DNA from: Thiothrix subterranea
GTDB lineage: Bacteria > Pseudomonadota > Gammaproteobacteria > Thiotrichales > Thiotrichaceae
Reading direction: 5' to 3'
DNA: 64,000 nt
Assembly (NCBI RefSeq): GCF_016772315.1
Contig: NZ_CP053482.1
Span: 1,116,001-1,180,000, forward strand
In this document: positions 1 through 64,000 of the stretch, in pieces
Position numbering within the stretch: position 1 is the stretch's first letter
Layout of the letters: each line of letters begins with the position of its first letter
Made by a program: the position numbers and the translations under genes
Notes under the pieces: model-generated
Seen by the model: the letters and a program-made list of their open reading frames with translations, nothing else
Told to the model about the DNA's origin: nothing
The model's database searches: none

Positions 1-632
1 TTCTAAGCCTGCTATTATGTTATTCTTCACCGAATGGAATTTTTTTTCCACTGTAGTATTCCTCCTGAACCCCAAAGTCAGTCGGACGTTGGATACGGCG
101 TTCTGTCGCATCCAAGCCCAGCGCTTGCGGCATTTCATGCGAAAGGCGTTCCAATACCTCTTCGGGGAGTCTGGCCGGGGAATGTCCCATGCTTTTTAAG
201 CTCGACTGCAAAACGGGACACAGGCGATGTATCCACCGATTGGCTAACCCTTGGGACATATTGAAGGAGTAGCCCAACACTTCTTGCAGTGGGTAAGTCT
301 TCAAATAATACAGAATAAAGAACAACTTATCTTCGATCGTTGTCAGGTTGCCGGGGCGACCTCGCTTCGTTTCACTCTCATGACCATCAACAATCAACTG
401 CGCCGTGTATGCCCGTTGAAAATGGGGCAACAGTTTGGTGAATTCACCCAGATCTATGCCTGTCATGGCGCGGAAGGTTTTGCTCTTGCCTTTGAGCGCA
501 TGGTAGCTGTACTCTGTCATGGGTGTTCCGTTCCCTTGGTGAAAATGATGATCATAGGTTGTAGCGCATTCCCGTTGATTTTTCACATGATTTGTTGACT
601 AGGGACAAGTGCGAGATTTTGGAATAATGTCT
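1..632 (-). mobile_element. IS5-like insertion sequence, copy 1 (cut by window start)
   Basis: The 17-bp terminal repeat ATTTTGGAATAATGTCT ends at 632 and is identical to both ends (one inverted) of the complete copy at 45848-46909, and the adjoining end sequence and transposase match that copy closely. The flank immediately outside is AAT (633-635), the A-N-T form of the ACT duplication found around the complete copy. The element lies inside the 3' part of a secreted-protein gene read leftwards from 1786. Its other end lies beyond the window. Confidence 0.9.
20..520 (-). pseudogene. IS5-like transposase, N-terminal part (copy 1, frame broken)
   Basis: Minus-strand reading frame matching the N-terminal half of the transposase at 45959-46453, with the first catalytic Asp in the LDATERRIQRP motif near residue 137. 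It starts at ATG 520 (MTEYSYH) behind an AAGGGAA ribosome site. Copy 1 reads AGTGG-A8-TTCC where copy 2 reads AGTGGC-A8-TTCC, so one base is missing just before the A8 run. The frame therefore stops at 20 (...KIPFGEE) and a -1 slip on the A-run would not join it to the C-terminal half as it can in copy 2. The rest of the gene is outside the window. It is probably an inactive copy, although the missing part cannot be judged. Confidence 0.8.
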
Positions 633-1786
633 AATGTAACTGGATTTATTCCTATAACTTTCATGTTGGATGTTAAGGCATATTCAAGTTTCATGTCAAA
701 AACCAGAGTGATTTTATACTTCTTGCCTTTTACAGTGGCTAGATTTTTTGGCTTGACAGAATAAAGCAAATTAACATCTTGGATCTCTTTTTCCATGTTT
801 GATGTAATTGTTTTTCCAAAAAACTCTGGGTCATTTATGTTGAATTTTTCTGACTTGCCACTTTGCAGTTTAGTGTCTATGTTAAAATAATCTCTGGCTG
901 GATTAGATGTTCCCAAACCGTCTTCTACATACTTGCCTCTGTCGAGAAAATAATTATTTTTTCCATCGGCATAAGCTTTTAAGTCAAAATAATCCGAATT
1001 ATCAGAAATTATCTTATAATTTTCATTTAATAAGTAACTTAGATTTTCTTTAGGTACACGCCTTATTTCAGGTATACTTCCTGATTCTAAAGTATCAAGA
1101 AACGATATTTCAACATCTCCCGTATACATTCCTTTTTCCATTTTTCCACTTAAGCTAATTCCAAGTGGTTGCAAAAAAGATTTTGGATAATATTTCTCGG
1201 ATGGAAGAGGTAGGTGTGTTTTTTGTTTATAACTTGGGTGAAGTTCGATGCGCATTGTTAAATCAGGACTTTCCATGTAACCATTTACACACTCATAATT
1301 CCACCAAGAACGTTTGGCATAAGAGTTGATGATGTCATTCTTTGCAATTGGATGCTTAAATAAGTTGGCATTTCCTAACAAACCTAATGGCATTGCAAAT
1401 TTACATTTTTTACCTGCTTCTGCGGGACCATCAGAATAAGTACCAGATGTCCAGATAGTGCCATTTGCTGAATCTACTGGTGTAGTCTCATTTTCTTCTC
1501 CAGACAGTGTTTTTGCCCCATCATTATTTGTTGCGGCGGAAGCAGTAACAGTGGATATAGTGGCAACATTCGCGACCGTGGCAGCTTGTTGTTTATCTGC
1601 TTCTTCAGCTCTCGTGATCGTTTGACCGTAGAGAGTTGTGGCTACACCGAGTAGTAACAGTCCGCCAAGAACGGCTTTACTCTGATCGTCAGTTAATTCG
1701 GTAGTATCGGTTGATGCTGCGCAAACGTAAGTGTTGCTGGCAATCAAAGAAATAGCCAAGCAGGTACTAAAAATTTGCTTTGTCAT
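599..1786 (-). pseudogene. Secreted protein of unknown function, 3' end replaced by IS
   Basis: A 395-residue reading frame with a clear signal peptide (residues 1-24, ending VCAA), then a short hydrophobic Gly/Leu stretch (about 40-55), an Ala/Thr-rich linker, and a soluble part without a family I recognise. The IS at 1-632 sits inside the gene: native sequence ends at codon VTL near 633, and the last residues [10 protein letters not shown] plus the stop codon are encoded by the IS terminal repeat. The native C-terminus should lie beyond the far end of the IS, outside this window. The truncated hybrid could still be expressed. Nine copies of a heptamer lie 38 bp upstream of the start codon. 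Function unknown. Confidence 0.7.
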
Positions 1787-1823
1787 AGTTGAAGCCCGTG
1801 AGTGTTAAATAGACAATACATAT

Positions 1824-1886
1824 GCTATGCGCTATGCGCTATGCGCTATGCGCTATGCGCTATGCGCTATGCGCTATGCGCTATGC
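1824..1886. repeat. Nine perfect tandem copies of heptamer GCTATGC
   Basis: Positions 1824-1886 are exactly nine uninterrupted copies of GCTATGC, between a minus-strand secreted-protein gene (start 1786) and a plus-strand XRE regulator. An open frame crosses the repeat but is repeat-driven and not a credible gene. The unit length of 7 is not a multiple of 3, and the position is upstream of a start codon, so copy number changes could alter promoter spacing. Confidence 0.95.
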
Positions 1887-1960
1887 GCGTCAAGAATTTT
1901 TTTGTGCTAGTCAAGCTATTTCTATGAGAGTAATAGCCCGTTCGTCACTTGCTATTAATT

Positions 1961-1975
1961 CTACGAATTACGTAG
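1961..1975. promoter_or_regulatory. Palindromic operator candidate (distal)
   Basis: CTACG-AATTA-CGTAG is a perfect inverted repeat with 5-bp arms. Its core resembles the second palindrome at 1995-2007, and the centres are 33 bp apart, about three helical turns. Both precede the XRE-family gene at 2010, so autoregulation is the simple reading. This is inference from symmetry and position. Confidence 0.5.
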
Positions 1976-1994
1976 AGACGCTGCAAGTGTTATT

Positions 1995-2007
1995 TACGAA
2001 TATCGTA
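1995..2007. promoter_or_regulatory. Palindromic operator candidate (proximal)
   Basis: TACGA-ATA-TCGTA is a perfect inverted repeat ending two bases before the start codon of the XRE regulator at 2010. A bound repressor here would cover the ribosome site. It pairs with the palindrome at 1961-1975. Confidence 0.5.
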
Positions 2008-2009
2008 GG

Positions 2010-2351
2010 ATGTCAAAGCATCCTCAATCCCTGTTTGGTCAACGCCTACGCACTGCGCGAATTCGTGCAGGCTTGGCACAAGACCGTTTGGGTGTTTTGA
2101 TTGGATTGGATGAGGGGTGCAGCAGCGCACGGATTAGCCGCTACGAGACAGGGACGCATGAGCCGCCGTTTGAGACGGCTAGAAATTTGGCATCTGCGTT
2201 GAATGTTCCGGTAGCTTACTTTTACTGTACAGAGGATGCGTTGGCGGAAATCATTCTGGAAGCACACGGTTTGCCAGCGGAAGCACTGCTTGCTGTGTTG
2301 GAGATGGTGCGGCGTTTCAAATATGCTGCTTCAGTGAGCCAATGCCCGTAA
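2010..2351 (+). CDS. XRE-family HTH transcriptional regulator
   Basis: A 113-residue protein with an N-terminal lambda-repressor-like helix-turn-helix (about residues 8-65: FGQRLRTARIRAGLAQDRL through RISRYETGTHEPPFETA), the typical Cro/CI-type fold, followed by a short C-terminal helix rich in hydrophobics that could be a dimerisation part. Two palindromes overlapping and preceding the start suggest that it represses itself. The 3' end overlaps the convergent HTH gene at 2331-2612 by 21 bp. The target genes beyond itself are unknown. Confidence 0.8.
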   Translation: MSKHPQSLFGQRLRTARIRAGLAQDRLGVLIGLDEGCSSARISRYETGTHEPPFETARNLASALNVPVAYFYCTEDALAEIILEAHGLPAEALLAVLEMVRRFKYAASVSQCP

Positions 2352-2612
2352 CACCGCTTGCGGTTCTTTGGCAACCACATGGAGCAATACCCTCGCCGCA
2401 CCATGTGGGGTACGATCCCCGCGTTCCCAATGCCGCAAAGTGCTGACACTGATACCAAAAGTTGCCGCAAATTCCACCTGAGTCATGCCAACTTTTGCGC
2501 GGACGTTTTTCACATCAACAGGTGAGAACTGATGCACTTTTGCTTGTGGGCAGTTGCCCTTTGCGAAAGTGATGGCTTCTTCCAAGCCTTGTTTGATGCT
2601 TGAGGCGATCAT
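2331..2612 (-). CDS. XRE-family HTH protein, NadS/HigA-like, third gene of TA operon
   Basis: A 93-residue protein with a C-terminal helix-turn-helix (about residues 40-80: VGMTQVEFAATFGISVSTLRHWERG) preceded by a helical region, the layout of the NadS-type antitoxins that usually accompany RelE toxins. Here no RelE gene adjoins it; instead it follows a HigB-HigA pair, overlapping the upstream antitoxin by 4 bp (2609-2612). It is probably translationally coupled and may be a second antitoxin or co-repressor of the operon. Confidence 0.7.
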   Translation of the reverse strand: MIASSIKQGLEEAITFAKGNCPQAKVHQFSPVDVKNVRAKVGMTQVEFAATFGISVSTLRHWERGDRTPHGAARVLLHVVAKEPQAVLRALAH

Positions 2613-2896
2613 GCCGCTTTCGCCAAACTGAAAGAAACATGTTGCCCCGCTGCTTCAAGCATATTCACCAGCCTGTCGATGGTGCAACGGTCAATCTTGC
2701 CTTTGAGGACATCGTTCAAACGTGGCTGAGTTGTTCCCAACACGTTAGCAGCGTCCTTCTGGGTATAGCCGCTGGCTTCAAACCACTTGGTGATTTCCAG
2801 CATCAGAGCCGAGCGCAGTTTGAGGTTGGCGCGGATGACGGGATCAGGTTCGAGTGCATCCCATACATTGGCGAATACCTGCATTTTTAATGTCAT
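2609..2896 (-). CDS. HigA-type antitoxin, XRE family
   Basis: A 95-residue protein: residues 12-80 hold a helix-turn-helix of the XRE type with the signature GYTQKDAANVLGTTQPRLND. Proteins of this length and form pair with Gp49/HigB-like toxins, and the upstream toxin gene ends 4 bp inside this one (2893-2896), so the two are translationally coupled. In this family the antitoxin binds the toxin and the operon promoter. The toxin-first gene order is the usual higBA order. Confidence 0.8.
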   Translation of the reverse strand: MTLKMQVFANVWDALEPDPVIRANLKLRSALMLEITKWFEASGYTQKDAANVLGTTQPRLNDVLKGKIDRCTIDRLVNMLEAAGQHVSFSLAKAA

Positions 2897-3228
2897 GATT
2901 TCAACTCCCTAAGCAGTTCTTTGTAAATGTCTCTACCCCTGTCAATGTCCTTCGGAGCAGTTTGCTGGGTTTTCTTTTGGAAAGCATGTAACACATAAAT
3001 GGCATCATCAAATTTGGCAACGTAGAAAACCCGATACTGCTCTTTGGGTAAGTCTATTTTGATACGGATTTCGTATACACCTTGCCCGACCGTCGGCATG
3101 GCTTTCCAGTCGCTCGGCATGAGTCCATTTTGCACCTTGCCTATCTGATAACCAGCTTCACGGCGTGCTTCCTCTGGAAACTGGATAATGGTTTCCAGCG
3201 AATCACCCAGAAAAATAGCTTGTTTCAT
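2893..3228 (-). CDS. HigB/Gp49-like toxin (RelE superfamily mRNA interferase)
   Basis: A 111-residue protein with the diagnostic features of the phage-derived Gp49-like/HigB family: FLGDSLETIIQFPEEARREAG at the start, then YEIRI..YRVFYVAKFDDAIYVLHAFQKKT. Family members cut mRNA at the ribosome. ATG 3228 is chosen because AAGGAT lies 6 bases upstream; the upstream ATG at 3240 and a much longer frame to 3318 have no ribosome site and extend beyond the normal family start. It overlaps the antitoxin gene by 4 bp. Confidence 0.85.
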   Translation of the reverse strand: MKQAIFLGDSLETIIQFPEEARREAGYQIGKVQNGLMPSDWKAMPTVGQGVYEIRIKIDLPKEQYRVFYVAKFDDAIYVLHAFQKKTQQTAPKDIDRGRDIYKELLRELKS

Positions 3229-3304
3229 GTGATCCTTCATCTGAACATTGTTGCTGAAATATATCAAGTTTGATATTAAATACAAGTCAGCGGAGTGATG
3301 GGTT

Positions 3305-4228
3305 TCACCCACCTTCAAAATAATCCGTATCCACCTTCTTCACCTCATAATGCTCAACCACCGATACGCCCACATTGTATTCCACCATCAACGCCGCAAG
3401 CTTCTCCCCGTCAATCAAAATAATCCGTGTCTCAATCGAGCAAGCATATTCCTTAGCCTCACGGGAAAAGTTGGAGGTCGTCATGAAAATCCCTTTCCTT
3501 GCCCGCTGTCCCTGCAACGCCCCGGCAAATTTCTGAATTTCAGGGCGACCCACCGTCGCTTCCCAGCGTTTCGCCTGCATGTACAAGACATCCACGCCCA
3601 AGCGGTCTTCGTTGATAATGCCGTCAATACCGCCGTCGCCACTTTTACCAATGGCACGACCGGCATCCTGACGATTGCCGCCGTAGCCCATCTTGATTAG
3701 CAAATCGACCACCAGCTTTTCAAAAAAGGTCGGCGAGGCTTCTTTCACCGTTTCCAGCACTTCTTGTTCAAGGTTGCGGCACAATAACCGGTGTGCGGAA
3801 GCGAGGATGTCTTCGGGGGTATCGTCGAAAATCACCTCGGAATCCATATCCAAGGTTTGCCCGCTCTCGGTTTTACTGGAGTGGCGGCGGTTTTTGAAGT
3901 CCTGAAATTCGGGGAAGGCTGCCAGTGTGGCAATACGGATGTTGACCGGATTAGCGTTGAGTAATTGCTGCCCGCGTGCGGTAATCACGAAACAGCCGCG
4001 TCGGGGTGAACGCAATGCGCCCGCTTGCTTGAGGTAGGAACGCGCCCACCCTACGCGATTGCCAAACACCGATTGCGTGCCACTGGGCAAAATAGCGGTG
4101 CGTTCGGCTTCGCTCAGTTGAAATTGTTCGGCAAGGATGTGCGTCGCATCGCGCAATTTGTGTTCTTGCCCATCTGCCGCGAGTTGCAACAAAGGGCGCA
4201 TCAAGGTTTGGTAGTCAGGTATAGGCAT
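3305..4228 (-). CDS. mrr: Mrr-type restriction endonuclease
   Basis: A 307-residue protein with the Mrr layout: N-terminal winged-helix DNA-binding domain (about residues 1-90; MPIPDYQTLMRPLL, then VGWARSYLKQAGAL and the ITARGQQLL motif), linker, and C-terminal PD-(D/E)XK nuclease domain with GDGGIDGIINEDRLG and the QAKRW strand (about residues 200-230). Mrr enzymes cut DNA carrying modified bases. No modification methylase adjoins it, as expected for a type IV enzyme. ATG 4228 fits the family start; a frame from 4276 would add 16 unusual residues. It follows the defence-type TA cluster. Confidence 0.85.
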   Translation of the reverse strand: MPIPDYQTLMRPLLQLAADGQEHKLRDATHILAEQFQLSEAERTAILPSGTQSVFGNRVGWARSYLKQAGALRSPRRGCFVITARGQQLLNANPVNIRIATLAAFPEFQDFKNRRHSSKTESGQTLDMDSEVIFDDTPEDILASAHRLLCRNLEQEVLETVKEASPTFFEKLVVDLLIKMGYGGNRQDAGRAIGKSGDGGIDGIINEDRLGVDVLYMQAKRWEATVGRPEIQKFAGALQGQRARKGIFMTTSNFSREAKEYACSIETRIILIDGEKLAALMVEYNVGVSVVEHYEVKKVDTDYFEGG

Positions 4229-4297
4229 GTGGTCATAATGCCACAAAAATAACGCTACGAGAGCGGCATTTTGCACGAATAACCATAGGGGCTTCTA

Positions 4298-4567
4298 CTA
4301 TGCCCGTTTGATTAGACGTATGATGAATAACAAGATAACAGCACCGACAGTTGCCCATACGATTGCGCCCCAAATGTCGGGGATATGAAAACCGGCTGCG
4401 CCTTCGATGAATGTTCCAACGAAACCGCCGATAAATGCGCCAACAATCCCGACAATGATATTACCGATCAAGCCAAAACCTGCACCTTTCATAATGATGC
4501 CAGCTAACCAGCCTGCGACCGCACCAATGCCTAACATAATTAGAATTTGAGTAATCTCCGCACTCAT
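4298..4567 (-). CDS. GlsB/YeaQ/YmgE-family membrane protein
   Basis: An 89-residue, Gly-rich protein with three hydrophobic segments (about 5-25, 33-55, 65-86) and the transglycosylase-associated-protein signature GWLAGIIMKGAGFGLIGNIIVGIVGA. This is the whole usual length of the family. Members are inner-membrane proteins induced under stress; the exact role is not known. It stands alone, with a AAGGAG ribosome site upstream of 4567. Confidence 0.9.
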   Translation of the reverse strand: MSAEITQILIMLGIGAVAGWLAGIIMKGAGFGLIGNIIVGIVGAFIGGFVGTFIEGAAGFHIPDIWGAIVWATVGAVILLFIIRLIKRA

Positions 4568-4778
4568 CAGTACACTCCTTTTTAAACCGTGGTAAATTTA
4601 TTTTTTGGCAACTGCCATAAAAGAGTATAGGTGTTAATTTAAAAAATCGTTATCTGATTGTATTTATTAGCACTATTAGCGGTAGTATTCGGAGGATGAA
4701 CGACAGGTTTACAGCACAAAGTCCACCCATTAAGATGCGACCTACATTGCATTTGCCTGCCAAGGAATAGGAGCCGGT

Positions 4779-5717
4779 TTGAAACGTGTTGGATTAGTTA
4801 CAGGGCTGTTAGCGTGGGCAACATTCGCCGCTGCCAGTGTCATCGCCGCCCCCGCATTGGAAGTGCAAAACAGTCTGGTGATTCCACCGCATACGGTCAA
4901 TGGTGTCAAAATCAGCGAGCTATCGGGTCTAGCGTGGGATCAGGATGAGCAATTGCTCTACGCCATTTCCGACAAAGGCGCGATTTTTCACTTCACACTC
5001 GACATCCGAGGCAATCGCCTAAAAGCGGTTAAGGCAGTATATGCCGCCAACCTGACAGATAAAGAAGGTGAGCGTATCAAAAAAGGTCGCCGCGATTCCG
5101 AAGGGTTAACCTTGCTGAATGCCAATAATGGCAAAGCTGGCGACTCGCAACTCGTGATTGCGTTTGAAGGCATTCCACGCCTTATTCGGTTTACCCCACC
5201 AGGCAAAGCCATCAAAAACATTAGCTTACCGGCGGTATTAGACAATAAACACGCTTATCAACACGGTAATGATTCGTTGGAATCCGTCACATTTCACCCC
5301 CGTTACGGCTTCATGACTGCCCCCGAAATGCCGCTCAAAGGTGAACCGCGCACTTTGCACACTCTGTACTCCACCAAGGGACAGCACTGGTCGTTTACGG
5401 CCTACCCTGCCAAAAACAGCGGCATCAGTGCGCTGGAAGCTTTGCCAGATGGCAATTTATTGGTCATGGAACGGGCATGGTCAGGGCTGTTCAACCCACT
5501 TGTGGTAAGCTTGCGCTATTTGGATTTCCAACAATGTGCGCAAGATCAGGCGTGCACGTTGCAAGATTTGCAGGTGTTATCGAGTCATTTGCTGGTTGAT
5601 AATTACGAAGGGCTGACCCATATTCAAGGCAATCAGTATTTAATGGTCGGCGATGATGGCAATGAAGATTTCTTGCCCACTACGCTAACCCTCTTCACCC
5701 TTGACTTAGGGAAGTAA
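4779..5717 (+). CDS. Esterase-like activity of phytase family protein (secreted)
   Basis: A 312-residue protein with a signal peptide (about 1-24, ending IAA) followed by a beta-propeller-like domain of the phytase-like esterase family: SGLAWDQDEQLLYAISDKG, DSEGLTLL, LESVTFHPRYGFMTAPE, NYEGLTHIQ, LMVGDDGNEDF. The start is TTG at 4779, supported by AGGAG six bases upstream and by an immediately following signal peptide. Substrate unknown; phosphate or ester release in the periplasm is the family suggestion. It is followed 4 bp later by the HtrA-like protease gene, so the two are probably co-transcribed. Confidence 0.75.
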   Translation: MKRVGLVTGLLAWATFAAASVIAAPALEVQNSLVIPPHTVNGVKISELSGLAWDQDEQLLYAISDKGAIFHFTLDIRGNRLKAVKAVYAANLTDKEGERIKKGRRDSEGLTLLNANNGKAGDSQLVIAFEGIPRLIRFTPPGKAIKNISLPAVLDNKHAYQHGNDSLESVTFHPRYGFMTAPEMPLKGEPRTLHTLYSTKGQHWSFTAYPAKNSGISALEALPDGNLLVMERAWSGLFNPLVVSLRYLDFQQCAQDQACTLQDLQVLSSHLLVDNYEGLTHIQGNQYLMVGDDGNEDFLPTTLTLFTLDLGK

Positions 5718-5721
5718 GAAT

Positions 5722-6843
5722 ATGAGTGGAAACCGTTCACTGGCGTTGTTTTTGTGGGTGTTGCTGGCAGTGCTATTGCTGTGGGTGGCGCAGCCGGTCT
5801 GGGTTTCGTGGTTGCAAGCCACGTCGGGAAATCAGCCGCGTGCAATTACCGCACGGGGTGATTTGGCAGCGGATGAGCAAGCCACGATTGCCGTTTTCGA
5901 GCGTAACAGCCCTTCTGTGGTGTACATCACCACCGTGGAGCGGGTATTAAACCTGTGGAATCGCAATATTCGTGAAATTCCGCAAGGCACAGGAACGGGC
6001 TTCGTCTGGGATAACGCTGGGCATATTGTCACCAATTACCACGTGGTCGAAGGCCATGACACCGCTAAAATTCGGTTTGCCGATCAAAGTGTCTTTGAAG
6101 CCGATGTGGTTGGTGCCAGCCCCGAACACGATTTAGCCGTCTTGCGGTTGCGCGATATGGCGGATGCCCCGCCGCCGGTACAAATTGGCAGCAGCAGTGA
6201 CTTGCGCGTTGGTCAGAATGTGTTAGCAATTGGCAACCCTTTTGGCCTTGACCACACCCTAACGTCGGGCATTATTTCGGCATTACGTCGCAGCATTGAT
6301 GCAGAAGAAGGCGGTAGCATGGATGGTTTGATTCAAACCGATGCCGCCATTAACCCCGGCAACTCCGGCGGTCCCTTGCTGGACAGTGCGGGGCGTTTGA
6401 TTGGCGTCAATGTCGCCATTTACAGCCCATCCGGTGCTTCTGCGGGGATTGGTTTTGCCATCCCCGTGGATGTGGTGAATCGGGTAGTACCGCGCTTGGT
6501 GAAAGATGGGCGTTACACCCGCCCCGTGTTAGGGGTAGTGATGGATGACAATATCAGTGAACGCATTACCGCCAAATTAAACACGCATGGGGTATTAGCG
6601 CTGCGAGTGCAACCGAATACCCCGGCGGCACTGGCAGGCATTCGTGAAACCAAACTCACCGCGCAAGATGACCTGATTTTAGGTGACATCATTCAAGCGC
6701 TGGACGGGCAACCCGTTAATAATATCAACGAATTAAACAAAATTCTAGATAACTACCCGCGCCACAGCAAGGTAAAAGTCAGCTTATTGCGTGAAGGTCG
6801 CCAATCACTGGAAGTCGAAGTGGTGCTATCATTGTTCCGCTAA
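5722..6843 (+). CDS. HtrA/Deg-family serine protease with one PDZ domain
   Basis: A 373-residue periplasmic protease: N-terminal membrane anchor (about 5-27), trypsin-like domain with the triad His in TNYHVVEG, Asp in PEHDLAVLRL and Ser in NPGNSGGPLLD, then a single C-terminal PDZ domain (about 275-370, RPVLGVVMDD... LGDIIQALDGQPV). This is the DegS/DegQ-like arrangement. It probably degrades or senses misfolded envelope proteins. Gene order with the phytase-like protein suggests one operon. Its 3' end overlaps the convergent GNAT gene by 15 bp. A PDZ-less lipoprotein relative is encoded at 49923-50624. Confidence 0.9.
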   Translation: MSGNRSLALFLWVLLAVLLLWVAQPVWVSWLQATSGNQPRAITARGDLAADEQATIAVFERNSPSVVYITTVERVLNLWNRNIREIPQGTGTGFVWDNAGHIVTNYHVVEGHDTAKIRFADQSVFEADVVGASPEHDLAVLRLRDMADAPPPVQIGSSSDLRVGQNVLAIGNPFGLDHTLTSGIISALRRSIDAEEGGSMDGLIQTDAAINPGNSGGPLLDSAGRLIGVNVAIYSPSGASAGIGFAIPVDVVNRVVPRLVKDGRYTRPVLGVVMDDNISERITAKLNTHGVLALRVQPNTPAALAGIRETKLTAQDDLILGDIIQALDGQPVNNINELNKILDNYPRHSKVKVSLLREGRQSLEVEVVLSLFR

Positions 6844-7257
6844 CGCACATTCCATTTTCCATAAGCTGCCCGCACGCTCCACCACCTGAAAACCAAAGCG
6901 TTGGTACAAACTCTGTGCGGGGTTATCAGCAAATACCACCAAACGCATCCGTGCTTTGCGCCGTATCTTGGCTAATTGCAACACATAGCCCAAAGCATAC
7001 GCACCGAGTCCTTTGCCTTGAAAAGCAGTGCTAACTTGCAAGTCAGCCAAATAGCAAACCTCCTGCTCATTCCGCAACCGTGCAAACCCAACACATTGGC
7101 CTTCCTGATAAATCCCGAAATTCTCGGATTCTTGCCAAAATTTAGCGAAGTAAGGCTCTTCCCATACAATGCCATGCTGCTGGTAGTAGGCAGCCATATT
7201 GCTCCGCGCAAGTTGCAAGGCAAACTCGTAATCGACATGAGGCGTAATCTTTATCAT
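6829..7257 (-). CDS. GNAT-family N-acetyltransferase
   Basis: A 142-residue protein with the GNAT fold: strand VCYLADLQVSTAFQGKGLGAYAL is the acetyl-CoA motif A (Q-G-K-G-L-G), followed by LVVFADNPAQSLYQRFGFQVVE, the conserved motif B. The substrate cannot be told from sequence. Convergent with, and overlapping by 15 bp, the upstream HtrA gene. Confidence 0.85.
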   Translation of the reverse strand: MIKITPHVDYEFALQLARSNMAAYYQQHGIVWEEPYFAKFWQESENFGIYQEGQCVGFARLRNEQEVCYLADLQVSTAFQGKGLGAYALGYVLQLAKIRRKARMRLVVFADNPAQSLYQRFGFQVVERAGSLWKMECALAEQ

Positions 7258-7367
7258 GGTGCATTGGAATAATAGACAGATAACAGTCCAATGATCATAA
7301 CGCTGCGCTTTAGCCTGTCACGGGAAACACCCTGTGAATGGTGCTAAACAGCCGACGAAATTATCCT

Positions 7368-8540
7368 TCAGGTTAACCCAACATCCCAAATGCTGGACGC
7401 AACCGGCGGTGTTGGCAACTGACCAGCGTCGGATACAGGAGAAGCATTCACGGCTGCCATTACTCCCAACGCCTTGCGCAATCGTGCCGCCAACATCGGC
7501 GCAAACGCCAATTTGGTAGGCCACGCCACCGTCACATTCGCAAAGCGTTGCACCATCGGCTGATCGGGGCGGCTACCGTCCGGCTGGCAACCTTCCGCAC
7601 GATCAACATGCCAAGTCGACCATTCCATGCCTGTGAAATCGACCCACGGTAACAGTTCCGCCAGTTCATGCTGCGTGGCGGCAATCACTTCAGCAGCAGG
7701 CTTGCCCACACCCTGCTCTGCCGGTTGCCCGCCGATATACCACACCGTGTTGCCCTGCCTGTCCCGATGCGACGTAATCGTGGCGCGTGGCTTATCACTC
7801 ATCCCCAGCGCATGGGCGTAAAGCATCGGCAAGTTGCCGCGCACCAATACCATTTGCAACGGACGGCGTTGCATACGCTGGCTGAGCGTCGCCGAAGCCA
7901 ACAACGCCTCATTCCCCGCCCCCGCCGTTAAAATAATTTGCCCAGCCTCCACCATTAACTCACCACCATCCGACAACACCGCCCGATAGCAGTACGCATC
8001 CCCCGCCTGTTGCAAACCGGAACGCTGCACATCCACCTGCACCAAGGCATCCGCTAACTGTTCGCGCAACGTTTCCAACAACGATGGCACATCCAACACC
8101 GGCTCATCCAAGCGATACAAGCCGCCGTGAAATTCAGAATGCTGGAACAAGTCAGGGTAAGCATCGCGTGGCACAGCCTCCATGCGGCTTTGCATCGCTT
8201 TGCTGGCAAAAAATCCGGTCATGCGTGAACCGAGTCCACCCGATGTCCACAACAACTGCGATTCCGCCAACACCTTAACTTTGCGCAAATCGACAGCACC
8301 TTCACCATTAAGTGCCGCCCGCCACAAACGCGGCATATCGCCAATCGCCAAGGTTGCGCCGGTTACTTTGCCCGTCAGCGCATATTTTGTGCCACCGTGA
8401 ATAATGCCTTGCGATGCAATGGTTTGCCCCTTGCCCAATTCATCCGTGGCTAACAACGCATTAACGCCTTGCGCCCGCAATTCCGCCAGCAACCACAACC
8501 CGGCAATGCCGCCACCAATGATCAGAACATCAACCTGCAT
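7368..8540 (-). CDS. FAD-dependent oxidoreductase (DAO family)
   Basis: A 390-residue flavoprotein: the N-terminal dinucleotide-binding motif VLIIGGGIAGLWLLAEL (residues 5-21), SQGIIHGGTKYALTG typical of glycerol-3-phosphate-dehydrogenase/DAO-type enzymes, and ILTAGAGNEALL mid-protein. Substrate unknown. The start codon shares one base with the hldE stop (8540), so it is translated as the second gene of an hldE operon, although no direct role in heptose synthesis is evident. Confidence 0.8.
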   Translation of the reverse strand: MQVDVLIIGGGIAGLWLLAELRAQGVNALLATDELGKGQTIASQGIIHGGTKYALTGKVTGATLAIGDMPRLWRAALNGEGAVDLRKVKVLAESQLLWTSGGLGSRMTGFFASKAMQSRMEAVPRDAYPDLFQHSEFHGGLYRLDEPVLDVPSLLETLREQLADALVQVDVQRSGLQQAGDAYCYRAVLSDGGELMVEAGQIILTAGAGNEALLASATLSQRMQRRPLQMVLVRGNLPMLYAHALGMSDKPRATITSHRDRQGNTVWYIGGQPAEQGVGKPAAEVIAATQHELAELLPWVDFTGMEWSTWHVDRAEGCQPDGSRPDQPMVQRFANVTVAWPTKLAFAPMLAARLRKALGVMAAVNASPVSDAGQLPTPPVASSIWDVGLT

Positions 8541-9976
8541 TACGCTTCTTTCTCCATCGCCTGAATCCGTGCAATCGTGTTAGTCGTCGACACCCCATCC
8601 ACAAAACTCAGCACCACCACGTCGCCGCCGTTATCCCACACGCAACGGTTGCCGGGGATTTTTTGCGGATCGTTATCCCCACCTTTCACCAGCAAATCCG
8701 GTTTGACCGCGCAAATCAGGCGTTCGGGCGTGTCTTCGCTGAAATCCACCACCCAATCGACACACGCCAACGCTGCCAACATCCGCATCCGGTTTGCCAT
8801 GGTATTCACCGGGCGCGTCGGGCCTTTCAGCGCTCGCACCGATTCATCCGTATTCACCGCCACAATCAAACGGTCGCCGAGCTTGCGGGCCTCTTCCAAA
8901 TACGTCACATGCCCAACGTGCAAAATGTCGAAACAACCGTTGGTCATCACAATGCGTTCGCCGTGGATACGCGCCTCCTGCACCGCAGCCAGCAATTGTG
9001 CCTCACTGACCACGCCTTTCACCTGCGCATGGTGTTGCTGCAAGGCTTTGTGCAATTCAGGCACGCTAACCGTTGCCGTCCCCACCTTGCCCACCACAAT
9101 TCCCGCTGCAAGATTTGCCAACCCCATCGCCTGCTCAATTGGCAAACCCGCCGCCATACTCGCTGCCAACACCGCCACCACGGTATCCCCAGCCCCGGTC
9201 ACATCAAACACTTCACGCGCACGGGTCGGCAAGTTGTATGGCGCAAGCTCATGGCGCAATAAGGTCATGCCCTGTTCACTGCGGGTAAGCAACAGGTTCC
9301 CCAGTTCACACCGCGCCAGCAATGCCTGCCCACGTTGCACCAAATCCGCCTCATCCGCCCACTCGCCCACGGCTTCACGAAACTCTGCCAGATTCGGCGT
9401 AATCACCGTTGCCCCCTGATACGTCGCAAAATCCTGCGCTTTGGGGTCAACCACCACCGGCTTACCGGCTGCTTGCGCCAAGGCAATCAATTCCCGCGCC
9501 CGCTCCAGCGTCCCTTTGCGGTAATCGGACAGCACCACCACATCCGCCGCTGCCAACAACGCATTGAATTGGCTGAAGAGTGCTGCATGATCTTGCCCCG
9601 CAAACCCTTCCTCAAAATCCAAGCGAATCAATTGCTGATGCCGACTTAGCACCCGCAATTTGGTAATCGTCGGCGCAGTATCCAGCGCCACAAAATGGGT
9701 TTGCACCCCACGCGCTTGCAAGGTATTCGCCAACGACCTGCCTGCCTCGTCATTGCCCACATAACCCAGCAACACCGCCTGCCCACCAAGGCTGGCAATG
9801 TTTAACGCCACGTTTGCCGCACCGCCGGGGCGCTCTTCATTGGCTTTGACATGCACCACGGGTACGGGGGCTTCGGGGGAAATGCGCGAAGTTTGACCCG
9901 ACCAATAGCGATCCAGCATCACATCACCGACCACCAATACCCGCGCCCGTTCAAAAGGAGGAATTTGTAAGCTCAT
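8540..9976 (-). CDS. hldE: Bifunctional heptose-7-phosphate kinase / heptose-1-phosphate adenylyltransferase HldE
   Basis: A 478-residue two-domain enzyme of ADP-heptose synthesis for the lipopolysaccharide inner core. Residues 1-320 are the PfkB/ribokinase-type kinase ([15 protein letters not shown]; catalytic [15 protein letters not shown] near 263-276). Residues about 345-478 are the nucleotidyltransferase with [15 protein letters not shown] (HxGH motif). Length and domain order match the E. coli type. It is followed directly by the FAD oxidoreductase gene. Confidence 0.95.
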
Positions 9977-10123
9977 CGTTATTTTTCACATAAAACCAGA
10001 AAAAGCAGAGGGAAAGTTTATCACGTTCCATTCCTGCACTTGAAAAATTTCCCAGCCAAGCCATACTTGACAGCAAAACGTCGCTCAATAACCCCAATAG
10101 TCTCTCTACTCTAAGGAAAACCG

Positions 10124-10615
10124 ATGCAAATCGCACAACACACCGTGGTCACCATGACCTACACCCTGACTGACGACCAAGGTCAAGTACTCGATCAAGC
10201 GGATGCCGCTCAACCATTCGCCTACCTGCACGGTGCTGACAATATTATTCCGGGGCTGGAAAAACAGTTAGTCGGCAAACAAGCCAACGACAGCCTAACT
10301 GTCACTGTGCCGCCCGCCGAAGCCTACGGCGAATACGACGAACGCATGACCCAACAAGTTCCGCTCAGCATGTTTGAAGGCGTTCCGGCTGAACAAATCG
10401 TTGCCGGTGCCGAATTCCACGCCCAAACCGGGGCTGGCAATCAAACCATTCGCATCGCTGCCGTCGATGACAATAGCGTTACCATTGACGCGAATCACCC
10501 ACTCGCAGGCGTAGCCCTGACGTTTGATGTCACCATCCTCAATGTACGTGCGGCTTCTGCGGAAGAAGTTGCCCACGGTCATGCCCACGGTGAAGGTGGT
10601 CATCACCACCATTAA
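10124..10615 (+). CDS. slyD: FKBP-type peptidyl-prolyl isomerase SlyD
   Basis: A 163-residue SlyD: FKBP domain (residues 1-70 and 125-145) with the inserted IF chaperone domain (about 70-125), GADNIIPGLEKQLVGK and PPAEAYGEYDE signatures. The C-terminal tail HGHAHGEGGHHHH is a short metal-binding tail as used by SlyD in nickel handling; it lacks the cysteines of the E. coli tail. AAGGA ribosome site 8 bases before ATG. A single-gene unit, convergent with murI. Confidence 0.92.
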   Translation: MQIAQHTVVTMTYTLTDDQGQVLDQADAAQPFAYLHGADNIIPGLEKQLVGKQANDSLTVTVPPAEAYGEYDERMTQQVPLSMFEGVPAEQIVAGAEFHAQTGAGNQTIRIAAVDDNSVTIDANHPLAGVALTFDVTILNVRAASAEEVAHGHAHGEGGHHHH

Positions 10616-10621
10616 AACCGT

Positions 10622-11434
10622 TCAGCGGTAAGCGTCTGGCAGCAGTCCCACTGTGATCCGGTGTTGCCACAAGGTTTGCATACTGCTCAGATGCTGCGCA
10701 TCGGCTTTACTGGAAAAGAATTGCACGCTGCCCTGCCCTGTTTGCGGGCGGCGCAGATCTTCTTGTTCCAACACCCGCATCAACTGGTGAGTCACCGGCG
10801 TACTGGTTTCCAAGATAGTCATTTTGCCGTGGGTCACATCCACCAGTGCGTCCGCCAGAAACGGGTAATGCGTACACCCCAGCACCAAAGTATCCACCCC
10901 CGCATCCAGCAAGGGCAAGGTATAAACTTTAAGCAATTGACGTACCGCCGTGCTACTAAAATCCCCCGCCTCCACATGCTCCACCAAACCGGGGCAGGCT
11001 TGCGTCATCACCTGCACCCCCGCCGCATGATCGCAAATCAACTGCTGCAAACGCGGGCTATTCACCGTTTGTTGCGTGGCTAACACCCCAATCACCCCGG
11101 TTTGCGTCAAGCGGGCAGCAGGTTTCACCGCAGGCTCAATCCCCACCACCGGAATCGGCAAGGTTTCGCGTAAATACGCCACTGCATGAACCGTCGCCGT
11201 ATTGCACGCCACCACCAACACTTTAACGTCTTGTTCCAACAAGAAATCCGCCACCCGTTTGCTACGCGCCCGAATATAATCCGAGGTTTTTGCCCCGTAA
11301 GGCGCATGAGCCGAATCCGCCACGTAAATCAGGTGTTCCGCAGGCAACAAGCGGTGAATTTCACGCAAGACCGAAATGCCCCCCAAACCCGAATCGAATA
11401 CCCCAATGGGCTGTGTGTGCCGTGCCGCGTTCAC
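10622..11434 (-). CDS. murI: Glutamate racemase
   Basis: A 270-residue enzyme that makes D-glutamate for peptidoglycan. The N-terminal IGVFDSGLGGISVL motif, catalytic Cys in VVACNTATVHA and the second Cys in LVLGCTHYPFL are all present. Start: GTG 11434 overlaps the upstream stop as GTGA, giving normal coupling; GTG 11461 would add nine residues and overlap the upstream gene by 31 bp. The choice is uncertain. It forms an operon with the inositol-monophosphatase-like gene. Confidence 0.92.
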   Translation of the reverse strand: MNAARHTQPIGVFDSGLGGISVLREIHRLLPAEHLIYVADSAHAPYGAKTSDYIRARSKRVADFLLEQDVKVLVVACNTATVHAVAYLRETLPIPVVGIEPAVKPAARLTQTGVIGVLATQQTVNSPRLQQLICDHAAGVQVMTQACPGLVEHVEAGDFSSTAVRQLLKVYTLPLLDAGVDTLVLGCTHYPFLADALVDVTHGKMTILETSTPVTHQLMRVLEQEDLRRPQTGQGSVQFFSSKADAQHLSSMQTLWQHRITVGLLPDAYR

Positions 11435-12225
11435 TGCTGCGCCTGCAAGTAACCCAACCACGCCGCAAACAACACCGAATCGGGGGAGATCACCACCGAA
11501 CGCGGCGCTAACGCTGCGACAAACACCGGTTCACCCTGCAAGGTCGCGGCATAGCCCCCCGCTTCCGCCAAAATCAGCGACCCCGCCGCCAAATCCCACA
11601 ACTTCATGCCACCGTGCAAATACAAATTGCCCCGATTCGCCGCCATCCACGCCCATTCCAGCACGCAACTGCCCAAATTACGCTGCGAACCGTAAGGTGG
11701 GTTCGTCATCAACGCTTGCTTCAAGGCAGGCGATAAGCGCTTAAAATCCACAATCGCCACCGCATTGCACAACTGAAACTCACTGGGCTGACAACGCAAA
11801 GGCTTGCCATTCAACCACGCTCCCCGCCCCCGCTGTGCGGTAAACATTTCATCACGCACCGGGTCGTAAGTCAGCGCCAGCACCACTTCACCGCGCTGAA
11901 ACAATGCCAGTGACACCGCAAACAACGGGATACCCGCCGCAAAATTGCTCGTACCATCCAAGGGATCAAGACACCACAACGCATCGGCTTCGCGCAATAA
12001 ACGCGCCTGTTCCTCGCGCTCCATCTCCTCACTCAGAAACGCAATCTCAGGCCACTCTTGCAGCAAAAATGCCGCAATGCGCTGATTCGTCGCCAAATCC
12101 GCCTCGGTCAGCAAACTGCCGTCTTGTTTTACCGCAAAGCCGATATGCTCGAAACGCGGTAAAATTTCCTCGCGTGCAATTTGACGTATTTCCTGCACCA
12201 ATACTTGCAAATCAGGCTGCATCAT
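11431..12225 (-). CDS. Inositol monophosphatase family protein
   Basis: A 264-residue Mg-dependent sugar-phosphatase fold protein: GSLLTEADLATNQRI, EE metal site in FLSEEME, the diagnostic LWCLDPLDGTSNFAAGIP (metal-binding DPLDGT), and ELWDLAAGSLILAEAGG-like motif near the C-terminus (written here as LWDLAAG). Members include SuhB, HisN and CysQ; which one this is cannot be fixed from sequence. Overlaps murI by 4 bp. Confidence 0.85.
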   Translation of the reverse strand: MMQPDLQVLVQEIRQIAREEILPRFEHIGFAVKQDGSLLTEADLATNQRIAAFLLQEWPEIAFLSEEMEREEQARLLREADALWCLDPLDGTSNFAAGIPLFAVSLALFQRGEVVLALTYDPVRDEMFTAQRGRGAWLNGKPLRCQPSEFQLCNAVAIVDFKRLSPALKQALMTNPPYGSQRNLGSCVLEWAWMAANRGNLYLHGGMKLWDLAAGSLILAEAGGYAATLQGEPVFVAALAPRSVVISPDSVLFAAWLGYLQAQQ

Positions 12226-12275
12226 TTAACCTACCCAGCGTTACCAAAACGCTAACAATACAAGGATACCCACAC

Positions 12276-12689
12276 ATGGACAAACCGAACATTTCTGCCA
12301 GCCAGAAATTGTTGCATGGGATCGAATACCTACTCCTCGGCATTATTACCCTTGCCACTGTTATTGCCGTGGGACAGGAAATTTATACCATTTTCGTCCA
12401 TCTCAAAGTACAGATTGCTGACCTATTGCTGCTGTTTATTTATTTAGAAATCATCACCATGGTCGTCGTTTACCTGCAATCCGGGGAAGTACCGGTGCGA
12501 ATGCCCCTGTACATCGGCATGGTCGCCCTTGCCCGCTACCTCATCCTCGACATGAAAGCGATGACCGAATGGCAAATGTTAGCGATTGCCGCCTCCATCT
12601 TATTGATTTCACTGGCGGTACTCATCGTGCGCTTTGGTCATGTGAAATACCCCTATGAAAAGAACCGCAGAGGAACGCCCCACCCATGA
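12276..12689 (+). CDS. PsiE-like (phosphate-starvation-inducible) membrane protein
   Basis: A 137-residue protein with four hydrophobic helices (about 15-38, 45-68, 75-92, 102-122) and the PsiE-family pattern LLLLFIYLEIITMVVVYLQSGEVPVRMPLY. ATG 12276 with AAGGAT upstream is chosen; the longer open frame from 11904 runs antisense to the preceding gene. Function of the family is unknown beyond phosphate-linked expression in E. coli. Its stop overlaps the hemH start by 4 bp. Confidence 0.8.
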   Translation: MDKPNISASQKLLHGIEYLLLGIITLATVIAVGQEIYTIFVHLKVQIADLLLLFIYLEIITMVVVYLQSGEVPVRMPLYIGMVALARYLILDMKAMTEWQMLAIAASILLISLAVLIVRFGHVKYPYEKNRRGTPHP

Positions 12690-13798
12690 GCCGCTTTATC
12701 AATGAACAGGATTATTTCCACGGCAAATCCGAATGCACTGGCATTTTGATCACCAACTTAGGCACACCCGACAGCCCTGACAAAGCCGGGTTGCGGCGCT
12801 ATTTGAAAGAATTTCTCTCTGACCCGCGTGTTGTGGAAATTCCACGCATTATTTGGAACGTCATCCTGCACGGCATTATCCTCAACACCCGCCCCGCCAA
12901 AAGTGCCGCAAAATACCAAACCGTATGGACAGAAGACGGCTCACCGCTGATGAGCATTTCGCTGCAACAACAAAAAGCGCTGCAAAAAGAAATGGAAATC
13001 CGCTTCAACGGACCGGTAAAAATCGCACTAGCGATGCGCTACGGCAACCCCTCCATTCCTGCCACCTTGCTAAAGCTCAAGGAAGCCGGAGCACGGCGCG
13101 TGCTGGTATTCCCGCTTTACCCCCAATACTGCGCCGCCACTAACGCCACTACCTTCGACAAAGTATTCGACGAACTCAAACGCTGGCGTTGGATGCCCGA
13201 ATTGCGTCTGGTGAATCACTACCACGATCACCCCGGCTACATCAAAGCCCTCGCCAACAGCGTGCTGACCCACTGGGACAACCACCCACGCGGGCAATTA
13301 CTGGTCATGTCCTTCCACGGCATCCCCAAACGCAACCTCATGCTCGGCGACCCGTATCATTGCGAATGCCACAAAACCGCACGCTTGCTGGCAGCAGAAC
13401 TCAACCTGCGCCCCAACGAATGGCGCGTCACCTTCCAATCGCGCTTCGGCAAAGCGGAATGGCTGCAACCTTACACCGATAAAACCATGCAAGCCCTGCC
13501 CGCTGAAGGCATCAAACACGTTGACGTGATTTGCCCAGGTTTTGCCGCCGACTGCCTCGAAACGCTGGAAGAAATCCGCGAAGAAAACCGCGAATATTTC
13601 CAACACGCGGGCGGCGAAACGTACCACTACATTCCCGCGCTAAATGCCAACCCTGACCACATTAAAGCACTCGCGGATATTATCCAGCAACACACCGTCG
13701 GCTGGGCAGAAACCTCACCTAACTGGTCAGAAGCGGGACAACAAAAACAAGCCGAACACACCTTACAAAACGCCATCGCTAAAGGGGCAAAAAAATGA
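12686..13798 (+). CDS. hemH: Ferrochelatase
   Basis: A 370-residue enzyme that inserts Fe2+ into protoporphyrin IX in the last haem step. Signatures: GILITNLGTPDSPDKAGLRRYL at the start, LVMSFHGIPKRNL (catalytic His) and CPGFAADCLETLEEI (catalytic Glu region). It has a CxC pair (DPYHCECHKTA), where some ferrochelatases hold an Fe-S cluster, but these are not sufficient to claim one. Coupled by 4-bp overlaps to the genes on both sides. Confidence 0.95.
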   Translation: MSRFINEQDYFHGKSECTGILITNLGTPDSPDKAGLRRYLKEFLSDPRVVEIPRIIWNVILHGIILNTRPAKSAAKYQTVWTEDGSPLMSISLQQQKALQKEMEIRFNGPVKIALAMRYGNPSIPATLLKLKEAGARRVLVFPLYPQYCAATNATTFDKVFDELKRWRWMPELRLVNHYHDHPGYIKALANSVLTHWDNHPRGQLLVMSFHGIPKRNLMLGDPYHCECHKTARLLAAELNLRPNEWRVTFQSRFGKAEWLQPYTDKTMQALPAEGIKHVDVICPGFAADCLETLEEIREENREYFQHAGGETYHYIPALNANPDHIKALADIIQQHTVGWAETSPNWSEAGQQKQAEHTLQNAIAKGAKK

Positions 13799-14535
13799 AA
13801 GTCGGGCTAATCCTTATCGGCGACGAACTGCTCAGTGGCTTGCGCCAAGACAAACACCTGCCGCAAGTCATGAGTTTCCTCAAAGCACGCGGCTTGGCGC
13901 TGGCATGGATGCGCATGATCGGCGACGATTGGGATTTATTGCTGCAAACCCTGCGCGAAACGCTGCAAAGTGACGACATTGTGTTCAGTTTCGGCGGCAT
14001 TGGGGCAACCCCCGACGATTTGACGCGCCAAGCGGCGGCGGCGGCGGCGGGAGTCAGGTTATTGCGCCACCCGCAAGCCGTCGCGTTGATCGAAGGGCGC
14101 TTCGGTACGGATGCTTACCCTAACCGCATTCGCATGAGTGAACTGCCCGATGGTGCCAGTTTGCTTCCCAACCCCATCAATCAAATTCCGGGTTTCAAGC
14201 TGCGCCACCACCACTTTGTCCCCGGCTTCCCTAATATGGCATGGCCGATGGTCGAGTGGGCGTTGGACACGTATTACGCACAGTATTTCGACACCACGCC
14301 ACCGATTGAACAACGTTGGACGCTGCAAGCGGTGCAAGAAAGCGAGCTGATTCCGATGATGGAAGAACTGCTCAGAACCTTTCCCGCCGTGCGTATTTCC
14401 AGCCTGCCCAGCACGGTTGAACGCCGCAAAATCGACTTTGGCATCAAAGGCCGCGCCGCTGACGTAGCCCCTGCCGCCGCGTGGTTTACAGCACGAATGC
14501 AGGCGGAGAACGTTGATTGCATACCGCAAGCGTGA
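13795..14535 (+). CDS. CinA-like molybdopterin-binding domain protein
   Basis: A 246-residue protein of the MoaB/Mog-like fold: VGLILIGDELLSG at the start and VFSFGGIGATPDDLTRQ, the equivalent of the GGTGxTxxD motif. It corresponds to the N-terminal half of CinA without the C-terminal nicotinamide-nucleotide amidase domain. The substrate is unknown. It is coupled to hemH upstream (4-bp overlap) and to the acyltransferase downstream (GTGA overlap). Confidence 0.8.
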   Translation: MKVGLILIGDELLSGLRQDKHLPQVMSFLKARGLALAWMRMIGDDWDLLLQTLRETLQSDDIVFSFGGIGATPDDLTRQAAAAAAGVRLLRHPQAVALIEGRFGTDAYPNRIRMSELPDGASLLPNPINQIPGFKLRHHHFVPGFPNMAWPMVEWALDTYYAQYFDTTPPIEQRWTLQAVQESELIPMMEELLRTFPAVRISSLPSTVERRKIDFGIKGRAADVAPAAAWFTARMQAENVDCIPQA

Positions 14536-15443
14536 CCACATTCCCCCGCGATTTACTTGCCCCGCGACACTGGCTCACCTGGGCGGGTGTTGGGATATTC
14601 GCCGGAATCGCCTGGCTGCCTTGGCAAGCCCGCCGCTGGCTGGGCAGACACTTGGGCAACTGGATTTACCGCCACAATCGCAAACGCCGCGCAGTCGTGT
14701 TGAGTAATTTGCACCTATGCCTCCCTGCATTGACTAACACCCAACGTGAACAAATGGCGCACAGCCATTTACAAGAATATGCCTGCGCCATGCTGGACTA
14801 CAGCATCTTATTTTTTCGCACCCGCCGCCACGTGTACCAACGCACCCGCATTAGTGGACGTGAACATTTGGAGCAAGCCATTGCTGCCGGACAGAATGTT
14901 ATCCTCATGTTAGGGCATTCGGTGTGGCTAGAATTCGCGCCGGTTGCTATCGGGCAATATTACCGCGCTTACGGCTCGTACAAACCGTTCCACAACCCTG
15001 TCATCAATTGGCTCATTGCCCGCAGCCGCCTGCAAGATGTGGAATTCGTGGTGGCGCGTGAAGAAGGCATGATGAAACTGGTGAAAGCGCTAGAACCGGG
15101 ACGCTTCATGTTCTTTTTGCCGGATGAAGATCATGGCAGCAAACATTCGGTGTTCGCGCCGTTTTTCGGTGTTCCCAAAGCCACGCTCACCACACCCGCA
15201 CGGCTGACAAAATTGGGTAAGGCGGTTGCCCTGCCGATCATGGCATTTTTTAATCCAACAAAGGGCGATTATGAGATTGTCATTGGCAGTCCCTTAACCG
15301 ATTTTCCCGGTAAAGATGAAACCCAGAATGCGCAGATTCTGAATACAGGGCTACAAACACTGATCACAAAACACCCTGAGCAATACATGTGGGTACTCAA
15401 ATTGTTCCGCACTCGCTCAGAAAACGAACCACCAATCTACTAA
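14532..15443 (+). CDS. LpxL/HtrB-family lipid A acyltransferase
   Basis: A 303-residue membrane-anchored acyltransferase: N-terminal hydrophobic stretch (about 12-32), catalytic HxxxxE/D motif in LGHSVWLEF, and the FFLPDEDHG region of the LpxL/LpxM family. It adds a secondary acyl chain to lipid A at the inner membrane; chain length is not predictable. GTG 14532, overlapping the upstream TGA, is preferred to TTG 14517. The 3' end touches the convergent sctJ gene (4 bp). Confidence 0.85.
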   Translation: MTTFPRDLLAPRHWLTWAGVGIFAGIAWLPWQARRWLGRHLGNWIYRHNRKRRAVVLSNLHLCLPALTNTQREQMAHSHLQEYACAMLDYSILFFRTRRHVYQRTRISGREHLEQAIAAGQNVILMLGHSVWLEFAPVAIGQYYRAYGSYKPFHNPVINWLIARSRLQDVEFVVAREEGMMKLVKALEPGRFMFFLPDEDHGSKHSVFAPFFGVPKATLTTPARLTKLGKAVALPIMAFFNPTKGDYEIVIGSPLTDFPGKDETQNAQILNTGLQTLITKHPEQYMWVLKLFRTRSENEPPIY

Positions 15444-16042
15444 TTCGTCGCCGTAAACTGTGCTGGAACCATTACCACCGACACTTTATCGTAAGTCAGG
15501 CCCTCAATACTTTTTTCAACGATCAGCTTAATGTCTGACTTCATGTCTTCCAAACGGTAGGCAGGATTGTATTTGATGAAGACCGAGGCCGAAGATGGCT
15601 TGATTTCTTTCTCAAGCGGATTGTTTTCAGGCAATACCACATGCACCCGTGCGACCAACACGCCGTCAATTTGCGATAGGGTTTCTTGTACACTTTGCGA
15701 TAAGGCGAAAATGAAACGGGTACGTTCTTCCAGTGGGGAAGAAATCAATCCTTCTTTTTTGAATAATTCGCCGACGGTCGCGATTTTTTCTTTGGGGTAA
15801 CCATGCTGTTTAAGAAGCTGTACCGCTTGGGGAATTTGTGATTCTTCCACATGCAGAAAATAGGCTTCTGCTTTTTTATCGTAAGTCTTTTCTGCTCCAA
15901 TCTTGTTATTGAGCAAGATGGAGAGCATAGCATTGGCGTCATTTTCTAGCAGATTACTGTAAAGCTCAGTTTTGCAGCCTGTTAATATAATCATACTGAA
16001 AATAGCTAAAAAGTGGAGCAATCGCTTATTTATAGTTGTCAT
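15440..16042 (-). CDS. sctJ: T3SS inner-ring lipoprotein SctJ (short form)
   Basis: A 200-residue YscJ/PrgK/EscJ-family protein with a signal peptide and lipobox LTGC (Cys23). Ring-building motif 1 (ELYSNLLENDANAMLSILLNN) and motif 2 (ERTRFIFALSQSVQETLSQIDGVLVARVHVVLPE) are clear. It ends soon after the second domain and has no C-terminal transmembrane helix, unlike YscJ and PrgK but like EscJ. It forms the inner-membrane ring with SctD. Last gene of the sctC-D-E-F-G-I-J unit. Confidence 0.93.
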   Translation of the reverse strand: MTTINKRLLHFLAIFSMIILTGCKTELYSNLLENDANAMLSILLNNKIGAEKTYDKKAEAYFLHVEESQIPQAVQLLKQHGYPKEKIATVGELFKKEGLISSPLEERTRFIFALSQSVQETLSQIDGVLVARVHVVLPENNPLEKEIKPSSASVFIKYNPAYRLEDMKSDIKLIVEKSIEGLTYDKVSVVMVPAQFTATN

Positions 16043-16080
16043 GCGTTTCTCAAACTACTTAAGAATGTATTGATGAGAAT

Positions 16081-16656
16081 TCAACCTGCTTGAAACAGTG
16101 TTTTAAAACCTTGAGACACCTGCCCTACCACCGCAGTGACTATGCTCATTTTACTCATCCATAACTGGGAATTAATACCCCATTTTGTCATGGCGTGTTG
16201 ATGATCACTTGATACTTGTAAAGCATCTACCGTTTCTTTGGCTGAATTTTTTATTTGTTTAATGGTGGCGTCTATACCCTGATCAGCGGAGACATCAGGG
16301 TATGTACGTATTTGCTCATTAACTCTGGATTGACTTAAACCCTGCAAAGCATCTGAAATACTTGGCATACTCCTCATTTGCGACATTATATGATGATGTT
16401 CTTCATCCATAGTAGCTATTTTCTGAATCATCAAATCTTTAAAATCAAAAGACTCAGAAGTCACTTGCTTCTCAATACGTAGAACAGGAGAATCTTGAGT
16501 TGATGAACTCAAAAAGTCATTATTTCCTGCTTCCATTTGACCATTTAATACATTTTCCAAACGCAACACGTCTTGCATTGGTGGTTCTGGTAATTGTTGT
16601 AACCCTTGGTTATTAAAAGGTGATGCAGGAGTCACTAAAGTACTCATGTCAAACAT
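16081..16656 (-). CDS. sctI: T3SS inner-rod protein SctI (YscI/HrpB-like)
   Basis: A 191-residue protein between the TPR gene and sctJ, the position of yscI in the Yersinia-type order. The N-terminal two thirds is low in features; the C-terminal helix (about 155-191, ending QLWMSKMSIVTAVVGQVSQGFKTLFQAG) has the SctI pattern that assembles under the needle and contacts the export gate. It has AAGG eight bases before ATG. Assignment rests on the C-terminal pattern plus gene order. Confidence 0.7.
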   Translation of the reverse strand: MFDMSTLVTPASPFNNQGLQQLPEPPMQDVLRLENVLNGQMEAGNNDFLSSSTQDSPVLRIEKQVTSESFDFKDLMIQKIATMDEEHHHIMSQMRSMPSISDALQGLSQSRVNEQIRTYPDVSADQGIDATIKQIKNSAKETVDALQVSSDHQHAMTKWGINSQLWMSKMSIVTAVVGQVSQGFKTLFQAG

Positions 16657-16666
16657 GGTAATTACC

Positions 16667-17032
16667 TTAACTATTTAAGTAAGCAGCGGCAATGCTACTT
16701 TCGTCTTTGTTGCCATACTGAACCACATTCTCCAACAGCTCTCTGGCTTCCGCTCTTTGACCCTTTTGAATTAACGCAATACCGAGAAAACATTTTGCAC
16801 TCATATGCTCTGGCTCTTTCACCAGAATGTCATCACGTAAAATATTAATCGCCTGATCATACAGCCCGCCATATACTTTGGTAATCGCCAAACCCATTTT
16901 AATGGGTATTTGCTCAACACCAATAGCACTGACACCATCCATAATCGTTTGAGAACGTGAGGCATCTCCACTAAAACAAGCCATATAGCCGATTTCTGAC
17001 ATTAGTTGGAGTAATTGAACACTAGCTTGCAT
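16667..17032 (-). CDS. sctG: TPR chaperone of the needle subunit, SctG/YscG-like
   Basis: A 121-residue all-helical protein with about three tetratricopeptide-like repeats (for example GLAITKVYGGLYDQAINILRDDIL and AKCFLGIALIQKGQRAEARELLENV). In the Ysc system YscG is a TPR protein of this size that holds the needle subunit YscF with YscE. Here it lies directly after the candidate needle gene, matching C-D-E-F-G order. Family assignment is by fold and position. Confidence 0.7.
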   Translation of the reverse strand: MQASVQLLQLMSEIGYMACFSGDASRSQTIMDGVSAIGVEQIPIKMGLAITKVYGGLYDQAINILRDDILVKEPEHMSAKCFLGIALIQKGQRAEARELLENVVQYGNKDESSIAAAYLNS

Positions 17033-17124
17033 AAGATTTATTCCCTGTTAATGGCGGCAAAATAAGCATACTTTGCCGCCCAAAGTCTATAACGATATTT
17101 TCAATATAAAATTAATATATTTTC

Positions 17125-17340
17125 TTATCGACTAATACCTTGCACTAATGCTTGAATCAAAGACTTGTGTCCTGACATCGCAGCATTCACTACTTCAAGC
17201 GTCGCACGCTGAGCTTGATTTCTCACACTTGCCTGCGTGGTAAGCGCTTGAGATGCTGTCTGGGCATCCATTAACTGCACGCTATCTTGAGCCGATTGAT
17301 TCAATAATGCGATGGTTCCGGCTATATCTGCCATTTTCAT
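17125..17340 (-). CDS. sctF: Candidate T3SS needle subunit SctF
   Basis: A 71-residue helical protein of needle-subunit size. It has two predicted helices and a C-terminal segment (GHKSLIQALVQGISR) resembling the terminal helix of EscF/YscF (for example IKDLVSTISNR, MKDLMQGILQK). AGGAGA ribosome site upstream. Position between sctE- and sctG-like genes fits yscE-F-G. Direct similarity is modest, so this is a context-supported call. Confidence 0.6.
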   Translation of the reverse strand: MKMADIAGTIALLNQSAQDSVQLMDAQTASQALTTQASVRNQAQRATLEVVNAAMSGHKSLIQALVQGISR

Positions 17341-17457
17341 ATCTCCTAAAAATTAATCATCCATAAAATCAAATTCCCGATGATCTATTCATCAAACGCA
17401 GGGAATCCATAACTTCCTGTTAATACATTGCGTTCCATGCTTGCTTTTGACGCCAAC

Positions 17458-17670
17458 CTAGTGATGGGTTTGCGACCAAAACTCTTCCACCACTTCGCAA
17501 CTGGCATCCAATGCCTGCAAAAATCTATTTAATTTATCGTATTCATCAGGGGAAACCCCTTGGTTCAACTCGGAGCGAACTTCGGATGCTGCTTGATTAA
17601 ACTTATCCAGAAGCTCATTTTTATACATACCAGAACTATCATTTTTGAGATTCTGTTCGACTGTTAGCAT
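17458..17670 (-). CDS. sctE: SctE/YscE-like needle co-chaperone
   Basis: A 70-residue helical-hairpin protein with the EscE/YscE/SsaE pattern: helix 1 (YKNELLDKFNQAASEVRSEL), turn NQGVSPDEYDKL, helix 2 (FLQALDASCEVVEEFW). These small proteins form a ternary complex with SctG and SctF in the cytoplasm. ATG 17670 is favoured over 17628 because of a strong AGGGGAG ribosome site; it overlaps sctD by 32 bp. Confidence 0.6.
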   Translation of the reverse strand: MLTVEQNLKNDSSGMYKNELLDKFNQAASEVRSELNQGVSPDEYDKLNRFLQALDASCEVVEEFWSQTHH

Positions 17671-19012
17671 CGTTTCTCCCCTTGTCTATACCGTAATAAA
17701 AAGGAATTTCCATTCCATTGTTAGTCAATACCACATGATCAGACTTAATGGACTTTACGAAATATTTTTCGCCAAGTGCCGAACCTTCCATGTATTTCTT
17801 ACCATCTTTCGCAACCAGAAACGGTATTTTGCCGACGCTGACACTGCGTATCGCCAATGTAATGCGGTCGCGTATATCCGTGACATTGAGCACAATTGCC
17901 GGGCCATCGCCCTGTATTCCAATGAACTCCTGCCGCAAACCTGTTAATTTTTGAATTTCCGACTGCGTTAACTCGCCATTAACTATAACGCTCTTGCCGT
18001 CGGTTGTAGCGGTGATGCGGCTAGACAGTCCTTTTTTCTCGATGAACTGCACAAAAGACGCTAGATAACCGTCCAGCGATTGAAAATCAGCCTCACCAAT
18101 GGAGCGGATACCCCCAATATCATTGAGGATAGTGGTTTTGACGCGCTCCCAATCGGCCTTTTTAGTGACAAAACCTTGAGCAACCAAAATCCCCTCGGTC
18201 GCGCCCGGCTTGAAGCTAATGCCCGGCTGCCCCATGGCACGGGCAATCATATTGGCACTATTCGCCATCTCATCTTGCGCCCAGACGTACACATTGGCTT
18301 TGATGCCCGCGTCCTGAATCTTGCCCATAATGGCATTGCGTTCTTCAACCGTATCGGTGTAGCCACGCAAACTGACCGAACCATCGGCCTCATTCACCAA
18401 GTTGAAATCCTGTTCCCCCAGTGTTTTCAGCAAGCCTGCGGCCTGTTGTTCGCCGGAATCACGTAAGCCCAGCGTTTCCAGAAAACGGTTGAACTGCGGT
18501 GCCCAATAAATGAGATTAGCCAACAACAATAAGCCCACCCCTAAAAGTAACCAAGTCTTACCGCTCATGCCTTTGTTAGCGGATGATTTAGCGGCTGACG
18601 ATTTTTTCGCCGGGGGCGGAACATTATTACTCTTAGTACCCGCAACAGTGGCACGCTTAGCATTAGTCTCAGGTGATTTTTGTGCTTGAGTGCGCGGGGC
18701 GGACACTCGACTGTCGGCTACCAAAAACTCGACATTGCCTAATTTCACCGTCTGATACGGTGCCAACTCAATGCTTTCGGCAGCAATCTCTTGCGCCTCA
18801 ACGAATACCGGGCGAGCCAAGGGTTGTAGCGTAATCGAACCCGGTGTGATCAATAATTGAATGTGCTGATCTGCAATATTGTCGTCATGCAAAATAATGT
18901 CGCTGGTCATCGAACGTCCAATGACCACACTCCCGGTTCTCAAGCGAACCGACGCACCACTGTTAATGCCATTGAGAACTTTGAGAATAAACGAAGTGTG
19001 TTGACTTGCCAT
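17639..19012 (-). CDS. sctD: T3SS inner-membrane ring protein SctD with FHA domain
   Basis: A 457-residue protein: cytoplasmic FHA domain (residues 1-100; SVVIGRSMTSDIILHDDNIADQH), a Lys/Pro/Ala-rich linker, one transmembrane helix (about 152-170, WLLLGVGLLLLANLIYWAP) and periplasmic BON-like repeats (VSLRGYTDTVEERNAIM; VIVNGELTQSEIQKL). This is the canonical YscD layout. It surrounds SctJ and reaches towards the outer-membrane secretin. The start follows the sctC stop directly. Confidence 0.93.
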   Translation of the reverse strand: MASQHTSFILKVLNGINSGASVRLRTGSVVIGRSMTSDIILHDDNIADQHIQLLITPGSITLQPLARPVFVEAQEIAAESIELAPYQTVKLGNVEFLVADSRVSAPRTQAQKSPETNAKRATVAGTKSNNVPPPAKKSSAAKSSANKGMSGKTWLLLGVGLLLLANLIYWAPQFNRFLETLGLRDSGEQQAAGLLKTLGEQDFNLVNEADGSVSLRGYTDTVEERNAIMGKIQDAGIKANVYVWAQDEMANSANMIARAMGQPGISFKPGATEGILVAQGFVTKKADWERVKTTILNDIGGIRSIGEADFQSLDGYLASFVQFIEKKGLSSRITATTDGKSVIVNGELTQSEIQKLTGLRQEFIGIQGDGPAIVLNVTDIRDRITLAIRSVSVGKIPFLVAKDGKKYMEGSALGEKYFVKSIKSDHVVLTNNGMEIPFYYGIDKGRNDANSRTESQK

Positions 19013-19690
19013 TTATTCGGCCTGTTGCTTGTTTTTAACGACATCCACCACATCAAAGCCCGGAAATTTTTCATCCGTCTTGACATCAAACTCAGCGCCC
19101 ATACCACCCACCGGATCTTCTGAACTGTAATTCATCACACCGGCTTTATCTTTCCAGCGGTACACTTGCCGCCGCGCCAGATCCTGTGTGTCCATTACCT
19201 TCGCCATATCCAGTACCGCGCTGACAAAACGTTCAGGGCCAGTCAGATACACAATGTTATCGACTTCAGAAATCTGCCATTGAAAGCGCTCTTCCAACAC
19301 CTCCAACCGTTTTAAAGCATTGGTGAATTCTTGCGGCGACATTTTTTTCATACTCACACTCGCTGATTGCACTTCTTCTTCCTTGTAAACAAACAGCGCT
19401 TCTTTGTCGTAGTACCAAATCAAACCGTAATTTTTGACCAGTTCATTGAAAATCTCCTGAGGTTTACGATTTTGGAGATGCAAACTCACCACTTCCTTGA
19501 CCTTAGGGCTAACCACAATCGGCAAATCTTGTAATGATGCCAAGGTTTTCAACAATTCTGGCAATGGCTCCTGATCAGAAAAGTGCGAATAGTTATCCGA
19601 CTTCCACGGCACGGGAGCCGCAACCGCCGCACTACCTGCTAATAGCAGGGATAAAATAGCCCATCGAAACGTGAACAATGTGTCATGCAT
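19013..19690 (-). CDS. sctC: SctC-like protein with only N0/N1 domains (no secretin domain)
   Basis: A 225-residue protein with a signal peptide (ending about residue 25, AVAAPVPW). Residues about 28-105 match the N0 domain of T3SS secretins (LPELLKTLASLQDLPIVVSP, IFNELVKNYGLIWYYDKEALFVY) and about 112-172 an N1-like domain (FQWQISEVDNIVYLTGPERFVSAVLDMAKVMD). The membrane-spanning secretin domain of normal SctC (about 600 residues) is absent. The tail contains VYRWKDKAGVMNYSSEDP, like a DUF4124 motif. The reading frame shows no sign of a recent break: the stop is followed immediately by sctD. ATG 19690 is preferred over 19711. Confidence 0.75.
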   Translation of the reverse strand: MHDTLFTFRWAILSLLLAGSAAVAAPVPWKSDNYSHFSDQEPLPELLKTLASLQDLPIVVSPKVKEVVSLHLQNRKPQEIFNELVKNYGLIWYYDKEALFVYKEEEVQSASVSMKKMSPQEFTNALKRLEVLEERFQWQISEVDNIVYLTGPERFVSAVLDMAKVMDTQDLARRQVYRWKDKAGVMNYSSEDPVGGMGAEFDVKTDEKFPGFDVVDVVKNKQQAE

Positions 19691-19961
19691 AGCCAAGTCA
19701 TCCCCCGGCAAATAGAAACAAACATGAATCTATGCCTTCGCTCACAAATATTCACGCTGAAGAAGACAAACCGTACTAGAAACCCTACTCAGTGGAACAA
19801 CGCCACCAGCAATAAACCGTTCAGTCTGAGATTGAGACCGTATGGCTAAAGAAAGTTGAACTTCGCAAAACGTAGCGGCAGACTACCGTGGACATTGCAC
19901 GTTTTCAGTCATAAACCACGCCTTGCTGTGTTTGCGAACAGCAATCAGGATAACAATCATA

Positions 19962-21020
19962 ATGAGAAACCGGCAGATTCTGTTCACCCCTATTAAGTTT
20001 CCCACTCAGGCAGCGCTTGCCATGCGCCTGAACAATATTCTGTTGAACAAATCCACAGGGATGCACGTCCCGGTGGATAACAAGCGTGTCGCGCATTGTC
20101 GGATACAACCTGGAGAATCAGACACGCAACACCTTTGCCCCATCAGTATGACGCTGGAATTAGGTGGCACGATGGCGGGTTTATGGTTGTCAGCTTGGCC
20201 ATTGGTAGAGCGCATTAAGCAATTTTTACCGGACGGCTTGCTGCATGAACTGCCGGAAAATCTCGCCATTAGCATTATTGAAAGTGCACTTGCTCCCCTG
20301 TTGCATCAAGCGGAAACCGGCTTAGGGTTGCAGTTAACCTTACAATCCATGTCAGCAGACCCACTCAGCACCCAATACACCATGCCATTAGGCTTTACTA
20401 TTCAGATACTTGAGCAAGAAAACTCACCGGTATTGCAAGAAGTATTTGGGGTATTGATGCTCGACCCGCACCTTTATTTGCACCTACAAGAACGCCTGCG
20501 CCACTGGCCTTCTGACACCAACTTGGATTGGGAAGAACATGACACCCCGCTATGGCTTGAAATCAGCCACATTGTGTTTTCCATGCAAGAGATCAACGAA
20601 CTGCAACCGTCTGACCTGATTTTGCTGGAAGACACCCGCTTTGAAGACGAAGGTTTACTGCGCTTATGCCTCGATTCCGGTTATTGCTGCGAAGCGACGC
20701 TCAGTGAAACAACCCCCGCAACCCTGACCATTATTACCGAGTGGATGCCCATGTCCGATAATGAACAAAAACAAAACATAGAACACATTAGCCAGATACC
20801 GGTACAGCTTTCCTTCGATGTGGGGGAAAAAACGCTGTCATTCAACGAAGTGCGGCAATTACGCCCCGGCTATATTCTCGAATTGGGGAAATCCTTGCCA
20901 GAAATCATTCAGATACGTTCACAGCATCGGCTGATTGGCACGGGAGAATTGGTCGAAATCAACGGGCGCATTGCGGTACGCATCATCAACCTGTTTAACA
21001 AAAAAGCGAAGAGCGCTTAA
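19962..21020 (+). CDS. sctQ: T3SS C-ring/sorting-platform protein SctQ
   Basis: A 352-residue protein that begins the plus-strand unit. The C-terminal ~75 residues form a SpoA/FliN-like domain (IPVQLSFDVGEKTLSFNEVRQLRPGYILELGK). The N-terminal part is divergent, as normal for SctQ. It forms the cytoplasmic sorting platform with SctK, SctL and SctN. ATG 19962 has AGGA 12 bases upstream; the frame opens earlier at 19923. A separate internal-start C-terminal product, known in some systems, was not identified. Ends 2 bp before sctR. Confidence 0.88.
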   Translation: MRNRQILFTPIKFPTQAALAMRLNNILLNKSTGMHVPVDNKRVAHCRIQPGESDTQHLCPISMTLELGGTMAGLWLSAWPLVERIKQFLPDGLLHELPENLAISIIESALAPLLHQAETGLGLQLTLQSMSADPLSTQYTMPLGFTIQILEQENSPVLQEVFGVLMLDPHLYLHLQERLRHWPSDTNLDWEEHDTPLWLEISHIVFSMQEINELQPSDLILLEDTRFEDEGLLRLCLDSGYCCEATLSETTPATLTIITEWMPMSDNEQKQNIEHISQIPVQLSFDVGEKTLSFNEVRQLRPGYILELGKSLPEIIQIRSQHRLIGTGELVEINGRIAVRIINLFNKKAKSA

Positions 21021-21022
21021 GC

Positions 21023-21676
21023 ATGGAAAGCTTCCCGAATCCGATCATATTGCTGGCGGCGCTCACGATCTTAGGTTTAGCGCCGTTTATTGCGATTATG
21101 GTTAGCTCTTTCGTCAAGCTGGTGATTGTGATGCATATCCTCCGCAGTGCTTTAGGCTTGCAACAAGAGCCACCGAATATTGCGATTAGCGGTATTGCCA
21201 TCATTCTGTCTATCTACATCATGGCACCGGTGTTAATGGAAACCTATGAGCAATTTAATAGCTTTGGTGTTGCTATTGAAGATATACGCAATCCTTTGTT
21301 AATTAATGCATTGGAAGGCAGTACTGAGCCTTTACGAAAATTTCTTATTAACCACTCCAGTGATAGTGAACGCGAATTTTTCACGCAAACCACCCAAAAA
21401 CTTTGGCCTGAAAAATATTCAGCGGAAATCACCACCGAACATCTCTTGGTATTGATTCCATCCTTTATGGTAAGCGAATTAACGACCGCATTCCAAGTCG
21501 GTTTCTTGATATTTCTCCCGTTTATAGTGATTGACTTGGTTATCTCTAACTTATTGATGTCAATGGGTATGATGATGTTATCACCCATGACCATTTCCTT
21601 GCCCTTCAAACTGTTGCTCTTTGTGCTCGTGGATGGTTGGTCACGCCTGATCCACGGCCTAATATTGAGTTATTGA
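21023..21676 (+). CDS. sctR: T3SS export-gate protein SctR
   Basis: A 217-residue FliP/SctR-family membrane protein with four transmembrane helices and the motifs ILGLAPFIAIMVSSFVKLVIVMHILRSALGLQQ (shown from the N-terminal region in two halves: LAPFIAIMVSSF and VLHILRSALGLQ-type) and DLVISNLLMSMGMMMLSPMTISLPFKLLLFVLVDGW near the end. Forms the core of the export gate with SctS and SctT. Confidence 0.95.
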   Translation: MESFPNPIILLAALTILGLAPFIAIMVSSFVKLVIVMHILRSALGLQQEPPNIAISGIAIILSIYIMAPVLMETYEQFNSFGVAIEDIRNPLLINALEGSTEPLRKFLINHSSDSEREFFTQTTQKLWPEKYSAEITTEHLLVLIPSFMVSELTTAFQVGFLIFLPFIVIDLVISNLLMSMGMMMLSPMTISLPFKLLLFVLVDGWSRLIHGLILSY

Positions 21677-21680
21677 CACC

Positions 21681-21953
21681 ATGAATGAAACCGACATCAT
21701 CCACAAAACTTCATTGGCGATGGAACTCATTCTGTACCTGTCACTGCCTGCCATTATTGCCGCAACCGTGGTGGGTTTGCTCATCGGTTTGTTGCAAGCT
21801 TTAACGTCTATTCAGGAACAAACACTGCCGCACGGTTTTAAGCTCGTCGTCACCATGGTGGCACTGGCAGCGACTGTGCGTTGGTTAGGCCCAGAATTAC
21901 TCACTTTCACCCAAAACGTCTTTGATCAAATTGCAGTGATACGGCATAACTGA
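21681..21953 (+). CDS. sctS: T3SS export-gate protein SctS
   Basis: A 90-residue FliQ/SctS-family protein with two transmembrane helices and the signature ATVVGLLIGLLQALTSIQEQTL. Full length for the family. Sits between sctR (4-bp gap) and sctT (1-bp overlap). Confidence 0.95.
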   Translation: MNETDIIHKTSLAMELILYLSLPAIIAATVVGLLIGLLQALTSIQEQTLPHGFKLVVTMVALAATVRWLGPELLTFTQNVFDQIAVIRHN

Positions 21954-22735
21954 TGGAAATCGAAGCACTGCAATCATGGCTATTGGCTTGGGCATTTACC
22001 GCCCCAAGGGTTTTGGTTGCGTTCGCGCTCCTACCGATTCTGACTGAACCCGTTGTACCCCGCACCTTACGCAACGGGGTCATTATGACCATGAGTCTGT
22101 TTATTTTGCCGCTGACACACGAACAGTTTCTCAACATTGAAATTAACACGCTCACCATGCTTGGTATTTTGGTAAAAGAAGGACTCTTAGGGCTGTTATT
22201 AGGTTATACCCTGAGTGTGCCGTTTTGGGCGGTTAAAGCGGCTGGCTTTTTGATCGACATGCAGCGCGGTGTGATGAGCGCTCTCTATTTCTCACCTGTT
22301 ACCGCAAATATGGTGTCGCCGCTGGGTGGATTATTTAGTTTATTGCTGACCACATTATTACTGGTATCAGGCGGCTTTTTAATCTTGTTACAAACACTCT
22401 ATTTCAGTTACCAAACTTGGCCAATAGATCAGTTTTTCCCACAATTTACACTGGAAGTTGCCTCATTTTTCCTGCAACAATTGGACTTGCTGTTATACAC
22501 CAGCGTGCTAATTGCGGGGCCTTTTCTTGGGATGATGTTTCTGGTCGATTTCGGGCTGGGAATGGTCGGACGTTTTTTACCGCAACTAAACGTTTTCTTA
22601 GCCGCTATGCCGGTCAAAAGTGGCCTAACGTTCTTCATGCTAACGCTGTATATCGGCTTTTTAGCGGAATATCTCAAAGACGGCTTTTTCCGCATGGGCA
22701 ATAATCTCACGATATTGGATGCGCTATTGCGATGA
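21953..22735 (+). CDS. sctT: T3SS export-gate protein SctT
   Basis: A 260-residue FliR/SctT-family protein with about six to seven hydrophobic helices; motifs LAWAFTAPRVLVAFALLPIL, LLGYTLSVPFWAVKAAGFLIDMQRG and FGLGMVGRFLPQLNVFLAAMPVKSG are typical. The third subunit of the RST export gate. Overlaps sctU by 4 bp. Confidence 0.95.
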   Translation: MEIEALQSWLLAWAFTAPRVLVAFALLPILTEPVVPRTLRNGVIMTMSLFILPLTHEQFLNIEINTLTMLGILVKEGLLGLLLGYTLSVPFWAVKAAGFLIDMQRGVMSALYFSPVTANMVSPLGGLFSLLLTTLLLVSGGFLILLQTLYFSYQTWPIDQFFPQFTLEVASFFLQQLDLLLYTSVLIAGPFLGMMFLVDFGLGMVGRFLPQLNVFLAAMPVKSGLTFFMLTLYIGFLAEYLKDGFFRMGNNLTILDALLR

Positions 22736-23790
22736 GTGGTGATAGTAGCCAAGAAAAAACCGAACAACCCAGTTCACGCAAACTGGAAAAAGCGCGTAAA
22801 CAAGGGCAAGTAGCACGTAGTAATGACGTGAGTTCGGCGCTGATTATGCTATTCACCGTGCTCTATTTTATGTTGGCGTGGGATTGGATCGTCGATCAGT
22901 TCAAAGAAATGTTCAGCATTGTACCCCGCCTATACACCATGCCATTCCCGCAAGCAGTGGAAGTCGGTTTTAAAACCATGCTGGAAAGCGCTCTATACGG
23001 CATCGCGTTACCCTTTGCCATGATCACAGTAGTGGCGGGTATTCTGGGGAATATTGTGCAATTTGGTTTCGTCTTTTCCTTTGAACCCATTATTCCCAAG
23101 CCGGAAAAAGTTAGCTTATCCAGTGGTTTCAAACGCATTTTTTCCGCCAAGCAATTCGTCACGACCTTACTCTCGCTGTTGAAAACCATCATTATTGGGG
23201 CAATTTTGCTGATTGTGTTACGCGCGGGGTTGAGCGAGTTATTGCACGCCATTAAACAATGCAACGTTGAATGCCAACAAACCGTCATCGAAGACTTAAC
23301 CAGTCAACTCATGTTGTACATTTTGCCCATACTTATTTTTATCGCCGTACTCGATTTTTTATTTCAAAGCCAGCAATTCATTAAAGATCAGCGCATGACC
23401 AAAGAAGAAGTCAAAAAAGAAATGAAAGACATCTTTGGGGATCCGCATGTGCGTTCGGCACGCCAAGGCATTCGGCGCGAACTCTCCGAACAGGACATCA
23501 AGAAGCGTATTAGTACCGCTCGGCTGGTGATTCTCGACATGGGGGTTGCGGTTGCGTTGCAATACGAAGCGGGTAAGACCCCATTACCCATTATCGTGGC
23601 CATTGGTAAAAATAATATGTCACGTAAAATGGCAGAAATTGCCACCCTTGAAAATGTACCCGTCGTCAGTGACCCTGGGTTGGTGCAAGATTTGCTTAGC
23701 GAGGGCAAATTAGACCAATACATACCCGAAAAAACCATTGATAGAGTCGCTAATTTATTGCGCCAAACCCAAGGGAAGGTCAAAAAATAA
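22732..23790 (+). CDS. sctU: T3SS export apparatus protein SctU, NPTH motif replaced
   Basis: A 352-residue FlhB/SctU-family protein: GDSSQEKTEQPSSRKLEKARKQGQVARSNDV start (in family form EKTEQPS..KL..AR..GQV), four transmembrane helices, and a cytoplasmic domain with TKEEVKKEMKDIFGDPHVR. The family self-cleaves in NPTH; here the aligned segment reads VILDMGVAVALQY, with LDMG in place of NPTH. The frame is intact on both sides (ends NVPVVSDPGLVQDLL), so this is a substitution and not a frameshift. Self-cleavage, normally required for switching from needle to later substrates, is not expected. Confidence 0.93.
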   Translation: MSGDSSQEKTEQPSSRKLEKARKQGQVARSNDVSSALIMLFTVLYFMLAWDWIVDQFKEMFSIVPRLYTMPFPQAVEVGFKTMLESALYGIALPFAMITVVAGILGNIVQFGFVFSFEPIIPKPEKVSLSSGFKRIFSAKQFVTTLLSLLKTIIIGAILLIVLRAGLSELLHAIKQCNVECQQTVIEDLTSQLMLYILPILIFIAVLDFLFQSQQFIKDQRMTKEEVKKEMKDIFGDPHVRSARQGIRRELSEQDIKKRISTARLVILDMGVAVALQYEAGKTPLPIIVAIGKNNMSRKMAEIATLENVPVVSDPGLVQDLLSEGKLDQYIPEKTIDRVANLLRQTQGKVKK

Positions 23791-23801
23791 ATGGATGTAT
23801 T

Positions 23802-24329
23802 ATGGAACAAGAAAAACAGCCAATGACCTTGGCGCAGCGCTTACAAAAAAGCTGGGCAGATTTAAGACAAACCAATGTGCGGGCGCAAGCCCACTACACG
23901 GTTTTTCGTACCACCCAGCACATCAAAAACAAAAATGGCTTGGTAAAACAATACCAGCAACGTTTTGCCGCTGGGTGGGAAAAATGGCTGGGTGTCGGCG
24001 CAGGCATCACTGGCGTTTTCATGCTACTCAACCCTGACGGGCTGTGGCGCTGGCAGTTTGTGCTCGTTCTTGGTGGTGTGTTGATCGCGCCACTGTTAGC
24101 TGACTTGTGGCATTCCCTGAAAAAAGTGTTCACCGAATACCCCGGCAAACAGCTTATCGGGCAAGTGATTACGTTAGAACAAGGAATTGTGGAGGGCGCA
24201 GGCAGTATCCGTTTAGATAATCTCGAATGGCAACTGGCGGGAGACGATTGCCCTGCGGGAACGCAAGCCAAGATTATTGCCATTAACGACCGGACTTTAT
24301 ACATAACGCCCCTCAGCCAAACCGCATAA
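23802..24329 (+). CDS. NfeD-like membrane protein inside the T3SS export operon
   Basis: A 175-residue protein placed between sctU (11-bp gap) and sctV (30-bp gap). After a charged N-terminus it has two adjacent transmembrane helices (about 62-77 and 82-101, LGVGAGITGVFMLL and FVLVLGGVLIAPLLADLW), then a C-terminal beta-rich domain (about 118-172: GKQLIGQVITLEQGIVEGAGSIRL, LEWQLAGDDCPAGTQAKIIAI) with the pattern of the NfeD OB-fold domain. No standard sct gene fits this description. No partner SPFH protein adjoins it. Confidence 0.65.
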   Translation: MEQEKQPMTLAQRLQKSWADLRQTNVRAQAHYTVFRTTQHIKNKNGLVKQYQQRFAAGWEKWLGVGAGITGVFMLLNPDGLWRWQFVLVLGGVLIAPLLADLWHSLKKVFTEYPGKQLIGQVITLEQGIVEGAGSIRLDNLEWQLAGDDCPAGTQAKIIAINDRTLYITPLSQTA

Positions 24330-24359
24330 GCCATTACAAGGATCAGGAGCACCGTTTTC

Positions 24360-26399
24360 ATGCAGTCGAGCGCCTCACAAGAGTTTCTCACCAACCTAAC
24401 CCGGCGCAGTGACATAGCGCTGGCGTTATTGCTGGTCGCGATCATTGCCATGATGATTTTGCCCATGCCCACCTTGGTCATGGACATGCTGATTGCCCTG
24501 AACATGAGCATTGCGATCTTATTGATGATGTTGGGTATTTACATTCCACACCCGCTGGCAATTTCCTCGTTTCCGTCGATTTTATTATTGACCACGCTGT
24601 TTCGTTTATCGTTAAGTATTGCTACTACCCGTTTGATTTTGCTGGAAGCGGATGCCGGTCACATTATTCAAACCTTCGGCGAATTCGTGGTGGGTGGTAA
24701 TTTAATTGTCGGTTTGGTCGTGTTCCTAATCATTACGATTGTGCAATTCATCGTCATTACCAAAGGCTCAGAACGTATCGCCGAAGTTAGCGCCCGCTTT
24801 TCCTTGGACGCAATGCCCGGTAAGCAGATGAGTATCGACAGCGATATGCGGGCAGGTCTGATTACTTTGGCGGATGCACGTCATCGCCGTTCTAACCTTG
24901 AAAAAGAAAGCCAATTGTACGGCGCTCTCGATGGCGCGATGAAATTCGTCAAAGGGGATGCGATTGCGGGGCTGATTATTATCTTAGTCAACATCCTCGG
25001 TGGCATAGCCATTGGCACGATGCAGCGCGGAATGCCAATGGGCGAAGCCGTCGAACTCTACTCCATTCTCACCATTGGTGACGGGCTGGTATCGCAAATT
25101 CCCGCCCTATTCATTTCCATCACCTCCGGCATTATTGTCACCCGTGTGCGGGGAGAAGATGATGCCAACTTAGGCAGCGACATTGGTGGGCAAATGCTGG
25201 CGCAACCCAGTGCCTTGCTTGCCGCCGCCGGTATTGTGGGCGCAATGGGGTTAGTCCCCGGCTTTCCGACCATGGTGTTCTTTTTCCTCGCTATTTTGCT
25301 AGGCTTCACCGGTATGGCCTTGCGCAAAGTGCAAAATCAGATGGAATTCGCCGATGCCGAAATCACCACCGTCATCGGTCAACAAGATAGCAGTAAAATG
25401 GCGCTTGGCAGCAGCGAACCTCAAGCCGCGTTGGAAGACATGCAGCCACTCTCACCCGCTTTAGTCGAACTGCCTGCGCAAGCCAAAAACTTGTTCTCAC
25501 TCGACACTTTGAATCAAGATTTCATGCGCATCCGCCGCGAGTTCTACCAAGACATGGGTGTGCCATTGCCCGGCATCAGCCTGCGAATTTCCTCGCAATT
25601 GAATAATGACAACTACCAGATTTCAATTCGCGGCGTTCCTGTGGCACAAGGCAACCTCAAACCCGCGAGTGCAACCGCATTACCCGCTACGCCCCCCTCC
25701 AGCGACAAAACAGCGGCTGACTTGGTAGCCAGTGGCACGCGCCCGACACCCGACAATATTCAGGCCATTAGCTTCCACCTCGCGTATGTATTACGCAAAC
25801 ATGCGTCGGAATTCATCGGCATTCAAGAAATGCACACCCTCTATAACAAGCTGGAACAATCCAGTTACACCGAACTGGTGCGCGAAGTGCAACGTGCGGT
25901 CAACACCCCGAAAACCGTGGATGTATTCCGGCGCTTGCTGAATGAAGGCATATCCATCCGCGATCTTCGCCAAATTCTCGGCACGCTGGTCGAATTTGGC
26001 GAAATGGAAAAAGACACCAGCATGTTGGCAGAACGGGTGCGCATCAGCCTCAAACGCCAGTTGTCTTACACCTTTACCAATGGCACGGGCGTATTGCCGG
26101 TCTACATGTTCGCCCCCGAAACCGAGAAATTGCTGCAAAACAGCCTGCGCCAAACCCCCAATGGCGTATTTTTCGCACTTAATCCCGAAGCCACCGAACA
26201 ATTCACCAGCGCTTTGCGGGAACTCGAAACCGAACATGCCAAAGACAAAGTGCGCCCGGTTATTCTCACTAATTTGGAATTGCGCCGCCATATTCGCCGC
26301 CATCTCGAAACCAGCTTCCCCGACTTGCCGGTCATCTCAGTGCAGGAACTCACTACCAGCATTTCCCTCAATCCGATTGGCGAGATCAGGCTGACATGA
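24360..26399 (+). CDS. sctV: T3SS major export apparatus protein SctV
   Basis: A 679-residue FlhA/SctV-family protein: about eight N-terminal transmembrane helices, the FHIPEP-region motif [47 protein letters not shown] (residues about 155-205) and a C-terminal cytoplasmic domain of some 300 residues that forms the nonameric ring docking substrates. Length is normal. Overlaps sctN by 4 bp. Confidence 0.95.
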
Positions 26400-27730
26400 G
26401 ACCGCGTACCCCACTGAGCCACGTCACCGAACGCTTGCGCAATAACCTCGAAAAATGCACGCCACTGGTATTACACGGGCGCATTGTGCAAGTCACCGGC
26501 ACGGTGGTTCGTGCCATTGTGCCGCGTGTCAAACTCGGCGAATTATGCTTGCTAAAAAACAGCGGCGATCCACGCGAAATTCCTGCGGAAGTCATCGGTT
26601 TTGAGCAAAATATTGCACTACTCGCCCCGATCGGCGATATGCAAGGCGTATCCGCGCACACCCAAGTGATTACCACCGGCAAAATGCTTGAGGTCGGCGT
26701 TGGCGAACACCTGCGCGGCTGCGTGCTCGATGGCATTGGGCGCGTGCAAGAAAATCCTGGCAGACCGTTACCGACTTTCACCGAATACTACCCCATCTAC
26801 GCCAATCCACCCGATCCACTCTCCCGCGATAGGGTGAGTAGCCCGCTATCGCTGGGGATTCGCTCAATGGATGCGTTGATTACCTGCGGCATCGGGCAGC
26901 GCATCGGTGTATTTGCCGGTGCTGGGGTCGGTAAAAGTTCCTTACTTAGCATGTTGGTGCAACACGCGGCGGTGGACGTTTACGTGGTCGCCCTCATCGG
27001 CGAACGTGGGCGCGAAGTGCGCGAATTCATGGAAGAAGCCTTGGGCGAGGCGGGGATGCAAAAAACCGTTCTCATCGTTGCCACCTCTGATCGCCCAGCG
27101 ATTGAACGTCTCAAAGCCGCTTATGTTGCCACCGCAGTTGCCGAATACTTCCGCGACAAAGGCAATAATGTTTTATTGCTAATGGACTCGCTGACCCGTT
27201 TTGCACGAGCGCAACGCGAAATCGGCTTAGCCGCTGGGGAAGCTCCCGCCCGACGCGGCTTTCCACCGTCGGTATTTTCGGAATTGCCCAAACTGGTCGA
27301 ACGCGCAGGGAATTCAGACAAAGGCTCAATCACCGCGTTTTACACCGTGCTGGTGGAAGGCGATGACATGAGCGACCCGATTGCGGATGAAGTACGTTCC
27401 TTGCTGGATGGACACATTATGCTGTCACGCGACCTAGCGGCGGGCAATCATTATCCAGCGGTCGACATCCTCGCGAGTCTGAGCCGGATTATGCCGCAAT
27501 TGGTTAGCCCCCAACACCGTGCCGCTGCCGCACACTTGCGCACTTTGATGGCGAAACACAAAGAAATCGAATTTTTGCTGCGCGTCGGTGAATACAAACA
27601 CGGTTCCGACCCGCTTGCAGACGAAGCCATCCGTAAAATGGATGAAATTTTGCGCTTTCTTAAACAGCCTTCCCACGAATATTCCAGTTTTGATGACACC
27701 ATCAACTGGCTAATCCAACTGGCAGGATAA
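26396..27730 (+). CDS. sctN: T3SS ATPase SctN
   Basis: A 444-residue FliI/YscN-type ATPase: Walker A GAGVGKSS (about residues 175-182), [18 protein letters not shown], Walker [25 protein letters not shown]-type segment, and the C-terminal chaperone-binding region. It unfolds and releases chaperones from substrates at the sorting platform, with SctL and SctO. Confidence 0.96.
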
Positions 27731-27735
27731 TCGCC

Positions 27736-28158
27736 ATGAGCTTAGAACAATTAAAAACCATTCGCGCCCGCCGCATGGAACAACGTTTCATCGAATTGCA
27801 AGAACAACGCCGCATCTTGCAAACACACGAACAACAACTGCATGAAAAGGAACAACAACTGGTCAGCTTTGGGCAATGGCGACTGGAGCATCAGGAAGCG
27901 TTATTTGCCAACCTGAAAAATCAGCCGTTCGCCCCGCAAATGCTGTTTGAATACCAAAAAAATCTGGAAGATTTACGCTTGGAAGAAGAACGCTTACGCG
28001 CTGAACTCGCCGCTGCGCAACAAGGCTTGCAAACGGCTGCGACGCAAGTCCAAACCGCACAGCAGCATTCCAGCGAGGCCAACCTGAAACTGGAAAAGCT
28101 CAAGGAAATGATTAAAATGCAGGACGATAAAAAGTCCCACGAAGAGCTTGCTCAATAA
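27736..28158 (+). CDS. sctO: T3SS central stalk protein SctO (YscO/FliJ-like)
   Basis: A 140-residue, almost wholly coiled-coil protein rich in Gln, Glu and Leu (two long helices, about 1-65 and 75-135), directly downstream of sctN, the normal place of yscO. SctO is the stalk inside the ATPase ring. Its 3' end overlaps the convergent sctL gene by 47 bp. No ruler gene sctP follows, unlike the ysc order N-O-P-Q. Confidence 0.75.
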   Translation: MSLEQLKTIRARRMEQRFIELQEQRRILQTHEQQLHEKEQQLVSFGQWRLEHQEALFANLKNQPFAPQMLFEYQKNLEDLRLEEERLRAELAAAQQGLQTAATQVQTAQQHSSEANLKLEKLKEMIKMQDDKKSHEELAQ

Positions 28159-28729
28159 TCTGGATTTGTTGTTCCAGACTCGCATTCACGATGCCCAAAT
28201 CCGACTCCAGAATGCAACCATCCACGGCTACTTGGTCATCGCCGACCACTTCCAAGCTGCTAAAGCGGTGCGGAATGGCATCCAACTGCTCCGAAATCGT
28301 TGCCTGCATCTGCGGGTGAACCCGAACCAACAATTTATGGCTGCCGCGCACCAATTCCAAACCACCCAACACCGCTTGCCGAACCCGTTCATCTTGGTCA
28401 AAGCTGTGAATCACTTTGCGCACTGCACCTGTAACCAATTCCACCAACTCGCCCTCCAGTGCCATCAGCGTGTCATTGACCCGTCCGGTAAATAGCACCA
28501 TTTTTTCGGCGGCTTCCTGATCGGCACGTTCACGCCCTTGTTCTAAACCGCGTTTAATCGAACGCCCCAGCGCCACCGACATGACTTCTTCGCGCTGGCG
28601 GTGACGCGTTTCCAGATCGGACGCTAAACGTTCATACGCGACCAATTCCTCATAATCCGCCGCTTTCAGGACTTTTTGACCGGCGCGTAATTGTGCCTCT
28701 ACCGGCTTAATTGAAAAGAATTTTGCCAT
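28112..28729 (-). CDS. sctL: T3SS stator protein SctL
   Basis: A 205-residue YscL/FliH-family protein: N-terminal FFSIKPVEAQLRAGQKVLKAADYEELV, a central coiled coil (Glu/Arg-rich), and the C-terminal V-ATPase-E-like domain (VRVHPQMQATISEQLDAI; VDGCILESDLGIVNASLEQQIQIIEQAL). It links SctN to SctQ. Starts inside the 3' end of sctK (23-bp overlap). Confidence 0.92.
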   Translation of the reverse strand: MAKFFSIKPVEAQLRAGQKVLKAADYEELVAYERLASDLETRHRQREEVMSVALGRSIKRGLEQGRERADQEAAEKMVLFTGRVNDTLMALEGELVELVTGAVRKVIHSFDQDERVRQAVLGGLELVRGSHKLLVRVHPQMQATISEQLDAIPHRFSSLEVVGDDQVAVDGCILESDLGIVNASLEQQIQIIEQALRGTFYRPAF

Positions 28730-29402
28730 CGCGACTGACCCCCATTTTAATTTCTATTGCTACTTTTTGTACTAATACCGCGCATTCAGCGGCTTGTGCA
28801 TCCAAGGCTTGCCCAGATTTTGCGTAACGCTTCCACAACACATAATATTCGCGCTCCAACTTATAGACCAAACGCTTCCAGAAAGACGGTGGATAACCGG
28901 CAAATGCTGCCCGCAAACACAGCATTCCCGCCAACACAAAACGCTTTTTCAAACCGATGGGCGCAGGAAACGCAATGTCTGCACTGATATTGTGTGTCAG
29001 CAACGGCGCACGTTGTTGCACAAAACGGTATAAGTCATCGCCCAGCACCTGCTGGGTTTTCAGCAAATCTTCGCGAGTCACGATGCGGCGCAATAACTGA
29101 AAATGGAACATCGCACCTAAGTACAGCACCAATTGCCCTAACTCTTGCCCACGCCATAAGGCCAAGCGCGTCAAGGGTTTGCTGAAATCAAAAAATACGC
29201 TGTCATGCAAGCCCAAACGCTGCATCATGTGCTTCAATAAGCGGCTTTCCCCGCGTTCTTGCCCTAACAACGACTGCATCACTTTGCCATCGGGCATGGT
29301 TGCCAACCAACTGGGATGAATGTACGAATCCGGGCGGAAATTAAAGCGCCACACCGCCTGCGAAAATTCGTCAGTAATATCGAAGTGATTAGAAATGCTC
29401 AT
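28707..29402 (-). CDS. sctK: T3SS sorting-platform protein SctK
   Basis: A 231-residue protein with the YscK-family opening FNFRPDSYIHPSWL and family-like helical body. SctK joins the SctQ/SctL pods to the inner-membrane ring protein SctD. With sctL it forms a separate two-gene minus-strand unit convergent to sctQ-O; in ysc these genes lie beside sctJ. Confidence 0.85.
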   Translation of the reverse strand: MSISNHFDITDEFSQAVWRFNFRPDSYIHPSWLATMPDGKVMQSLLGQERGESRLLKHMMQRLGLHDSVFFDFSKPLTRLALWRGQELGQLVLYLGAMFHFQLLRRIVTREDLLKTQQVLGDDLYRFVQQRAPLLTHNISADIAFPAPIGLKKRFVLAGMLCLRAAFAGYPPSFWKRLVYKLEREYYVLWKRYAKSGQALDAQAAECAVLVQKVAIEIKMGVSRDGKILFN

Positions 29403-29497
29403 AATGCCAACGTTATAGTATTCAATATCTCGGCATTATTGCCTGCTCACACCACAGTAAGCAGGTATTTCCTGACAAAACTACTCGCCAGACTGAA

Positions 29498-29992
29498 TCA
29501 GCGGTAGCCTAAGCCCGTGACTTGTTTGTGCAGCTTGGCGTTTTCATCGCTCAAATGGCGCACCAGAAAATCGAGGCTGCGCACCACAAATTCCAGCAAA
29601 TTGGTGGCAATGTACGGCTCTTCGATACGGATACGGTTGTACATCTGGCGGTTAATTTCCAGCAAACGCACCCCGCTGCGCCGTGCTTTCAAACGCACGG
29701 TGCGTGGCTGGCGGTCAAAGAAAGACATTTCGCCCACCAAACTGCCGGGGTCTAATTGCCCGACTTCAAATTCGCGCTCACCATCGACTTGCAGTAATTT
29801 GACTGCCCCACCGATGACCAAGTAAAAGCGGTCACTGATTTCGCCGATGTCAGCAACAATTTCTTGCGAACCCAGTTCACGAATGCGGGTATAACGCAAA
29901 AATCGCACGACTTCATCGTCGGTTAGCGCGGCACAAAATTCCGGGCAGGTGTCTTTAATTTGCTGTAATAATTGAGAATTTACATGGTTCAT
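29498..29992 (-). CDS. Cyclic-nucleotide-binding domain protein without DNA-binding domain
   Basis: A 164-residue protein with a single Crp-type beta-roll (about residues 15-135: GSQEIVADIGEISDRFYLVIGGAVKLL; GSLVGEMSFFDRQPRTVRLKA) and a C-terminal helix. No helix-turn-helix follows, so it is a sensor or adaptor and not a Crp-type regulator on its own. It lies 95 bp from sctK on the same strand; a link to the T3SS is possible but unproven. Confidence 0.8.
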   Translation of the reverse strand: MNHVNSQLLQQIKDTCPEFCAALTDDEVVRFLRYTRIRELGSQEIVADIGEISDRFYLVIGGAVKLLQVDGEREFEVGQLDPGSLVGEMSFFDRQPRTVRLKARRSGVRLLEINRQMYNRIRIEEPYIATNLLEFVVRSLDFLVRHLSDENAKLHKQVTGLGYR

Positions 29993-30105
29993 GGTGCGTG
30001 ATCCGGCAATAAATGAAATTGCCTGTATTATACGCGCAGAAATAAGCGTTGTCGGCAGGCACAGCGTATAATCGTTTTACTTTAACCCAAACAGGAATAC
30101 CTTTT

Positions 30106-30342
30106 ATGAGCATCAGTAACGAAGCCGTCGCCGCCATGATTCAAGCCCATTTGCCCGAAGCGCAAGTCACCATCAACGGTGATGGCTACAAATACGAAGC
30201 GGACGTGATCAGTGACGCCTTTGCAGGGTTAAACACCCTCAAGCGCCATCAACTGGTATACGCCGCCGTCAATGACGCGATTACGGCGGGTCAACTTCAT
30301 GCGCTGACGATTCGCGCCAAAACCCCTGCGGAAGTTGCGTAA
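30106..30342 (+). CDS. ibaG: BolA-family iron metabolism protein IbaG
   Basis: A 78-residue BolA-like protein with the conserved core FAGLNTLKRHQLVYAAVNDAI and the usual C-terminal strand. Length and the H-Q-(L/M)-V pattern fit IbaG/BolA2-type proteins, which bind glutaredoxin [2Fe-2S] clusters. ATG 30106 is the family start. One-base overlap with the LOG-family gene. Confidence 0.88.
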   Translation: MSISNEAVAAMIQAHLPEAQVTINGDGYKYEADVISDAFAGLNTLKRHQLVYAAVNDAITAGQLHALTIRAKTPAEVA

Positions 30343-31067
30343 TGGATGACAAAACCCGTACCCAACACCCGGTGCTGCAACCCATCAGTGACAAGGAATT
30401 AGCCCGCGAAAGCTGGAAAATCTTCCAAATCATGGGCGAATTTGTGGACGGTTTTGAACGCCTTGCCCACTTACGCCCATCCGTCAGCATCTTTGGTTCT
30501 GCCCGCACCCCGCCGGATGATCCGCTGTATCACCTGACCGAAACCATTGCCCACAAACTTTCCGATGCGGGCTTTGCTGTCGTCAGTGGCGGCGGCCCCG
30601 GTTTGATGGAAGCCGCCAATAAAGGCGCTAAGCGTGGCAAATCGCCCAGCATTGGTTTGAATATCCAGCTTCCACACGAACAACATTCCAACCAATATCA
30701 GGATATTTCGCTGTATTTCCGGCATTTTTTCTCGCGCAAAGTCATGTTCGTGAAACACGCTTCCGCCTACGTGGTCATGCCCGGTGGCTTTGGTACACTG
30801 GATGAATTGGCAGAAATCCTGACTTTGGTGCAAACCGCTAAAACCCGCAAAATCCCCATCGTGCTGGTGCACACCCCATTCTGGGAAGGCTTGGTCGGAT
30901 GGTTCAAGCACACCCTGATAAAACAGGGTACAATCTCGGCAGGCGATTTGGATCTGTTTGTCCTGTTGGACGATGCCGATGCAATCGTCGAGCATATTTT
31001 TGGTTACTACGAACGCGCGGTATCGGGGCCATCCGCTGAAGAACGCGCTAAATTTATGGAGTTATAA
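30342..31067 (+). CDS. LOG-family protein (TIGR00730, nucleotide 5'-monophosphate phosphoribohydrolase-like)
   Basis: A 241-residue Rossmann-fold protein with the LOG signatures SIFGSART, SGGGPGLMEAANKGA and the active-site PGGFGTLDELAEILT. Enzymes of the family release bases from nucleoside monophosphates. This longer subgroup is common in proteobacteria; true substrate unknown. Confidence 0.9.
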   Translation: MDDKTRTQHPVLQPISDKELARESWKIFQIMGEFVDGFERLAHLRPSVSIFGSARTPPDDPLYHLTETIAHKLSDAGFAVVSGGGPGLMEAANKGAKRGKSPSIGLNIQLPHEQHSNQYQDISLYFRHFFSRKVMFVKHASAYVVMPGGFGTLDELAEILTLVQTAKTRKIPIVLVHTPFWEGLVGWFKHTLIKQGTISAGDLDLFVLLDDADAIVEHIFGYYERAVSGPSAEERAKFMEL

Positions 31068-31072
31068 CAACA

Positions 31073-31381
31073 ATGAACACACAACAATGGCTAACACTGG
31101 CATTCATCGCGCTGTTCAGCACCACGATTCATGCCGATGAAACTACCACCGATACGGATATTGCCAGCAAAATGAAGGTGGAAACGATCCGTGTCACCGA
31201 CGATTTCGGCACGATTGAAGAAGAGCGCGTCGCCGCCATGCGCAGCGAAATCCGCTACGTACCGGCTGATGGCGAAGGCGGTTATAACTTAGTCGATTCA
31301 GTCAGTTCCCAAGGCAAAAGTCAAAATGCTCACCAAAGCCGTGACATGATGATTCCAAGCTGGAACGTCCTCTCTTGGTAA
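31073..31381 (+). CDS. DUF2782-like secreted protein
   Basis: A 102-residue protein with a signal peptide (about 1-21, ending IHA) and a short acidic mature part containing KVETIRVTDDFGTIEEERV. The size, pattern and location directly before the homoserine kinase gene match the DUF2782 proteins found beside thrB in gammaproteobacteria. Function unknown. Four-base gap to the next gene. Confidence 0.65.
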   Translation: MNTQQWLTLAFIALFSTTIHADETTTDTDIASKMKVETIRVTDDFGTIEEERVAAMRSEIRYVPADGEGGYNLVDSVSSQGKSQNAHQSRDMMIPSWNVLSW

Positions 31382-31385
31382 ATGC

Positions 31386-32537
31386 ATGTCAGTTTATACC
31401 CCCGTCAGCGCCACCGAACTCGAAACCTTTCTGCATGAATACCCCGTCGGAGCGCTGACGGATTATGCCGGTATCAGTGCAGGTGTCGAAAACAGCAATT
31501 TTTTCGTCACCACCACGCAAGGGGCATTTGTTCTCACCCTGTTTGAGCACCATACCCCGGCAGAACTGGGCTATTTTCTCGATCTCATGCAACATTGGGC
31601 GGATGCCGGTGTTCCCGTGGCTCGCCCCATTCCCAACCGTGCGGGGCAATTATTGGGTACGCTCAAGCACAAACCCGCTACGTTAGTGCTGCGTTTAGCG
31701 GGGCAACACATCGAGCACCCTACCCCCAAACAATGCGCCGCACTCGGCACAGCACTCGCGCACCTGCATCTTGCGGGGCAAACCTTCCCGCAGCAACGCG
31801 CCCCCGATCGTGGGCATGATTGGCGAATGCACACGGCGTCCCGCTTGCTGCCACACTTAAACCCAGCCGATGCCGCCTTGCTGCAAACCGAAATGGCATT
31901 CCAGCAAAGCATTCCGTTTGCGCAACTTCCCAGCGGTACGATTCACGCGGATTTGTTTCGGGATAATGTGCTGTTCCACGACGATCATCTGAGCGGCGTT
32001 TTGGATGTGTATTTTGCCTGCTACGATAACTGGTTGTATGACTTAGCAATCGTGGTCAATGACTGGTGCTGCCACGCGGATGGTTCACTGGATAATTTGC
32101 GGGTACAAGCTTGCCTGAATGCTTATCAAACGGTGCGCCCCTGGCAAGCCATCGAGCGACGTTATTGGTACGCAACATTACGGGCGGCGGCCTTACGTTT
32201 CTGGCTCTCACGTCTGGACGCGCAATTGAACCCACGCGCAGGCGACAATGTTTTGCAAAAAGACCCGGCAGAATTCCGTCGCAAATTGTTACAGCGCATT
32301 AACGCAAGCAACGTAACGGTCGATGCGCGGCGGCTTTTGTGCCCGCTGCCCGTGATTCGGGTGCAAACCGCCGTCGACAATTTGCCTGCTGGCGTTCACT
32401 TGACCGCGATTTGCACCGACCCCGGCGCATTGCACGACATTCCCGCATGGGCGCGGATTCACGGGCATACGGTATTGGAAACGCACAGCGAAGGGCGCGA
32501 ACACGTCATCGTTTTACAAACAGGTTGGACACAATGA
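31386..32537 (+). CDS. thrB: Homoserine kinase fused to TusA-like sulfurtransferase domain
   Basis: A 383-residue two-domain protein. Residues 1-305 are the APH-type ThrB homoserine kinase of threonine synthesis (YAGISAGVENSNFFV; catalytic GTIHADLFRDNVLF; VLDVYFACYDNWLYDLA). Residues about 310-383 form a TusA/SirA-like domain with the sulfur-carrier motif DARRLLCPLPVI (Cys319) and DPGALHDIPAW. ThrB normally ends near 310-320 residues. The frame is continuous, and the next gene overlaps by ATGA, so this is a real fusion in this sequence. Confidence 0.88.
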   Translation: MSVYTPVSATELETFLHEYPVGALTDYAGISAGVENSNFFVTTTQGAFVLTLFEHHTPAELGYFLDLMQHWADAGVPVARPIPNRAGQLLGTLKHKPATLVLRLAGQHIEHPTPKQCAALGTALAHLHLAGQTFPQQRAPDRGHDWRMHTASRLLPHLNPADAALLQTEMAFQQSIPFAQLPSGTIHADLFRDNVLFHDDHLSGVLDVYFACYDNWLYDLAIVVNDWCCHADGSLDNLRVQACLNAYQTVRPWQAIERRYWYATLRAAALRFWLSRLDAQLNPRAGDNVLQKDPAEFRRKLLQRINASNVTVDARRLLCPLPVIRVQTAVDNLPAGVHLTAICTDPGALHDIPAWARIHGHTVLETHSEGREHVIVLQTGWTQ

Positions 32538-33697
32538 GCGGACATCAGCATACCGTCACCGATACCCGCACCGACGATAATAGCCGTAAAGCCGTCACCC
32601 AGCGCGTCGCTTTTGTCGGCATGAGTGTGAATATTTTTCTGGTGATTGTGCAAATCATCGGCGGCATTCTTACCCATTCGCAAGCGCTGATTGCGGATGC
32701 CATGCACACCCTGTCGGATTTGGTCGGCGATGTGGTGGTATTATTTGCCGCACATCATGCCAGCAAAGCCGCCGATGCCAACCACCCTTATGGGCATGGG
32801 CGTATTGAAACACTTGCCACCGTTATTCTCGGTTTACTATTGGGCGGGGTCGCGGCGGCGATTTTCCTGCAAGCATGGGACAGACTTTCCGGCGACGAAC
32901 CGCTCATCACCCCCGAACCCTGGGCAATGGCGATCGCAGCATTAGCGATTATTGGCAAGGAAGGGCTTTACCACTACACCGTTCACGTTGCCAAACGCAT
33001 CAGTTCGCCCATGCTCAAAGCCAGTGCATGGCATCACCGTTCGGATGCGATTTCCTCAGTATTGGTGTTGCTGGCAATTGGCGGGGCGCAATTGGGTTTC
33101 CCTTGGCTGGACTCGGTAGCGGCTATCTTGGTCGCCGCCATGATTTTTTACATGGCCATTCAGCTCATTTTGGAAAGCACCAGTGAATTGGTGGATACCG
33201 GGTTAGACGCGCAGGAAGTCCAAGAGATGCGTGATTTTATTTGTGCCATCGACGGCGTGGAAAGCGTGCATTTATTGCGCACGCGCCGCATGGGGGGACG
33301 GGTATTGGCCGATGCGCATTTGCAAGTCGATGGGCGCATCAGCGTTTCCGAAGGCCACCACATCAGTGATACCGTGATGTACCGTTTGCGGCGGCAATTT
33401 CCGGCGATTAGCGATGTTATTATTCATATTGATCCCGAAGACGATGAAACGGTACACCCCAGTAAAAACCTGCCCTCGCGGGTTGAATTATTAGCTGCAC
33501 TGCACACACAGCCAGAAACGGCGGCATTATGGGACAGCATCGACGACCTCACTTTGCATTACCAAGGCGGCAAACTTCAACTCGACGTTATTTTGCTAAC
33601 AACGCCGCCCGCAACAGCACTTTCAGGATTCAAAAACGCTTGTCGCAGCATTCCCGCCATTGAGTGCGTCAACTTTTTCACTAAAAAAGTGCATTAA
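32534..33697 (+). CDS. Cation diffusion facilitator (CDF) metal efflux transporter
   Basis: A 387-residue CDF protein: six transmembrane helices, metal-site motifs ALIADAMHTLSDLVGD and KASAWHHRSDAISS, then a long cytoplasmic C-terminal metal-sensing domain (about 215-300) and an extra ~85-residue extension, MamB-like in length. Likely exports Zn, Fe or Mn by proton exchange. ATG 32534 overlaps the upstream stop; a longer frame from 32339 lies over the TusA domain and is rejected. Confidence 0.9.
   Translation: MSGHQHTVTDTRTDDNSRKAVTQRVAFVGMSVNIFLVIVQIIGGILTHSQALIADAMHTLSDLVGDVVVLFAAHHASKAADANHPYGHGRIETLATVILGLLLGGVAAAIFLQAWDRLSGDEPLITPEPWAMAIAALAIIGKEGLYHYTVHVAKRISSPMLKASAWHHRSDAISSVLVLLAIGGAQLGFPWLDSVAAILVAAMIFYMAIQLILESTSELVDTGLDAQEVQEMRDFICAIDGVESVHLLRTRRMGGRVLADAHLQVDGRISVSEGHHISDTVMYRLRRQFPAISDVIIHIDPEDDETVHPSKNLPSRVELLAALHTQPETAALWDSIDDLTLHYQGGKLQLDVILLTTPPATALSGFKNACRSIPAIECVNFFTKKVH
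33677..33693 (+). promoter_or_regulatory. NtrC-type enhancer site, distal (GSIII)
   Basis: TTCACTAAAAAAGTGCA matches the 17-bp NtrC pattern TGCAC-N7-GTGCA on one half and differs by two bases from the site upstream of ntrB (44722-44738). It overlaps the end of the CDF gene. Centre 33685, 31 bp from the next site, the approximate spacing of the two strong E. coli glnA sites. Confidence 0.55.
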
Positions 33698-33707
33698 GCG
33701 CAAATTA

Positions 33708-33724
33708 AGCACTTTTTTGGTGAT
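33708..33724 (+). promoter_or_regulatory. NtrC-type enhancer site, proximal (GSIII)
   Basis: AGCACTTTTTTGGTGAT, again GCAC-N7-GTG. With the preceding A-rich arm the segment 33683-33718 can also fold (AAAAAAGTGC / GCACTTTTTT) as a terminator for the CDF gene, so dual use or misreading is possible. Confidence 0.45.
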
Positions 33725-33728
33725 TACA

Positions 33729-33826
33729 AAGAAACCCCTCCTAACCTCCCCTTATCAGGGGAGAGACCAGAAAGACTGCGCTTCTTCGCTCCTCCCCTTA
33801 TAAGAAGAGGCTGGGAGGGATTTCTT
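33729..33826. repeat. Long imperfect inverted repeat, MITE/REP-like
   Basis: Two arms of about 37 bp (33729-33765 and 33790-33826), beginning AAGAAACCCCTCC and ending GGAGGGATTTCTT, pair with several mismatches to give a ~98-bp hairpin element with no coding capacity. It occupies exactly the gap between the NtrC-type sites and the sigma-54 promoter of glnN. Confidence 0.7.
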
Positions 33827-33831
33827 AAAAA

Positions 33832-33848
33832 TGGCATAAAACTTGCAT
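33832..33848 (+). promoter_or_regulatory. Sigma-54 promoter of glnN
   Basis: TGGCAT-AAAAC-TTGCAT matches the -24/-12 consensus (TGGCAC-N5-TTGCA) with GG and GC ten bases apart. It lies 46 bp upstream of the GSIII start codon, with NtrC-type sites 140-175 bp upstream of the expected transcription start. Confidence 0.8.
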
Positions 33849-33893
33849 TAAACCTCATCATTTCTGATTTATTGTATTGAACGAGGTTAATAG

Positions 33894-36068
33894 ATGAGCA
33901 GCAATTTCGCGCGTACCCAAGCAATCCAAACCATCAGCCAGCGTTCCCCGATGGATCTCGGTAAGACCGATCCATTGAGCAAGATCTGGGCTTGTGACGT
34001 TTTCAATCTGGCACGCATGGAAGAATGCCTCTCCAAGAATGCGTTCAAAGCGATGAAGAAAACCTTCCAAACGGGCGCAACGTTAGACCCTGCCACAGCA
34101 GACGTGGTGGCGGCAGCGATGAAAGAATGGGCAATGTCCAAAGGCGCGAAATTCTTCTCGCACATCTTCTACCCGATGACCAATGCCACCGCTGAAAAGC
34201 ATGATGGCTTCATTATCACCAGTCCAGAAGGCAATGCCATCACCGATTTCAGCGGCAGCCTGCTGATCAAAGGTGAACCGGACGGCTCATCGTTCCCGAA
34301 CGGCAGCATTCGCGCCACCAACTCAGCGCGTGGTTACACGGCATGGGATCCGACCAGCCCTGCTTACATTATGCACACCGCCAATGGCGCAACGCTGATG
34401 ATTCCGTGCGTCTTCCTGTCGTGGACGGGCGAAGCACTCGACAAGAAAATCCCCTTACTGCGCTCCAATGCAGCGATGAACAATGCCGCACAGCGCGTAT
34501 TGAAATTGATGGGCGAAACAGAGGTTGCCACCCTCAACTCAAGCTGTGGCGCGGAACAAGAATACTTCCTGATCGATGAAGCTTTCGCCACTGCTCGCCC
34601 TGACATTTTACTGTCAGGCCGCACCTTATTTGGTGCAGCACCAGCGAAAGGTCAGCAATTCGACGACCATTATTTCGGCGCAATCCCAGAGCGCGTGCAA
34701 GTCTACATGCAAGACATCGAAGACAAGCTCTACCGCCTCGGCATTCCAGCCAAAACGCATCACAACGAAGTTGCACCGGGTCAGTTTGAAATTGCCCCTT
34801 ACTTTGAAGCGGCAAACGTGGCAGCCGATCACCAGCAATTGCTGATGACCATTATGAAAACCACCGCGAAAGCCCACGGCTTCCTGTGCATGTTGCATGA
34901 AAAACCGTTTGCTGGCGTCAACGGTTCAGGCAAACACGTCAACTGGTCCGTCGGTAACAGCACTCAAGGTAACTTGCTTGACCCCGGCAGCACACCGGAA
35001 GAAAACCTGCACTTCTTGGCATTCTGTGGTGCAGTCATCCGTGGCGTGCATCAATTTGGCCCATTGCTGCGGGCGGTTATTGCTTCTGCCTCTAACGACC
35101 ACCGTTTGGGTGCAAACGAAGCGCCTCCGGCCATTCTGTCCGTCTACTTGGGCGACCAACTCGAACAAGTCTTCAACGACATCAAAGCTGGTAAAATCCT
35201 CAAAACGGAAAAAGGCGGACAAATGGATTTGGGGCTGTCCCAAATTCTGAAATTTGAGCGTGACCCCGGCGACCGTAACCGCACGTCACCGTTCGCATTC
35301 ACCGGCAACCGTTTTGAATTCCGCGCGGTTGGCTCGTCACAATCCGTGTCTGGCCCATTGGTTGCGATGAACACCATGCTGGCAGATTCCCTGAACTGGA
35401 TGGCAGACAAACTGGAAGCCGAACTCAACGGCGGCAAAGACGTTGCCACGGCTACGCTGTCAGTACTGAAAGTTGTAATGGAACAACACGGTAACGTCGT
35501 TTTCGGCGGTAACGGCTACTCCCCGGATTGGCACAAAGCCGCCGTTGCAGAACGCGGTCTGAAAAACCTGCCAACCTCTGCGGATGCCCTGCCAGAATTG
35601 TTAAGCCAGGAAGTCTCCGGTTTGTTTGAACGCACCGGCGTTTTGACCCCGACCGAACTGCACAGCCGCTTTGAAGTGTACGCTGAACAATACGTCAACA
35701 GTATCGACGTCGAAGCCAAGCTGATGGTCAATATGGCAACCACCATGATCTATCCGGCAGCCGTCAGTTACCTGTCTGAACTCGCGGCTACCGCTGGCAA
35801 CCTGCAAGAGTTGGGCATCACGCTGGATAACAGCGTTGCCACCAACGTTGCCACTGAAGCCAACGCACTGATGGTTGCTGTCGGTAAACTGAGCGCAGCG
35901 CGTGCTAAACACGACTTTGACAGCATTCAAGAGCACATGACATTCTTGGCTGACACTGTGCGTGGTTTAATGACGGAAGTCCGCGCTCATGCTGACACAC
36001 TGGAAACCCTGATTTCTGATGAGATGTGGCCGTTACCAAAGTACAGCGAAATGCTGTTCATTAAGTAA
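33894..36068 (+). CDS. glnN: Glutamine synthetase type III
   Basis: A 724-residue GSIII: an N-terminal GSIII-specific region, MIPCVFLSWTGEALDKKIPLLRS and NSSCGAEQEYFLID of the family, then the ATP-grasp-like catalytic core (PAKTHHNEVAPGQFEIAP, NGSGKHVNWS, RTSPFAFTGNRFEFRAVGSS). GSIII is a dodecamer unlike GSI and is not regulated by adenylylation. It precedes glnA, and its sigma-54 promoter and enhancers imply induction under nitrogen limitation. Confidence 0.95.
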   Translation: MSSNFARTQAIQTISQRSPMDLGKTDPLSKIWACDVFNLARMEECLSKNAFKAMKKTFQTGATLDPATADVVAAAMKEWAMSKGAKFFSHIFYPMTNATAEKHDGFIITSPEGNAITDFSGSLLIKGEPDGSSFPNGSIRATNSARGYTAWDPTSPAYIMHTANGATLMIPCVFLSWTGEALDKKIPLLRSNAAMNNAAQRVLKLMGETEVATLNSSCGAEQEYFLIDEAFATARPDILLSGRTLFGAAPAKGQQFDDHYFGAIPERVQVYMQDIEDKLYRLGIPAKTHHNEVAPGQFEIAPYFEAANVAADHQQLLMTIMKTTAKAHGFLCMLHEKPFAGVNGSGKHVNWSVGNSTQGNLLDPGSTPEENLHFLAFCGAVIRGVHQFGPLLRAVIASASNDHRLGANEAPPAILSVYLGDQLEQVFNDIKAGKILKTEKGGQMDLGLSQILKFERDPGDRNRTSPFAFTGNRFEFRAVGSSQSVSGPLVAMNTMLADSLNWMADKLEAELNGGKDVATATLSVLKVVMEQHGNVVFGGNGYSPDWHKAAVAERGLKNLPTSADALPELLSQEVSGLFERTGVLTPTELHSRFEVYAEQYVNSIDVEAKLMVNMATTMIYPAAVSYLSELAATAGNLQELGITLDNSVATNVATEANALMVAVGKLSAARAKHDFDSIQEHMTFLADTVRGLMTEVRAHADTLETLISDEMWPLPKYSEMLFIK

Positions 36069-36087
36069 GGCGTAATACCTGCTGGAG

Positions 36088-36115
36088 AGGCGTGATTTAT
36101 CACGCCTTTCTTTTG
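36088..36115 (+). terminator. Rho-independent terminator after glnN
   Basis: AGGCGTGAT-tt-ATCACGCCT perfect 9-bp stem followed by TTCTTTT, just after the GSIII stop. It separates glnN from glnA, so the two synthetase genes can be regulated independently. Confidence 0.85.
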
Positions 36116-36201
36116 CCCGTTATTTACAGCCCCCCTTAGTCTGAGTAACATCCCTGTTTATCAGAAAAACCATCCGTTACCCATTCATTAGGAGACACAT
36201 C

Positions 36202-37611
36202 ATGTCTGCACAAGACGTTCTCAACATGATCAAAGACAACGACGCCAAATACGTCGATTTCCGCTTCACTGACACCAGCGGCAAAGAGCATCATGTTACC
36301 GTTCCCGCTTACACGGTCGAAGAAGACACCTTCACCGAAGGTAAAATGTTCGATGGCTCTTCTATTGCTGGCTGGAAAGGCATTAACGAGTCCGACATGA
36401 TCCTCATGCCTGACCCGGCAACGGCTTTCGTCGACCCGTTCTTCCAAGACGTCACCGTCAATATTACCTGCGGCATCGTTGACCCAACCACCATGGAAGG
36501 CTACGAGCGTGACCCACGTTCCATTGCAATGCGTGCCGAAGCTTACCTAAAATCCACCGGCATTGCGGATACCGCATTCTTTGGCCCAGAACCTGAATTT
36601 TTCATCTTTGATGACGTGCGCTGGGGTTCTGACATGAGCGGCACTTTCGTCAAAATTGACTCACAAGAGGCGGGTTGGAACTCTGACAAAGTGTATCCTG
36701 ACGGCAATATGGGGCACCGTCCGGGCGTTAAAGGCGGCTATTTCCCAGTGCCACCAGTGGATTCCCTGCATGACATCCGTTCCACCATGTGTAACATTCT
36801 GGAAGAAGTCGGCGTACCTGTCGAAGTGCATCACCATGAAGTGGCTACCGCCGGTCAATGCGAAATCGGCACACGTTTTTCAACGTTGACCACCCGCGCT
36901 GACTGGACACAACGTCAAAAATACGTCATTCACAATGTCGCTCACCAATACGGCAAAACCGCCACCTTCATGCCTAAACCCATCGTTGGCGACAACGGCT
37001 CTGGGATGCACGTCCACATGTCATTGGCAAAAGACGGCGTGAACACCTTTGCAGGCGATGGCTATGCCGGTTTGTCTGAAACCGCGCTGTACTACATCGG
37101 CGGTGTCATCAAGCACGCCAAAGCGCTGAATGCGATCACCAACCCTGGCACGAACTCTTACAAGCGTTTGGTTCCGGGTTTTGAAGCGCCGGTTATGTTG
37201 GCTTATTCAGCACGCAACCGTTCCGCGTCTATCCGCATCCCATTCGTCGCCAGCCCGAAAGGTCGTCGTATCGAAGTGCGCTTCCCTGACCCTTCTGCCA
37301 ACCCTTACCTCGCGTTTGCGGCACTGATGATGGCGGGCTTGGACGGTATCAAGAATAAAATCCACCCCGGCGAAGCGATGGATAAAGACTTGTACGACCT
37401 GCCACCGGAAGAAGACAAGCTCATTCCACGGGTTTGCCATTCATTGGACATGGCATTGGATGCGCTGGACAAAGACCGCGAATTCCTGACCGCAGGCGGC
37501 GTATTCAGCAACGACATGATCGACGCTTTCATCGAGTTGAAAATGCAGGAAGTGACCCGCTTCCGCATGACCACTCACCCGGTTGAGTTTGATATGTACT
37601 ACTCGCTCTAA
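36202..37611 (+). CDS. glnA: Glutamine synthetase type I
   Basis: A 469-residue GSI-beta: [51 protein letters not shown], and the adenylylation loop [11 protein letters not shown] with Tyr near 398, so control by GlnE-type adenylylation is expected. No good sigma-54 site was found in the 85 bp between the glnN terminator and this gene. A strong TAGGAG ribosome site precedes ATG 36202. Confidence 0.97.
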
Positions 37612-37637
37612 GCGGTTTTACGCACTCAAGCAACAGT

Positions 37638-37667
37638 AAACGCCCCCGTTGTGGGGCGTTTCTGTGT
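37638..37667 (+). terminator. Rho-independent terminator after glnA
   Basis: AAACGCCCC-cgttgt-GGGGCGTTT stem (37638-37661) followed by CTGTGTTT; lies 26 bp after the glnA stop and before the convergent lipoprotein gene. Confidence 0.8.
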
Positions 37668-37675
37668 TTAACACG

Positions 37676-38473
37676 TCAATTCTTCAAGCATTGCTCATAC
37701 GGCACTTGCGTCAACTTACCCACAATTTCCACCGCTGCTAATTCCACCAGCGAACGCACCGCTTGCGCTTGGCCTTCATTGCGATTCAGGTTTATATCGA
37801 AATAGACGCCGAATTTATTGATACTCGCGTCCGCATCCAATGAATCACCGCGCTGGAAAATCGCCACGGAGTTTTTCGAGGACACACCGGGTACAACACT
37901 CATGTCTTCAGTGCTCACCACATTCAAATCTAAAGCCACCACACTTAAAGAAGAACCGCGTGCTGCGCCTAAACCACCATCACGCCGCGCAAACAAACCA
38001 ATACTCGCGTCAACGCTGGTAACGCCTTTATCAAATTGACTGATTGACCCTTGAATATCATACTGGGGTAAAGATTCATAAACTTTATTATTATTGGCTG
38101 CTTTTAAAAAAGAAATGAGATTACCCGAATCCTTGCCATACAAAATAAGTTTAATACCGTGGCTCTTATATGTCATTTCAGAAATAGCTGAAACTAACAT
38201 ATCCCTAACGCCGGTTTTAAGTGCTTCAGTTTTATCATCAATGTCTTCGACCATTACTGGAATATCGCGAACGTTCCTTGCCAACATAAGGCGATCCATA
38301 CAACTCAATGAATCTGAAAAATTGGTAACGTTCTTATAAGGTGCACCGTTTGGCCCCTGCTTTATTTCAGCAAATTCACTCTCCAATTTATCTTCTAGTT
38401 TTGAATCCACACTGGCACAACCACACATCATTGCAACGCACGCCATTATTAATGGTTTTTTTATATTTTTCAT
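37676..38473 (-). CDS. CsgG/HfaB-like lipoprotein (possible surface-anchor secretion)
   Basis: A 265-residue lipoprotein with lipobox-like CGC after a short hydrophobic leader. The C-terminal half resembles the CsgG/HfaB family: SLSVVALDLNVVSTEDMSVVPGVSSK, then VRSLVELAAVEIVGKLTQVPYEQCL, the ending seen in HfaB-type proteins that export curli-like or holdfast-anchor subunits through the outer membrane. Two small secreted proteins lie upstream on the same strand, as candidate clients. ATG 38473 is used. Assignment by pattern; HfaB is likelier than CsgG. Confidence 0.55.
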   Translation of the reverse strand: MKNIKKPLIMACVAMMCGCASVDSKLEDKLESEFAEIKQGPNGAPYKNVTNFSDSLSCMDRLMLARNVRDIPVMVEDIDDKTEALKTGVRDMLVSAISEMTYKSHGIKLILYGKDSGNLISFLKAANNNKVYESLPQYDIQGSISQFDKGVTSVDASIGLFARRDGGLGAARGSSLSVVALDLNVVSTEDMSVVPGVSSKNSVAIFQRGDSLDADASINKFGVYFDINLNRNEGQAQAVRSLVELAAVEIVGKLTQVPYEQCLKN

Positions 38474-38576
38474 AGACAGGCTTTTACACTCCAAATTTAT
38501 TATTTTTTATATTAATTAATTCACTATTTACCCCACCCTAAAAGAAAGGATGTCAATAACAAAAGGCATGTTCCAG

Positions 38577-38903
38577 TTAACGGCAATTATTGGCTTGCAT
38601 AATATCACCTTGTACAAAAATGATAATATCGTTTGGCGCTCCCGCTGTGTCATCCAACACGACATTGCCAACGTTAATATCACAACCTGCCGTATCCAAT
38701 GCGCCCACCTCAAACGGGTCAACATCAGTACCTGTATCCCGAACATCCATATCGTAAGCCCGCAACTGAGCGCGAGTCTTCGCAAACGTAGCCGACATAT
38801 CCATCATGGAAGGCGGCGCACTGCCATCGGGCAAAGCGGAAACCGAGGTAGCACTCAAAGCCAAAACAGCGAACAATGCACAATGTATTGATAAGTATTT
38901 CAT
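38577..38903 (-). CDS. Small secreted protein, HfaA-like candidate
   Basis: A 108-residue protein with a signal peptide (1-23, ending VSA) and a mature part containing one pair of cysteines (TAGCDINVGNVV and the near-terminal NNCR), Asp-rich, with DIIIFVQGDIMQ near the end. It lies between the CsgG/HfaB-like gene and another small secreted protein on the same strand. Sequence alone gives no firm family; the role of an exported surface subunit is inferred from context. Confidence 0.6.
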   Translation of the reverse strand: MKYLSIHCALFAVLALSATSVSALPDGSAPPSMMDMSATFAKTRAQLRAYDMDVRDTGTDVDPFEVGALDTAGCDINVGNVVLDDTAGAPNDIIIFVQGDIMQANNCR

Positions 38904-38960
38904 AAATCACCTCCCTAACAAATAGCCCCCACTCCTTAATAAGAGCAGGGACATTTTTAT

Positions 38961-39248
38961 TTATTTAGACTGGGTAGTGTCTTCATAAATAGTCGCAATC
39001 GTAGCCGACTGAGAGCCTTTTTGCCCTTGTTGTTTTTGATAAATTTTTGAGTTGTGGACGTAAATCTTTGCCCGACCATCAAAACTATCATTAACATGCG
39101 AAATGATCGCACGCTGTGATAAATCAGTGCCATCTTGCGCTTGATAAATTTCAACGTCATGAACCAACATTTCAATATCAACATCAGTAGCAAATGCGGA
39201 GGCACTAGAAAACACCAACGCGGCAGAAAGTGCTGCAATCCCTTTCAT
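38961..39248 (-). CDS. Small secreted protein, surface-subunit candidate
   Basis: A 95-residue protein with signal peptide (about 1-21, ending AFA). The mature part has two similar halves: VDIEMLVHDVEIYQAQDG..LSQRAIISHVND and AKIYVHNSKIYQKQQGQKGSQSATIATIYED, i.e. a repeated I-Y-Q-x-Q-x-G...Q.A.I pattern of alternating residues as in curli-type subunits. First gene of the three-gene cluster with the CsgG/HfaB-like lipoprotein. Function inferred. Confidence 0.6.
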   Translation of the reverse strand: MKGIAALSAALVFSSASAFATDVDIEMLVHDVEIYQAQDGTDLSQRAIISHVNDSFDGRAKIYVHNSKIYQKQQGQKGSQSATIATIYEDTTQSK

Positions 39249-39673
39249 AACTTTAATACTCCATACTATTTCACTAATCTACACTCGCCCCTCGCTGGGG
39301 ACTAAATAAGCATAAGCCATATTTCGCAATATTCAAGCAACATTTGTTCTTTTTAAACAAAAATTTTTAAATGAAGATTGATTATTTTTTATATAGCAAA
39401 TTAAAAACCAGCAATTAACATTACTAATCGGATATTTTATTTTAAATAGCATCCCAAAAAATAAAACATGCTTTATTTTTTGTAATCAATTTTTTTTGGT
39501 CAAAAGACCAAAAATCGCTCCAATTCATAAGAAATATTTGTTTATAATTAACCCTATAACAAACCAAAAATGATTATTTTTACTTTCCGTGAAATTAATT
39601 ATTCAAATACCAAAGAAAGGGTCGTGTAGCCGAGCAAATAACAGCTATCTGTTTGTTAACCGAGGGAAAGCTC
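39249..39673. other. AT-rich 425-bp intergenic region, divergent promoters
   Basis: Strongly AT-rich gap between the minus-strand secreted-protein gene and the plus-strand glycosyltransferase gene. It contains a perfect hairpin TTTTTGGTC-AAAA-GACCAAAAA at 39493-39514 and a later related CAAACCAAAAATG. No credible gene or RNA was recognised. Promoters in both directions are expected but no boxes could be assigned. Confidence 0.6.
39493..39514. promoter_or_regulatory. Perfect hairpin/palindrome
   Basis: TTTTTGGTC (39493-39501) and GACCAAAAA (39506-39514) form a 9-bp stem around AAAA. It is far from any upstream gene end in either direction (245 bp beyond the start of the minus gene), so an operator for the divergent genes is as likely as a terminator. 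Confidence 0.4.
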
Positions 39674-40423
39674 ATGGATTCAATACATTTCTGCGGAATC
39701 AAGTTTCGCGGCTTGGAGCAAGCGCAATTATTCAAGGAAGACATCCAAACGCACTTTGTTGTTACCGTCAACGCCGAGTTCATCGTTAAAGCCAACCGCA
39801 ATAAACCGTTCCGTGACATCATCAGCGCCAATTACGCCACCTTCGATGGGCAGATTCCCTATTTTTTTGCACGCTTACTGAATCGGGGGAAACACTTTAG
39901 CAAGATCAGTGGCTCAGACCTCATTTATGATGCGTGTGAACACGCGCAACAACACGGTAAACGCCTGTTTTTGTTAGGCGGCAATGCCAAGGCGAATGCT
40001 TTGGCGGTGCAAAATATCCACGATACTTACGGCTTGGACGTGGCGGGCTATGCGCCACCCTACGCGCCCTATCCGTTCACGGCTGACCACAATGAAGCCA
40101 TTAAAACGCAAATTAGCCAATTCAAACCTGATTTTTTATTTGTGGCATTTGGGGCGGTGAAACAAGAATACTGGATTAACGACAACTTCGACTTCCTGCA
40201 ACAGCAACAGGTGCATCTCGTGGTCGGTTGTGGTGGCACTTTCGATTTTGTTTCCGGGCAAGTGAAACGTGCGCCACGCTTGTTGCAACGCGCAGGTTTG
40301 GAATGCCTCTGGCGGTTAGTCACCGAACCGCGCCTGTTCCGGCTCAAACGCCTGCTGGAGAGCACACTATTTTTCAGCGTACTGTACAGCCACCACTTAT
40401 CTCAGCGTAAACATTTGGTGTAA
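39674..40423 (+). CDS. WecG/TagA/CpsF-family glycosyltransferase
   Basis: A 249-residue GT26 enzyme: FVVTVNAEFIVKANRNKPFRD-type N-terminal motif, KISGSDLIYDACEHA, FLLGGNAKANALAV and DFLFVAFGAVKQEYWI. These transfer N-acetylmannosamine-type sugars to undecaprenyl-linked intermediates of surface polysaccharides. ATG 39674 follows GAGGGAAA. It precedes a membrane sulfatase-family transferase, together suggesting an envelope polysaccharide pair. Confidence 0.85.
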   Translation: MDSIHFCGIKFRGLEQAQLFKEDIQTHFVVTVNAEFIVKANRNKPFRDIISANYATFDGQIPYFFARLLNRGKHFSKISGSDLIYDACEHAQQHGKRLFLLGGNAKANALAVQNIHDTYGLDVAGYAPPYAPYPFTADHNEAIKTQISQFKPDFLFVAFGAVKQEYWINDNFDFLQQQQVHLVVGCGGTFDFVSGQVKRAPRLLQRAGLECLWRLVTEPRLFRLKRLLESTLFFSVLYSHHLSQRKHLV

Positions 40424-40498
40424 ATTGCCGCGTTTTGCTGTGCCAACGGCGGCGTTGTAAAAATAAGACAGGTGAACTGCAACTAATATTACAAATTG

Positions 40499-42175
40499 AT
40501 GACAAACTGGTTATTCTGTATCACCGCTTCACGGATTGGAATTACCACCTTGGCATTCAGGCTTCACCAGATTCCCGCAATCATTGCCGTACCCGCGACG
40601 CTGGGTATGGCGTATGTGCTATTTGCCGACCAAGGTCATGCAGGGCTGTGGGGATTTGCGTATAACCGTTTGTACATTCTCATGGCGTGGAGCGTGCTGT
40701 TCAGCGGGACGCTCTGGCTGTCACGCCGCCCATGGTCAGCCGCTGGTGTCGCCTCCGTCGTCATTGGGGGCTTGTGGGTGGGCGCAGCGATTAAATACCA
40801 ATTCCTTGGCTCGCAACTGGTCGCGCCGGATCTGATCGTTGCCGCCTTAAGTGCCGAAACGCTCTTGGAAATGGGCTTGCTCCCCACCCTGCTCATCCTT
40901 GGCTATGTGGTATTGTTAATCGCGAGCTTCGTGCTAGAACAACCCACGTTGCGCTGGGAACGTAAAACCTTTGCTGTCGGCTTTGCCAGCAGTGCCGCGT
41001 TGTTAATTGCCCTGAACTTGCCACCGTTTTACATTGACCTGCAATGGACGACGCAATACAAGCAAACATTGCCGATTTTTGTACAAAGCATCTGGCGTAC
41101 CCAGCTCACCGAACCCACCCAACCGCACGACACCAGCTATTGCTGTTTCAAAGCGGATCAGCAAGCCGAAACCTTCACGACCGCGCCGGAGAAAAAGCCC
41201 AATATTATCGTGATTTTGGAAGAATCAACTTTTCGCCCCGAACAAGTGCTCGGTTTCAAGCCACAAGGTGAATTCTTCAAGGATGCCTACCCGCTCAAGG
41301 TTTACACCGCTGGCGGCTCGACGTGGGTACAAGAAATCGCGTTCCTACACGGGGTAGCACCGCCGCTGTACGGCAATGGCTGGAAAGCCATTAACCTGTT
41401 CGCCCCCGGACGGCTGGATGGACGCATTGCCCACCAACTCGCGCAACAAGGCTACAAAACCAAAACCATCTACCCCATTGCTGGGCGGTTTTACGGCGGC
41501 AAACGCTTTCACGAACAATTGGGGATTCAAGACTTCATCGACTGCAAAGCCATGCCGGAATGCGATAAACGCCGCTGGAACAAGCTGCCCGATGAAATCT
41601 TTTTCGATGAAGCCGTCAAGCAAGTCAAACTCAATGACAAGCCGTTGTTTACGTTCGTAGCGACCATGCGCCAGCATTCACCGCACGAAAAAGGCAGGAA
41701 ACCGGATGCCAAACGCTGCGCACCAGCATTTTCCGACAAACAATGCTCGATTATGCTGGATTACAACGAACGTCTGAAATTATCGGTAAAAGCCTACGAA
41801 AGCCTGCTCAAGCAACTCAAAAAGCTCCCCGAACGCACCATTGTTGTGACCTTTGGCGATCACATCCCCGGCGATGTGGCGGCACATTTCAAAGAAGCGG
41901 ATTTTTACAAGCAAGACCGTTTCCGCACCTATTTCAATGTGTGGGATTCGGCGCAAGGCTACGTCACCCACAAGTTGCTGGACGGAATGGAATATGAAAC
42001 CATCGACGTGGCCATGTTGGATGCGCTCACCCTGCGCTATGCGGGCTTTGAGAGCCGCTACCTGACCGACAAGCTGGTACATTTACAAGCTTGTTCGGGG
42101 GCATTCTGTGGCTTTGAAGACGCGCTACCCAAAAATCAGGCAATGCTTAAACGTCTTCAACCTCCAATTCCTTGA
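40499..42175 (+). CDS. LTA-synthase/sulfatase-family membrane transferase
   Basis: A 558-residue protein: five N-terminal transmembrane helices (to about residue 170), then a periplasmic alkaline-phosphatase-like domain beginning PNIIVILEESTFRPEQVLGF, with the nucleophile Thr/Ser region YTAGGSTWVQEIAFLHGV and the metal site VVTFGDHIPGD. Such enzymes transfer phosphoglycerol or phosphoethanolamine from phospholipids to glycans or lipid A. ATG 40499 preferred. Its 3' end overlaps ntrC by 29 bp. Confidence 0.82.
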   Translation: MTNWLFCITASRIGITTLAFRLHQIPAIIAVPATLGMAYVLFADQGHAGLWGFAYNRLYILMAWSVLFSGTLWLSRRPWSAAGVASVVIGGLWVGAAIKYQFLGSQLVAPDLIVAALSAETLLEMGLLPTLLILGYVVLLIASFVLEQPTLRWERKTFAVGFASSAALLIALNLPPFYIDLQWTTQYKQTLPIFVQSIWRTQLTEPTQPHDTSYCCFKADQQAETFTTAPEKKPNIIVILEESTFRPEQVLGFKPQGEFFKDAYPLKVYTAGGSTWVQEIAFLHGVAPPLYGNGWKAINLFAPGRLDGRIAHQLAQQGYKTKTIYPIAGRFYGGKRFHEQLGIQDFIDCKAMPECDKRRWNKLPDEIFFDEAVKQVKLNDKPLFTFVATMRQHSPHEKGRKPDAKRCAPAFSDKQCSIMLDYNERLKLSVKAYESLLKQLKKLPERTIVVTFGDHIPGDVAAHFKEADFYKQDRFRTYFNVWDSAQGYVTHKLLDGMEYETIDVAMLDALTLRYAGFESRYLTDKLVHLQACSGAFCGFEDALPKNQAMLKRLQPPIP

Positions 42176-43565
42176 GCTTGCGCGTGAGGGTATTGCGCCC
42201 CCACCCCAACAAATCCGCTGCTTCAATCTTGCGCCCGCCGGTTTTCTTGAGGGCTGCTTGCAATAAGATGCGCTCGAAAATCGGGTTAAGTTCGGTCAGC
42301 AAATTAATGTCGCCTTTATTAAGTTTGTAATCGGCAAATTGCGCGAGGGCTTTTTCCCAATTATCCGGCACTTCGGTTTTGCCGGGGTCAACTTCCAGCA
42401 ACTCCGCTGGCAAATCATCCATGACGATTTCCCGACCGGATGCCATCACCGTTAACCAACGGCAAGTATTTTCCAATTGGCGCACATTCCCCGGCCACGG
42501 CAAGGTTTGCAGATGCTCGGTGACGCGCCCTGAGAGCGCTTTCATTTCGACCTGCAACTCTTCTGCTGCACGGTGCAAGAAGTGATTCAACAGCAAGGGA
42601 ATGTCTTCACGGCGTTCGCGCAGTGGCGGGTTGTGAATGCGGATCACGTTCAAGCGGTGGAACAAGTCTTCGCGGAATTGCCCCTTATGCACCAATTCCT
42701 CCAAATGCTGGTGCGTGGCGGCAATAATGCGCACATCGACTTTCACGGGGGTATGCCCACCGACGCGGTAGAACGTGCCTTCCGCCAACACGCGCAGCAA
42801 ACGGGTTTGCAATTCGGCGGGCATATCACCGATTTCGTCCAAAAACAGTGCGCCGCCGTCGGCTTGTTCAAAGCGTCCCTTGCGTTGTGCATACGCACCG
42901 GTGAATGCACCTTTTTCGTGCCCGAACAATTCAGACTCCAATAACTCGCGTGGAATCGCGGCGGTATTCAGCGCAATAAACGGTTTGGTGGAACGTGGGC
43001 TGTGCGTATGCAAGGCTTTGGCGACCAATTCCTTACCCGTGCCGGATTCGCCGGTGATCAACGCGGTAATGCTGGATTTGGACAAGCGCCCAATGGCACG
43101 AAACACTTCCTGCATCGCGGGCGCATGACCGATAATGTCGCGTCCACCCAGCAATTCCAGCACGGGGTCAGCCGCTTTTTCACCTTCACGCTCACGGCGC
43201 ATTTTGCAGGCACGCCGCACCAATTCCAGCGCGTCATTCACATCAAACGGCTTGGGCAAATATTCAAATGCGCCGCCTTGATACGCCGATACTGCGCTTT
43301 CGAGATCGGAATGCGCCGTCATAATGATCACCGGAATCATCGGGTGTTCGCGCTGCATCCGCTCCAGCAAAATCAGACCGTCCGTACCCGGCATCCGAAT
43401 ATCGGTGATGAGCGCGTCCGGCTGTTCGCTGCGTAAGGCGGTAATGACCTGATCCGCTGTCTCGAAACTGCGCACATCAATGCCTGCTTTTTGCAAGGTG
43501 CGCTCCAATACCCAGCGGATCGAGCGGTCATCATCAGCAACCCAGACATTTTCAATAGGCAGCAT
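42147..43565 (-). CDS. ntrC: Nitrogen regulation response regulator NtrC
   Basis: A 472-residue sigma-54 activator: receiver domain (1-120, phospho-acceptor Asp55 in ITDIRMPG), AAA+ domain with Walker A GESGTGKE and the sigma-54 contact loop GAFTGA, and a Fis-type DNA-binding C-terminus (AADLLGWGRNTLTRKL). Overlaps ntrB by 14 bp. Its likely targets inside this window are the 17-bp sites upstream of glnN and of ntrB. Confidence 0.96.
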   Translation of the reverse strand: MLPIENVWVADDDRSIRWVLERTLQKAGIDVRSFETADQVITALRSEQPDALITDIRMPGTDGLILLERMQREHPMIPVIIMTAHSDLESAVSAYQGGAFEYLPKPFDVNDALELVRRACKMRREREGEKAADPVLELLGGRDIIGHAPAMQEVFRAIGRLSKSSITALITGESGTGKELVAKALHTHSPRSTKPFIALNTAAIPRELLESELFGHEKGAFTGAYAQRKGRFEQADGGALFLDEIGDMPAELQTRLLRVLAEGTFYRVGGHTPVKVDVRIIAATHQHLEELVHKGQFREDLFHRLNVIRIHNPPLRERREDIPLLLNHFLHRAAEELQVEMKALSGRVTEHLQTLPWPGNVRQLENTCRWLTVMASGREIVMDDLPAELLEVDPGKTEVPDNWEKALAQFADYKLNKGDINLLTELNPIFERILLQAALKKTGGRKIEAADLLGWGRNTLTRKLKELEVEDV

Positions 43566-44625
43566 GGTCTTCCTCCAGCGGGATCAGAATCGAAAAACAA
43601 GTATTGCCGGGAACTGATTCGCAATGAATCAGCCCGTTATGACGGCGCATTAAGGTTTGCGCAATGGCTAAACCCAAACCACTGCCTTCTGGGTGTCCGC
43701 TCACCATGGGCAAGAATAATTTATCCAGCAAATGCTCCGGCACACCGGGGCCGTTGTCGCAAATATCAACTTTCATGACGTGGCGGTAGCGAATTTGCTG
43801 GATGGTGAATTGCCGCAAAATGCGAGTACGCAATAAAATCAAGCCACTGCCCGCCAAGGCACGGGTAGCATTACTGACGATATTCAGCACTACCTGCACC
43901 AATTGATTACGGTCGCCCTGAAATTCCGGCAAACTGGGGTCGTAATCGCGCACAAATTGCACATCAGCCGACACTTCTGCCCCCACCAAATGCCGGACGT
44001 GCTCCAACACTTCGTGAATGTTAACGCTTTCGGTATGCGGCAAGCGGCTAGGGCCTAACATGCCGTCAACCAAATGCTTGAGGCGGTCGGCTTCAGAAAT
44101 AATGATTTGGGTGTATTCTTTGAGTTCGGGGTTATCCAACTCACTTTCTAATAATTGTGCCGCACCGCGCAACCCGCCCAACGGATTTTTGATTTCATGC
44201 GCAATGCCGCGTACCAGCTCATGCACCGCTTGCTGTTGGTGAATCACCTGATCTTCGCGCACGATGCGCAGCTTGCGGTCAATGCGGTGGACTTCTAACA
44301 ATAAGTGATTTTGCCAGTCACGCAAGGTAATCGGGGTAATCACGCAATCAATGGTGATTGATTCATTATTCGCCAATTCAATCGGGCATTCGCGAATGGA
44401 TTGCGGATCGCTCAAACGCAATGCCAGTTCCAAATGTTCAAGGATTTCTCGGCTGCGCAATAATGACGAAATAGGCATTCCCATCGCCCGGTGCTGACTT
44501 TGACCAAACAGCACTTCAGCCGATTGATTCATGTAAACAACCGCAAGCCCTGTGTCTAGCACCACAATGGAGCAAGTCAGGGTATCCAGTAGATCACTTT
44601 TTTTCAGGCTAGTATTATTCATCAC
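43552..44625 (-). CDS. ntrB: Nitrogen regulation sensor kinase NtrB
   Basis: A 357-residue soluble histidine kinase: PAS domain (about 10-110), phospho-acceptor His in GIAHEIKNPLGGLRG, and HATPase motifs (NIVSNATRAL, DNGPGVPEHLLDKLF, GSGLGLAIAQTLM). It phosphorylates or dephosphorylates NtrC under PII control. First gene of the ntrBC operon, behind its own sigma-54 promoter. Confidence 0.96.
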   Translation of the reverse strand: MMNNTSLKKSDLLDTLTCSIVVLDTGLAVVYMNQSAEVLFGQSQHRAMGMPISSLLRSREILEHLELALRLSDPQSIRECPIELANNESITIDCVITPITLRDWQNHLLLEVHRIDRKLRIVREDQVIHQQQAVHELVRGIAHEIKNPLGGLRGAAQLLESELDNPELKEYTQIIISEADRLKHLVDGMLGPSRLPHTESVNIHEVLEHVRHLVGAEVSADVQFVRDYDPSLPEFQGDRNQLVQVVLNIVSNATRALAGSGLILLRTRILRQFTIQQIRYRHVMKVDICDNGPGVPEHLLDKLFLPMVSGHPEGSGLGLAIAQTLMRRHNGLIHCESVPGNTCFSILIPLEEDHAAY

Positions 44626-44632
44626 GAAAACA

Positions 44633-44649
44633 ATGCAAATTCAGTGCCA
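44633..44649 (-). promoter_or_regulatory. Sigma-54 promoter of ntrBC
   Basis: Read on the minus strand: TGGCAC-TGAAT-TTGCAT, a full match to the -24/-12 consensus with correct spacing, ending 8 bp before the ntrB start codon at 44625. The leader would be extremely short if the start codon is right; an internal start could then be considered. Confidence 0.75.
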
Positions 44650-44721
44650 TAAAAATTTACTCATGATTTTCAGTGTTTTATGATTAAGGTATCCTTAAGT
44701 ATTCGCTGTTCCACCCAGAAA

Positions 44722-44738
44722 AGCACTAAAAAAGTGCA
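44722..44738 (-). promoter_or_regulatory. NtrC-type enhancer site upstream of ntrBC
   Basis: AGCACTAAAAAAGTGCA has the GCAC-N7-GTGC symmetry of NtrC sites and lies about 85-90 bp upstream of the sigma-54 promoter, a normal enhancer distance. It also lies upstream of the divergent symporter operon. Confidence 0.65.
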
Positions 44739-45007
44739 TGTTATTATATGCACCAAATAGGGGGGATTCGTGCGACTAGGCATAAACGCGACACCACACT
44801 GTCAGTGCCTTGTCGCGGTAACAATCCAAGATTGTCGACAATTAGTCCGAGTATACCCCGAAAACACGCCTTTTATCCGCTAAAACACCGCACAAGAATC
44901 TACAAAATGTTAGGCAATCGTTAAAAATGTTTGTTTTGATGATTGCTTGATGATTTGCATTCACGTTAAACTCATCGCGTTTATACAACAACGGAGGAGT
45001 CTTATAT

Positions 45008-45262
45008 ATGTTGGATAGATCTGCAAAGGCATATTGGGCAGCGAATGTTCGCTTGCTCTCTATTTGCCTGGTTATTTGGTTCGTCGTCTCGTTTGGTTTT
45101 GGTATTTTGTTGCTTGATCAACTGAATACCATCCAACTCGGCGGTTACAAACTTGGCTTCTGGTTCGCTCAGCAAGGTTCAATTTACGTATTCGTGGTTT
45201 TGATTTTCTTCTATGCATGGCGCATGGGACAAATCGATCGCAAATTTGACGTTCACGAATAA
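45008..45262 (+). CDS. DUF4212 small subunit of sodium:solute symporter
   Basis: An 84-residue protein with two transmembrane helices (about 16-36 and 55-73) and the DUF4212 motif YWAANVRLLSICLVIWFVVSFG. It regularly precedes a VC_2705-type sodium:solute symporter, as here (12-bp gap), and is taken as a small partner subunit. Confidence 0.9.
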   Translation: MLDRSAKAYWAANVRLLSICLVIWFVVSFGFGILLLDQLNTIQLGGYKLGFWFAQQGSIYVFVVLIFFYAWRMGQIDRKFDVHE

Positions 45263-45958
45263 AGGGAGACACACATGACTGAACTTCAAATCTGGACTTA
45301 TATATTGGTCGGCGCGAGTTTCGTGCTGTATTTTGGTATTGCATGGTGGGCGCGTGCTGGCTCTACCAGTGATTTCTACGTAGCGGGCGGCGGCATCGGC
45401 CCTATCCAAAACGGTATGGCGACAGCAGCGGACTGGATGTCAGCGGCTTCCTTCATCTCGATGGCGGGTATCATTGCTTTCAAAGGCTATGACGCTTCGG
45501 CTTACCTGATGGGTTGGACGGGTGGTTACGTACTGATGGCGATGCTGTTAGCACCTTACCTGCGCAAGTTCGGTAAATTTACCGTACCTGAGTTCGTTGG
45601 CGACCGTTACTACTCCAAGACGGCGCGTATCGTAGCAGTAGCTTGCTTGATCGTTATCTCTCTGACGTATGTAATCGGTCAGATGAAAGGCGTAGGCGTT
45701 ACCTTCTCCCGTTTCTTGGGCGTTTCCATGGAAACAGGTCTGGTTGTGGGTATGATTATCGTGTTCTTCTATGCAGCTTTCGGCGGCATGAAAGGCATCA
45801 CTTACACGCAAATCGCGCAATACGTGGTGTTGATCTTGGCTTACACTAGACATTATTCCAAAATCTCGCACTTGTCCCTAGTCAACAAATCATATGAAAA
45901 ATCAATGGAAATGCGCTACAACCTATGATCATCATTTTCACCAAGGGAACTAATAGTC

Positions 45959-46453
45959 ATGGCAGAGTACAGCTACCAAGCACTCAAAGGCAAGAGCAAA
46001 ACCTTCCGCGCCATGACGGGCATTGATTTGGGTGAATTCACCCAACTGTTGCCCCATTTTCAACGGGCATACACGGCGCAGTTGATTGTTGATGGTCATG
46101 ACAGTGAAACGAAGCGAGGTCGCCCCGGCAATCTGTCAACAATAGAAGATAAGCTATTCTTTATTCTGTATTATTTGAAGACTTACCCGCTGCAAGAAGT
46201 GCTGGGTTACTCGTTCAACTTGTCACAAGGATTAGCGAATCGCTGGATACATCGCCTGTGTCCCGTCTTGCAATCGAGCTTAAAAAGCATGGGGCATTCC
46301 CCCACTCGACTCCCCGAAGAGGTATTGGAACGGCTTACGCATGAAATGCCGCAAGCGCTTGGCTTGGATGCGACCGAACGCCGTATCCAACGCCCCATTG
46401 ACTTTGGGGTTCAGGAGGAATACTACAGTGGCAAAAAAAATTCCATTCGGTGA
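45959..46453 (+). CDS. IS5-like transposase, first frame
   Basis: 164 residues: N-terminal helical DNA-binding part, then the first catalytic Asp (137) in LDATERRIQRP and QEEYYSGKK. The frame ends just after the run GGC-A8-TTCC (about 46431-46438). A -1 slip in the A8 run would continue as KKKFHSVKNNIIAG into the second frame and give a full DDE transposase of about 300 residues. AAGGGAA ribosome site precedes ATG 45959. Confidence 0.88.
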   Translation: MAEYSYQALKGKSKTFRAMTGIDLGEFTQLLPHFQRAYTAQLIVDGHDSETKRGRPGNLSTIEDKLFFILYYLKTYPLQEVLGYSFNLSQGLANRWIHRLCPVLQSSLKSMGHSPTRLPEEVLERLTHEMPQALGLDATERRIQRPIDFGVQEEYYSGKKNSIR

Positions 46454-46866
46454 AGAACAACATAATAGCAGGCTTGGACGATCGTGAAATCAAATACTTA
46501 GGTGAAACACGACGTGGCAAAGATCATGACAAACGTATTGCGGATGAGGAGGGGGTGAAAGTGCCGGAAGGGTATGAGATTTACCGAGATTTGGGCTATC
46601 TTGGGCATAATTCGGGTGACGGGGCAGTTGTCCACCAACCTAAGAAAAAGCCACGGGGTAAACCCTTGAGTGATAAGGATAAAGCGCATAATCGCACTAT
46701 TTCTAGCATTCGGGTGATCATTGAACATGTGAACAGCGGTATCAAACGGTGTCGGTGCGTCAAAGATATTTTCCGCAACTACGTGGAAGACTTTGATGAT
46801 TTAGTGATGGAAATCGCTTGTGGTTTGCATAATTTGCGCACTGCCATACGGATCAAAAACTACTGA
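46450..46866 (+). CDS. IS5-like transposase, second frame (DDE C-terminal part)
   Basis: 138 residues from GTG 46450, carrying the second Asp in GKDHDKRIADEEG and the catalytic Glu in RVIIEHVNSGIKRCR. It corresponds to the DDE_Tnp_4-type C-terminal half. Most likely produced as a fusion by -1 frameshifting and not on its own, since no ribosome site precedes the GTG. Confidence 0.85.
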   Translation: MKNNIIAGLDDREIKYLGETRRGKDHDKRIADEEGVKVPEGYEIYRDLGYLGHNSGDGAVVHQPKKKPRGKPLSDKDKAHNRTISSIRVIIEHVNSGIKRCRCVKDIFRNYVEDFDDLVMEIACGLHNLRTAIRIKNY

Positions 46867-48288
46867 ATTCATTTAACCATCAATAAGTTGAAATTTTGGA
46901 ATAATGTCTACTGTTCCTGCGGTATTCATTTCCTTCAACCTGACTGGCAACCCTATTCCACAATTGGGCTTAGGCTCGACAATGGCGGATGGCAGCGGTA
47001 TTTACATGTTGGATAAATTGGATCAAGTCATCACTGACCTGGGCTTCAAGGCATACACCATGCAGAATGACAGCACCATCAACGTCTTCATGTTAACCAT
47101 GACGCTGATGATCGGTACTGCGGGTCTGCCACACGTTATTATCCGTTTCTTCACGGTAGCCACTGTTAAGGATGCACGTTCTTCTGCGGGTTGGGCATTG
47201 ATCTTCATCGCGTTGTTGTACACCACGGCTCCGGCAGTCGGCGCAATGGCACGTTTGAACTTGGTGAACACCATCCAAACCGGTGAAATCGGTGCGGCTG
47301 ATAGCAACTTGGCAATGGATGCACGTCCACAATGGATGGCAAACTGGGAAAAAACCGGTTTGATCGCATTCCAAGACAAGAACGGCGACGGCAAAATCCA
47401 GTACTACAACGATGGCGCATTAAGCAAAGCACAAGCTGACTTGGGCGCTGCTGAGAAAGCGTTGAAAGAAGCACAGGACAAAGCTGGTGATACCGCAGCC
47501 GCTCAAGCTAAGGTTGACGCTGCTAAGACTGCCGCTGACGCAGCCATGACCAAGTACATGACGGACGAGAAGACCAAAAAGTTTGCTGATCTCGGTTGGA
47601 AAGGTAACGAAGTCACTAAGGTCGACAATGACATCATGGTACTGGCTAACCCAGAAATCGCTCAACTGCCTAACTGGGTTATTGCACTGGTAGCCGCCGG
47701 TGGTATCGCAGCGGCATTGTCTACAGCAGCAGGCTTGTTGTTGGCTATCGCTTCTTCCGTTTCTCATGACTTGATGAAAGGTATTTTCACACCAAACATC
47801 TCTGAAAAGAGCGAATTGATGGCTTCCCGTATCGCGATTACCATCGCTATTATTCTGGCAGGCTATATGGGTATGAACCCACCGGGCTTTGCGGCAGAAG
47901 TCGTGGCCTTGGCGTTTGGTTTGGCGGCATCCTCCATCTTCCCTGTGTTGATGATGGGTATCTTCTCTAAGCGCATGAACACTGCGGGTGCTATCTCCGG
48001 GATGTTAGCGGGTATCGGCTTGACCCTGTTGTACATCTTCTGGTTCAAAGGCTGGTTCTTCATCAAGGGTACAGAAATGGCACCTAACGTTGCAGCTAAC
48101 TGGTTCTTGGGTATCTCCCCTGAAGCGTTTGGTACAGTCGGTGCGATTGCGAACTTCGTGGTTGCATTTGTTGTTTCTCGCTTCACACCAGCGCCACCAG
48201 AGCATATTCAACACTTGGTTGAAGACGTTCGCGTACCACGTGGTGCGGGTGCTGCTACTCACTAAACCGACTCTCCACTCGGTTTGAG

Positions 48289-48315
48289 AAAAGGCTCCTT
48301 CGGGAGCCTTTTTTT
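48289..48315 (+). terminator. Rho-independent terminator after the symporter operon
   Basis: AAAAGGCTCC-ttcg-GGAGCCTTTTTTT: strong GC stem with UUCG-type loop and T-run. A second small hairpin (AAACCGA...TCGGTTT, 48264-48284) precedes it. Confidence 0.9.
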
Positions 48316-48360
48316 ATGGCATAATCGTGCTGTTATGCAGCAAAAAGGTGTGATGAATAC

Positions 48361-49767
48361 ATGAAATCGACGTTCCCGTTAGCCTGTTTTACCGGACTTC
48401 TTACGTTATTACTGCCCGCGCTCAGTTTCGCCAGTGGCGGCGGCGGTGGTGCTGAAGTGGTTAATCTGACCGCCACCGCATTGGGTTTAACCGCGTTAAT
48501 CCTGTTTGTGTTTGCGTATGGCTTGGTGATTGCGGAAGAACACTTGCACATGCGCAAATCCAAACCCGTTATTGTTGCGGCGGGCATTATCTGGGTGCTG
48601 GTTGCGATTGCGTATACCAGCGCAGGCAGACAAGAACAGATGACTGAAATCCTCAATCACAACCTGCTGGAATACGGGCAGTTGTTCCTGTTCCTGCTCG
48701 CCGCGATGACCTTCATCAATACCTTGGAAGAGCGCAATATGTTTGCGGCGTTACGGTCTTGGTTGGTATCCAAAGGCTTTTCACTGTATTGGATTTTCTG
48801 GATCACCGGGCTGATGGCATTCTTTATTTCACCCATCGCTGATAATTTAACAACGGCGCTGTTGATGGCAGCCGTGCTGATGGCCGTTGCTGCCGACAAG
48901 CCCGCCTTTGTTGCCATGGGCTGTATCAATATCGTGGTGGCTGCCAATGCAGGCGGTGCGTGGAGTCCGTTTGGTGATATTACGACGCTGATGGTGTGGC
49001 AAGCGGGTTTAATAAAATTCCAAGAATTTTTTGCTTTATTCGTGCCTTCAGTGCTCAACTGGCTCGTGCCTGCTTTCATCATGTCGTTTTTCATTGAAAA
49101 AGGAAAACCGGCGGCGATGAAGGATGTGGTGACCATCAAACGTGGCGGTTTCGTGGTGCTGGGTTTGTTTATTGCCACCATTGCAACCGCCGTCATGTTC
49201 CATAATTCACTGCACCTTCCCCCTGTTTTGGGAATGATGACCGGGCTTGGGGTACTGCAAGTATTTGGTTGGTATTTGAAAGTCTCTGACCATGACCCTA
49301 GCAATGATCATGATGAAGGTGTTGGACGTTTCGATATTTACAATCAACTGCAACGTTCCGAGTGGGACACGCTGATGTTCTTCTACGGCGTTATTCTGTG
49401 CGTCGGTGGCTTGGGGGCATTTGGCTACCTCGCGCTGGTTTCCGAAGTGCTGTATACCGATATGGGCGCGACTTGGGCAAATGTGATGATCGGTTTGCTG
49501 TCAGCCGTCGTGGATAATATTCCGGTAATGTTTGCGGTCATTACCATGCACCCCGATATGTCGCACGGGCAATGGTTGTTAGTCACATTGACGGCGGGTG
49601 TGGGTGGTTCGTTGCTGTCGATTGGTTCAGCCGCTGGGGTTGCATTGATGGGTCAGGCACGCGGTGTTTACACATTTATGTCTCACCTGAAATGGACGTG
49701 GGCAGTGGCATTGGGCTACATCGTCAGTATTTACGCGCACTTGTGGATTAATGCGGCGTTGCTATAA
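48361..49767 (+). CDS. nhaD: Sodium:proton antiporter NhaD
   Basis: A 468-residue membrane protein with about 12 hydrophobic helices, a leader (ALSFASGGGGG) and NhaD motifs: FFISPIADNLTTALLMAAVLMAVAADKP, NAGGAWSPFGDITTLMVW and SAVVDNIPVMFAVITMHPDMS. It exports Na+ in exchange for protons. It lies behind the sodium:solute symporter terminator and is transcribed separately. Confidence 0.93.
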   Translation: MKSTFPLACFTGLLTLLLPALSFASGGGGGAEVVNLTATALGLTALILFVFAYGLVIAEEHLHMRKSKPVIVAAGIIWVLVAIAYTSAGRQEQMTEILNHNLLEYGQLFLFLLAAMTFINTLEERNMFAALRSWLVSKGFSLYWIFWITGLMAFFISPIADNLTTALLMAAVLMAVAADKPAFVAMGCINIVVAANAGGAWSPFGDITTLMVWQAGLIKFQEFFALFVPSVLNWLVPAFIMSFFIEKGKPAAMKDVVTIKRGGFVVLGLFIATIATAVMFHNSLHLPPVLGMMTGLGVLQVFGWYLKVSDHDPSNDHDEGVGRFDIYNQLQRSEWDTLMFFYGVILCVGGLGAFGYLALVSEVLYTDMGATWANVMIGLLSAVVDNIPVMFAVITMHPDMSHGQWLLVTLTAGVGGSLLSIGSAAGVALMGQARGVYTFMSHLKWTWAVALGYIVSIYAHLWINAALL

Positions 49768-49922
49768 ATTTATCAACGTTAATGGGGTGCGGGGCAATAT
49801 GTCCCCCACCGTTCAGCGAAAATATGTTACTTTTTAACAACATTTGATGCATTTACGACACTAGCCCGCGTGTCATTTGTGTTACCCTTGCGACTCTTAG
49901 TCACCAAAAAACTGGTCACACA

Positions 49923-50624
49923 ATGAAAAAAAATCTGCTTATCATCGCTTTATTGGGCTTTGTGCTAAGTGGCTGTAGCCTGTTGCACATTGAAGAACGC
50001 CAAACGATTGCTATCTATGACCGCGCCAACCCCGCCGTTGTCTGTATTCATGCCGAAGAACAAGAGCCGGATGCGTTTGGGGAAATTGCCACGGGTACGG
50101 GTTTCCTTTGGGACGCGAAAGGACATATTGTCACCACGCAGCACTTGGTTTCTGGCTACAAAACGCTGACCGTCAGCTTTGAAGACCAAGGCACACGCCA
50201 AGCCGATGTGGTTAATTCAGACAATGAATACGATTTAGCCGTTTTAAAACTGCGCGATATTACCAACCTACCCGCCCCCGCGCACACCCACAGCAGCAAG
50301 GATTTAAAAGTCGGGCAGCACGTTTACAGCATTAGCAATGCGTTCGACTTAGGCCGCAGTTTCACGTCGGGTATTATTTCCGCGTTAGGGCGCAATTTCG
50401 GCGATCCGCAAACCGGCGGTATCAGCAACTTGATTCAAACCGATGCGGCGATTAATCCCGGCAGTTCCGGCGCACCCTTGCTGGACAGCAGCGGGCGCGT
50501 GATTGGGGTGAATGTTGCGATTTACAGCTTATCCGGTGGGTCAGACGGGATTGGTTTTGCCGTGCCGATGGATGTGGTGCGCCAGATTGTGCCGCGTTTG
50601 ATCAGCGCACCTAAAGTACTGTGA
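49923..50624 (+). CDS. Trypsin-like serine protease lipoprotein (no PDZ)
   Basis: A 233-residue S1C-type protease: lipobox LSGC (Cys18), triad His in VTTQHLVSG, Asp in NEYDLAVLKL and Ser in NPGSSGAPLLDSSG. It lacks the PDZ domain of the relative at 5722-6843, so it is close to a bare protease core tethered to a membrane. Stop overlaps the convergent bufC gene by 14 bp. Confidence 0.88.
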   Translation: MKKNLLIIALLGFVLSGCSLLHIEERQTIAIYDRANPAVVCIHAEEQEPDAFGEIATGTGFLWDAKGHIVTTQHLVSGYKTLTVSFEDQGTRQADVVNSDNEYDLAVLKLRDITNLPAPAHTHSSKDLKVGQHVYSISNAFDLGRSFTSGIISALGRNFGDPQTGGISNLIQTDAAINPGSSGAPLLDSSGRVIGVNVAIYSLSGGSDGIGFAVPMDVVRQIVPRLISAPKVL

Positions 50625-51381
50625 ACGACAATACCCAGCCGCGTTGCACCGCTGTCATCAACAACGCGGGCAATTGCGCCTGAAAACGTTCCGCCAATTC
50701 CGGCAGCTTCTGCGCTTGCTGGATGGCACTGAGAAATTCCCACGCCATTTCATCCAACACCACTTGATGCAAACGCCGCCCCGCTCGCCATACCAATACG
50801 CGCTGGGTCTGGTGGAGTTCAAGTTGTTCCAACGCTACTTTTTCGGGGGAATCTTCCGGCTGATGCGCGAGCCACACCTCATGAACCGCGTAAGCCGACG
50901 TCAATAATTGTGCGGAAGCGGGCAACGCCAACACCAAACACGCTTGTTGCGTCGCATCCAACGTAGCGAGTTGGGAAAAATCCCCCACCGGTTGATTCAC
51001 CGCATTCCACGCCTGATGCCGCGCCCATTCCAAGCGTGCCACATCCGCGATCCACAACATCTGTTGCAAAGCGGGGTGTGCAGCGAGGAAATCGGCAAAC
51101 CCTGCCCCGTATTCCGCCAGAAACGGGCGCGTCGGTGGCTGCTGATCAATGTAACGGTCACTCGCCGCTTCAAAAAATTCCGCCCCCAGCAATTGCTGAC
51201 ACACCGGATATAACGATTCGAGGTATTGCCACAAAATGCCGTGGACGCTGTTGCGGTAAATGCCCACCCGTTGCGCCGCATCGAGTTTGCCATGCGATTT
51301 GACCAGCAACGCCGCCGCGTCACGCTGATCACGGTTAAAAATAGCGGCAATGAAATGCTGTTGCAGTTCAGGCAAAGACAC
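50611..51381 (-). CDS. bufC: Bufferin operon protein BufC (HvfC/DUF2063 family)
   Basis: A 256-residue protein with the DUF2063 N-terminal domain (LPELQQHFIAAIFNRD; VGIYRNSVHGILWQYLESLYPVCQQLLG) and family C-terminal domain. These proteins accompany the DUF692 enzyme and bring the precursor peptide to it. GTG 51381 is chosen, overlapping bufB by 14 bp; the open frame from 51456 would lie further inside bufB. Confidence 0.88.
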   Translation of the reverse strand: MSLPELQQHFIAAIFNRDQRDAAALLVKSHGKLDAAQRVGIYRNSVHGILWQYLESLYPVCQQLLGAEFFEAASDRYIDQQPPTRPFLAEYGAGFADFLAAHPALQQMLWIADVARLEWARHQAWNAVNQPVGDFSQLATLDATQQACLVLALPASAQLLTSAYAVHEVWLAHQPEDSPEKVALEQLELHQTQRVLVWRAGRRLHQVVLDEMAWEFLSAIQQAQKLPELAERFQAQLPALLMTAVQRGWVLSFTVL

Positions 51382-52189
51382 GCGCTTGTACCTCCGCTGC
51401 TTTGGCGGCTTCTGCCAACAAAATGGGCAATTCGGGTACGTTATTGTCCCACTCAATCAAAGTCGGCACTGCACCAAAGCGCTGGATGGCTTGCACATAC
51501 AATGCCCAAACCGCGTCACTGACCGGATAGCCGTGGGTATCGAGCAAATGCGTCCCCCGGTCTTCGTAGCCCGCAAGGTGAATTTCACGCACTCGCTGCA
51601 CCGGAATGGCATTTAAATAAGCCAGTGGGTCAAAATCGTGGTTGCAGGCACTGACGTAGATATTGTTCACATCCAGTAAAATGTCGCAATCCGCCGCTTC
51701 CGCCACCGCGCACAGAAAATCCCATTCGCTCAGCGCCGACTGTTGGTATTGCAGGTAGCTGGAAACGTTTTCGATCACCAGTCGCCGCCCCAACGAGTCT
51801 TGCGCTTGGCGAATGCGTTGGCTGACGTGACGCACCGTTTCTTCGGTATAAGGCAACGGAATCAGGTCGTGCGTAACCAGCCCGTGCACCGATGTCCAGC
51901 ACAAATGGTCGGAAACCCATGCAGGGTTCACCCGCTCCACCAGTGCTTTGACACGGCTAAAATATTCGGTATCCAGCGGATCGGTCGAGCCTAGCGACAT
52001 CCCAACCCCGTGGAAAGTGAGCGGATAATGTTCCGCAATTTCAAACAAATAATCCTGCTGCACACTACCGGGCAGCAGGTAGTTGTCGGTCAAAATCTCC
52101 AGCCAAGGAATGCGCGGCTTGCTATCCGCAATCGTGTCGATATGCTGGAAACGCAAGCCAATACCGCAACCGTTGACTGGATTTGACAT
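51368..52189 (-). CDS. bufB: MNIO-family (DUF692) RiPP-modifying enzyme BufB
   Basis: A 273-residue TIM-barrel DUF692 enzyme: GIGLRFQHI start, LTFHGVGMSLGSTDPLD, WVSDHLCW, RLVIENVSSYLQYQQS, CDILLDVNNIYVSACNH and REIHLAGYEDRG..LLDTHGYPV, whose His/Asp/Glu residues bind the iron ions in this family. It modifies cysteines of the precursor BufA. Follows bufA by 3 bp. Confidence 0.93.
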   Translation of the reverse strand: MSNPVNGCGIGLRFQHIDTIADSKPRIPWLEILTDNYLLPGSVQQDYLFEIAEHYPLTFHGVGMSLGSTDPLDTEYFSRVKALVERVNPAWVSDHLCWTSVHGLVTHDLIPLPYTEETVRHVSQRIRQAQDSLGRRLVIENVSSYLQYQQSALSEWDFLCAVAEAADCDILLDVNNIYVSACNHDFDPLAYLNAIPVQRVREIHLAGYEDRGTHLLDTHGYPVSDAVWALYVQAIQRFGAVPTLIEWDNNVPELPILLAEAAKAAEVQARVFA

Positions 52190-52192
52190 GGT

Positions 52193-52474
52193 TTAGCCTT
52201 TCTTCTCTTCGACGACAACACCGCCCATGATTTTTTCACATGTACCTTTGGGGAGCTTGATCCATTCAGCCGCGTCGCTGTCTACCTTGGCTTGACCTGC
52301 GCACGCATGACCGTTTGCGCCGCAATCATTCATGCCAGCTTTGACGATACCTGAGCATTTTTCCATTTCGACCTTGGCATCTTTGGCATCATCAGCGGCA
52401 TACAATGCGCCAGAGGTTGCAGCCATACCCAGTGCCATCAGTGCTGCTGCCATTACTTGTTTGTTCATGTTCAT
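52193..52474 (-). CDS. bufA1: Bufferin-type RiPP precursor BufA1 (DUF2282)
   Basis: A 93-residue precursor: signal peptide (1-26, ending LYA), then the DUF2282 core EKCSGIVKAGMNDCGANGHACAGQ with three of the four conserved cysteines, and the fourth in LPKGTCEKI. In characterised bufferins these cysteines are converted by the MNIO enzyme and the product binds copper in the periplasm. AAGGAG eight bases before ATG 52474; an ECF-type promoter lies upstream. Confidence 0.93.
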   Translation of the reverse strand: MNMNKQVMAAALMALGMAATSGALYAADDAKDAKVEMEKCSGIVKAGMNDCGANGHACAGQAKVDSDAAEWIKLPKGTCEKIMGGVVVEEKKG

Positions 52475-52548
52475 TGTCTTAACTCCTTAAATATACTAAA
52501 AAATAATCTTCTCTCGTTTACCTGTCAGTCTTGTGTCAGGTATAGGGT

Positions 52549-52577
52549 TATACGGGTCTTGCAGCGGTTTGGATGCA
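52549..52577 (-). promoter_or_regulatory. ECF-sigma promoter of bufABC
   Basis: Minus strand: TGCATCCAA - 15 bases - GTATA. Identical -35-like and -10-like blocks and spacing to the sites before the catalase-like, DGSCGAK lipoprotein and second ECF sigma genes. Confidence 0.85.
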
Positions 52578-52612
52578 AGCCAGCCGTATTTTTTCGGCAT
52601 TCATGCCTTTCA

Positions 52613-53557
52613 TCACATCGGGATACACATCAGATCCTCCGCAACAACAACCTTGCCAGAATAGTGCTTGCCGATGATTTTTAGGCTCTCATCCAGTGGC
52701 TCGATACTCCGTGCCATCAGGTGCGACAGTACAAGCTTTTTCGCCTTAATCGCAGTAGCGAAATCGGCGATCTGGGAGGGCGTTGCATGGAGTCGTTTGG
52801 CGACCGCGTCCGTCGTCTCTTGCGATATGGCAAGGTTGGCCACCAGCAAGTCGGCATCCTGAGCGATCTTTGCCAAGCGCGTATCAAGCGTGGTTTGATC
52901 AGCACTGAATACAATCTTGTATGTTCCAATTTCGATGACATAACCGACCGAAGGCACAGGCCCGTGAGGAACGCCTACTGCGCTGACGCGCACATCACCA
53001 TCAGAAAATACCTGCGTTGCCGTTTCTTTACGGGTATCCACTTCTACAGGCTGGAGTGAAAAAGACCCTGCCTCACCATCAAGGGGTCGCGAAAGATGGA
53101 GGAACCCCGAAAGATAACGGTATGCTCCGGTATCTTTACCAAACATCGCGTTCAGAAAATCGTTTATTCCCGGAAAAAAGCGGTTGCCGGAAGGCCCAGA
53201 AATCGGCAGATTTCGCGTCCTATCGGTGAAGAAACCGCTTTTCATGAGTGCTGGCAAATCCGCCGAGTGATCGGTATGAAAATGGGTGATTGCGATGAGA
53301 TCGAGGTCTTCGATCTTTGCTTTGGCTTCCCCAAAGCGCAAAAAAACACCGCCGCCCGCGTCAATCAGCATGATGGATTTACCATCACGCCAGATCAGAT
53401 TTCCAGAACTCGCCCGCCCATCATCGGCAATCGGTCCACCTGAACCCAATACCTGCACGCCGATGACATCTGGCTGCGCACAGGCGTTGCTGCCCGCATG
53501 GACAGCAGCCGAGCTGGCAATCAGGCAGGTGATTGCGGTAATCAAGAATATTTTCAT
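52613..53557 (-). CDS. Secreted MBL-fold metallohydrolase
   Basis: A 314-residue protein with a signal peptide (1-21, ending VHA) and metallo-beta-lactamase fold of the RNase Z-like branch: THFHTDHSADLPAL (H92, H94, D96, H97), GVPHGPVPSVGYVIE, FSADQT and the late VLSHL motif. Periplasmic substrate unknown. It is 41 bp downstream of the spondin-domain gene, probably in the same transcript. Confidence 0.85.
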   Translation of the reverse strand: MKIFLITAITCLIASSAAVHAGSNACAQPDVIGVQVLGSGGPIADDGRASSGNLIWRDGKSIMLIDAGGGVFLRFGEAKAKIEDLDLIAITHFHTDHSADLPALMKSGFFTDRTRNLPISGPSGNRFFPGINDFLNAMFGKDTGAYRYLSGFLHLSRPLDGEAGSFSLQPVEVDTRKETATQVFSDGDVRVSAVGVPHGPVPSVGYVIEIGTYKIVFSADQTTLDTRLAKIAQDADLLVANLAISQETTDAVAKRLHATPSQIADFATAIKAKKLVLSHLMARSIEPLDESLKIIGKHYSGKVVVAEDLMCIPM

Positions 53558-53598
53558 TTGTAGAATTCCTAGATGGGTTCAAGCGTAACCCTGAAGGC

Positions 53599-54246
53599 TT
53601 AGCGTATACGGCGGATATTCACCAGTGCGACGGGGTTGCGCCAGTCATACTTAACAGCACTCAGATCGCCCTGCCCATGAATGCCGTTATGGACATGAAT
53701 AAAGCCTTCCGCAGCGTCTGTCGCCCGCAGATTGGCAGACCCAGGGCAAGCAGGGCCGGGTACGTGGGTGCATAATTCATTGTTGGCTTCGCTACCCGCG
53801 TCATAGGCAATGGCTACGTGGCTGCCTTGAGGTGAAATCGCATTCAGGGATACAAAAGCATCATTAGTATTGACCAGCATGGAAGCAAGGCTTAGACGGC
53901 TAAGCTTATTACCACCAGACAGTTCATAAGTGGCCGTTTTGCCGGGGGGAATGGGGGCTGTACCCGTGGTCACTTGGGCATTGCTAAACAGACTGGTGAT
54001 TTCCTCTTTCAATAAGTCAGTGCCAGCAGTTTCTGCCAATGTTGCCAATCCGGGAGAAGCTGCCTGCCCCAGTGAAAACAGTTTGTGCTGAGGTGAGTGC
54101 AATACCAGCAACGGTGGGCTAAATACCTGATCTTGGGTTATATTCGTAATTTCCACCTGATAAGTAATTGGTCTATCCGCCATAGCGTAAGGTGCCAAAC
54201 TCAATAAGATACCCGCACTTAAGCATGTTGTGACAGTTTTAGACAT
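53599..54246 (-). CDS. Secreted spondin-domain protein
   Basis: A 215-residue protein with a signal peptide (ending AMA) and a spondin_N-type domain: ITYQVEITNITQDQVFSPPLLVLHS, ASMLVNTNDAFVSLNAIS, and the C-terminal ATDAAEGFIHVHNGIHGQGDL..YDWRNPVALVNI. The domain is found in bacterial exported proteins of unknown role; the conserved acidic/His residues bind metal in eukaryotic relatives. It heads a unit with the MBL-fold gene behind an ECF-type promoter. Confidence 0.82.
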   Translation of the reverse strand: MSKTVTTCLSAGILLSLAPYAMADRPITYQVEITNITQDQVFSPPLLVLHSPQHKLFSLGQAASPGLATLAETAGTDLLKEEITSLFSNAQVTTGTAPIPPGKTATYELSGGNKLSRLSLASMLVNTNDAFVSLNAISPQGSHVAIAYDAGSEANNELCTHVPGPACPGSANLRATDAAEGFIHVHNGIHGQGDLSAVKYDWRNPVALVNIRRIR

Positions 54247-54327
54247 GAACATACAAATACTCCATAACTTCGATTATAAAAAGGCTTTTCACAGGCTATT
54301 AGGAAAAATATTGCCTGTGCCTAATCA

Positions 54328-54356
54328 TTTACGCCTCCGAGCCAGTTATGGATGCA
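54328..54356 (-). promoter_or_regulatory. ECF-sigma promoter of spondin/MBL unit
   Basis: Minus strand: TGCATCCAT - 15 bases - GTAAA, one mismatch in each block from the shared signature, correct spacing. Confidence 0.65.
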
Positions 54357-54399
54357 GAAAAGTCTCCTATGAATAAAATTGTTTCATCTAAAAATAATA

Positions 54400-55107
54400 T
54401 CAGAGCGAAATCATATCACCAGTGAATATTATTTCTCCTGAAGGCGTCGTTGTCTGACTGGAATTTAAAGGCTCCATGCTAATGGCAAATGTACTGGTAT
54501 TATCCAGTTGTTTCCATAACGTCTTATTAATAGGCATTCGGTATTTCCCACCACGTACCAATGTGCCTACTCGAATCGGTAGATCATTGTTTTTAGGGAT
54601 AAGCCAAAAGGTCGGGATCATATTTTCATCTGGTGGCAGCGTTTTACGTGGCATGTCAAATGATATTTCCATCGGTGTCTCTTTAACGACTGCCACGACC
54701 ATCTTATTGGCATGTTCAGTGGATGTCATCAAGGACATATAAGCAGACGGCTGATGCTCAACATTTAAAAAAAGCACGGTCATCACGACTGCCGTGAGCG
54801 AGGAAAACGCGGCAATTGACCAAGGCAGGTAGTTTTTCAAATTCAACGACCACGTTTTTTCATGTTGATTTTTTTGGCTTTTGATCTCTTTGTAGATATT
54901 TTTCCAAATACGTGCCGACGGTTGTTGTGGAGGTAACAAGCCTAATAATGGTGCTGACTTTTGTTGATAAGCAGCCGTTACTTCGCGTAAGTACAGGTGT
55001 TTTTCCATAAGTTTATCAAAGCGTAAGCGGGCTTTGCCTTTTAAGGTTCCCACGACATAAGACATGGCGAGAGGTTCAAAAATATCGGGGTTTCTATAGC
55101 GTTTCAT
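54400..55107 (-). CDS. Anti-sigma factor of ECF pair 1
   Basis: A 235-residue protein: cytoplasmic N-terminal anti-sigma domain (MKRYRNPDIFEPLAMSYVVGTLKGKARLRFDKLM), one transmembrane helix (about 107-127, WSIAAFSSLTAVVMTVLFLN) and a periplasmic RskA-like C-terminal domain (FWLIPKNNDLPIRVG; FAISMEP). No zinc-binding HxxxCxxC motif, so not ChrR-like. ATG 55107 overlaps the sigma gene stop (ATGA), the usual coupled arrangement. Confidence 0.85.
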   Translation of the reverse strand: MKRYRNPDIFEPLAMSYVVGTLKGKARLRFDKLMEKHLYLREVTAAYQQKSAPLLGLLPPQQPSARIWKNIYKEIKSQKNQHEKTWSLNLKNYLPWSIAAFSSLTAVVMTVLFLNVEHQPSAYMSLMTSTEHANKMVVAVVKETPMEISFDMPRKTLPPDENMIPTFWLIPKNNDLPIRVGTLVRGGKYRMPINKTLWKQLDNTSTFAISMEPLNSSQTTTPSGEIIFTGDMISL

Positions 55108-55643
55108 TGGAGGCATCCTCGCAATTGTTCCAAGCCTCGGCGTATCCATGCCTTTACAGTTCCTAAGGGTTTCTTTAGGGTATTCGCAAGTTCTTCATGG
55201 GTTTGCCCATGATAAAATGCACGTAAAACACATTCCCGCTGATCGGGTTTAAGGTGTTCCAAACATTTTAATAGATTACGTACATCGTCTCCTTGTTGGT
55301 ACAAGGTATCGGGTTCAGGTTCTTTAGAAAGAAACTCAAGTGTTTCATACTCCACGTCAGCAAGCTGCGGGCGGCTTTTTGCCTCCCGCAGCTTGTTTAG
55401 CGCTTGGTTGCGCACGATGACCGCCATCCATGTCATGGCATCAGCCTTACTCGCGGTAAATTGTGATGCATGTTTCCAGATTTTAATAAAACCTTCTTGT
55501 AGCACATCTTCCGCCAAGCTGGTATCACGTAATATATACTTGCAGATAGCCAGTAAATTAGGTGAAGATTTTTTATATAATTGTTGAAATGCCTTGATTT
55601 CACCGTGTCCACTGCGGACAAGCAATTCATTCAATAACGTCAT
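55104..55643 (-). CDS. ECF RNA polymerase sigma factor 1
   Basis: A 179-residue ECF sigma: region 2 (LAEDVLQEGFIKIWKHASQFTASKADAMTWMAVIVRNQALNKL) binds the -10 box, region 4 (LKPDQRECVLRAFYHGQTHEELANTLKKPLGTVKAWIRRGLEQL) binds the -35 box. It follows the catalase-like gene by 32 bp and overlaps its anti-sigma gene by 4 bp. Close paralogue of the sigma at 58467-59009. Confidence 0.93.
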   Translation of the reverse strand: MTLLNELLVRSGHGEIKAFQQLYKKSSPNLLAICKYILRDTSLAEDVLQEGFIKIWKHASQFTASKADAMTWMAVIVRNQALNKLREAKSRPQLADVEYETLEFLSKEPEPDTLYQQGDDVRNLLKCLEHLKPDQRECVLRAFYHGQTHEELANTLKKPLGTVKAWIRRGLEQLRGCLQ

Positions 55644-55675
55644 CGTTTTCCTTAAATCTCGTGCTAAATGGAAAA

Positions 55676-56680
55676 TTATTTACCGCTTAGGCGTTTTCCA
55701 AAGGAGACGGCGTAACCGGGTGAGCGGAACAGGAGCACAGGGTCATCGCTTGGCTTAATACCATCAGCCATGATCAGTGGATCAAAGTTGATTTTTTCGC
55801 ATTCAGCCCCTTTTTGTGGCAGTGCTGAAGTAATGCTTAAGGTGCCGACTTTTATTTCTTTGCGTTCCTTTGGCCATAACAAGGTGGGGTTGTTATCGGG
55901 ATCGCCGGGTTCGCCAAGGGTTAGCATCATGTCCCAACGAATCGGACTTTCTTTGGCACGATCAATCAATTTCTGTTCAAGGAAATTGGCAGGTGAAGAC
56001 TTGAGTTCGCTGTCGGTTAGGGATTTTTCGCCATCTTGTGGGACAAAACGCCAGCGTACCGGGGTGGTTTTCTCATCCTTATTGATAAATTTGAAGGTGT
56101 GAATGCCAAAATAGCTACTGTTTGCCCAACTAATCGGTGGGTTGTTTTTTTCCAGAAATTCAGCTTGTGGAAGGCTGTCAGGGTGGCTTGCCTTGAAAGC
56201 TTTAATTTTTTCGGGATCCGGCTTGCCTGTAGCGGGGTCAGGCGTTTTAGCAACGATGTCATCAAGGAAGGTTTGTGGGGTAGCCGCTCCAAATACGGGC
56301 GTGTTGAGCATGGTTATGTGATGAAGATTGTTGTCGGGTAGCTTGAATTCCAAGGCCATGCCCCGTGGATTTTTGGCGGTGTCCGGTATGTTAGGATTAC
56401 CCGTAGGGATGGAGAAGCGGGCAATCACCGGGATGGTTTTGCCTGAAAAGAGTACTGAGCGCGTGTAAGCGGCGGCTTCCGGCAAACCGGTAAAGTCACC
56501 GGTTGCACACGTTCCTTTGGTATGGTTGCGGCGTTCACCGACATGAACACCATACGTTTTTTCCAAGGCGGATACGACTTCATCGGCAGTGACTACTTTT
56601 TCCTCTGCCCAAAGCGGTGTTGTGAAAACTAGCGCTCCGCTGAGTAAGCAGAGTGAAAGTCTTTGCGTTTTGGTGTGCAT
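55676..56680 (-). CDS. Periplasmic catalase-family peroxidase (SrpA-like)
   Basis: A 334-residue member of the small catalase family: signal peptide (1-25, ending LWA), then NHTKGTCATGDFTG, VIARFSIPTGNPNIPDTAKNPRGMALEF and FFGIHTFKF-like segment (YFGIHTFKF). These haem proteins remove peroxides; they lack the large catalase C-terminal parts. First gene of a catalase - ECF sigma - anti-sigma operon. Confidence 0.9.
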   Translation of the reverse strand: MHTKTQRLSLCLLSGALVFTTPLWAEEKVVTADEVVSALEKTYGVHVGERRNHTKGTCATGDFTGLPEAAAYTRSVLFSGKTIPVIARFSIPTGNPNIPDTAKNPRGMALEFKLPDNNLHHITMLNTPVFGAATPQTFLDDIVAKTPDPATGKPDPEKIKAFKASHPDSLPQAEFLEKNNPPISWANSSYFGIHTFKFINKDEKTTPVRWRFVPQDGEKSLTDSELKSSPANFLEQKLIDRAKESPIRWDMMLTLGEPGDPDNNPTLLWPKERKEIKVGTLSITSALPQKGAECEKINFDPLIMADGIKPSDDPVLLFRSPGYAVSFGKRLSGK

Positions 56681-56715
56681 GATATGTCTGGTTCCTGTTG
56701 TGTGAATTCAGGACA

Positions 56716-56744
56716 TATACACACCAATTCGCTTGTTGGATGCA
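56716..56744 (-). promoter_or_regulatory. ECF-sigma promoter of catalase-sigma operon
   Basis: Minus strand: TGCATCCAA - 15 bases - GTATA; exact match to the shared signature, 36 bp before the catalase-like start codon. Confidence 0.85.
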
Positions 56745-56798
56745 AAAAATCAGTAGTACAAGGCAAAATCTAACCATAGGCGTTCATTTCGATCATCT

Positions 56799-56827
56799 CG
56801 CATCCACAACACAACAATCAGCGTACA
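56799..56827 (+). promoter_or_regulatory. ECF-sigma promoter of DUF302 gene
   Basis: CGCATCCAC - 15 bases - GTACA: two mismatches in the first block and one in the second from the shared signature, same spacing, upstream of the gene at 56870 and facing away from the catalase promoter. Confidence 0.6.
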
Positions 56828-56869
56828 AGTTTAAGACTACTGCATGTACCCACAACAAGGATATTCCCC

Positions 56870-57349
56870 GTGAAACCCACTTTGCTGATTTTCCCCCTGA
56901 TGCTGTTCTCACTGGTAGCATTCGCCGACGCTGATGCTGTAAAAACGGTTGCGGCAACCGATATTGTCACTAAAACCAGCCCGTATTCCGTCGCCGAGAC
57001 CATGAACAAGTTCGAGTCCATCGTCAAGACGAAAGGGTTGGAGGTATTTGCCCGCATCGACCACCAGCAAAATGCCAAAGCAGCCGGAATGGAAATGAAC
57101 GCTGCGCAAGTGCTGATTTTCGGCAACCCCAAAACGGGTACTCCCCTGATGCAACAGGATGCAGCAGTGGCACTGGATCTGCCCATGCGGGTAGCCGTGT
57201 ATGCAGACAAGGCTGGGGATGTACATATTGCCTACCACGCACCTGATAGTCTGGCGGTCAATTTTGAGTTGAAAGACAGTGCGGTGCTGCCTCAGTTGGC
57301 GGATGCCCTCAACAAGCTGACTGCCGCAGCCATAACGACAACCCCCTGA
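56870..57349 (+). CDS. Secreted DUF302 protein
   Basis: A 159-residue protein with a signal peptide (1-20, ending AFADADA) and one DUF302 domain: SPYSVAETMNKFESIVKTKGLEVFARIDHQQNA and VLIFGNPKTGTPLMQQDAAVALDLPMRVAVY are diagnostic. Function of the family is unknown; its members often sit beside redox or metal stress genes. Divergent from the catalase-like gene. Confidence 0.88.
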   Translation: MKPTLLIFPLMLFSLVAFADADAVKTVAATDIVTKTSPYSVAETMNKFESIVKTKGLEVFARIDHQQNAKAAGMEMNAAQVLIFGNPKTGTPLMQQDAAVALDLPMRVAVYADKAGDVHIAYHAPDSLAVNFELKDSAVLPQLADALNKLTAAAITTTP

Positions 57350-57446
57350 CACATTGACGGGGAAATAGTTATTTGACCATGATCCGGCGTAGCTGACCCA
57401 ACTGGGCATAAGCCTTTAACTTTTTCCCTAAAAATAGATGTCCGTC

Positions 57447-57475
57447 TGCATCCAAATATCAGGCAAGCGCGTATA
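57447..57475 (+). promoter_or_regulatory. ECF-sigma promoter of the DGSCGAK lipoprotein gene
   Basis: TGCATCCAA - 15 bases - GTATA, an exact match to the shared signature, 34 bp before ATG 57509. Confidence 0.85.
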
Positions 57476-57508
57476 TCCCCCCGAACCAAAACAAAAGGAG
57501 TGTTCACG

Positions 57509-57769
57509 ATGAAATCCAATAAACTTTCCCTTGCCCTGTCTTTGGGTACAGTGCTGATTGCTGGTACTACGCTTGCCGGTTGCGGCAGCAATCCGTTTTC
57601 TGCTGAAAAAGGTGCTGATACCACGATGACCCACACCAAACCGGCGGATGGCAGTTGTGGTGCGAAAAAAGATGGCAGTTGTGGAGCCAAGCAAGACGGC
57701 TCTTGTGGTGCGAAAAAAGACGGTAGCTGCGGTGCCAAACAAGACGGCTCTTGTGGTGCGAAAAAGTAA
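57509..57769 (+). CDS. Lipoprotein with five DGSCGAK repeats
   Basis: An 86-residue lipoprotein: leader with lipobox LAGC (Cys25), a short linker, then five tandem 7-residue units DGSCGAK(K/Q) to the C-terminus, one Cys each. The pattern recalls the Cys/Gly repeats of HvfA-type precursors that are modified by DUF692 enzymes, and the gene shares its promoter type with bufABC. It could equally be an unmodified metal-binding or thiol-buffer protein. AAAGGAG ribosome site, own terminator. Confidence 0.8.
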   Translation: MKSNKLSLALSLGTVLIAGTTLAGCGSNPFSAEKGADTTMTHTKPADGSCGAKKDGSCGAKQDGSCGAKKDGSCGAKQDGSCGAKK

Positions 57770-57794
57770 TCACTAAATTTACTGTGTTAAAACC

Positions 57795-57823
57795 AGAAGG
57801 GCAGCCATTTTGACTGCCCTTCT
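57795..57823. terminator. Bidirectional terminator between lipoprotein and doxX genes
   Basis: AGAAGGGCAG (57795-57804) pairs perfectly with CTGCCCTTCT (57814-57823) between convergent genes. Confidence 0.8.
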
Positions 57824-57844
57824 TCGCGTTATGTCACCGCCAAT

Positions 57845-58309
57845 TTAGCGACTCAAACGACGGGTCAACAGAAAATCCAACGACCACTTGCCGGGGCCAA
57901 ACACGAATACCGTCCAAATCATTGCGCCCCAGAAAACGTGTTGCCAAAAACCACCCGCCCCTTCAATCGTAAACAAATACGGGTAGGCAATGACCGCCAC
58001 CATATTGAACACGAACAGTGCCAACGCCGCTGGGCGAGTCAATAACCCAATTGCCAACAATACCGGCAAGACCAATTCAGCGGCTGTCCCCAGATACGCG
58101 GCTAATTCGGGCGATAGCAGCGGCACGGCATACTCGTCTTCAAACAGATAAAGAGTACTTGACCAACTCTGGATTTTGGTCAAACCGGATGCGAAAAACA
58201 CCCAAGCAACATACAGGCGAAAACCCAGCAAGGTCAGCGGTTTCACAAACCCGTCTAAAGGCCAGCATTCCCCCATCAGAAAACCGGATAATGTAATAGC
58301 TTGTTTCAT
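57845..58309 (-). CDS. DoxX-family membrane protein
   Basis: A 154-residue protein with four transmembrane helices and DoxX motifs (LYVAWVFFASGLTKIQSW; LVLPVLLAIGLLTRPAALAL; VFWGAMIWTVFVFGPGKWSLD). DoxX proteins are regular companions of DUF2282/DUF692/DUF2063 operons; here the gene is separated from bufABC but carries a recognisable promoter of the same type. Confidence 0.88.
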   Translation of the reverse strand: MKQAITLSGFLMGECWPLDGFVKPLTLLGFRLYVAWVFFASGLTKIQSWSSTLYLFEDEYAVPLLSPELAAYLGTAAELVLPVLLAIGLLTRPAALALFVFNMVAVIAYPYLFTIEGAGGFWQHVFWGAMIWTVFVFGPGKWSLDFLLTRRLSR

Positions 58310-58346
58310 CGAGAACTCCTTCGTCCTATTGTGTTAATGATGTCGA

Positions 58347-58375
58347 TATACGCCCCCGTTCGGATAGCAGATGCA
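58347..58375 (-). promoter_or_regulatory. ECF-sigma promoter of doxX
   Basis: Minus strand: TGCATCTGC - 15 bases - GTATA. The first six bases and the second block match exactly, spacing is correct; the last three bases of the first block differ. Confidence 0.65.
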
Positions 58376-58418
58376 GCAAGCCTGAAATCTGTCTACAATC
58401 GGCTTTTCCTGTGTGGCG

Positions 58419-58447
58419 TGCATCCAACAGCAGCCAGCCAACGTATA
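58419..58447 (+). promoter_or_regulatory. ECF-sigma promoter of second sigma gene
   Basis: TGCATCCAA - 15 bases - GTATA, an exact match, 20 bp before ATG 58467; implies positive autoregulation or cross-regulation by the paralogous sigma. Confidence 0.85.
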
Positions 58448-58466
58448 AGAATGCATAAGGAACATC

Positions 58467-59009
58467 ATGGAACCACTGAACGAACTGCTGCAACGCAGCG
58501 GGCAGGGCGATGCAGCCGCCTTCAGGCAACTGTATGACGCGACCTCTCCCCGCTTGTTTGCGCTGTGCAAACGGCTGTTGCGTGACGCGGCACTCGCGGA
58601 AGACGTGTTGCAGGAAGGTTTTATCAAAGTGTGGCATCACGCCGCGCAATTCAGCGCCAGCAAAGCCAGTGCCATGACGTGGATGACCACGATTATACGC
58701 AACCAAGCACTCGATAAACTGCGCCAAGCCCAAAGCCGCCCGACGGTGGTTGATGATGTGGAATACGAATCCCTAGAATTTGCCTCGCTGGAACCAGAGC
58801 CTGATGCGTTGCAACAAATGGGCGAAGATGCCCAGCGGCTGCTGTACTGCTTAGACCAGCTAAAACCGGAACAGCGCGAATGCATTCTGCAAGCCTTTTA
58901 CCACGGGCAAACCCATGATGAGCTGGCGCAATCGTTGGCAAAACCCTTAGGCACGGTGAAAGCGTGGATACGGCGCGGATTGGAACAATTACGGGGGTGC
59001 TTACAATGA
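58467..59009 (+). CDS. ECF RNA polymerase sigma factor 2
   Basis: A 180-residue ECF sigma with region 2 (LAEDVLQEGFIKVWHHAAQFSASKASAMTWMTTIIRNQALDKL) and region 4 (LKPEQRECILQAFYHGQTHDELAQSLAKPLGTVKAWIRRGLEQLRGCLQ), most residues shared with the sigma at 55104-55643. The recognition parts are nearly the same in both, so overlapping promoter use is expected. Overlaps its anti-sigma gene by 4 bp. Confidence 0.93.
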   Translation: MEPLNELLQRSGQGDAAAFRQLYDATSPRLFALCKRLLRDAALAEDVLQEGFIKVWHHAAQFSASKASAMTWMTTIIRNQALDKLRQAQSRPTVVDDVEYESLEFASLEPEPDALQQMGEDAQRLLYCLDQLKPEQRECILQAFYHGQTHDELAQSLAKPLGTVKAWIRRGLEQLRGCLQ

Positions 59010-59722
59010 AGCGTTACCAAAACCCAGACATTTTTGAACACCTCGCGATGTCCTACGCGCTTGGCACCTTGCAGGGCAAAGCACGCCTGCGCTTTGAAAA
59101 ATTGATGCGCAAACACCTCTATCTGCGGGCAGTCACCAACGCTTACCAGCAACAATTTGCGCCATTGGCAACCCTGATCCCCAGTGAAGCGCCACCGGCA
59201 CGGGTGTGGAATGCGATCAGCCAAGAATTGCAGTTAGGCAAACAACCCGCCCTCGCATCCGCTCATTGGTTAACCAAACTGAAAGACTACCTGCCTTGGT
59301 CAATGACAGCGCTTGCCTCGATTGCGGCGGCTGCCATGACCGTGTTATTACTGAACATGAATGTAGAACCTGCGGCTTACATGGCAATGCTCAAGCCACC
59401 TCTACAGCAAGATAAAATGCTGGTAGTAACCGTTTATCATGACACGATGGAAATTGCTTTCAACATGCCCAGCGGCACATTACCTGTGAAAGATGACATG
59501 ATGCCCACCGTATGGTGCATCCCCAAAGACCGCAATAAACCGCTGATGCGCATGGGTACGCTAACTGCGCAAGGTGAAAACCGGATGTCGATTGACAAGG
59601 CAACTTGGAAGGAAATGGCGAATGTCAGCCAATTTGCGATCAGCCTCGAACCGATGGATAAGCCACCCAGCGACAAACCGCAAGGTGAAGTGGTCTTGAG
59701 TGGCGAGCTGGCAGCGCTGTAA
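59006..59722 (+). CDS. Anti-sigma factor of ECF pair 2
   Basis: A 238-residue paralogue of the anti-sigma at 54400-55107: N-terminal MKRYQNPDIFEHLAMSYALGTLQGKARLRFEKLM, one transmembrane helix (about 106-126), and RskA-like periplasmic domain (VWCIPKDRNKPLMRMGTL; FAISLEPMD). ATG 59006 forms ATGA with the sigma stop. The periplasmic domains of the two anti-sigmas differ more than the N-terminal parts, so they may sense different signals. Confidence 0.85.
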   Translation: MKRYQNPDIFEHLAMSYALGTLQGKARLRFEKLMRKHLYLRAVTNAYQQQFAPLATLIPSEAPPARVWNAISQELQLGKQPALASAHWLTKLKDYLPWSMTALASIAAAAMTVLLLNMNVEPAAYMAMLKPPLQQDKMLVVTVYHDTMEIAFNMPSGTLPVKDDMMPTVWCIPKDRNKPLMRMGTLTAQGENRMSIDKATWKEMANVSQFAISLEPMDKPPSDKPQGEVVLSGELAAL

Positions 59723-59740
59723 CGGCTATGGCGCTAGGTT

Positions 59741-60916
59741 TCAAGCCATAGCCCATACAGCCAATCCCTGTTTTTCCCGCGTTAAATTTAACACCCGTGT
59801 CTGTCCTATTTGATGGGTTTGCTCCCCGTTATATAGCACGACCCCGTTAGGCAAACAATCCGGGGAAACCGCCCGGAATGCGTCGATTCCTTTGAGAAAC
59901 GCCGGGGAAAATGTGGCGGAGGATTTGATTTCCACCGGCAACAAGCCCTGACGCTGCCGAATCAGCAAATCCACTTCATTGCCCTGCGAATCCCGGTAAA
60001 AGTACAAATCCGGGCGCAATCCACGGTTCAAATGTGCCTTAAGAATTTCCAGAATCATCAGGTTTTCATACAAATTGCCACGTAACGGATCACGCGCCAC
60101 CTGTTCCGCTGACTGAATACCCAGCAAAAATGCCGCCAGCCCGGTATCGGTAAAATATAACTTGGGCGACTTAATCACGCGCTTGCGGATATTGGCGAAA
60201 AACGGCGGCAATTCAAACAAAATATACGACGCCTTTAACACGCTTACCCAGTGTTGAATAGTGGTCGATGACACCCCTACATCATTGCCGAGTGATGAAT
60301 AATTCACTACCTGCCCTACCCGCCCTGCCAACAAGACTAAAAACTGCTGAAAGCGGCTCAAATCTTTGATGTTTAAAATGGCTCGAACATCACGTTCCAC
60401 ATAAGTCTGTAAATAGCCATTAAAGAAACGGTTGGGCTGCAATTGCTGGCTGTGCAAGCGCGGAAATGCGCCTTGGTAAATCAGCTCAAAAACATCCACT
60501 TCCGGCTGCACTTGGCGAATTTCTTCCAGCGTCAGCGGCAACAAAGTGAGCAAAGCCGTGCGCCCCGCTAGGGACTGACTAACCGCTGTATGCAAATCCG
60601 GTTGGTGACTGCCAGTCAGGATAAACATACCCGGCTGCTGCGCTTTATCCACAATGCCTTGCAAATAAGACAGTAAAATCGGCAAGCGTTGAATTTCATC
60701 CAGAATCGCGCCATTAGGCATTTGCGATAAAAAGCCACGCGGATCGGTTTCGGCGGCAAGACGGGTATCAGGGTCTTCCAGCAAAAAGTAAGGCTTGTCA
60801 GGAAAGCATTGCTGGGCCAATACCGTCTTCCCAGACTGACGCGGCCCAAAGAGGGTAACAACGGGGTATTCCCGGCTGCTTTCCAGTAATTCTGGCGCAA
60901 TATCACGCTTGATCAT
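59741..60916 (-). CDS. AAA ATPase with DUF4143 domain
   Basis: A 391-residue protein: Walker A GPRQSGKTVLAQQ near residue 25-37, Walker B-like AILDEIQRLPILLSYLQG, sensor TGSHQPDL, then the DUF4143 nuclease-like C-terminal domain (NEVDLLIRQRQGLLPVEIKSS). Common accessory ATPase of unknown biological role. It stands alone, convergent with the anti-sigma gene. Confidence 0.9.
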   Translation of the reverse strand: MIKRDIAPELLESSREYPVVTLFGPRQSGKTVLAQQCFPDKPYFLLEDPDTRLAAETDPRGFLSQMPNGAILDEIQRLPILLSYLQGIVDKAQQPGMFILTGSHQPDLHTAVSQSLAGRTALLTLLPLTLEEIRQVQPEVDVFELIYQGAFPRLHSQQLQPNRFFNGYLQTYVERDVRAILNIKDLSRFQQFLVLLAGRVGQVVNYSSLGNDVGVSSTTIQHWVSVLKASYILFELPPFFANIRKRVIKSPKLYFTDTGLAAFLLGIQSAEQVARDPLRGNLYENLMILEILKAHLNRGLRPDLYFYRDSQGNEVDLLIRQRQGLLPVEIKSSATFSPAFLKGIDAFRAVSPDCLPNGVVLYNGEQTHQIGQTRVLNLTREKQGLAVWAMA

Positions 60917-61008
60917 GGGTATGTTTTAATACACTAAACGCTATAAAGACAATAGCTTAACGCCCACATTTGCAAATCTCAAGTTTAACTTGAAATCTGC
61001 AAAATGCA

Positions 61009-61362
61009 TCACAACAGCACTTGCCGGGTTTCCCGCAAAAACTGCCATACCTGCTGCTCAACTTTGGGGGCAAGCAACACCTCTGGCTTTCTACCCCTAG
61101 GGCAAGCCAAGCGCGGCGTTGTCCCAAATACGCGGCAAATCAGCGGACGCTCCGCATACACCGTACAACCCTGTTCCCCCAAATAGGGGCAACACCAATC
61201 AGCCAATGCCTCAGCATGTTCCGCTTCACTTTTGACGGGTAGCTCTGCGATTTCCTCACTGGAGGCCGTGACTGGCCCGCAACAGTCATGGCAACCCGGC
61301 TCGCAGGCAAACGTAGGAATATTGCGGCGTAAAAAACGTATGATCTGATAATTTTGGGTCAT
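61009..61362 (-). CDS. YkgJ-family cysteine cluster protein
   Basis: A 117-residue protein with the YkgJ (CxxxCxxCC-type) cluster: CEPGCHDCCG, then WCCPYLGEQGCTVYAERPLICRVFG. The cysteines are thought to bind a metal ion or Fe-S cluster. ATG 61362 is chosen; the longer frame from 61443 would overlap the SulP gene. It lies 22 bp after the SulP stop and may share its transcript. Confidence 0.82.
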   Translation of the reverse strand: MTQNYQIIRFLRRNIPTFACEPGCHDCCGPVTASSEEIAELPVKSEAEHAEALADWCCPYLGEQGCTVYAERPLICRVFGTTPRLACPRGRKPEVLLAPKVEQQVWQFLRETRQVLL

Positions 61363-61384
61363 GTTAGCCTGATGGGATTGTGCC

Positions 61385-62860
61385 TTAATGGGTTGCCAGC
61401 GGGTCGGTGGCATCGGCTTTGTCGTGCGTCCCGAAACGGTCAATCAAGGTAGCACTGGCTTCATTCAAACCGACCACTTCCACTTCCGTGCCTTCACGAC
61501 GGAACTTCACCACCACTTTGTCGAGCGCACCGACGGCGGTTAAATCCCAAAAATGCGCCCGACTGACATCAATTTGCACCTTATCCAGCACATCTTTGAA
61601 ATCGAACGACGCAATAAACGCATCGGCTGAAGCAAAAAACACCTGCCCCACCACCTCGTAAACCCGCATCCGCCCTTCGTCTTCCGAACGCGATTTCACA
61701 AACATAAACCGCGCAATCTTGTTGGCGAAGAAAAAGCCCGACAGCAACACCCCAACCAACACGCCTTGCGCCAGATCATGCGTCGCCACCACCACGGCGA
61801 CCGTGGCAATCATAGTGGCATTGAAACTTTTCGGGTGTTCACGCAATTTCCGCACCGAATCCCAGTTGAACGTGCCAATCGACACCATGATCATCACCGC
61901 CACCAATGCCGCCATCGGGATTTGCGCCACCCAATCACCAATGAACACAATCATCAGCAGCAAAAATGCACCCGCCACAAACGTAGATAACCGCCCACGC
62001 CCGCCGGATTTTACATTGATCACCGACTGCCCAATCATCGCACAACCCGCCATGCCACCAAGGAAACCCGTGGCAATATTCGCCACGCCCTGCCCCACAC
62101 ACTCGCGTTGTTTATTGCTGGTGGAATCGGTTAAATCATCCACAATCGTCGCCGTCATCAACGACTCCAGCAAACCCACCACCGCCAGCGTGACCGACAC
62201 GGGGAAAATAATCGTCAGCGTTTCCCAATTCAGCGGAATATCCGGCAACAAAAACACCGGCAAGCTATCCGGCAATGCGCCCATATCGCCGACCGTGCGA
62301 ATCTCCAGCCCAAACACCATCGCCACCGCGCTCAACACAATGATTGCCACCAACGGCGATGGCACAGCTTTGGTCACATACGGGAACAGGTAAATAATCC
62401 CCAAACCGGCGGCAACCATTGCATACACCAACCAACCATGCCCAATCAACTCCGGCAATTGCGCCATAAAAATCAGAATCGCCAGCGCATTCACAAACCC
62501 GACAATCACCGCCCGTGACACAAAGCGCATCAGCAAATCCAGCCGCAGCATCCCCGCCACAATCTGCAACACCCCCGTGAGCAAAGTCGCCGCAAACAAA
62601 TACTGCAAACCGTGATCTTTCACCAGCATCACCATGACCAAGGCCATTGCGCCCGTCGCAGCGGAAATCATCCCCGCACGACCGCCCGCAAATGCAATCA
62701 CCACTGCCATACTGAACGAGGCATACAGCCCCACTTTCGGATCAACGCCCGCAATAATTGAAAAAGCGATGGCTTCAGGAATAAGTGCCAACGCGACGAC
62801 GAGTCCGGCAAGCAGGTCATTTTTGACATTGCCGAACCAATCCTGTGGGAGAGATTTCAT
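61385..62860 (-). CDS. SulP-family anion transporter
   Basis: A 491-residue transporter: sulfate-transporter membrane domain (about 12 helices; [30 protein letters not shown]) and a C-terminal STAS domain (about 385-475, [22 protein letters not shown]). SulP members carry sulfate or bicarbonate with Na+ or H+; the substrate cannot be told. ATG 62860 or 62875 are both possible; neither has a good ribosome site. Confidence 0.9.
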
Positions 62861-63003
62861 GGTGCTAGATTCCATTATTGAAGAGTGAGTGCGCGAAGCA
62901 AACAGCAGAAGCGCTGCATTCTAGGGAAATCAGCTCGCAAAATACAGCGATACCGTGATGACTCGTGTATGCTAATCGCTGTGTTTTAACTGGAGATTGC
63001 TTG

Positions 63004-63483
63004 ATGTTACGCTGGTTCTTTGCCCAACCTTTACACATGCGCATTGCCATTATGATTGCGCCAATACTCGCCATCGGCGGCTGGGGCATGATGGACTTGT
63101 GGGTCACAAAAGACCAACCCGCCCCCAAGCCAGAACAGCAAATTGCCATGCTACCGCTGCAATTGCAGGGCGAATGTTTTCTCGCTACCAACCAGTGCTT
63201 GCTGCAACACGACAAGATGAAGCTTTCGATGCTGCTTAAAGATTCCGGCAAACCGGGTATTGTGCGGATGGAAATTATCCCCGACACCAATATTCGTGGC
63301 ATCCAAATGTCTTTGGTGCAGTTGGAAAATGAACACCAAATCGTGGTGGAATCCACGCCGGATGGCAATCTGTGGTTTGCGGAATTTCCCGATAAATTGC
63401 TGACACCTTCCCCGTCAGCATTGCGGATTGCGCTGGCAAAGTTTGGCTCGGTATCGTTTGCCGAAATTCAGCCACACTTCTGA
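63004..63483 (+). CDS. Small membrane-anchored protein of unknown function
   Basis: A 159-residue protein with one N-terminal transmembrane helix (about 12-32, MRIAIMIAPILAIGGWGMMDLW) and a periplasmic part with two cysteines close together (GECFLATNQCLLQ) followed by an Ig-like beta pattern (MKLSMLLKDSGKPGIVRMEIIP). I do not recognise the family. GGAG ribosome site before ATG 63004; own terminator follows. Confidence 0.75.
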   Translation: MLRWFFAQPLHMRIAIMIAPILAIGGWGMMDLWVTKDQPAPKPEQQIAMLPLQLQGECFLATNQCLLQHDKMKLSMLLKDSGKPGIVRMEIIPDTNIRGIQMSLVQLENEHQIVVESTPDGNLWFAEFPDKLLTPSPSALRIALAKFGSVSFAEIQPHF

Positions 63484-63487
63484 ACAC

Positions 63488-63512
63488 AAAAGGCTCTGAG
63501 GAGCCTTTTCTT
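63488..63512 (+). terminator. Rho-independent terminator
   Basis: AAAAGGCTC-tgag-GAGCCTTTT stem followed by CTTGCC, immediately after the membrane-anchored protein gene. Confidence 0.8.
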
Positions 63513-63598
63513 GCCTTAAATCATTGCACGCCTTACCGCCTAGCACTACGCTGGGAACACAAAAATAGCAACGTTCACTCCGCTAGAGAATAAACTGC

Positions 63599-64000
63599 AT
63601 GTCAGATCTTGTTTTTTACTACCATAACCGCTTGCCGTGCGCTGCATTCGCCCTATTGGAAACCGCCATTAAGGAACACGGTGAACATGAACTCATCTCG
63701 ACGTTTGATGAATTCAGGGTTGACCAGTATGTGCTGGCAGATTCCGCTACTTCGCGGATTATCGCTATCGACTTCGACAATACCATTACCGCCGACCCAG
63801 ACTTTTACCTTGCGCTGATAAAACGTTACCGTGAAAGTGGCTGGGAACCGATCGTGTGTACTTTGCGCGATGACATGGATGATAACTTGCTGGAAATTCG
63901 CGAACGGCTTCAGGGTGACGGGATGCGGATTTACACCACCGATGGTAGAAAAAAACGGGCTTTCATGCTTCATCAGGGAATCAGTGTCGGACTGTGGATT
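63599..64000 (+). CDS. HAD-like protein, partial (runs past window end)
   Basis: Open frame from ATG 63599 to the end of the window, at least 134 residues. About residue 60 is IIAIDFDNTITADPDFYLALI, a HAD-type phosphatase motif 1 (DFDNT), followed by GWEPIVCTLRDDMDDN, like motif 2 with Thr. The N-terminal ~55 residues are not from a family I recognise. The fate of the C-terminus is outside the window. Confidence 0.75.
   Translation, partial: MSDLVFYYHNRLPCAAFALLETAIKEHGEHELISTFDEFRVDQYVLADSATSRIIAIDFDNTITADPDFYLALIKRYRESGWEPIVCTLRDDMDDNLLEIRERLQGDGMRIYTTDGRKKRAFMLHQGISVGLWI

Follow-up and report, generated by a model that had tools for sequence, protein, structure and literature searches.

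MNIO copper peptides are widespread, and their inducers and partners are known in few bacteria. In Neisseria (SigE) and Haemophilus (RpoE2), an ECF sigma factor is described as controlling both methionine sulfoxide repair and a DoxX-MNIO(COG3220)-DUF2063 operon, and induction by HOCl is RpoE2-dependent, according to the portion of the source cited (PMC7907618). The Caulobacter SigF regulon, as outlined in the cited sections, is small and includes two DUF2282-DUF692-DUF2063 units, one of them with DoxX; SigF also controls sigF itself in part (PMC3511200). Brucella BcrS is reported in the cited excerpt to be HOCl-responsive (PMC8315932). EGKCG precursors fused to an EF-hand appear in the cited portions of two further papers (PMC12452194, PMC13097082). 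The bufferin core of the locus treated here is already known, as the preliminary description stated; bufferin, DoxX and sigma genes have been reported together before (PMC12452194, PMC3511200).

The present locus lies in a 64,000-nucleotide stretch of the Thiothrix subterranea chromosome (the window). It is considered highly probable, taken as a whole, that seven promoters, two ECF sigma factors, sigma release of the RskA type and a set of effectors that includes an HvfBC cluster constitute one response.

Promoter-like sites and genes of the locus

The motif TGCATCCAA-N15-GTATA has four exact matches in the window, and three further sites carry 2, 3 and 3 mismatches. All seven are found where they had been placed in the preliminary description, each 19–75 bases upstream of a start codon. 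The 15-base gap that it claimed is present at all seven; as a fixed rule it does not hold, since sigma genes of relatives also show 14 or 16.

The bufA1-bufB-bufC site (52549..52577, minus strand) is exact and lies 74 bases from the ATG. The exported bufferin precursor BufA1 (DUF2282; 52193..52474, minus; PF10048, 78.6 bits) has Cys 40, 51, 58 and 79. It is accompanied by the MNIO maturase BufB (51368..52189, minus; NF050167, 374.1 bits, cut-off 310) and the DUF2063 partner BufC (50611..51456, minus; PF09836, 79.3 bits), which scores below the cut-off of the HvfC model. The four-Cys DUF2282 precursor, BufB-type MNIO and DUF2063 partner make this a Bufferin 1 cluster. A doxX/hvfX-like gene (57845..58309, minus; PF07681, 68.9 bits; NF050144 below cut-off) has a site with three mismatches (58347..58375, minus, 37 bases to the start codon), in which the TGCATC and CGTATA blocks are both exact.

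An exact site (56716..56744, minus, 35 bases to the start codon) precedes the catalase-ECF1-anti-sigma 1 genes; the gene of an exported catalase-like protein (55676..56680, minus; PF00199, 128.3 bits; signal peptide by eye) is presumed to be the first of the ECF1 operon. The spondin-MBL site (54328..54356, minus, 75 bases to the start codon) has two mismatches and stands before the gene of an exported spondin-domain protein (53599..54252, minus; NF038123, 125.6 bits, cut-off 40). The gene for an exported MBL-fold hydrolase (52613..53557, minus; PF12706) has no good site directly upstream (best score 6.7) and is presumably cotranscribed with spondin.

On the plus strand, a site with three mismatches (56799..56827, 42 bases to a GTG start) precedes an exported DUF302 protein (56870..57349; PF03625), and an exact site (57447..57475, 24 bases to a GTG start) precedes a lipoprotein with five DGSCGAK repeats (57500..57769), whose cysteines are Cys 28 (lipobox), 53, 61, 69, 77 and 85. 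Pfam and NCBIfam searches of the lipoprotein, including the HvfA/KCG-repeat models, gave no match. Its repeats have Ser-Cys where HvfA/EGKCG precursors have Lys-Cys; judged from its sequence, it resembles HvfA-type RiPP precursors and is possibly a variant MNIO substrate. The seventh site, exact and putatively autoregulatory (58419..58447, plus, 19 bases to the start codon), precedes ECF2 and anti-sigma 2.

The two sigma/anti-sigma pairs

ECF sigma 1 (ECF1; 55104..55643, minus) and ECF sigma 2 (ECF2; 58467..59009, plus) are ECF factors in having sigma regions 2 and 4 only and an adjacent anti-sigma gene, whose reading frame overlaps that of the sigma in both pairs. Anti-sigma 1 (54400..55113, minus) and anti-sigma 2 (59006..59722, plus) are of the membrane RskA type, the RskA_C domain (PF10099) scoring above its cut-off in both (39.7 bits against 29.4 for anti-sigma 2). 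ECF2 matches SigK of PDB 4nqw (E 7e-30). In this alignment, with numbering counted by hand, the SigK redox pair C133/C183 corresponds to ECF2 C128/C178 and, via the ECF1-ECF2 alignment, to ECF1 C127/C177. The sigmas are called SigK-like only, because the cut-off of the NCBIfam SigK model NF007228 was missed (ECF1, the one scanned, 124.4 bits against 226). The periplasmic halves of the anti-sigmas are Met-rich, with 9 Met of 119 residues and no Cys in the first and 12 Met of 120 and one Cys in the second; a single periplasmic Cys, as in the second, is seen in 35 of 39 homologs. ECF11/ChrR was considered as reader of the motif and rejected, the genome having no match to TIGR02451 (ChrR).

A cascade can be envisaged in which ECF2 is the sole reader of the motif and ECF1, with another promoter, is merely an ECF2 target. 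ECF1 does form a separate long branch, and of the 12 genomes in the genus that encode this anti-sigma family, 10 lack an ECF1-type pair, eight of these 10 carrying the strict motif. The final 22 residues of the two sigmas, the end of region 4, are nevertheless identical, as are 127 of 180 aligned positions overall, and the cascade is thought unlikely, though with some weight.

Frequency of the motif in the genome

In the 4.08-Mb genome, TGCATC-N18-GTATA has five exact matches, all within one 5.9-kb stretch of the locus; the reversed pattern has none, and 1.9 are expected for the whole genome under an i.i.d. model. The strict core is absent outside the locus, which disposes of the concern, raised with the original proposal, that the motif might be equally common inside genes genome-wide. 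When one mismatch is allowed, TGCATC-N17-CGTATA is found at 21 sites (reversed control, 2), six in the locus and 15 outside. Among the outside sites, seven lie within an ORF of at least 100 aa, three have no called ORF and five are upstream of an ORF start, two of these being taken as serious candidates. At up to three mismatches the genome has 294 matches, against 139 for the reversed pattern. The window has 12 matches at three mismatches, compared with a shuffled mean of 6.04, and 12 was reached in 2 of 100 shuffles; the excess is slight, so that the weak sites call for further evidence.

The motif in related genomes

A scoring matrix was built from the seven window sites. With a spacer tolerance of +/-1, it located a site at p <= 0.01 upstream of 32 of 33 genes or operons of this ECF sigma family; with the spacer fixed, 19 of 32 regions had one. 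The larger set is the 32 regions plus the catalase promoter row of relative G005; left out of it are L125, L127 and L128 (sigma ORF not called), a G004 homolog and a truncated G003 sigma. The truncated copy has no upstream site (score 6.0), nor have two weaker sigma-like ORFs of G009 (7.5 and 5.7). Four of 244 control ORFs (>=200 aa, 19 loci) score at least 12, among them one bufB and two anti-sigmas. ECF orthologs with an upstream site are present in Thiolinea, Leucothrix, Cocleimonas, other Thiotrichaceae and two Burkholderiales MAGs.

Within the genus, a motif match occurs in 10 of 12 genomes with this RskA-type anti-sigma and in 0 of 4 without it (Fisher p 0.008). In the 16 genus genomes, TGCATCC-N12..22-GTATA favors N17 (30 of 85 matches, against 13 for the next most frequent length, counted by hand), and across 63 genomes TGCATCYAA-N13..15-CGTATA has 41 matches, in 28 of them, compared with 1 for the reversed pattern. 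Over 22 comparisons, changed positions number 14 of 330 in the motif versus 100 of 308 in the spacer, a figure that is partly circular, as the relatives' sites were mostly located by the motif and the rows are related. Chance or composition as the source of the entire pattern would fit the unexceptional window count at three mismatches; it is ruled out by the genome-wide rarity, the N17 preference, the sigma-region result and the family scan, and its probability is negligible.

Alternatively, the motif could serve not as a sigma promoter but as an operator bound by a transcription factor, such as one that responds to copper or oxidants. The two conserved blocks are conceivable as half-sites, and many copper regulators work close to such genes. 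Against this, the blocks form no inverted repeat, the window sites are oriented toward the gene, the spacing is near-fixed, the motif goes with the sigma family, and its layout is that of an ECF promoter given in the cited part of PMC5507510; an operator is very improbable. Site rarity and co-occurrence with the sigma family support the original view of one ECF-type regulon in which redox and exported proteins are joined to the bufferin locus.

Individual promoters were also followed in relatives. A site scoring at least 18.6 lies 67–89 bases upstream of 12 of 13 bufA1-like genes, that of the window included, the best upstream score for bufA1 of G035 being only 10.4. The doxX site recurs in G005 and G012, the Cys-repeat lipoprotein site in G005 and G009 and the catalase-operon site in G005. 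Seven of 14 doxX-like genes have a site scoring at least 16; the other seven have no good upstream site, and several of these are inside the buf block. Downstream of 17 motif-bearing loci, hand-picked for a motif match, a redox, RiPP, DUF302 or sigma gene is found in nine and other or no genes in eight; the loci read are a chosen subset of motif and anti-sigma matches.

The true regulon might comprise only bufferin, DoxX, lipoprotein, catalase and ECF2, with the spondin and DUF302 sites due to chance. The abundance of three-mismatch matches in the genome would allow this, as would the occurrence of spondin in such a setting in two genomes only. The spondin site is, however, kept in G005, with 1 of 15 motif and 4 of 14 spacer positions changed, and three of four other DUF302 genes (two copies in G009, one in G028) have an upstream site scoring 17.0–18.8, the fourth (G015) reaching 10.4. 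The smaller regulon is judged quite unlikely.

Spondin and catalase neighborhoods

The catalase-spondin-MBL block is found next to this sigma in just two genomes, which is the weak point of the single-regulon reading; together with ECF1 it is a local addition. In 274 genomes of the class, its own included, spondin homologs are present in 47 and catalase homologs in 72. At the 58 loci read (29 spondin and 29 catalase, window excluded) no ECF or anti-sigma gene of the Thiothrix kind lies within ~1.5 kb, and a conserved ECF-spondin or ECF-catalase module was rejected for want of any such neighborhood among them. Wider stretches were read at 9 of 12 loci (L233, L234 and L238 left out). By eye, spondin adjoins two-component-system-like genes at L227, L235 and L237; L227 also contains a catalase-like gene, and L237 has, ~2.6 kb from spondin, an ORF resembling part of a different sigma factor.

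Regulon beyond the locus and proposed mechanism

A one-mismatch site lies upstream of a distant HvfBC-type RiPP cluster (L162), in which HvfB scores 401.7 bits (cut-off 360) and HvfC 295.4 (cut-off 142); the precursor has EF hands and, at 19.4 bits, falls short of the HvfA cut-off of 95. The two MNIO genes detected in the genome both lie in gene runs downstream of the motif. The regulon extends past the locus and is larger than first proposed. In relatives the motif precedes msrA, msrB, dsbC, ccdA and HvfA-like genes, msr genes behind the motif being found in relatives only. A flavin amine-oxidase/cfa-type operon of the genome resembles an RpoE-ChrR-type target and is a candidate shared target.

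In the single-regulon reading, the seven sites would be promoters for RNA polymerase carrying ECF1 or ECF2, each sigma probably being restrained by the RskA-type membrane anti-sigma of its pair. Envelope damage from oxidants or copper would lead the anti-sigma to release its sigma, which would then act on its own operon and on that of the other sigma, ECF1 lying behind the catalase promoter. Further targets would be the copper-binding bufferin, the DGSCG-repeat lipoprotein, DoxX, the exported catalase-like protein, DUF302, spondin and MBL proteins, and the distant HvfBC-type RiPP cluster. The analysis shows the sites, how rare they are in the genome, their association with the sigma family and the gene contents; that the sigmas bind the sites, that both of them use the motif, what the inducer is and how the genes form operons is inferred. 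A more elaborate scheme, a two-sensor envelope alarm combined with a lipid-anchored DGSCG-repeat copper RiPP modified in trans, is put forward tentatively and with low confidence. The paralogous SigK-like sigmas would share one promoter and amplify each other, the two RskA-type anti-sigmas would sense different damage, and the MNIO encoded 0.94 Mb away behind the same promoter would modify the DGSCG lipoprotein.

A single sharply defined promoter ties an exported catalase-like protein to MNIO clusters of two kinds; in relatives it also brings in the repair of methionine sulfoxide and of disulfides. These links to a catalase-like protein and to repair suggest a role of MNIO peptides in envelope oxidative damage control, beyond copper handling. 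DUF302, spondin, DUF6969 and the DGSCG lipoprotein become testable members of one response.

Comparison with known systems

Among the literature matches listed, no prior report links bufferins to spondin, to DUF302 or to this sigma family, and the main text of PMC12452194 has no occurrence of spondin, catalase or DUF302. The suggestion that spondin, DUF302 and catalase are new as regulon members agrees with the literature searched, in which the DGSCG-lipoprotein member, the second paralogous sensor pair and the control of bufferin and HvfA-type clusters by this sigma family are new as well.

The Thiothrix system is like SigK/RskA in sequence and like the Neisseria SigE/Haemophilus RpoE2/Caulobacter SigF regulons in content. 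In the cited portion of PMC7907618, HrsE, the anti-sigma of SigE/RpoE2, is a ZAS peptide of 67 residues, whereas both Thiothrix pairs have a membrane RskA type and neither has a small soluble ZAS anti-sigma. The Caulobacter and Brucella promoters, GTAACC-N16-CGAA and (T/C)GTAAC-N17-CGAA, differ from TGCATCCAA-N15-GTATA, and the Caulobacter negative regulator is of the DUF1109 type, unlike RskA, in the sections cited (PMC3511200, PMC8315932). The RpoE-ChrR type differs in ChrR, absent from the Thiothrix genome as a match, while the PSPTO_1043 (RpoE/ChrR-like) promoter TGATCC-N16-CGTA, spacing counted by hand, has the Thiothrix layout in the excerpt cited (PMC5507510). SigK-RskA, as covered in the cited part of PMC7509140, has other targets, and the Met-rich periplasmic half is a Thiothrix trait; shared are the closest solved sigma (4nqw), the redox Cys pair, RskA_C and, putatively in Thiothrix, autoregulation. 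Bufferin and EGKCG (HvfA/fontiphorin) clusters, as presented in the cited portions, have MNIO, DUF2063, DUF2282, DoxX and sigma genes as in Thiothrix (PMC12452194, PMC13097082).

Motif sites in the home genome

The locus (window 50611-59722) contains bufABC followed by genes for an exported MBL-fold protein and a spondin, a first ECF sigma/anti-sigma pair, then genes for a catalase-like protein, a DUF302 protein, a lipoprotein with DGSCGAK repeats and DoxX, and finally a second ECF pair. The preliminary description placed seven promoter-like motifs here, and a pattern scan of the window recovers all seven (7/7). Its regulon reading is also supported genome-wide: the core, TGCATC-N18-GTATA, is found five times in the 4.08 Mb genome, each time within the locus (5/5), with a chance of ∼2e-11 under uniform placement. 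The full pattern with up to three mismatches has 294 genomic matches vs 139 for the reversed pattern. Such matches are abundant, and the mismatch count alone is thus little proof for the spondin and DUF302 sites. Outside the locus are 15 one-mismatch core sites (TGCATC-N17-CGTATA); seven are within open reading frames, three have no called open reading frame and five are upstream of a start.

Near the locus, two overlapping open reading frames (window 45959-46866) resemble transposase pieces by eye. A symporter reading frame (46904) with an odd N-terminus follows directly, and the arrangement may reflect an insertion. In several genera, an NhaD-type antiporter gene (window 48361-49767; loci L101, L136, L142, L144) lies a few kb or less from the ECF pair.

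The motif as a probable ECF promoter

The 16 genomes of the genus, named Thiothrix among them, display 57 core matches vs 6 of the reversed pattern, summed by hand. When the gap is allowed to vary, the correct length is over-represented (30 of 85 matches, the next-commonest having 13), which argues that the gap matters. A matrix built from the seven window sites was scanned over 160 bases upstream, with the spacer allowed ±1. In 32 of 33 regions upstream of the sigma gene or its operon, a site is present at p ≤ 0.01; the sole exception is L. pacifica (p 0.025). These regions span Thiothrix, Thiolinea, Leucothrix, Cocleimonas, other Thiotrichaceae and two Burkholderiales MAGs; loci L125, L127 and L128 (no sigma open reading frame called), genome G004 and the truncated sigma of G003 were excluded. 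Only 4 of 244 control open reading frames score at least 12: two are anti-sigma genes, one is bufB and the fourth is another reading frame.

Across the family, the strict pattern has 41 matches, spread over 28 of 63 genomes, and the control pattern has one. Among 29 of these sites that were read, 18 are displayed upstream of the sigma gene; a nineteenth, L261, is the sigma site on the second contig of G009, for which no open reading frame is listed. Strict matches are present in 10 of the 12 genus genomes that have the anti-sigma and in none of the four without it. G004, which lacks this anti-sigma, has a sigma homolog of 52% and, before bufA1, a site with a score of 19.0. In 22 ortholog comparisons, differences are at 14/330 motif positions vs 100/308 spacer positions, a partly circular measure as sites were mostly located by the motif. 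From sequence comparison, the motif behaves as an ECF promoter of the locus sigma family.

Candidate regulon members beyond the locus

One outside site of the home genome is 59 bases upstream of an EGKCG/EF-hand precursor gene, which is followed by HvfB- and HvfC-family genes. As the bufferin and HvfB clusters are both behind the motif, both MNIO maturase genes found in the genome are covered (2/2). Another site, a lead from a single genome, is 27 bases upstream of a flavin amine oxidase gene, followed by a gene resembling cfa by eye. In relatives, the motif precedes repair and redox genes (DsbC-like, MsrA, MsrB, CcdA/DsbD, thioredoxin-like, pyridine-nucleotide oxidoreductase) as well as HvfA-like, DUF302, DUF3047 and DUF6969 genes. 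Of 17 loci chosen for a motif match, nine carry a redox, RiPP, DUF302 or sigma gene behind the site, and the other eight carry none of these there.

In two genomes from a different genus (L112, L113), the exact core likewise stands upstream of a DUF6969 gene. A 151 kb contig of G009 (C1; L065-L068) encodes an additional ECF2/anti-sigma pair and bufABC, together with a BufA2-family cluster and genes for DUF302 and HvfA-like proteins; several of these are preceded by the motif. The chromosomal bufB of G009 is in two open reading frames ∼1.9 kb apart (L064 2137-4885), and an intact bufB is on the second contig (L066).

The presence of spondin and catalase next to the locus sigma is a local feature. 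In other gammaproteobacteria (L227, L235, L237), spondin by eye adjoins a response regulator and a histidine kinase; L227 additionally holds a 60% catalase-like homolog.

The DGSCGAK lipoprotein matches no Pfam or NCBIfam model, and a formal membership test does not place it among HvfA/EGKCG-type precursors. Its ortholog in G005 is divergent from an HvfB-family MNIO gene (402.5 bits, cut-off 360), and the intergenic gap holds a separate motif site for each. The repeats of related proteins range from EGKCG by way of DGKCG to DGSCG. The lipoprotein is proposed as a candidate variant MNIO substrate.

The two sigma/anti-sigma pairs

ECF1 (behind the catalase-like gene) and ECF2 (with its own site) have the same residue at 127 of 180 positions, including all of the last 22. 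ECF1 is present only in G000 and G005 among the loci read, and a tree places it near Thiothrix ECF2 proteins, at an open fork. Residues C128 and C178 of ECF2 align with the SigK cysteine pair, which modulates RskA binding and whose disulfide stabilises the complex with RskA (PMC7509140). In ECF2 the pair might affect anti-sigma binding in either direction.

In 39 anti-sigma homologs, the periplasmic halves average 7.7% methionine and the cytoplasmic halves 2.3%; 36 long window open reading frames, some perhaps not genes, have 2.9%. A single periplasmic cysteine is found in 35 of the 39 and none in both anti-sigma 1 copies and two Burkholderiales proteins, the latter two also being methionine-poor. 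The anti-sigmas may sense through methionine or cysteine oxidation, or through copper binding.

In G003, the ECF2 open reading frame (L099 9671-10051) has no counterpart of the first 54 residues, and its upstream score of 6.0 represents no site; the anti-sigma reading frame matches over its full length.

Comparison with known systems

Lactamase_B_2 genes are reported in a different MNIO cluster class (PMC12452194). Neisseria SigE, Haemophilus RpoE2 and Caulobacter SigF are ECF sigmas tied to MNIO-DUF2063-DoxX operons (PMC7907618, PMC3511200), and the first two are also tied to MsrAB (PMC7907618). ECF sigma control of such operons is thus already known, and the Thiothrix system appears to work alike but differs in its RskA-type anti-sigma and in its promoter.
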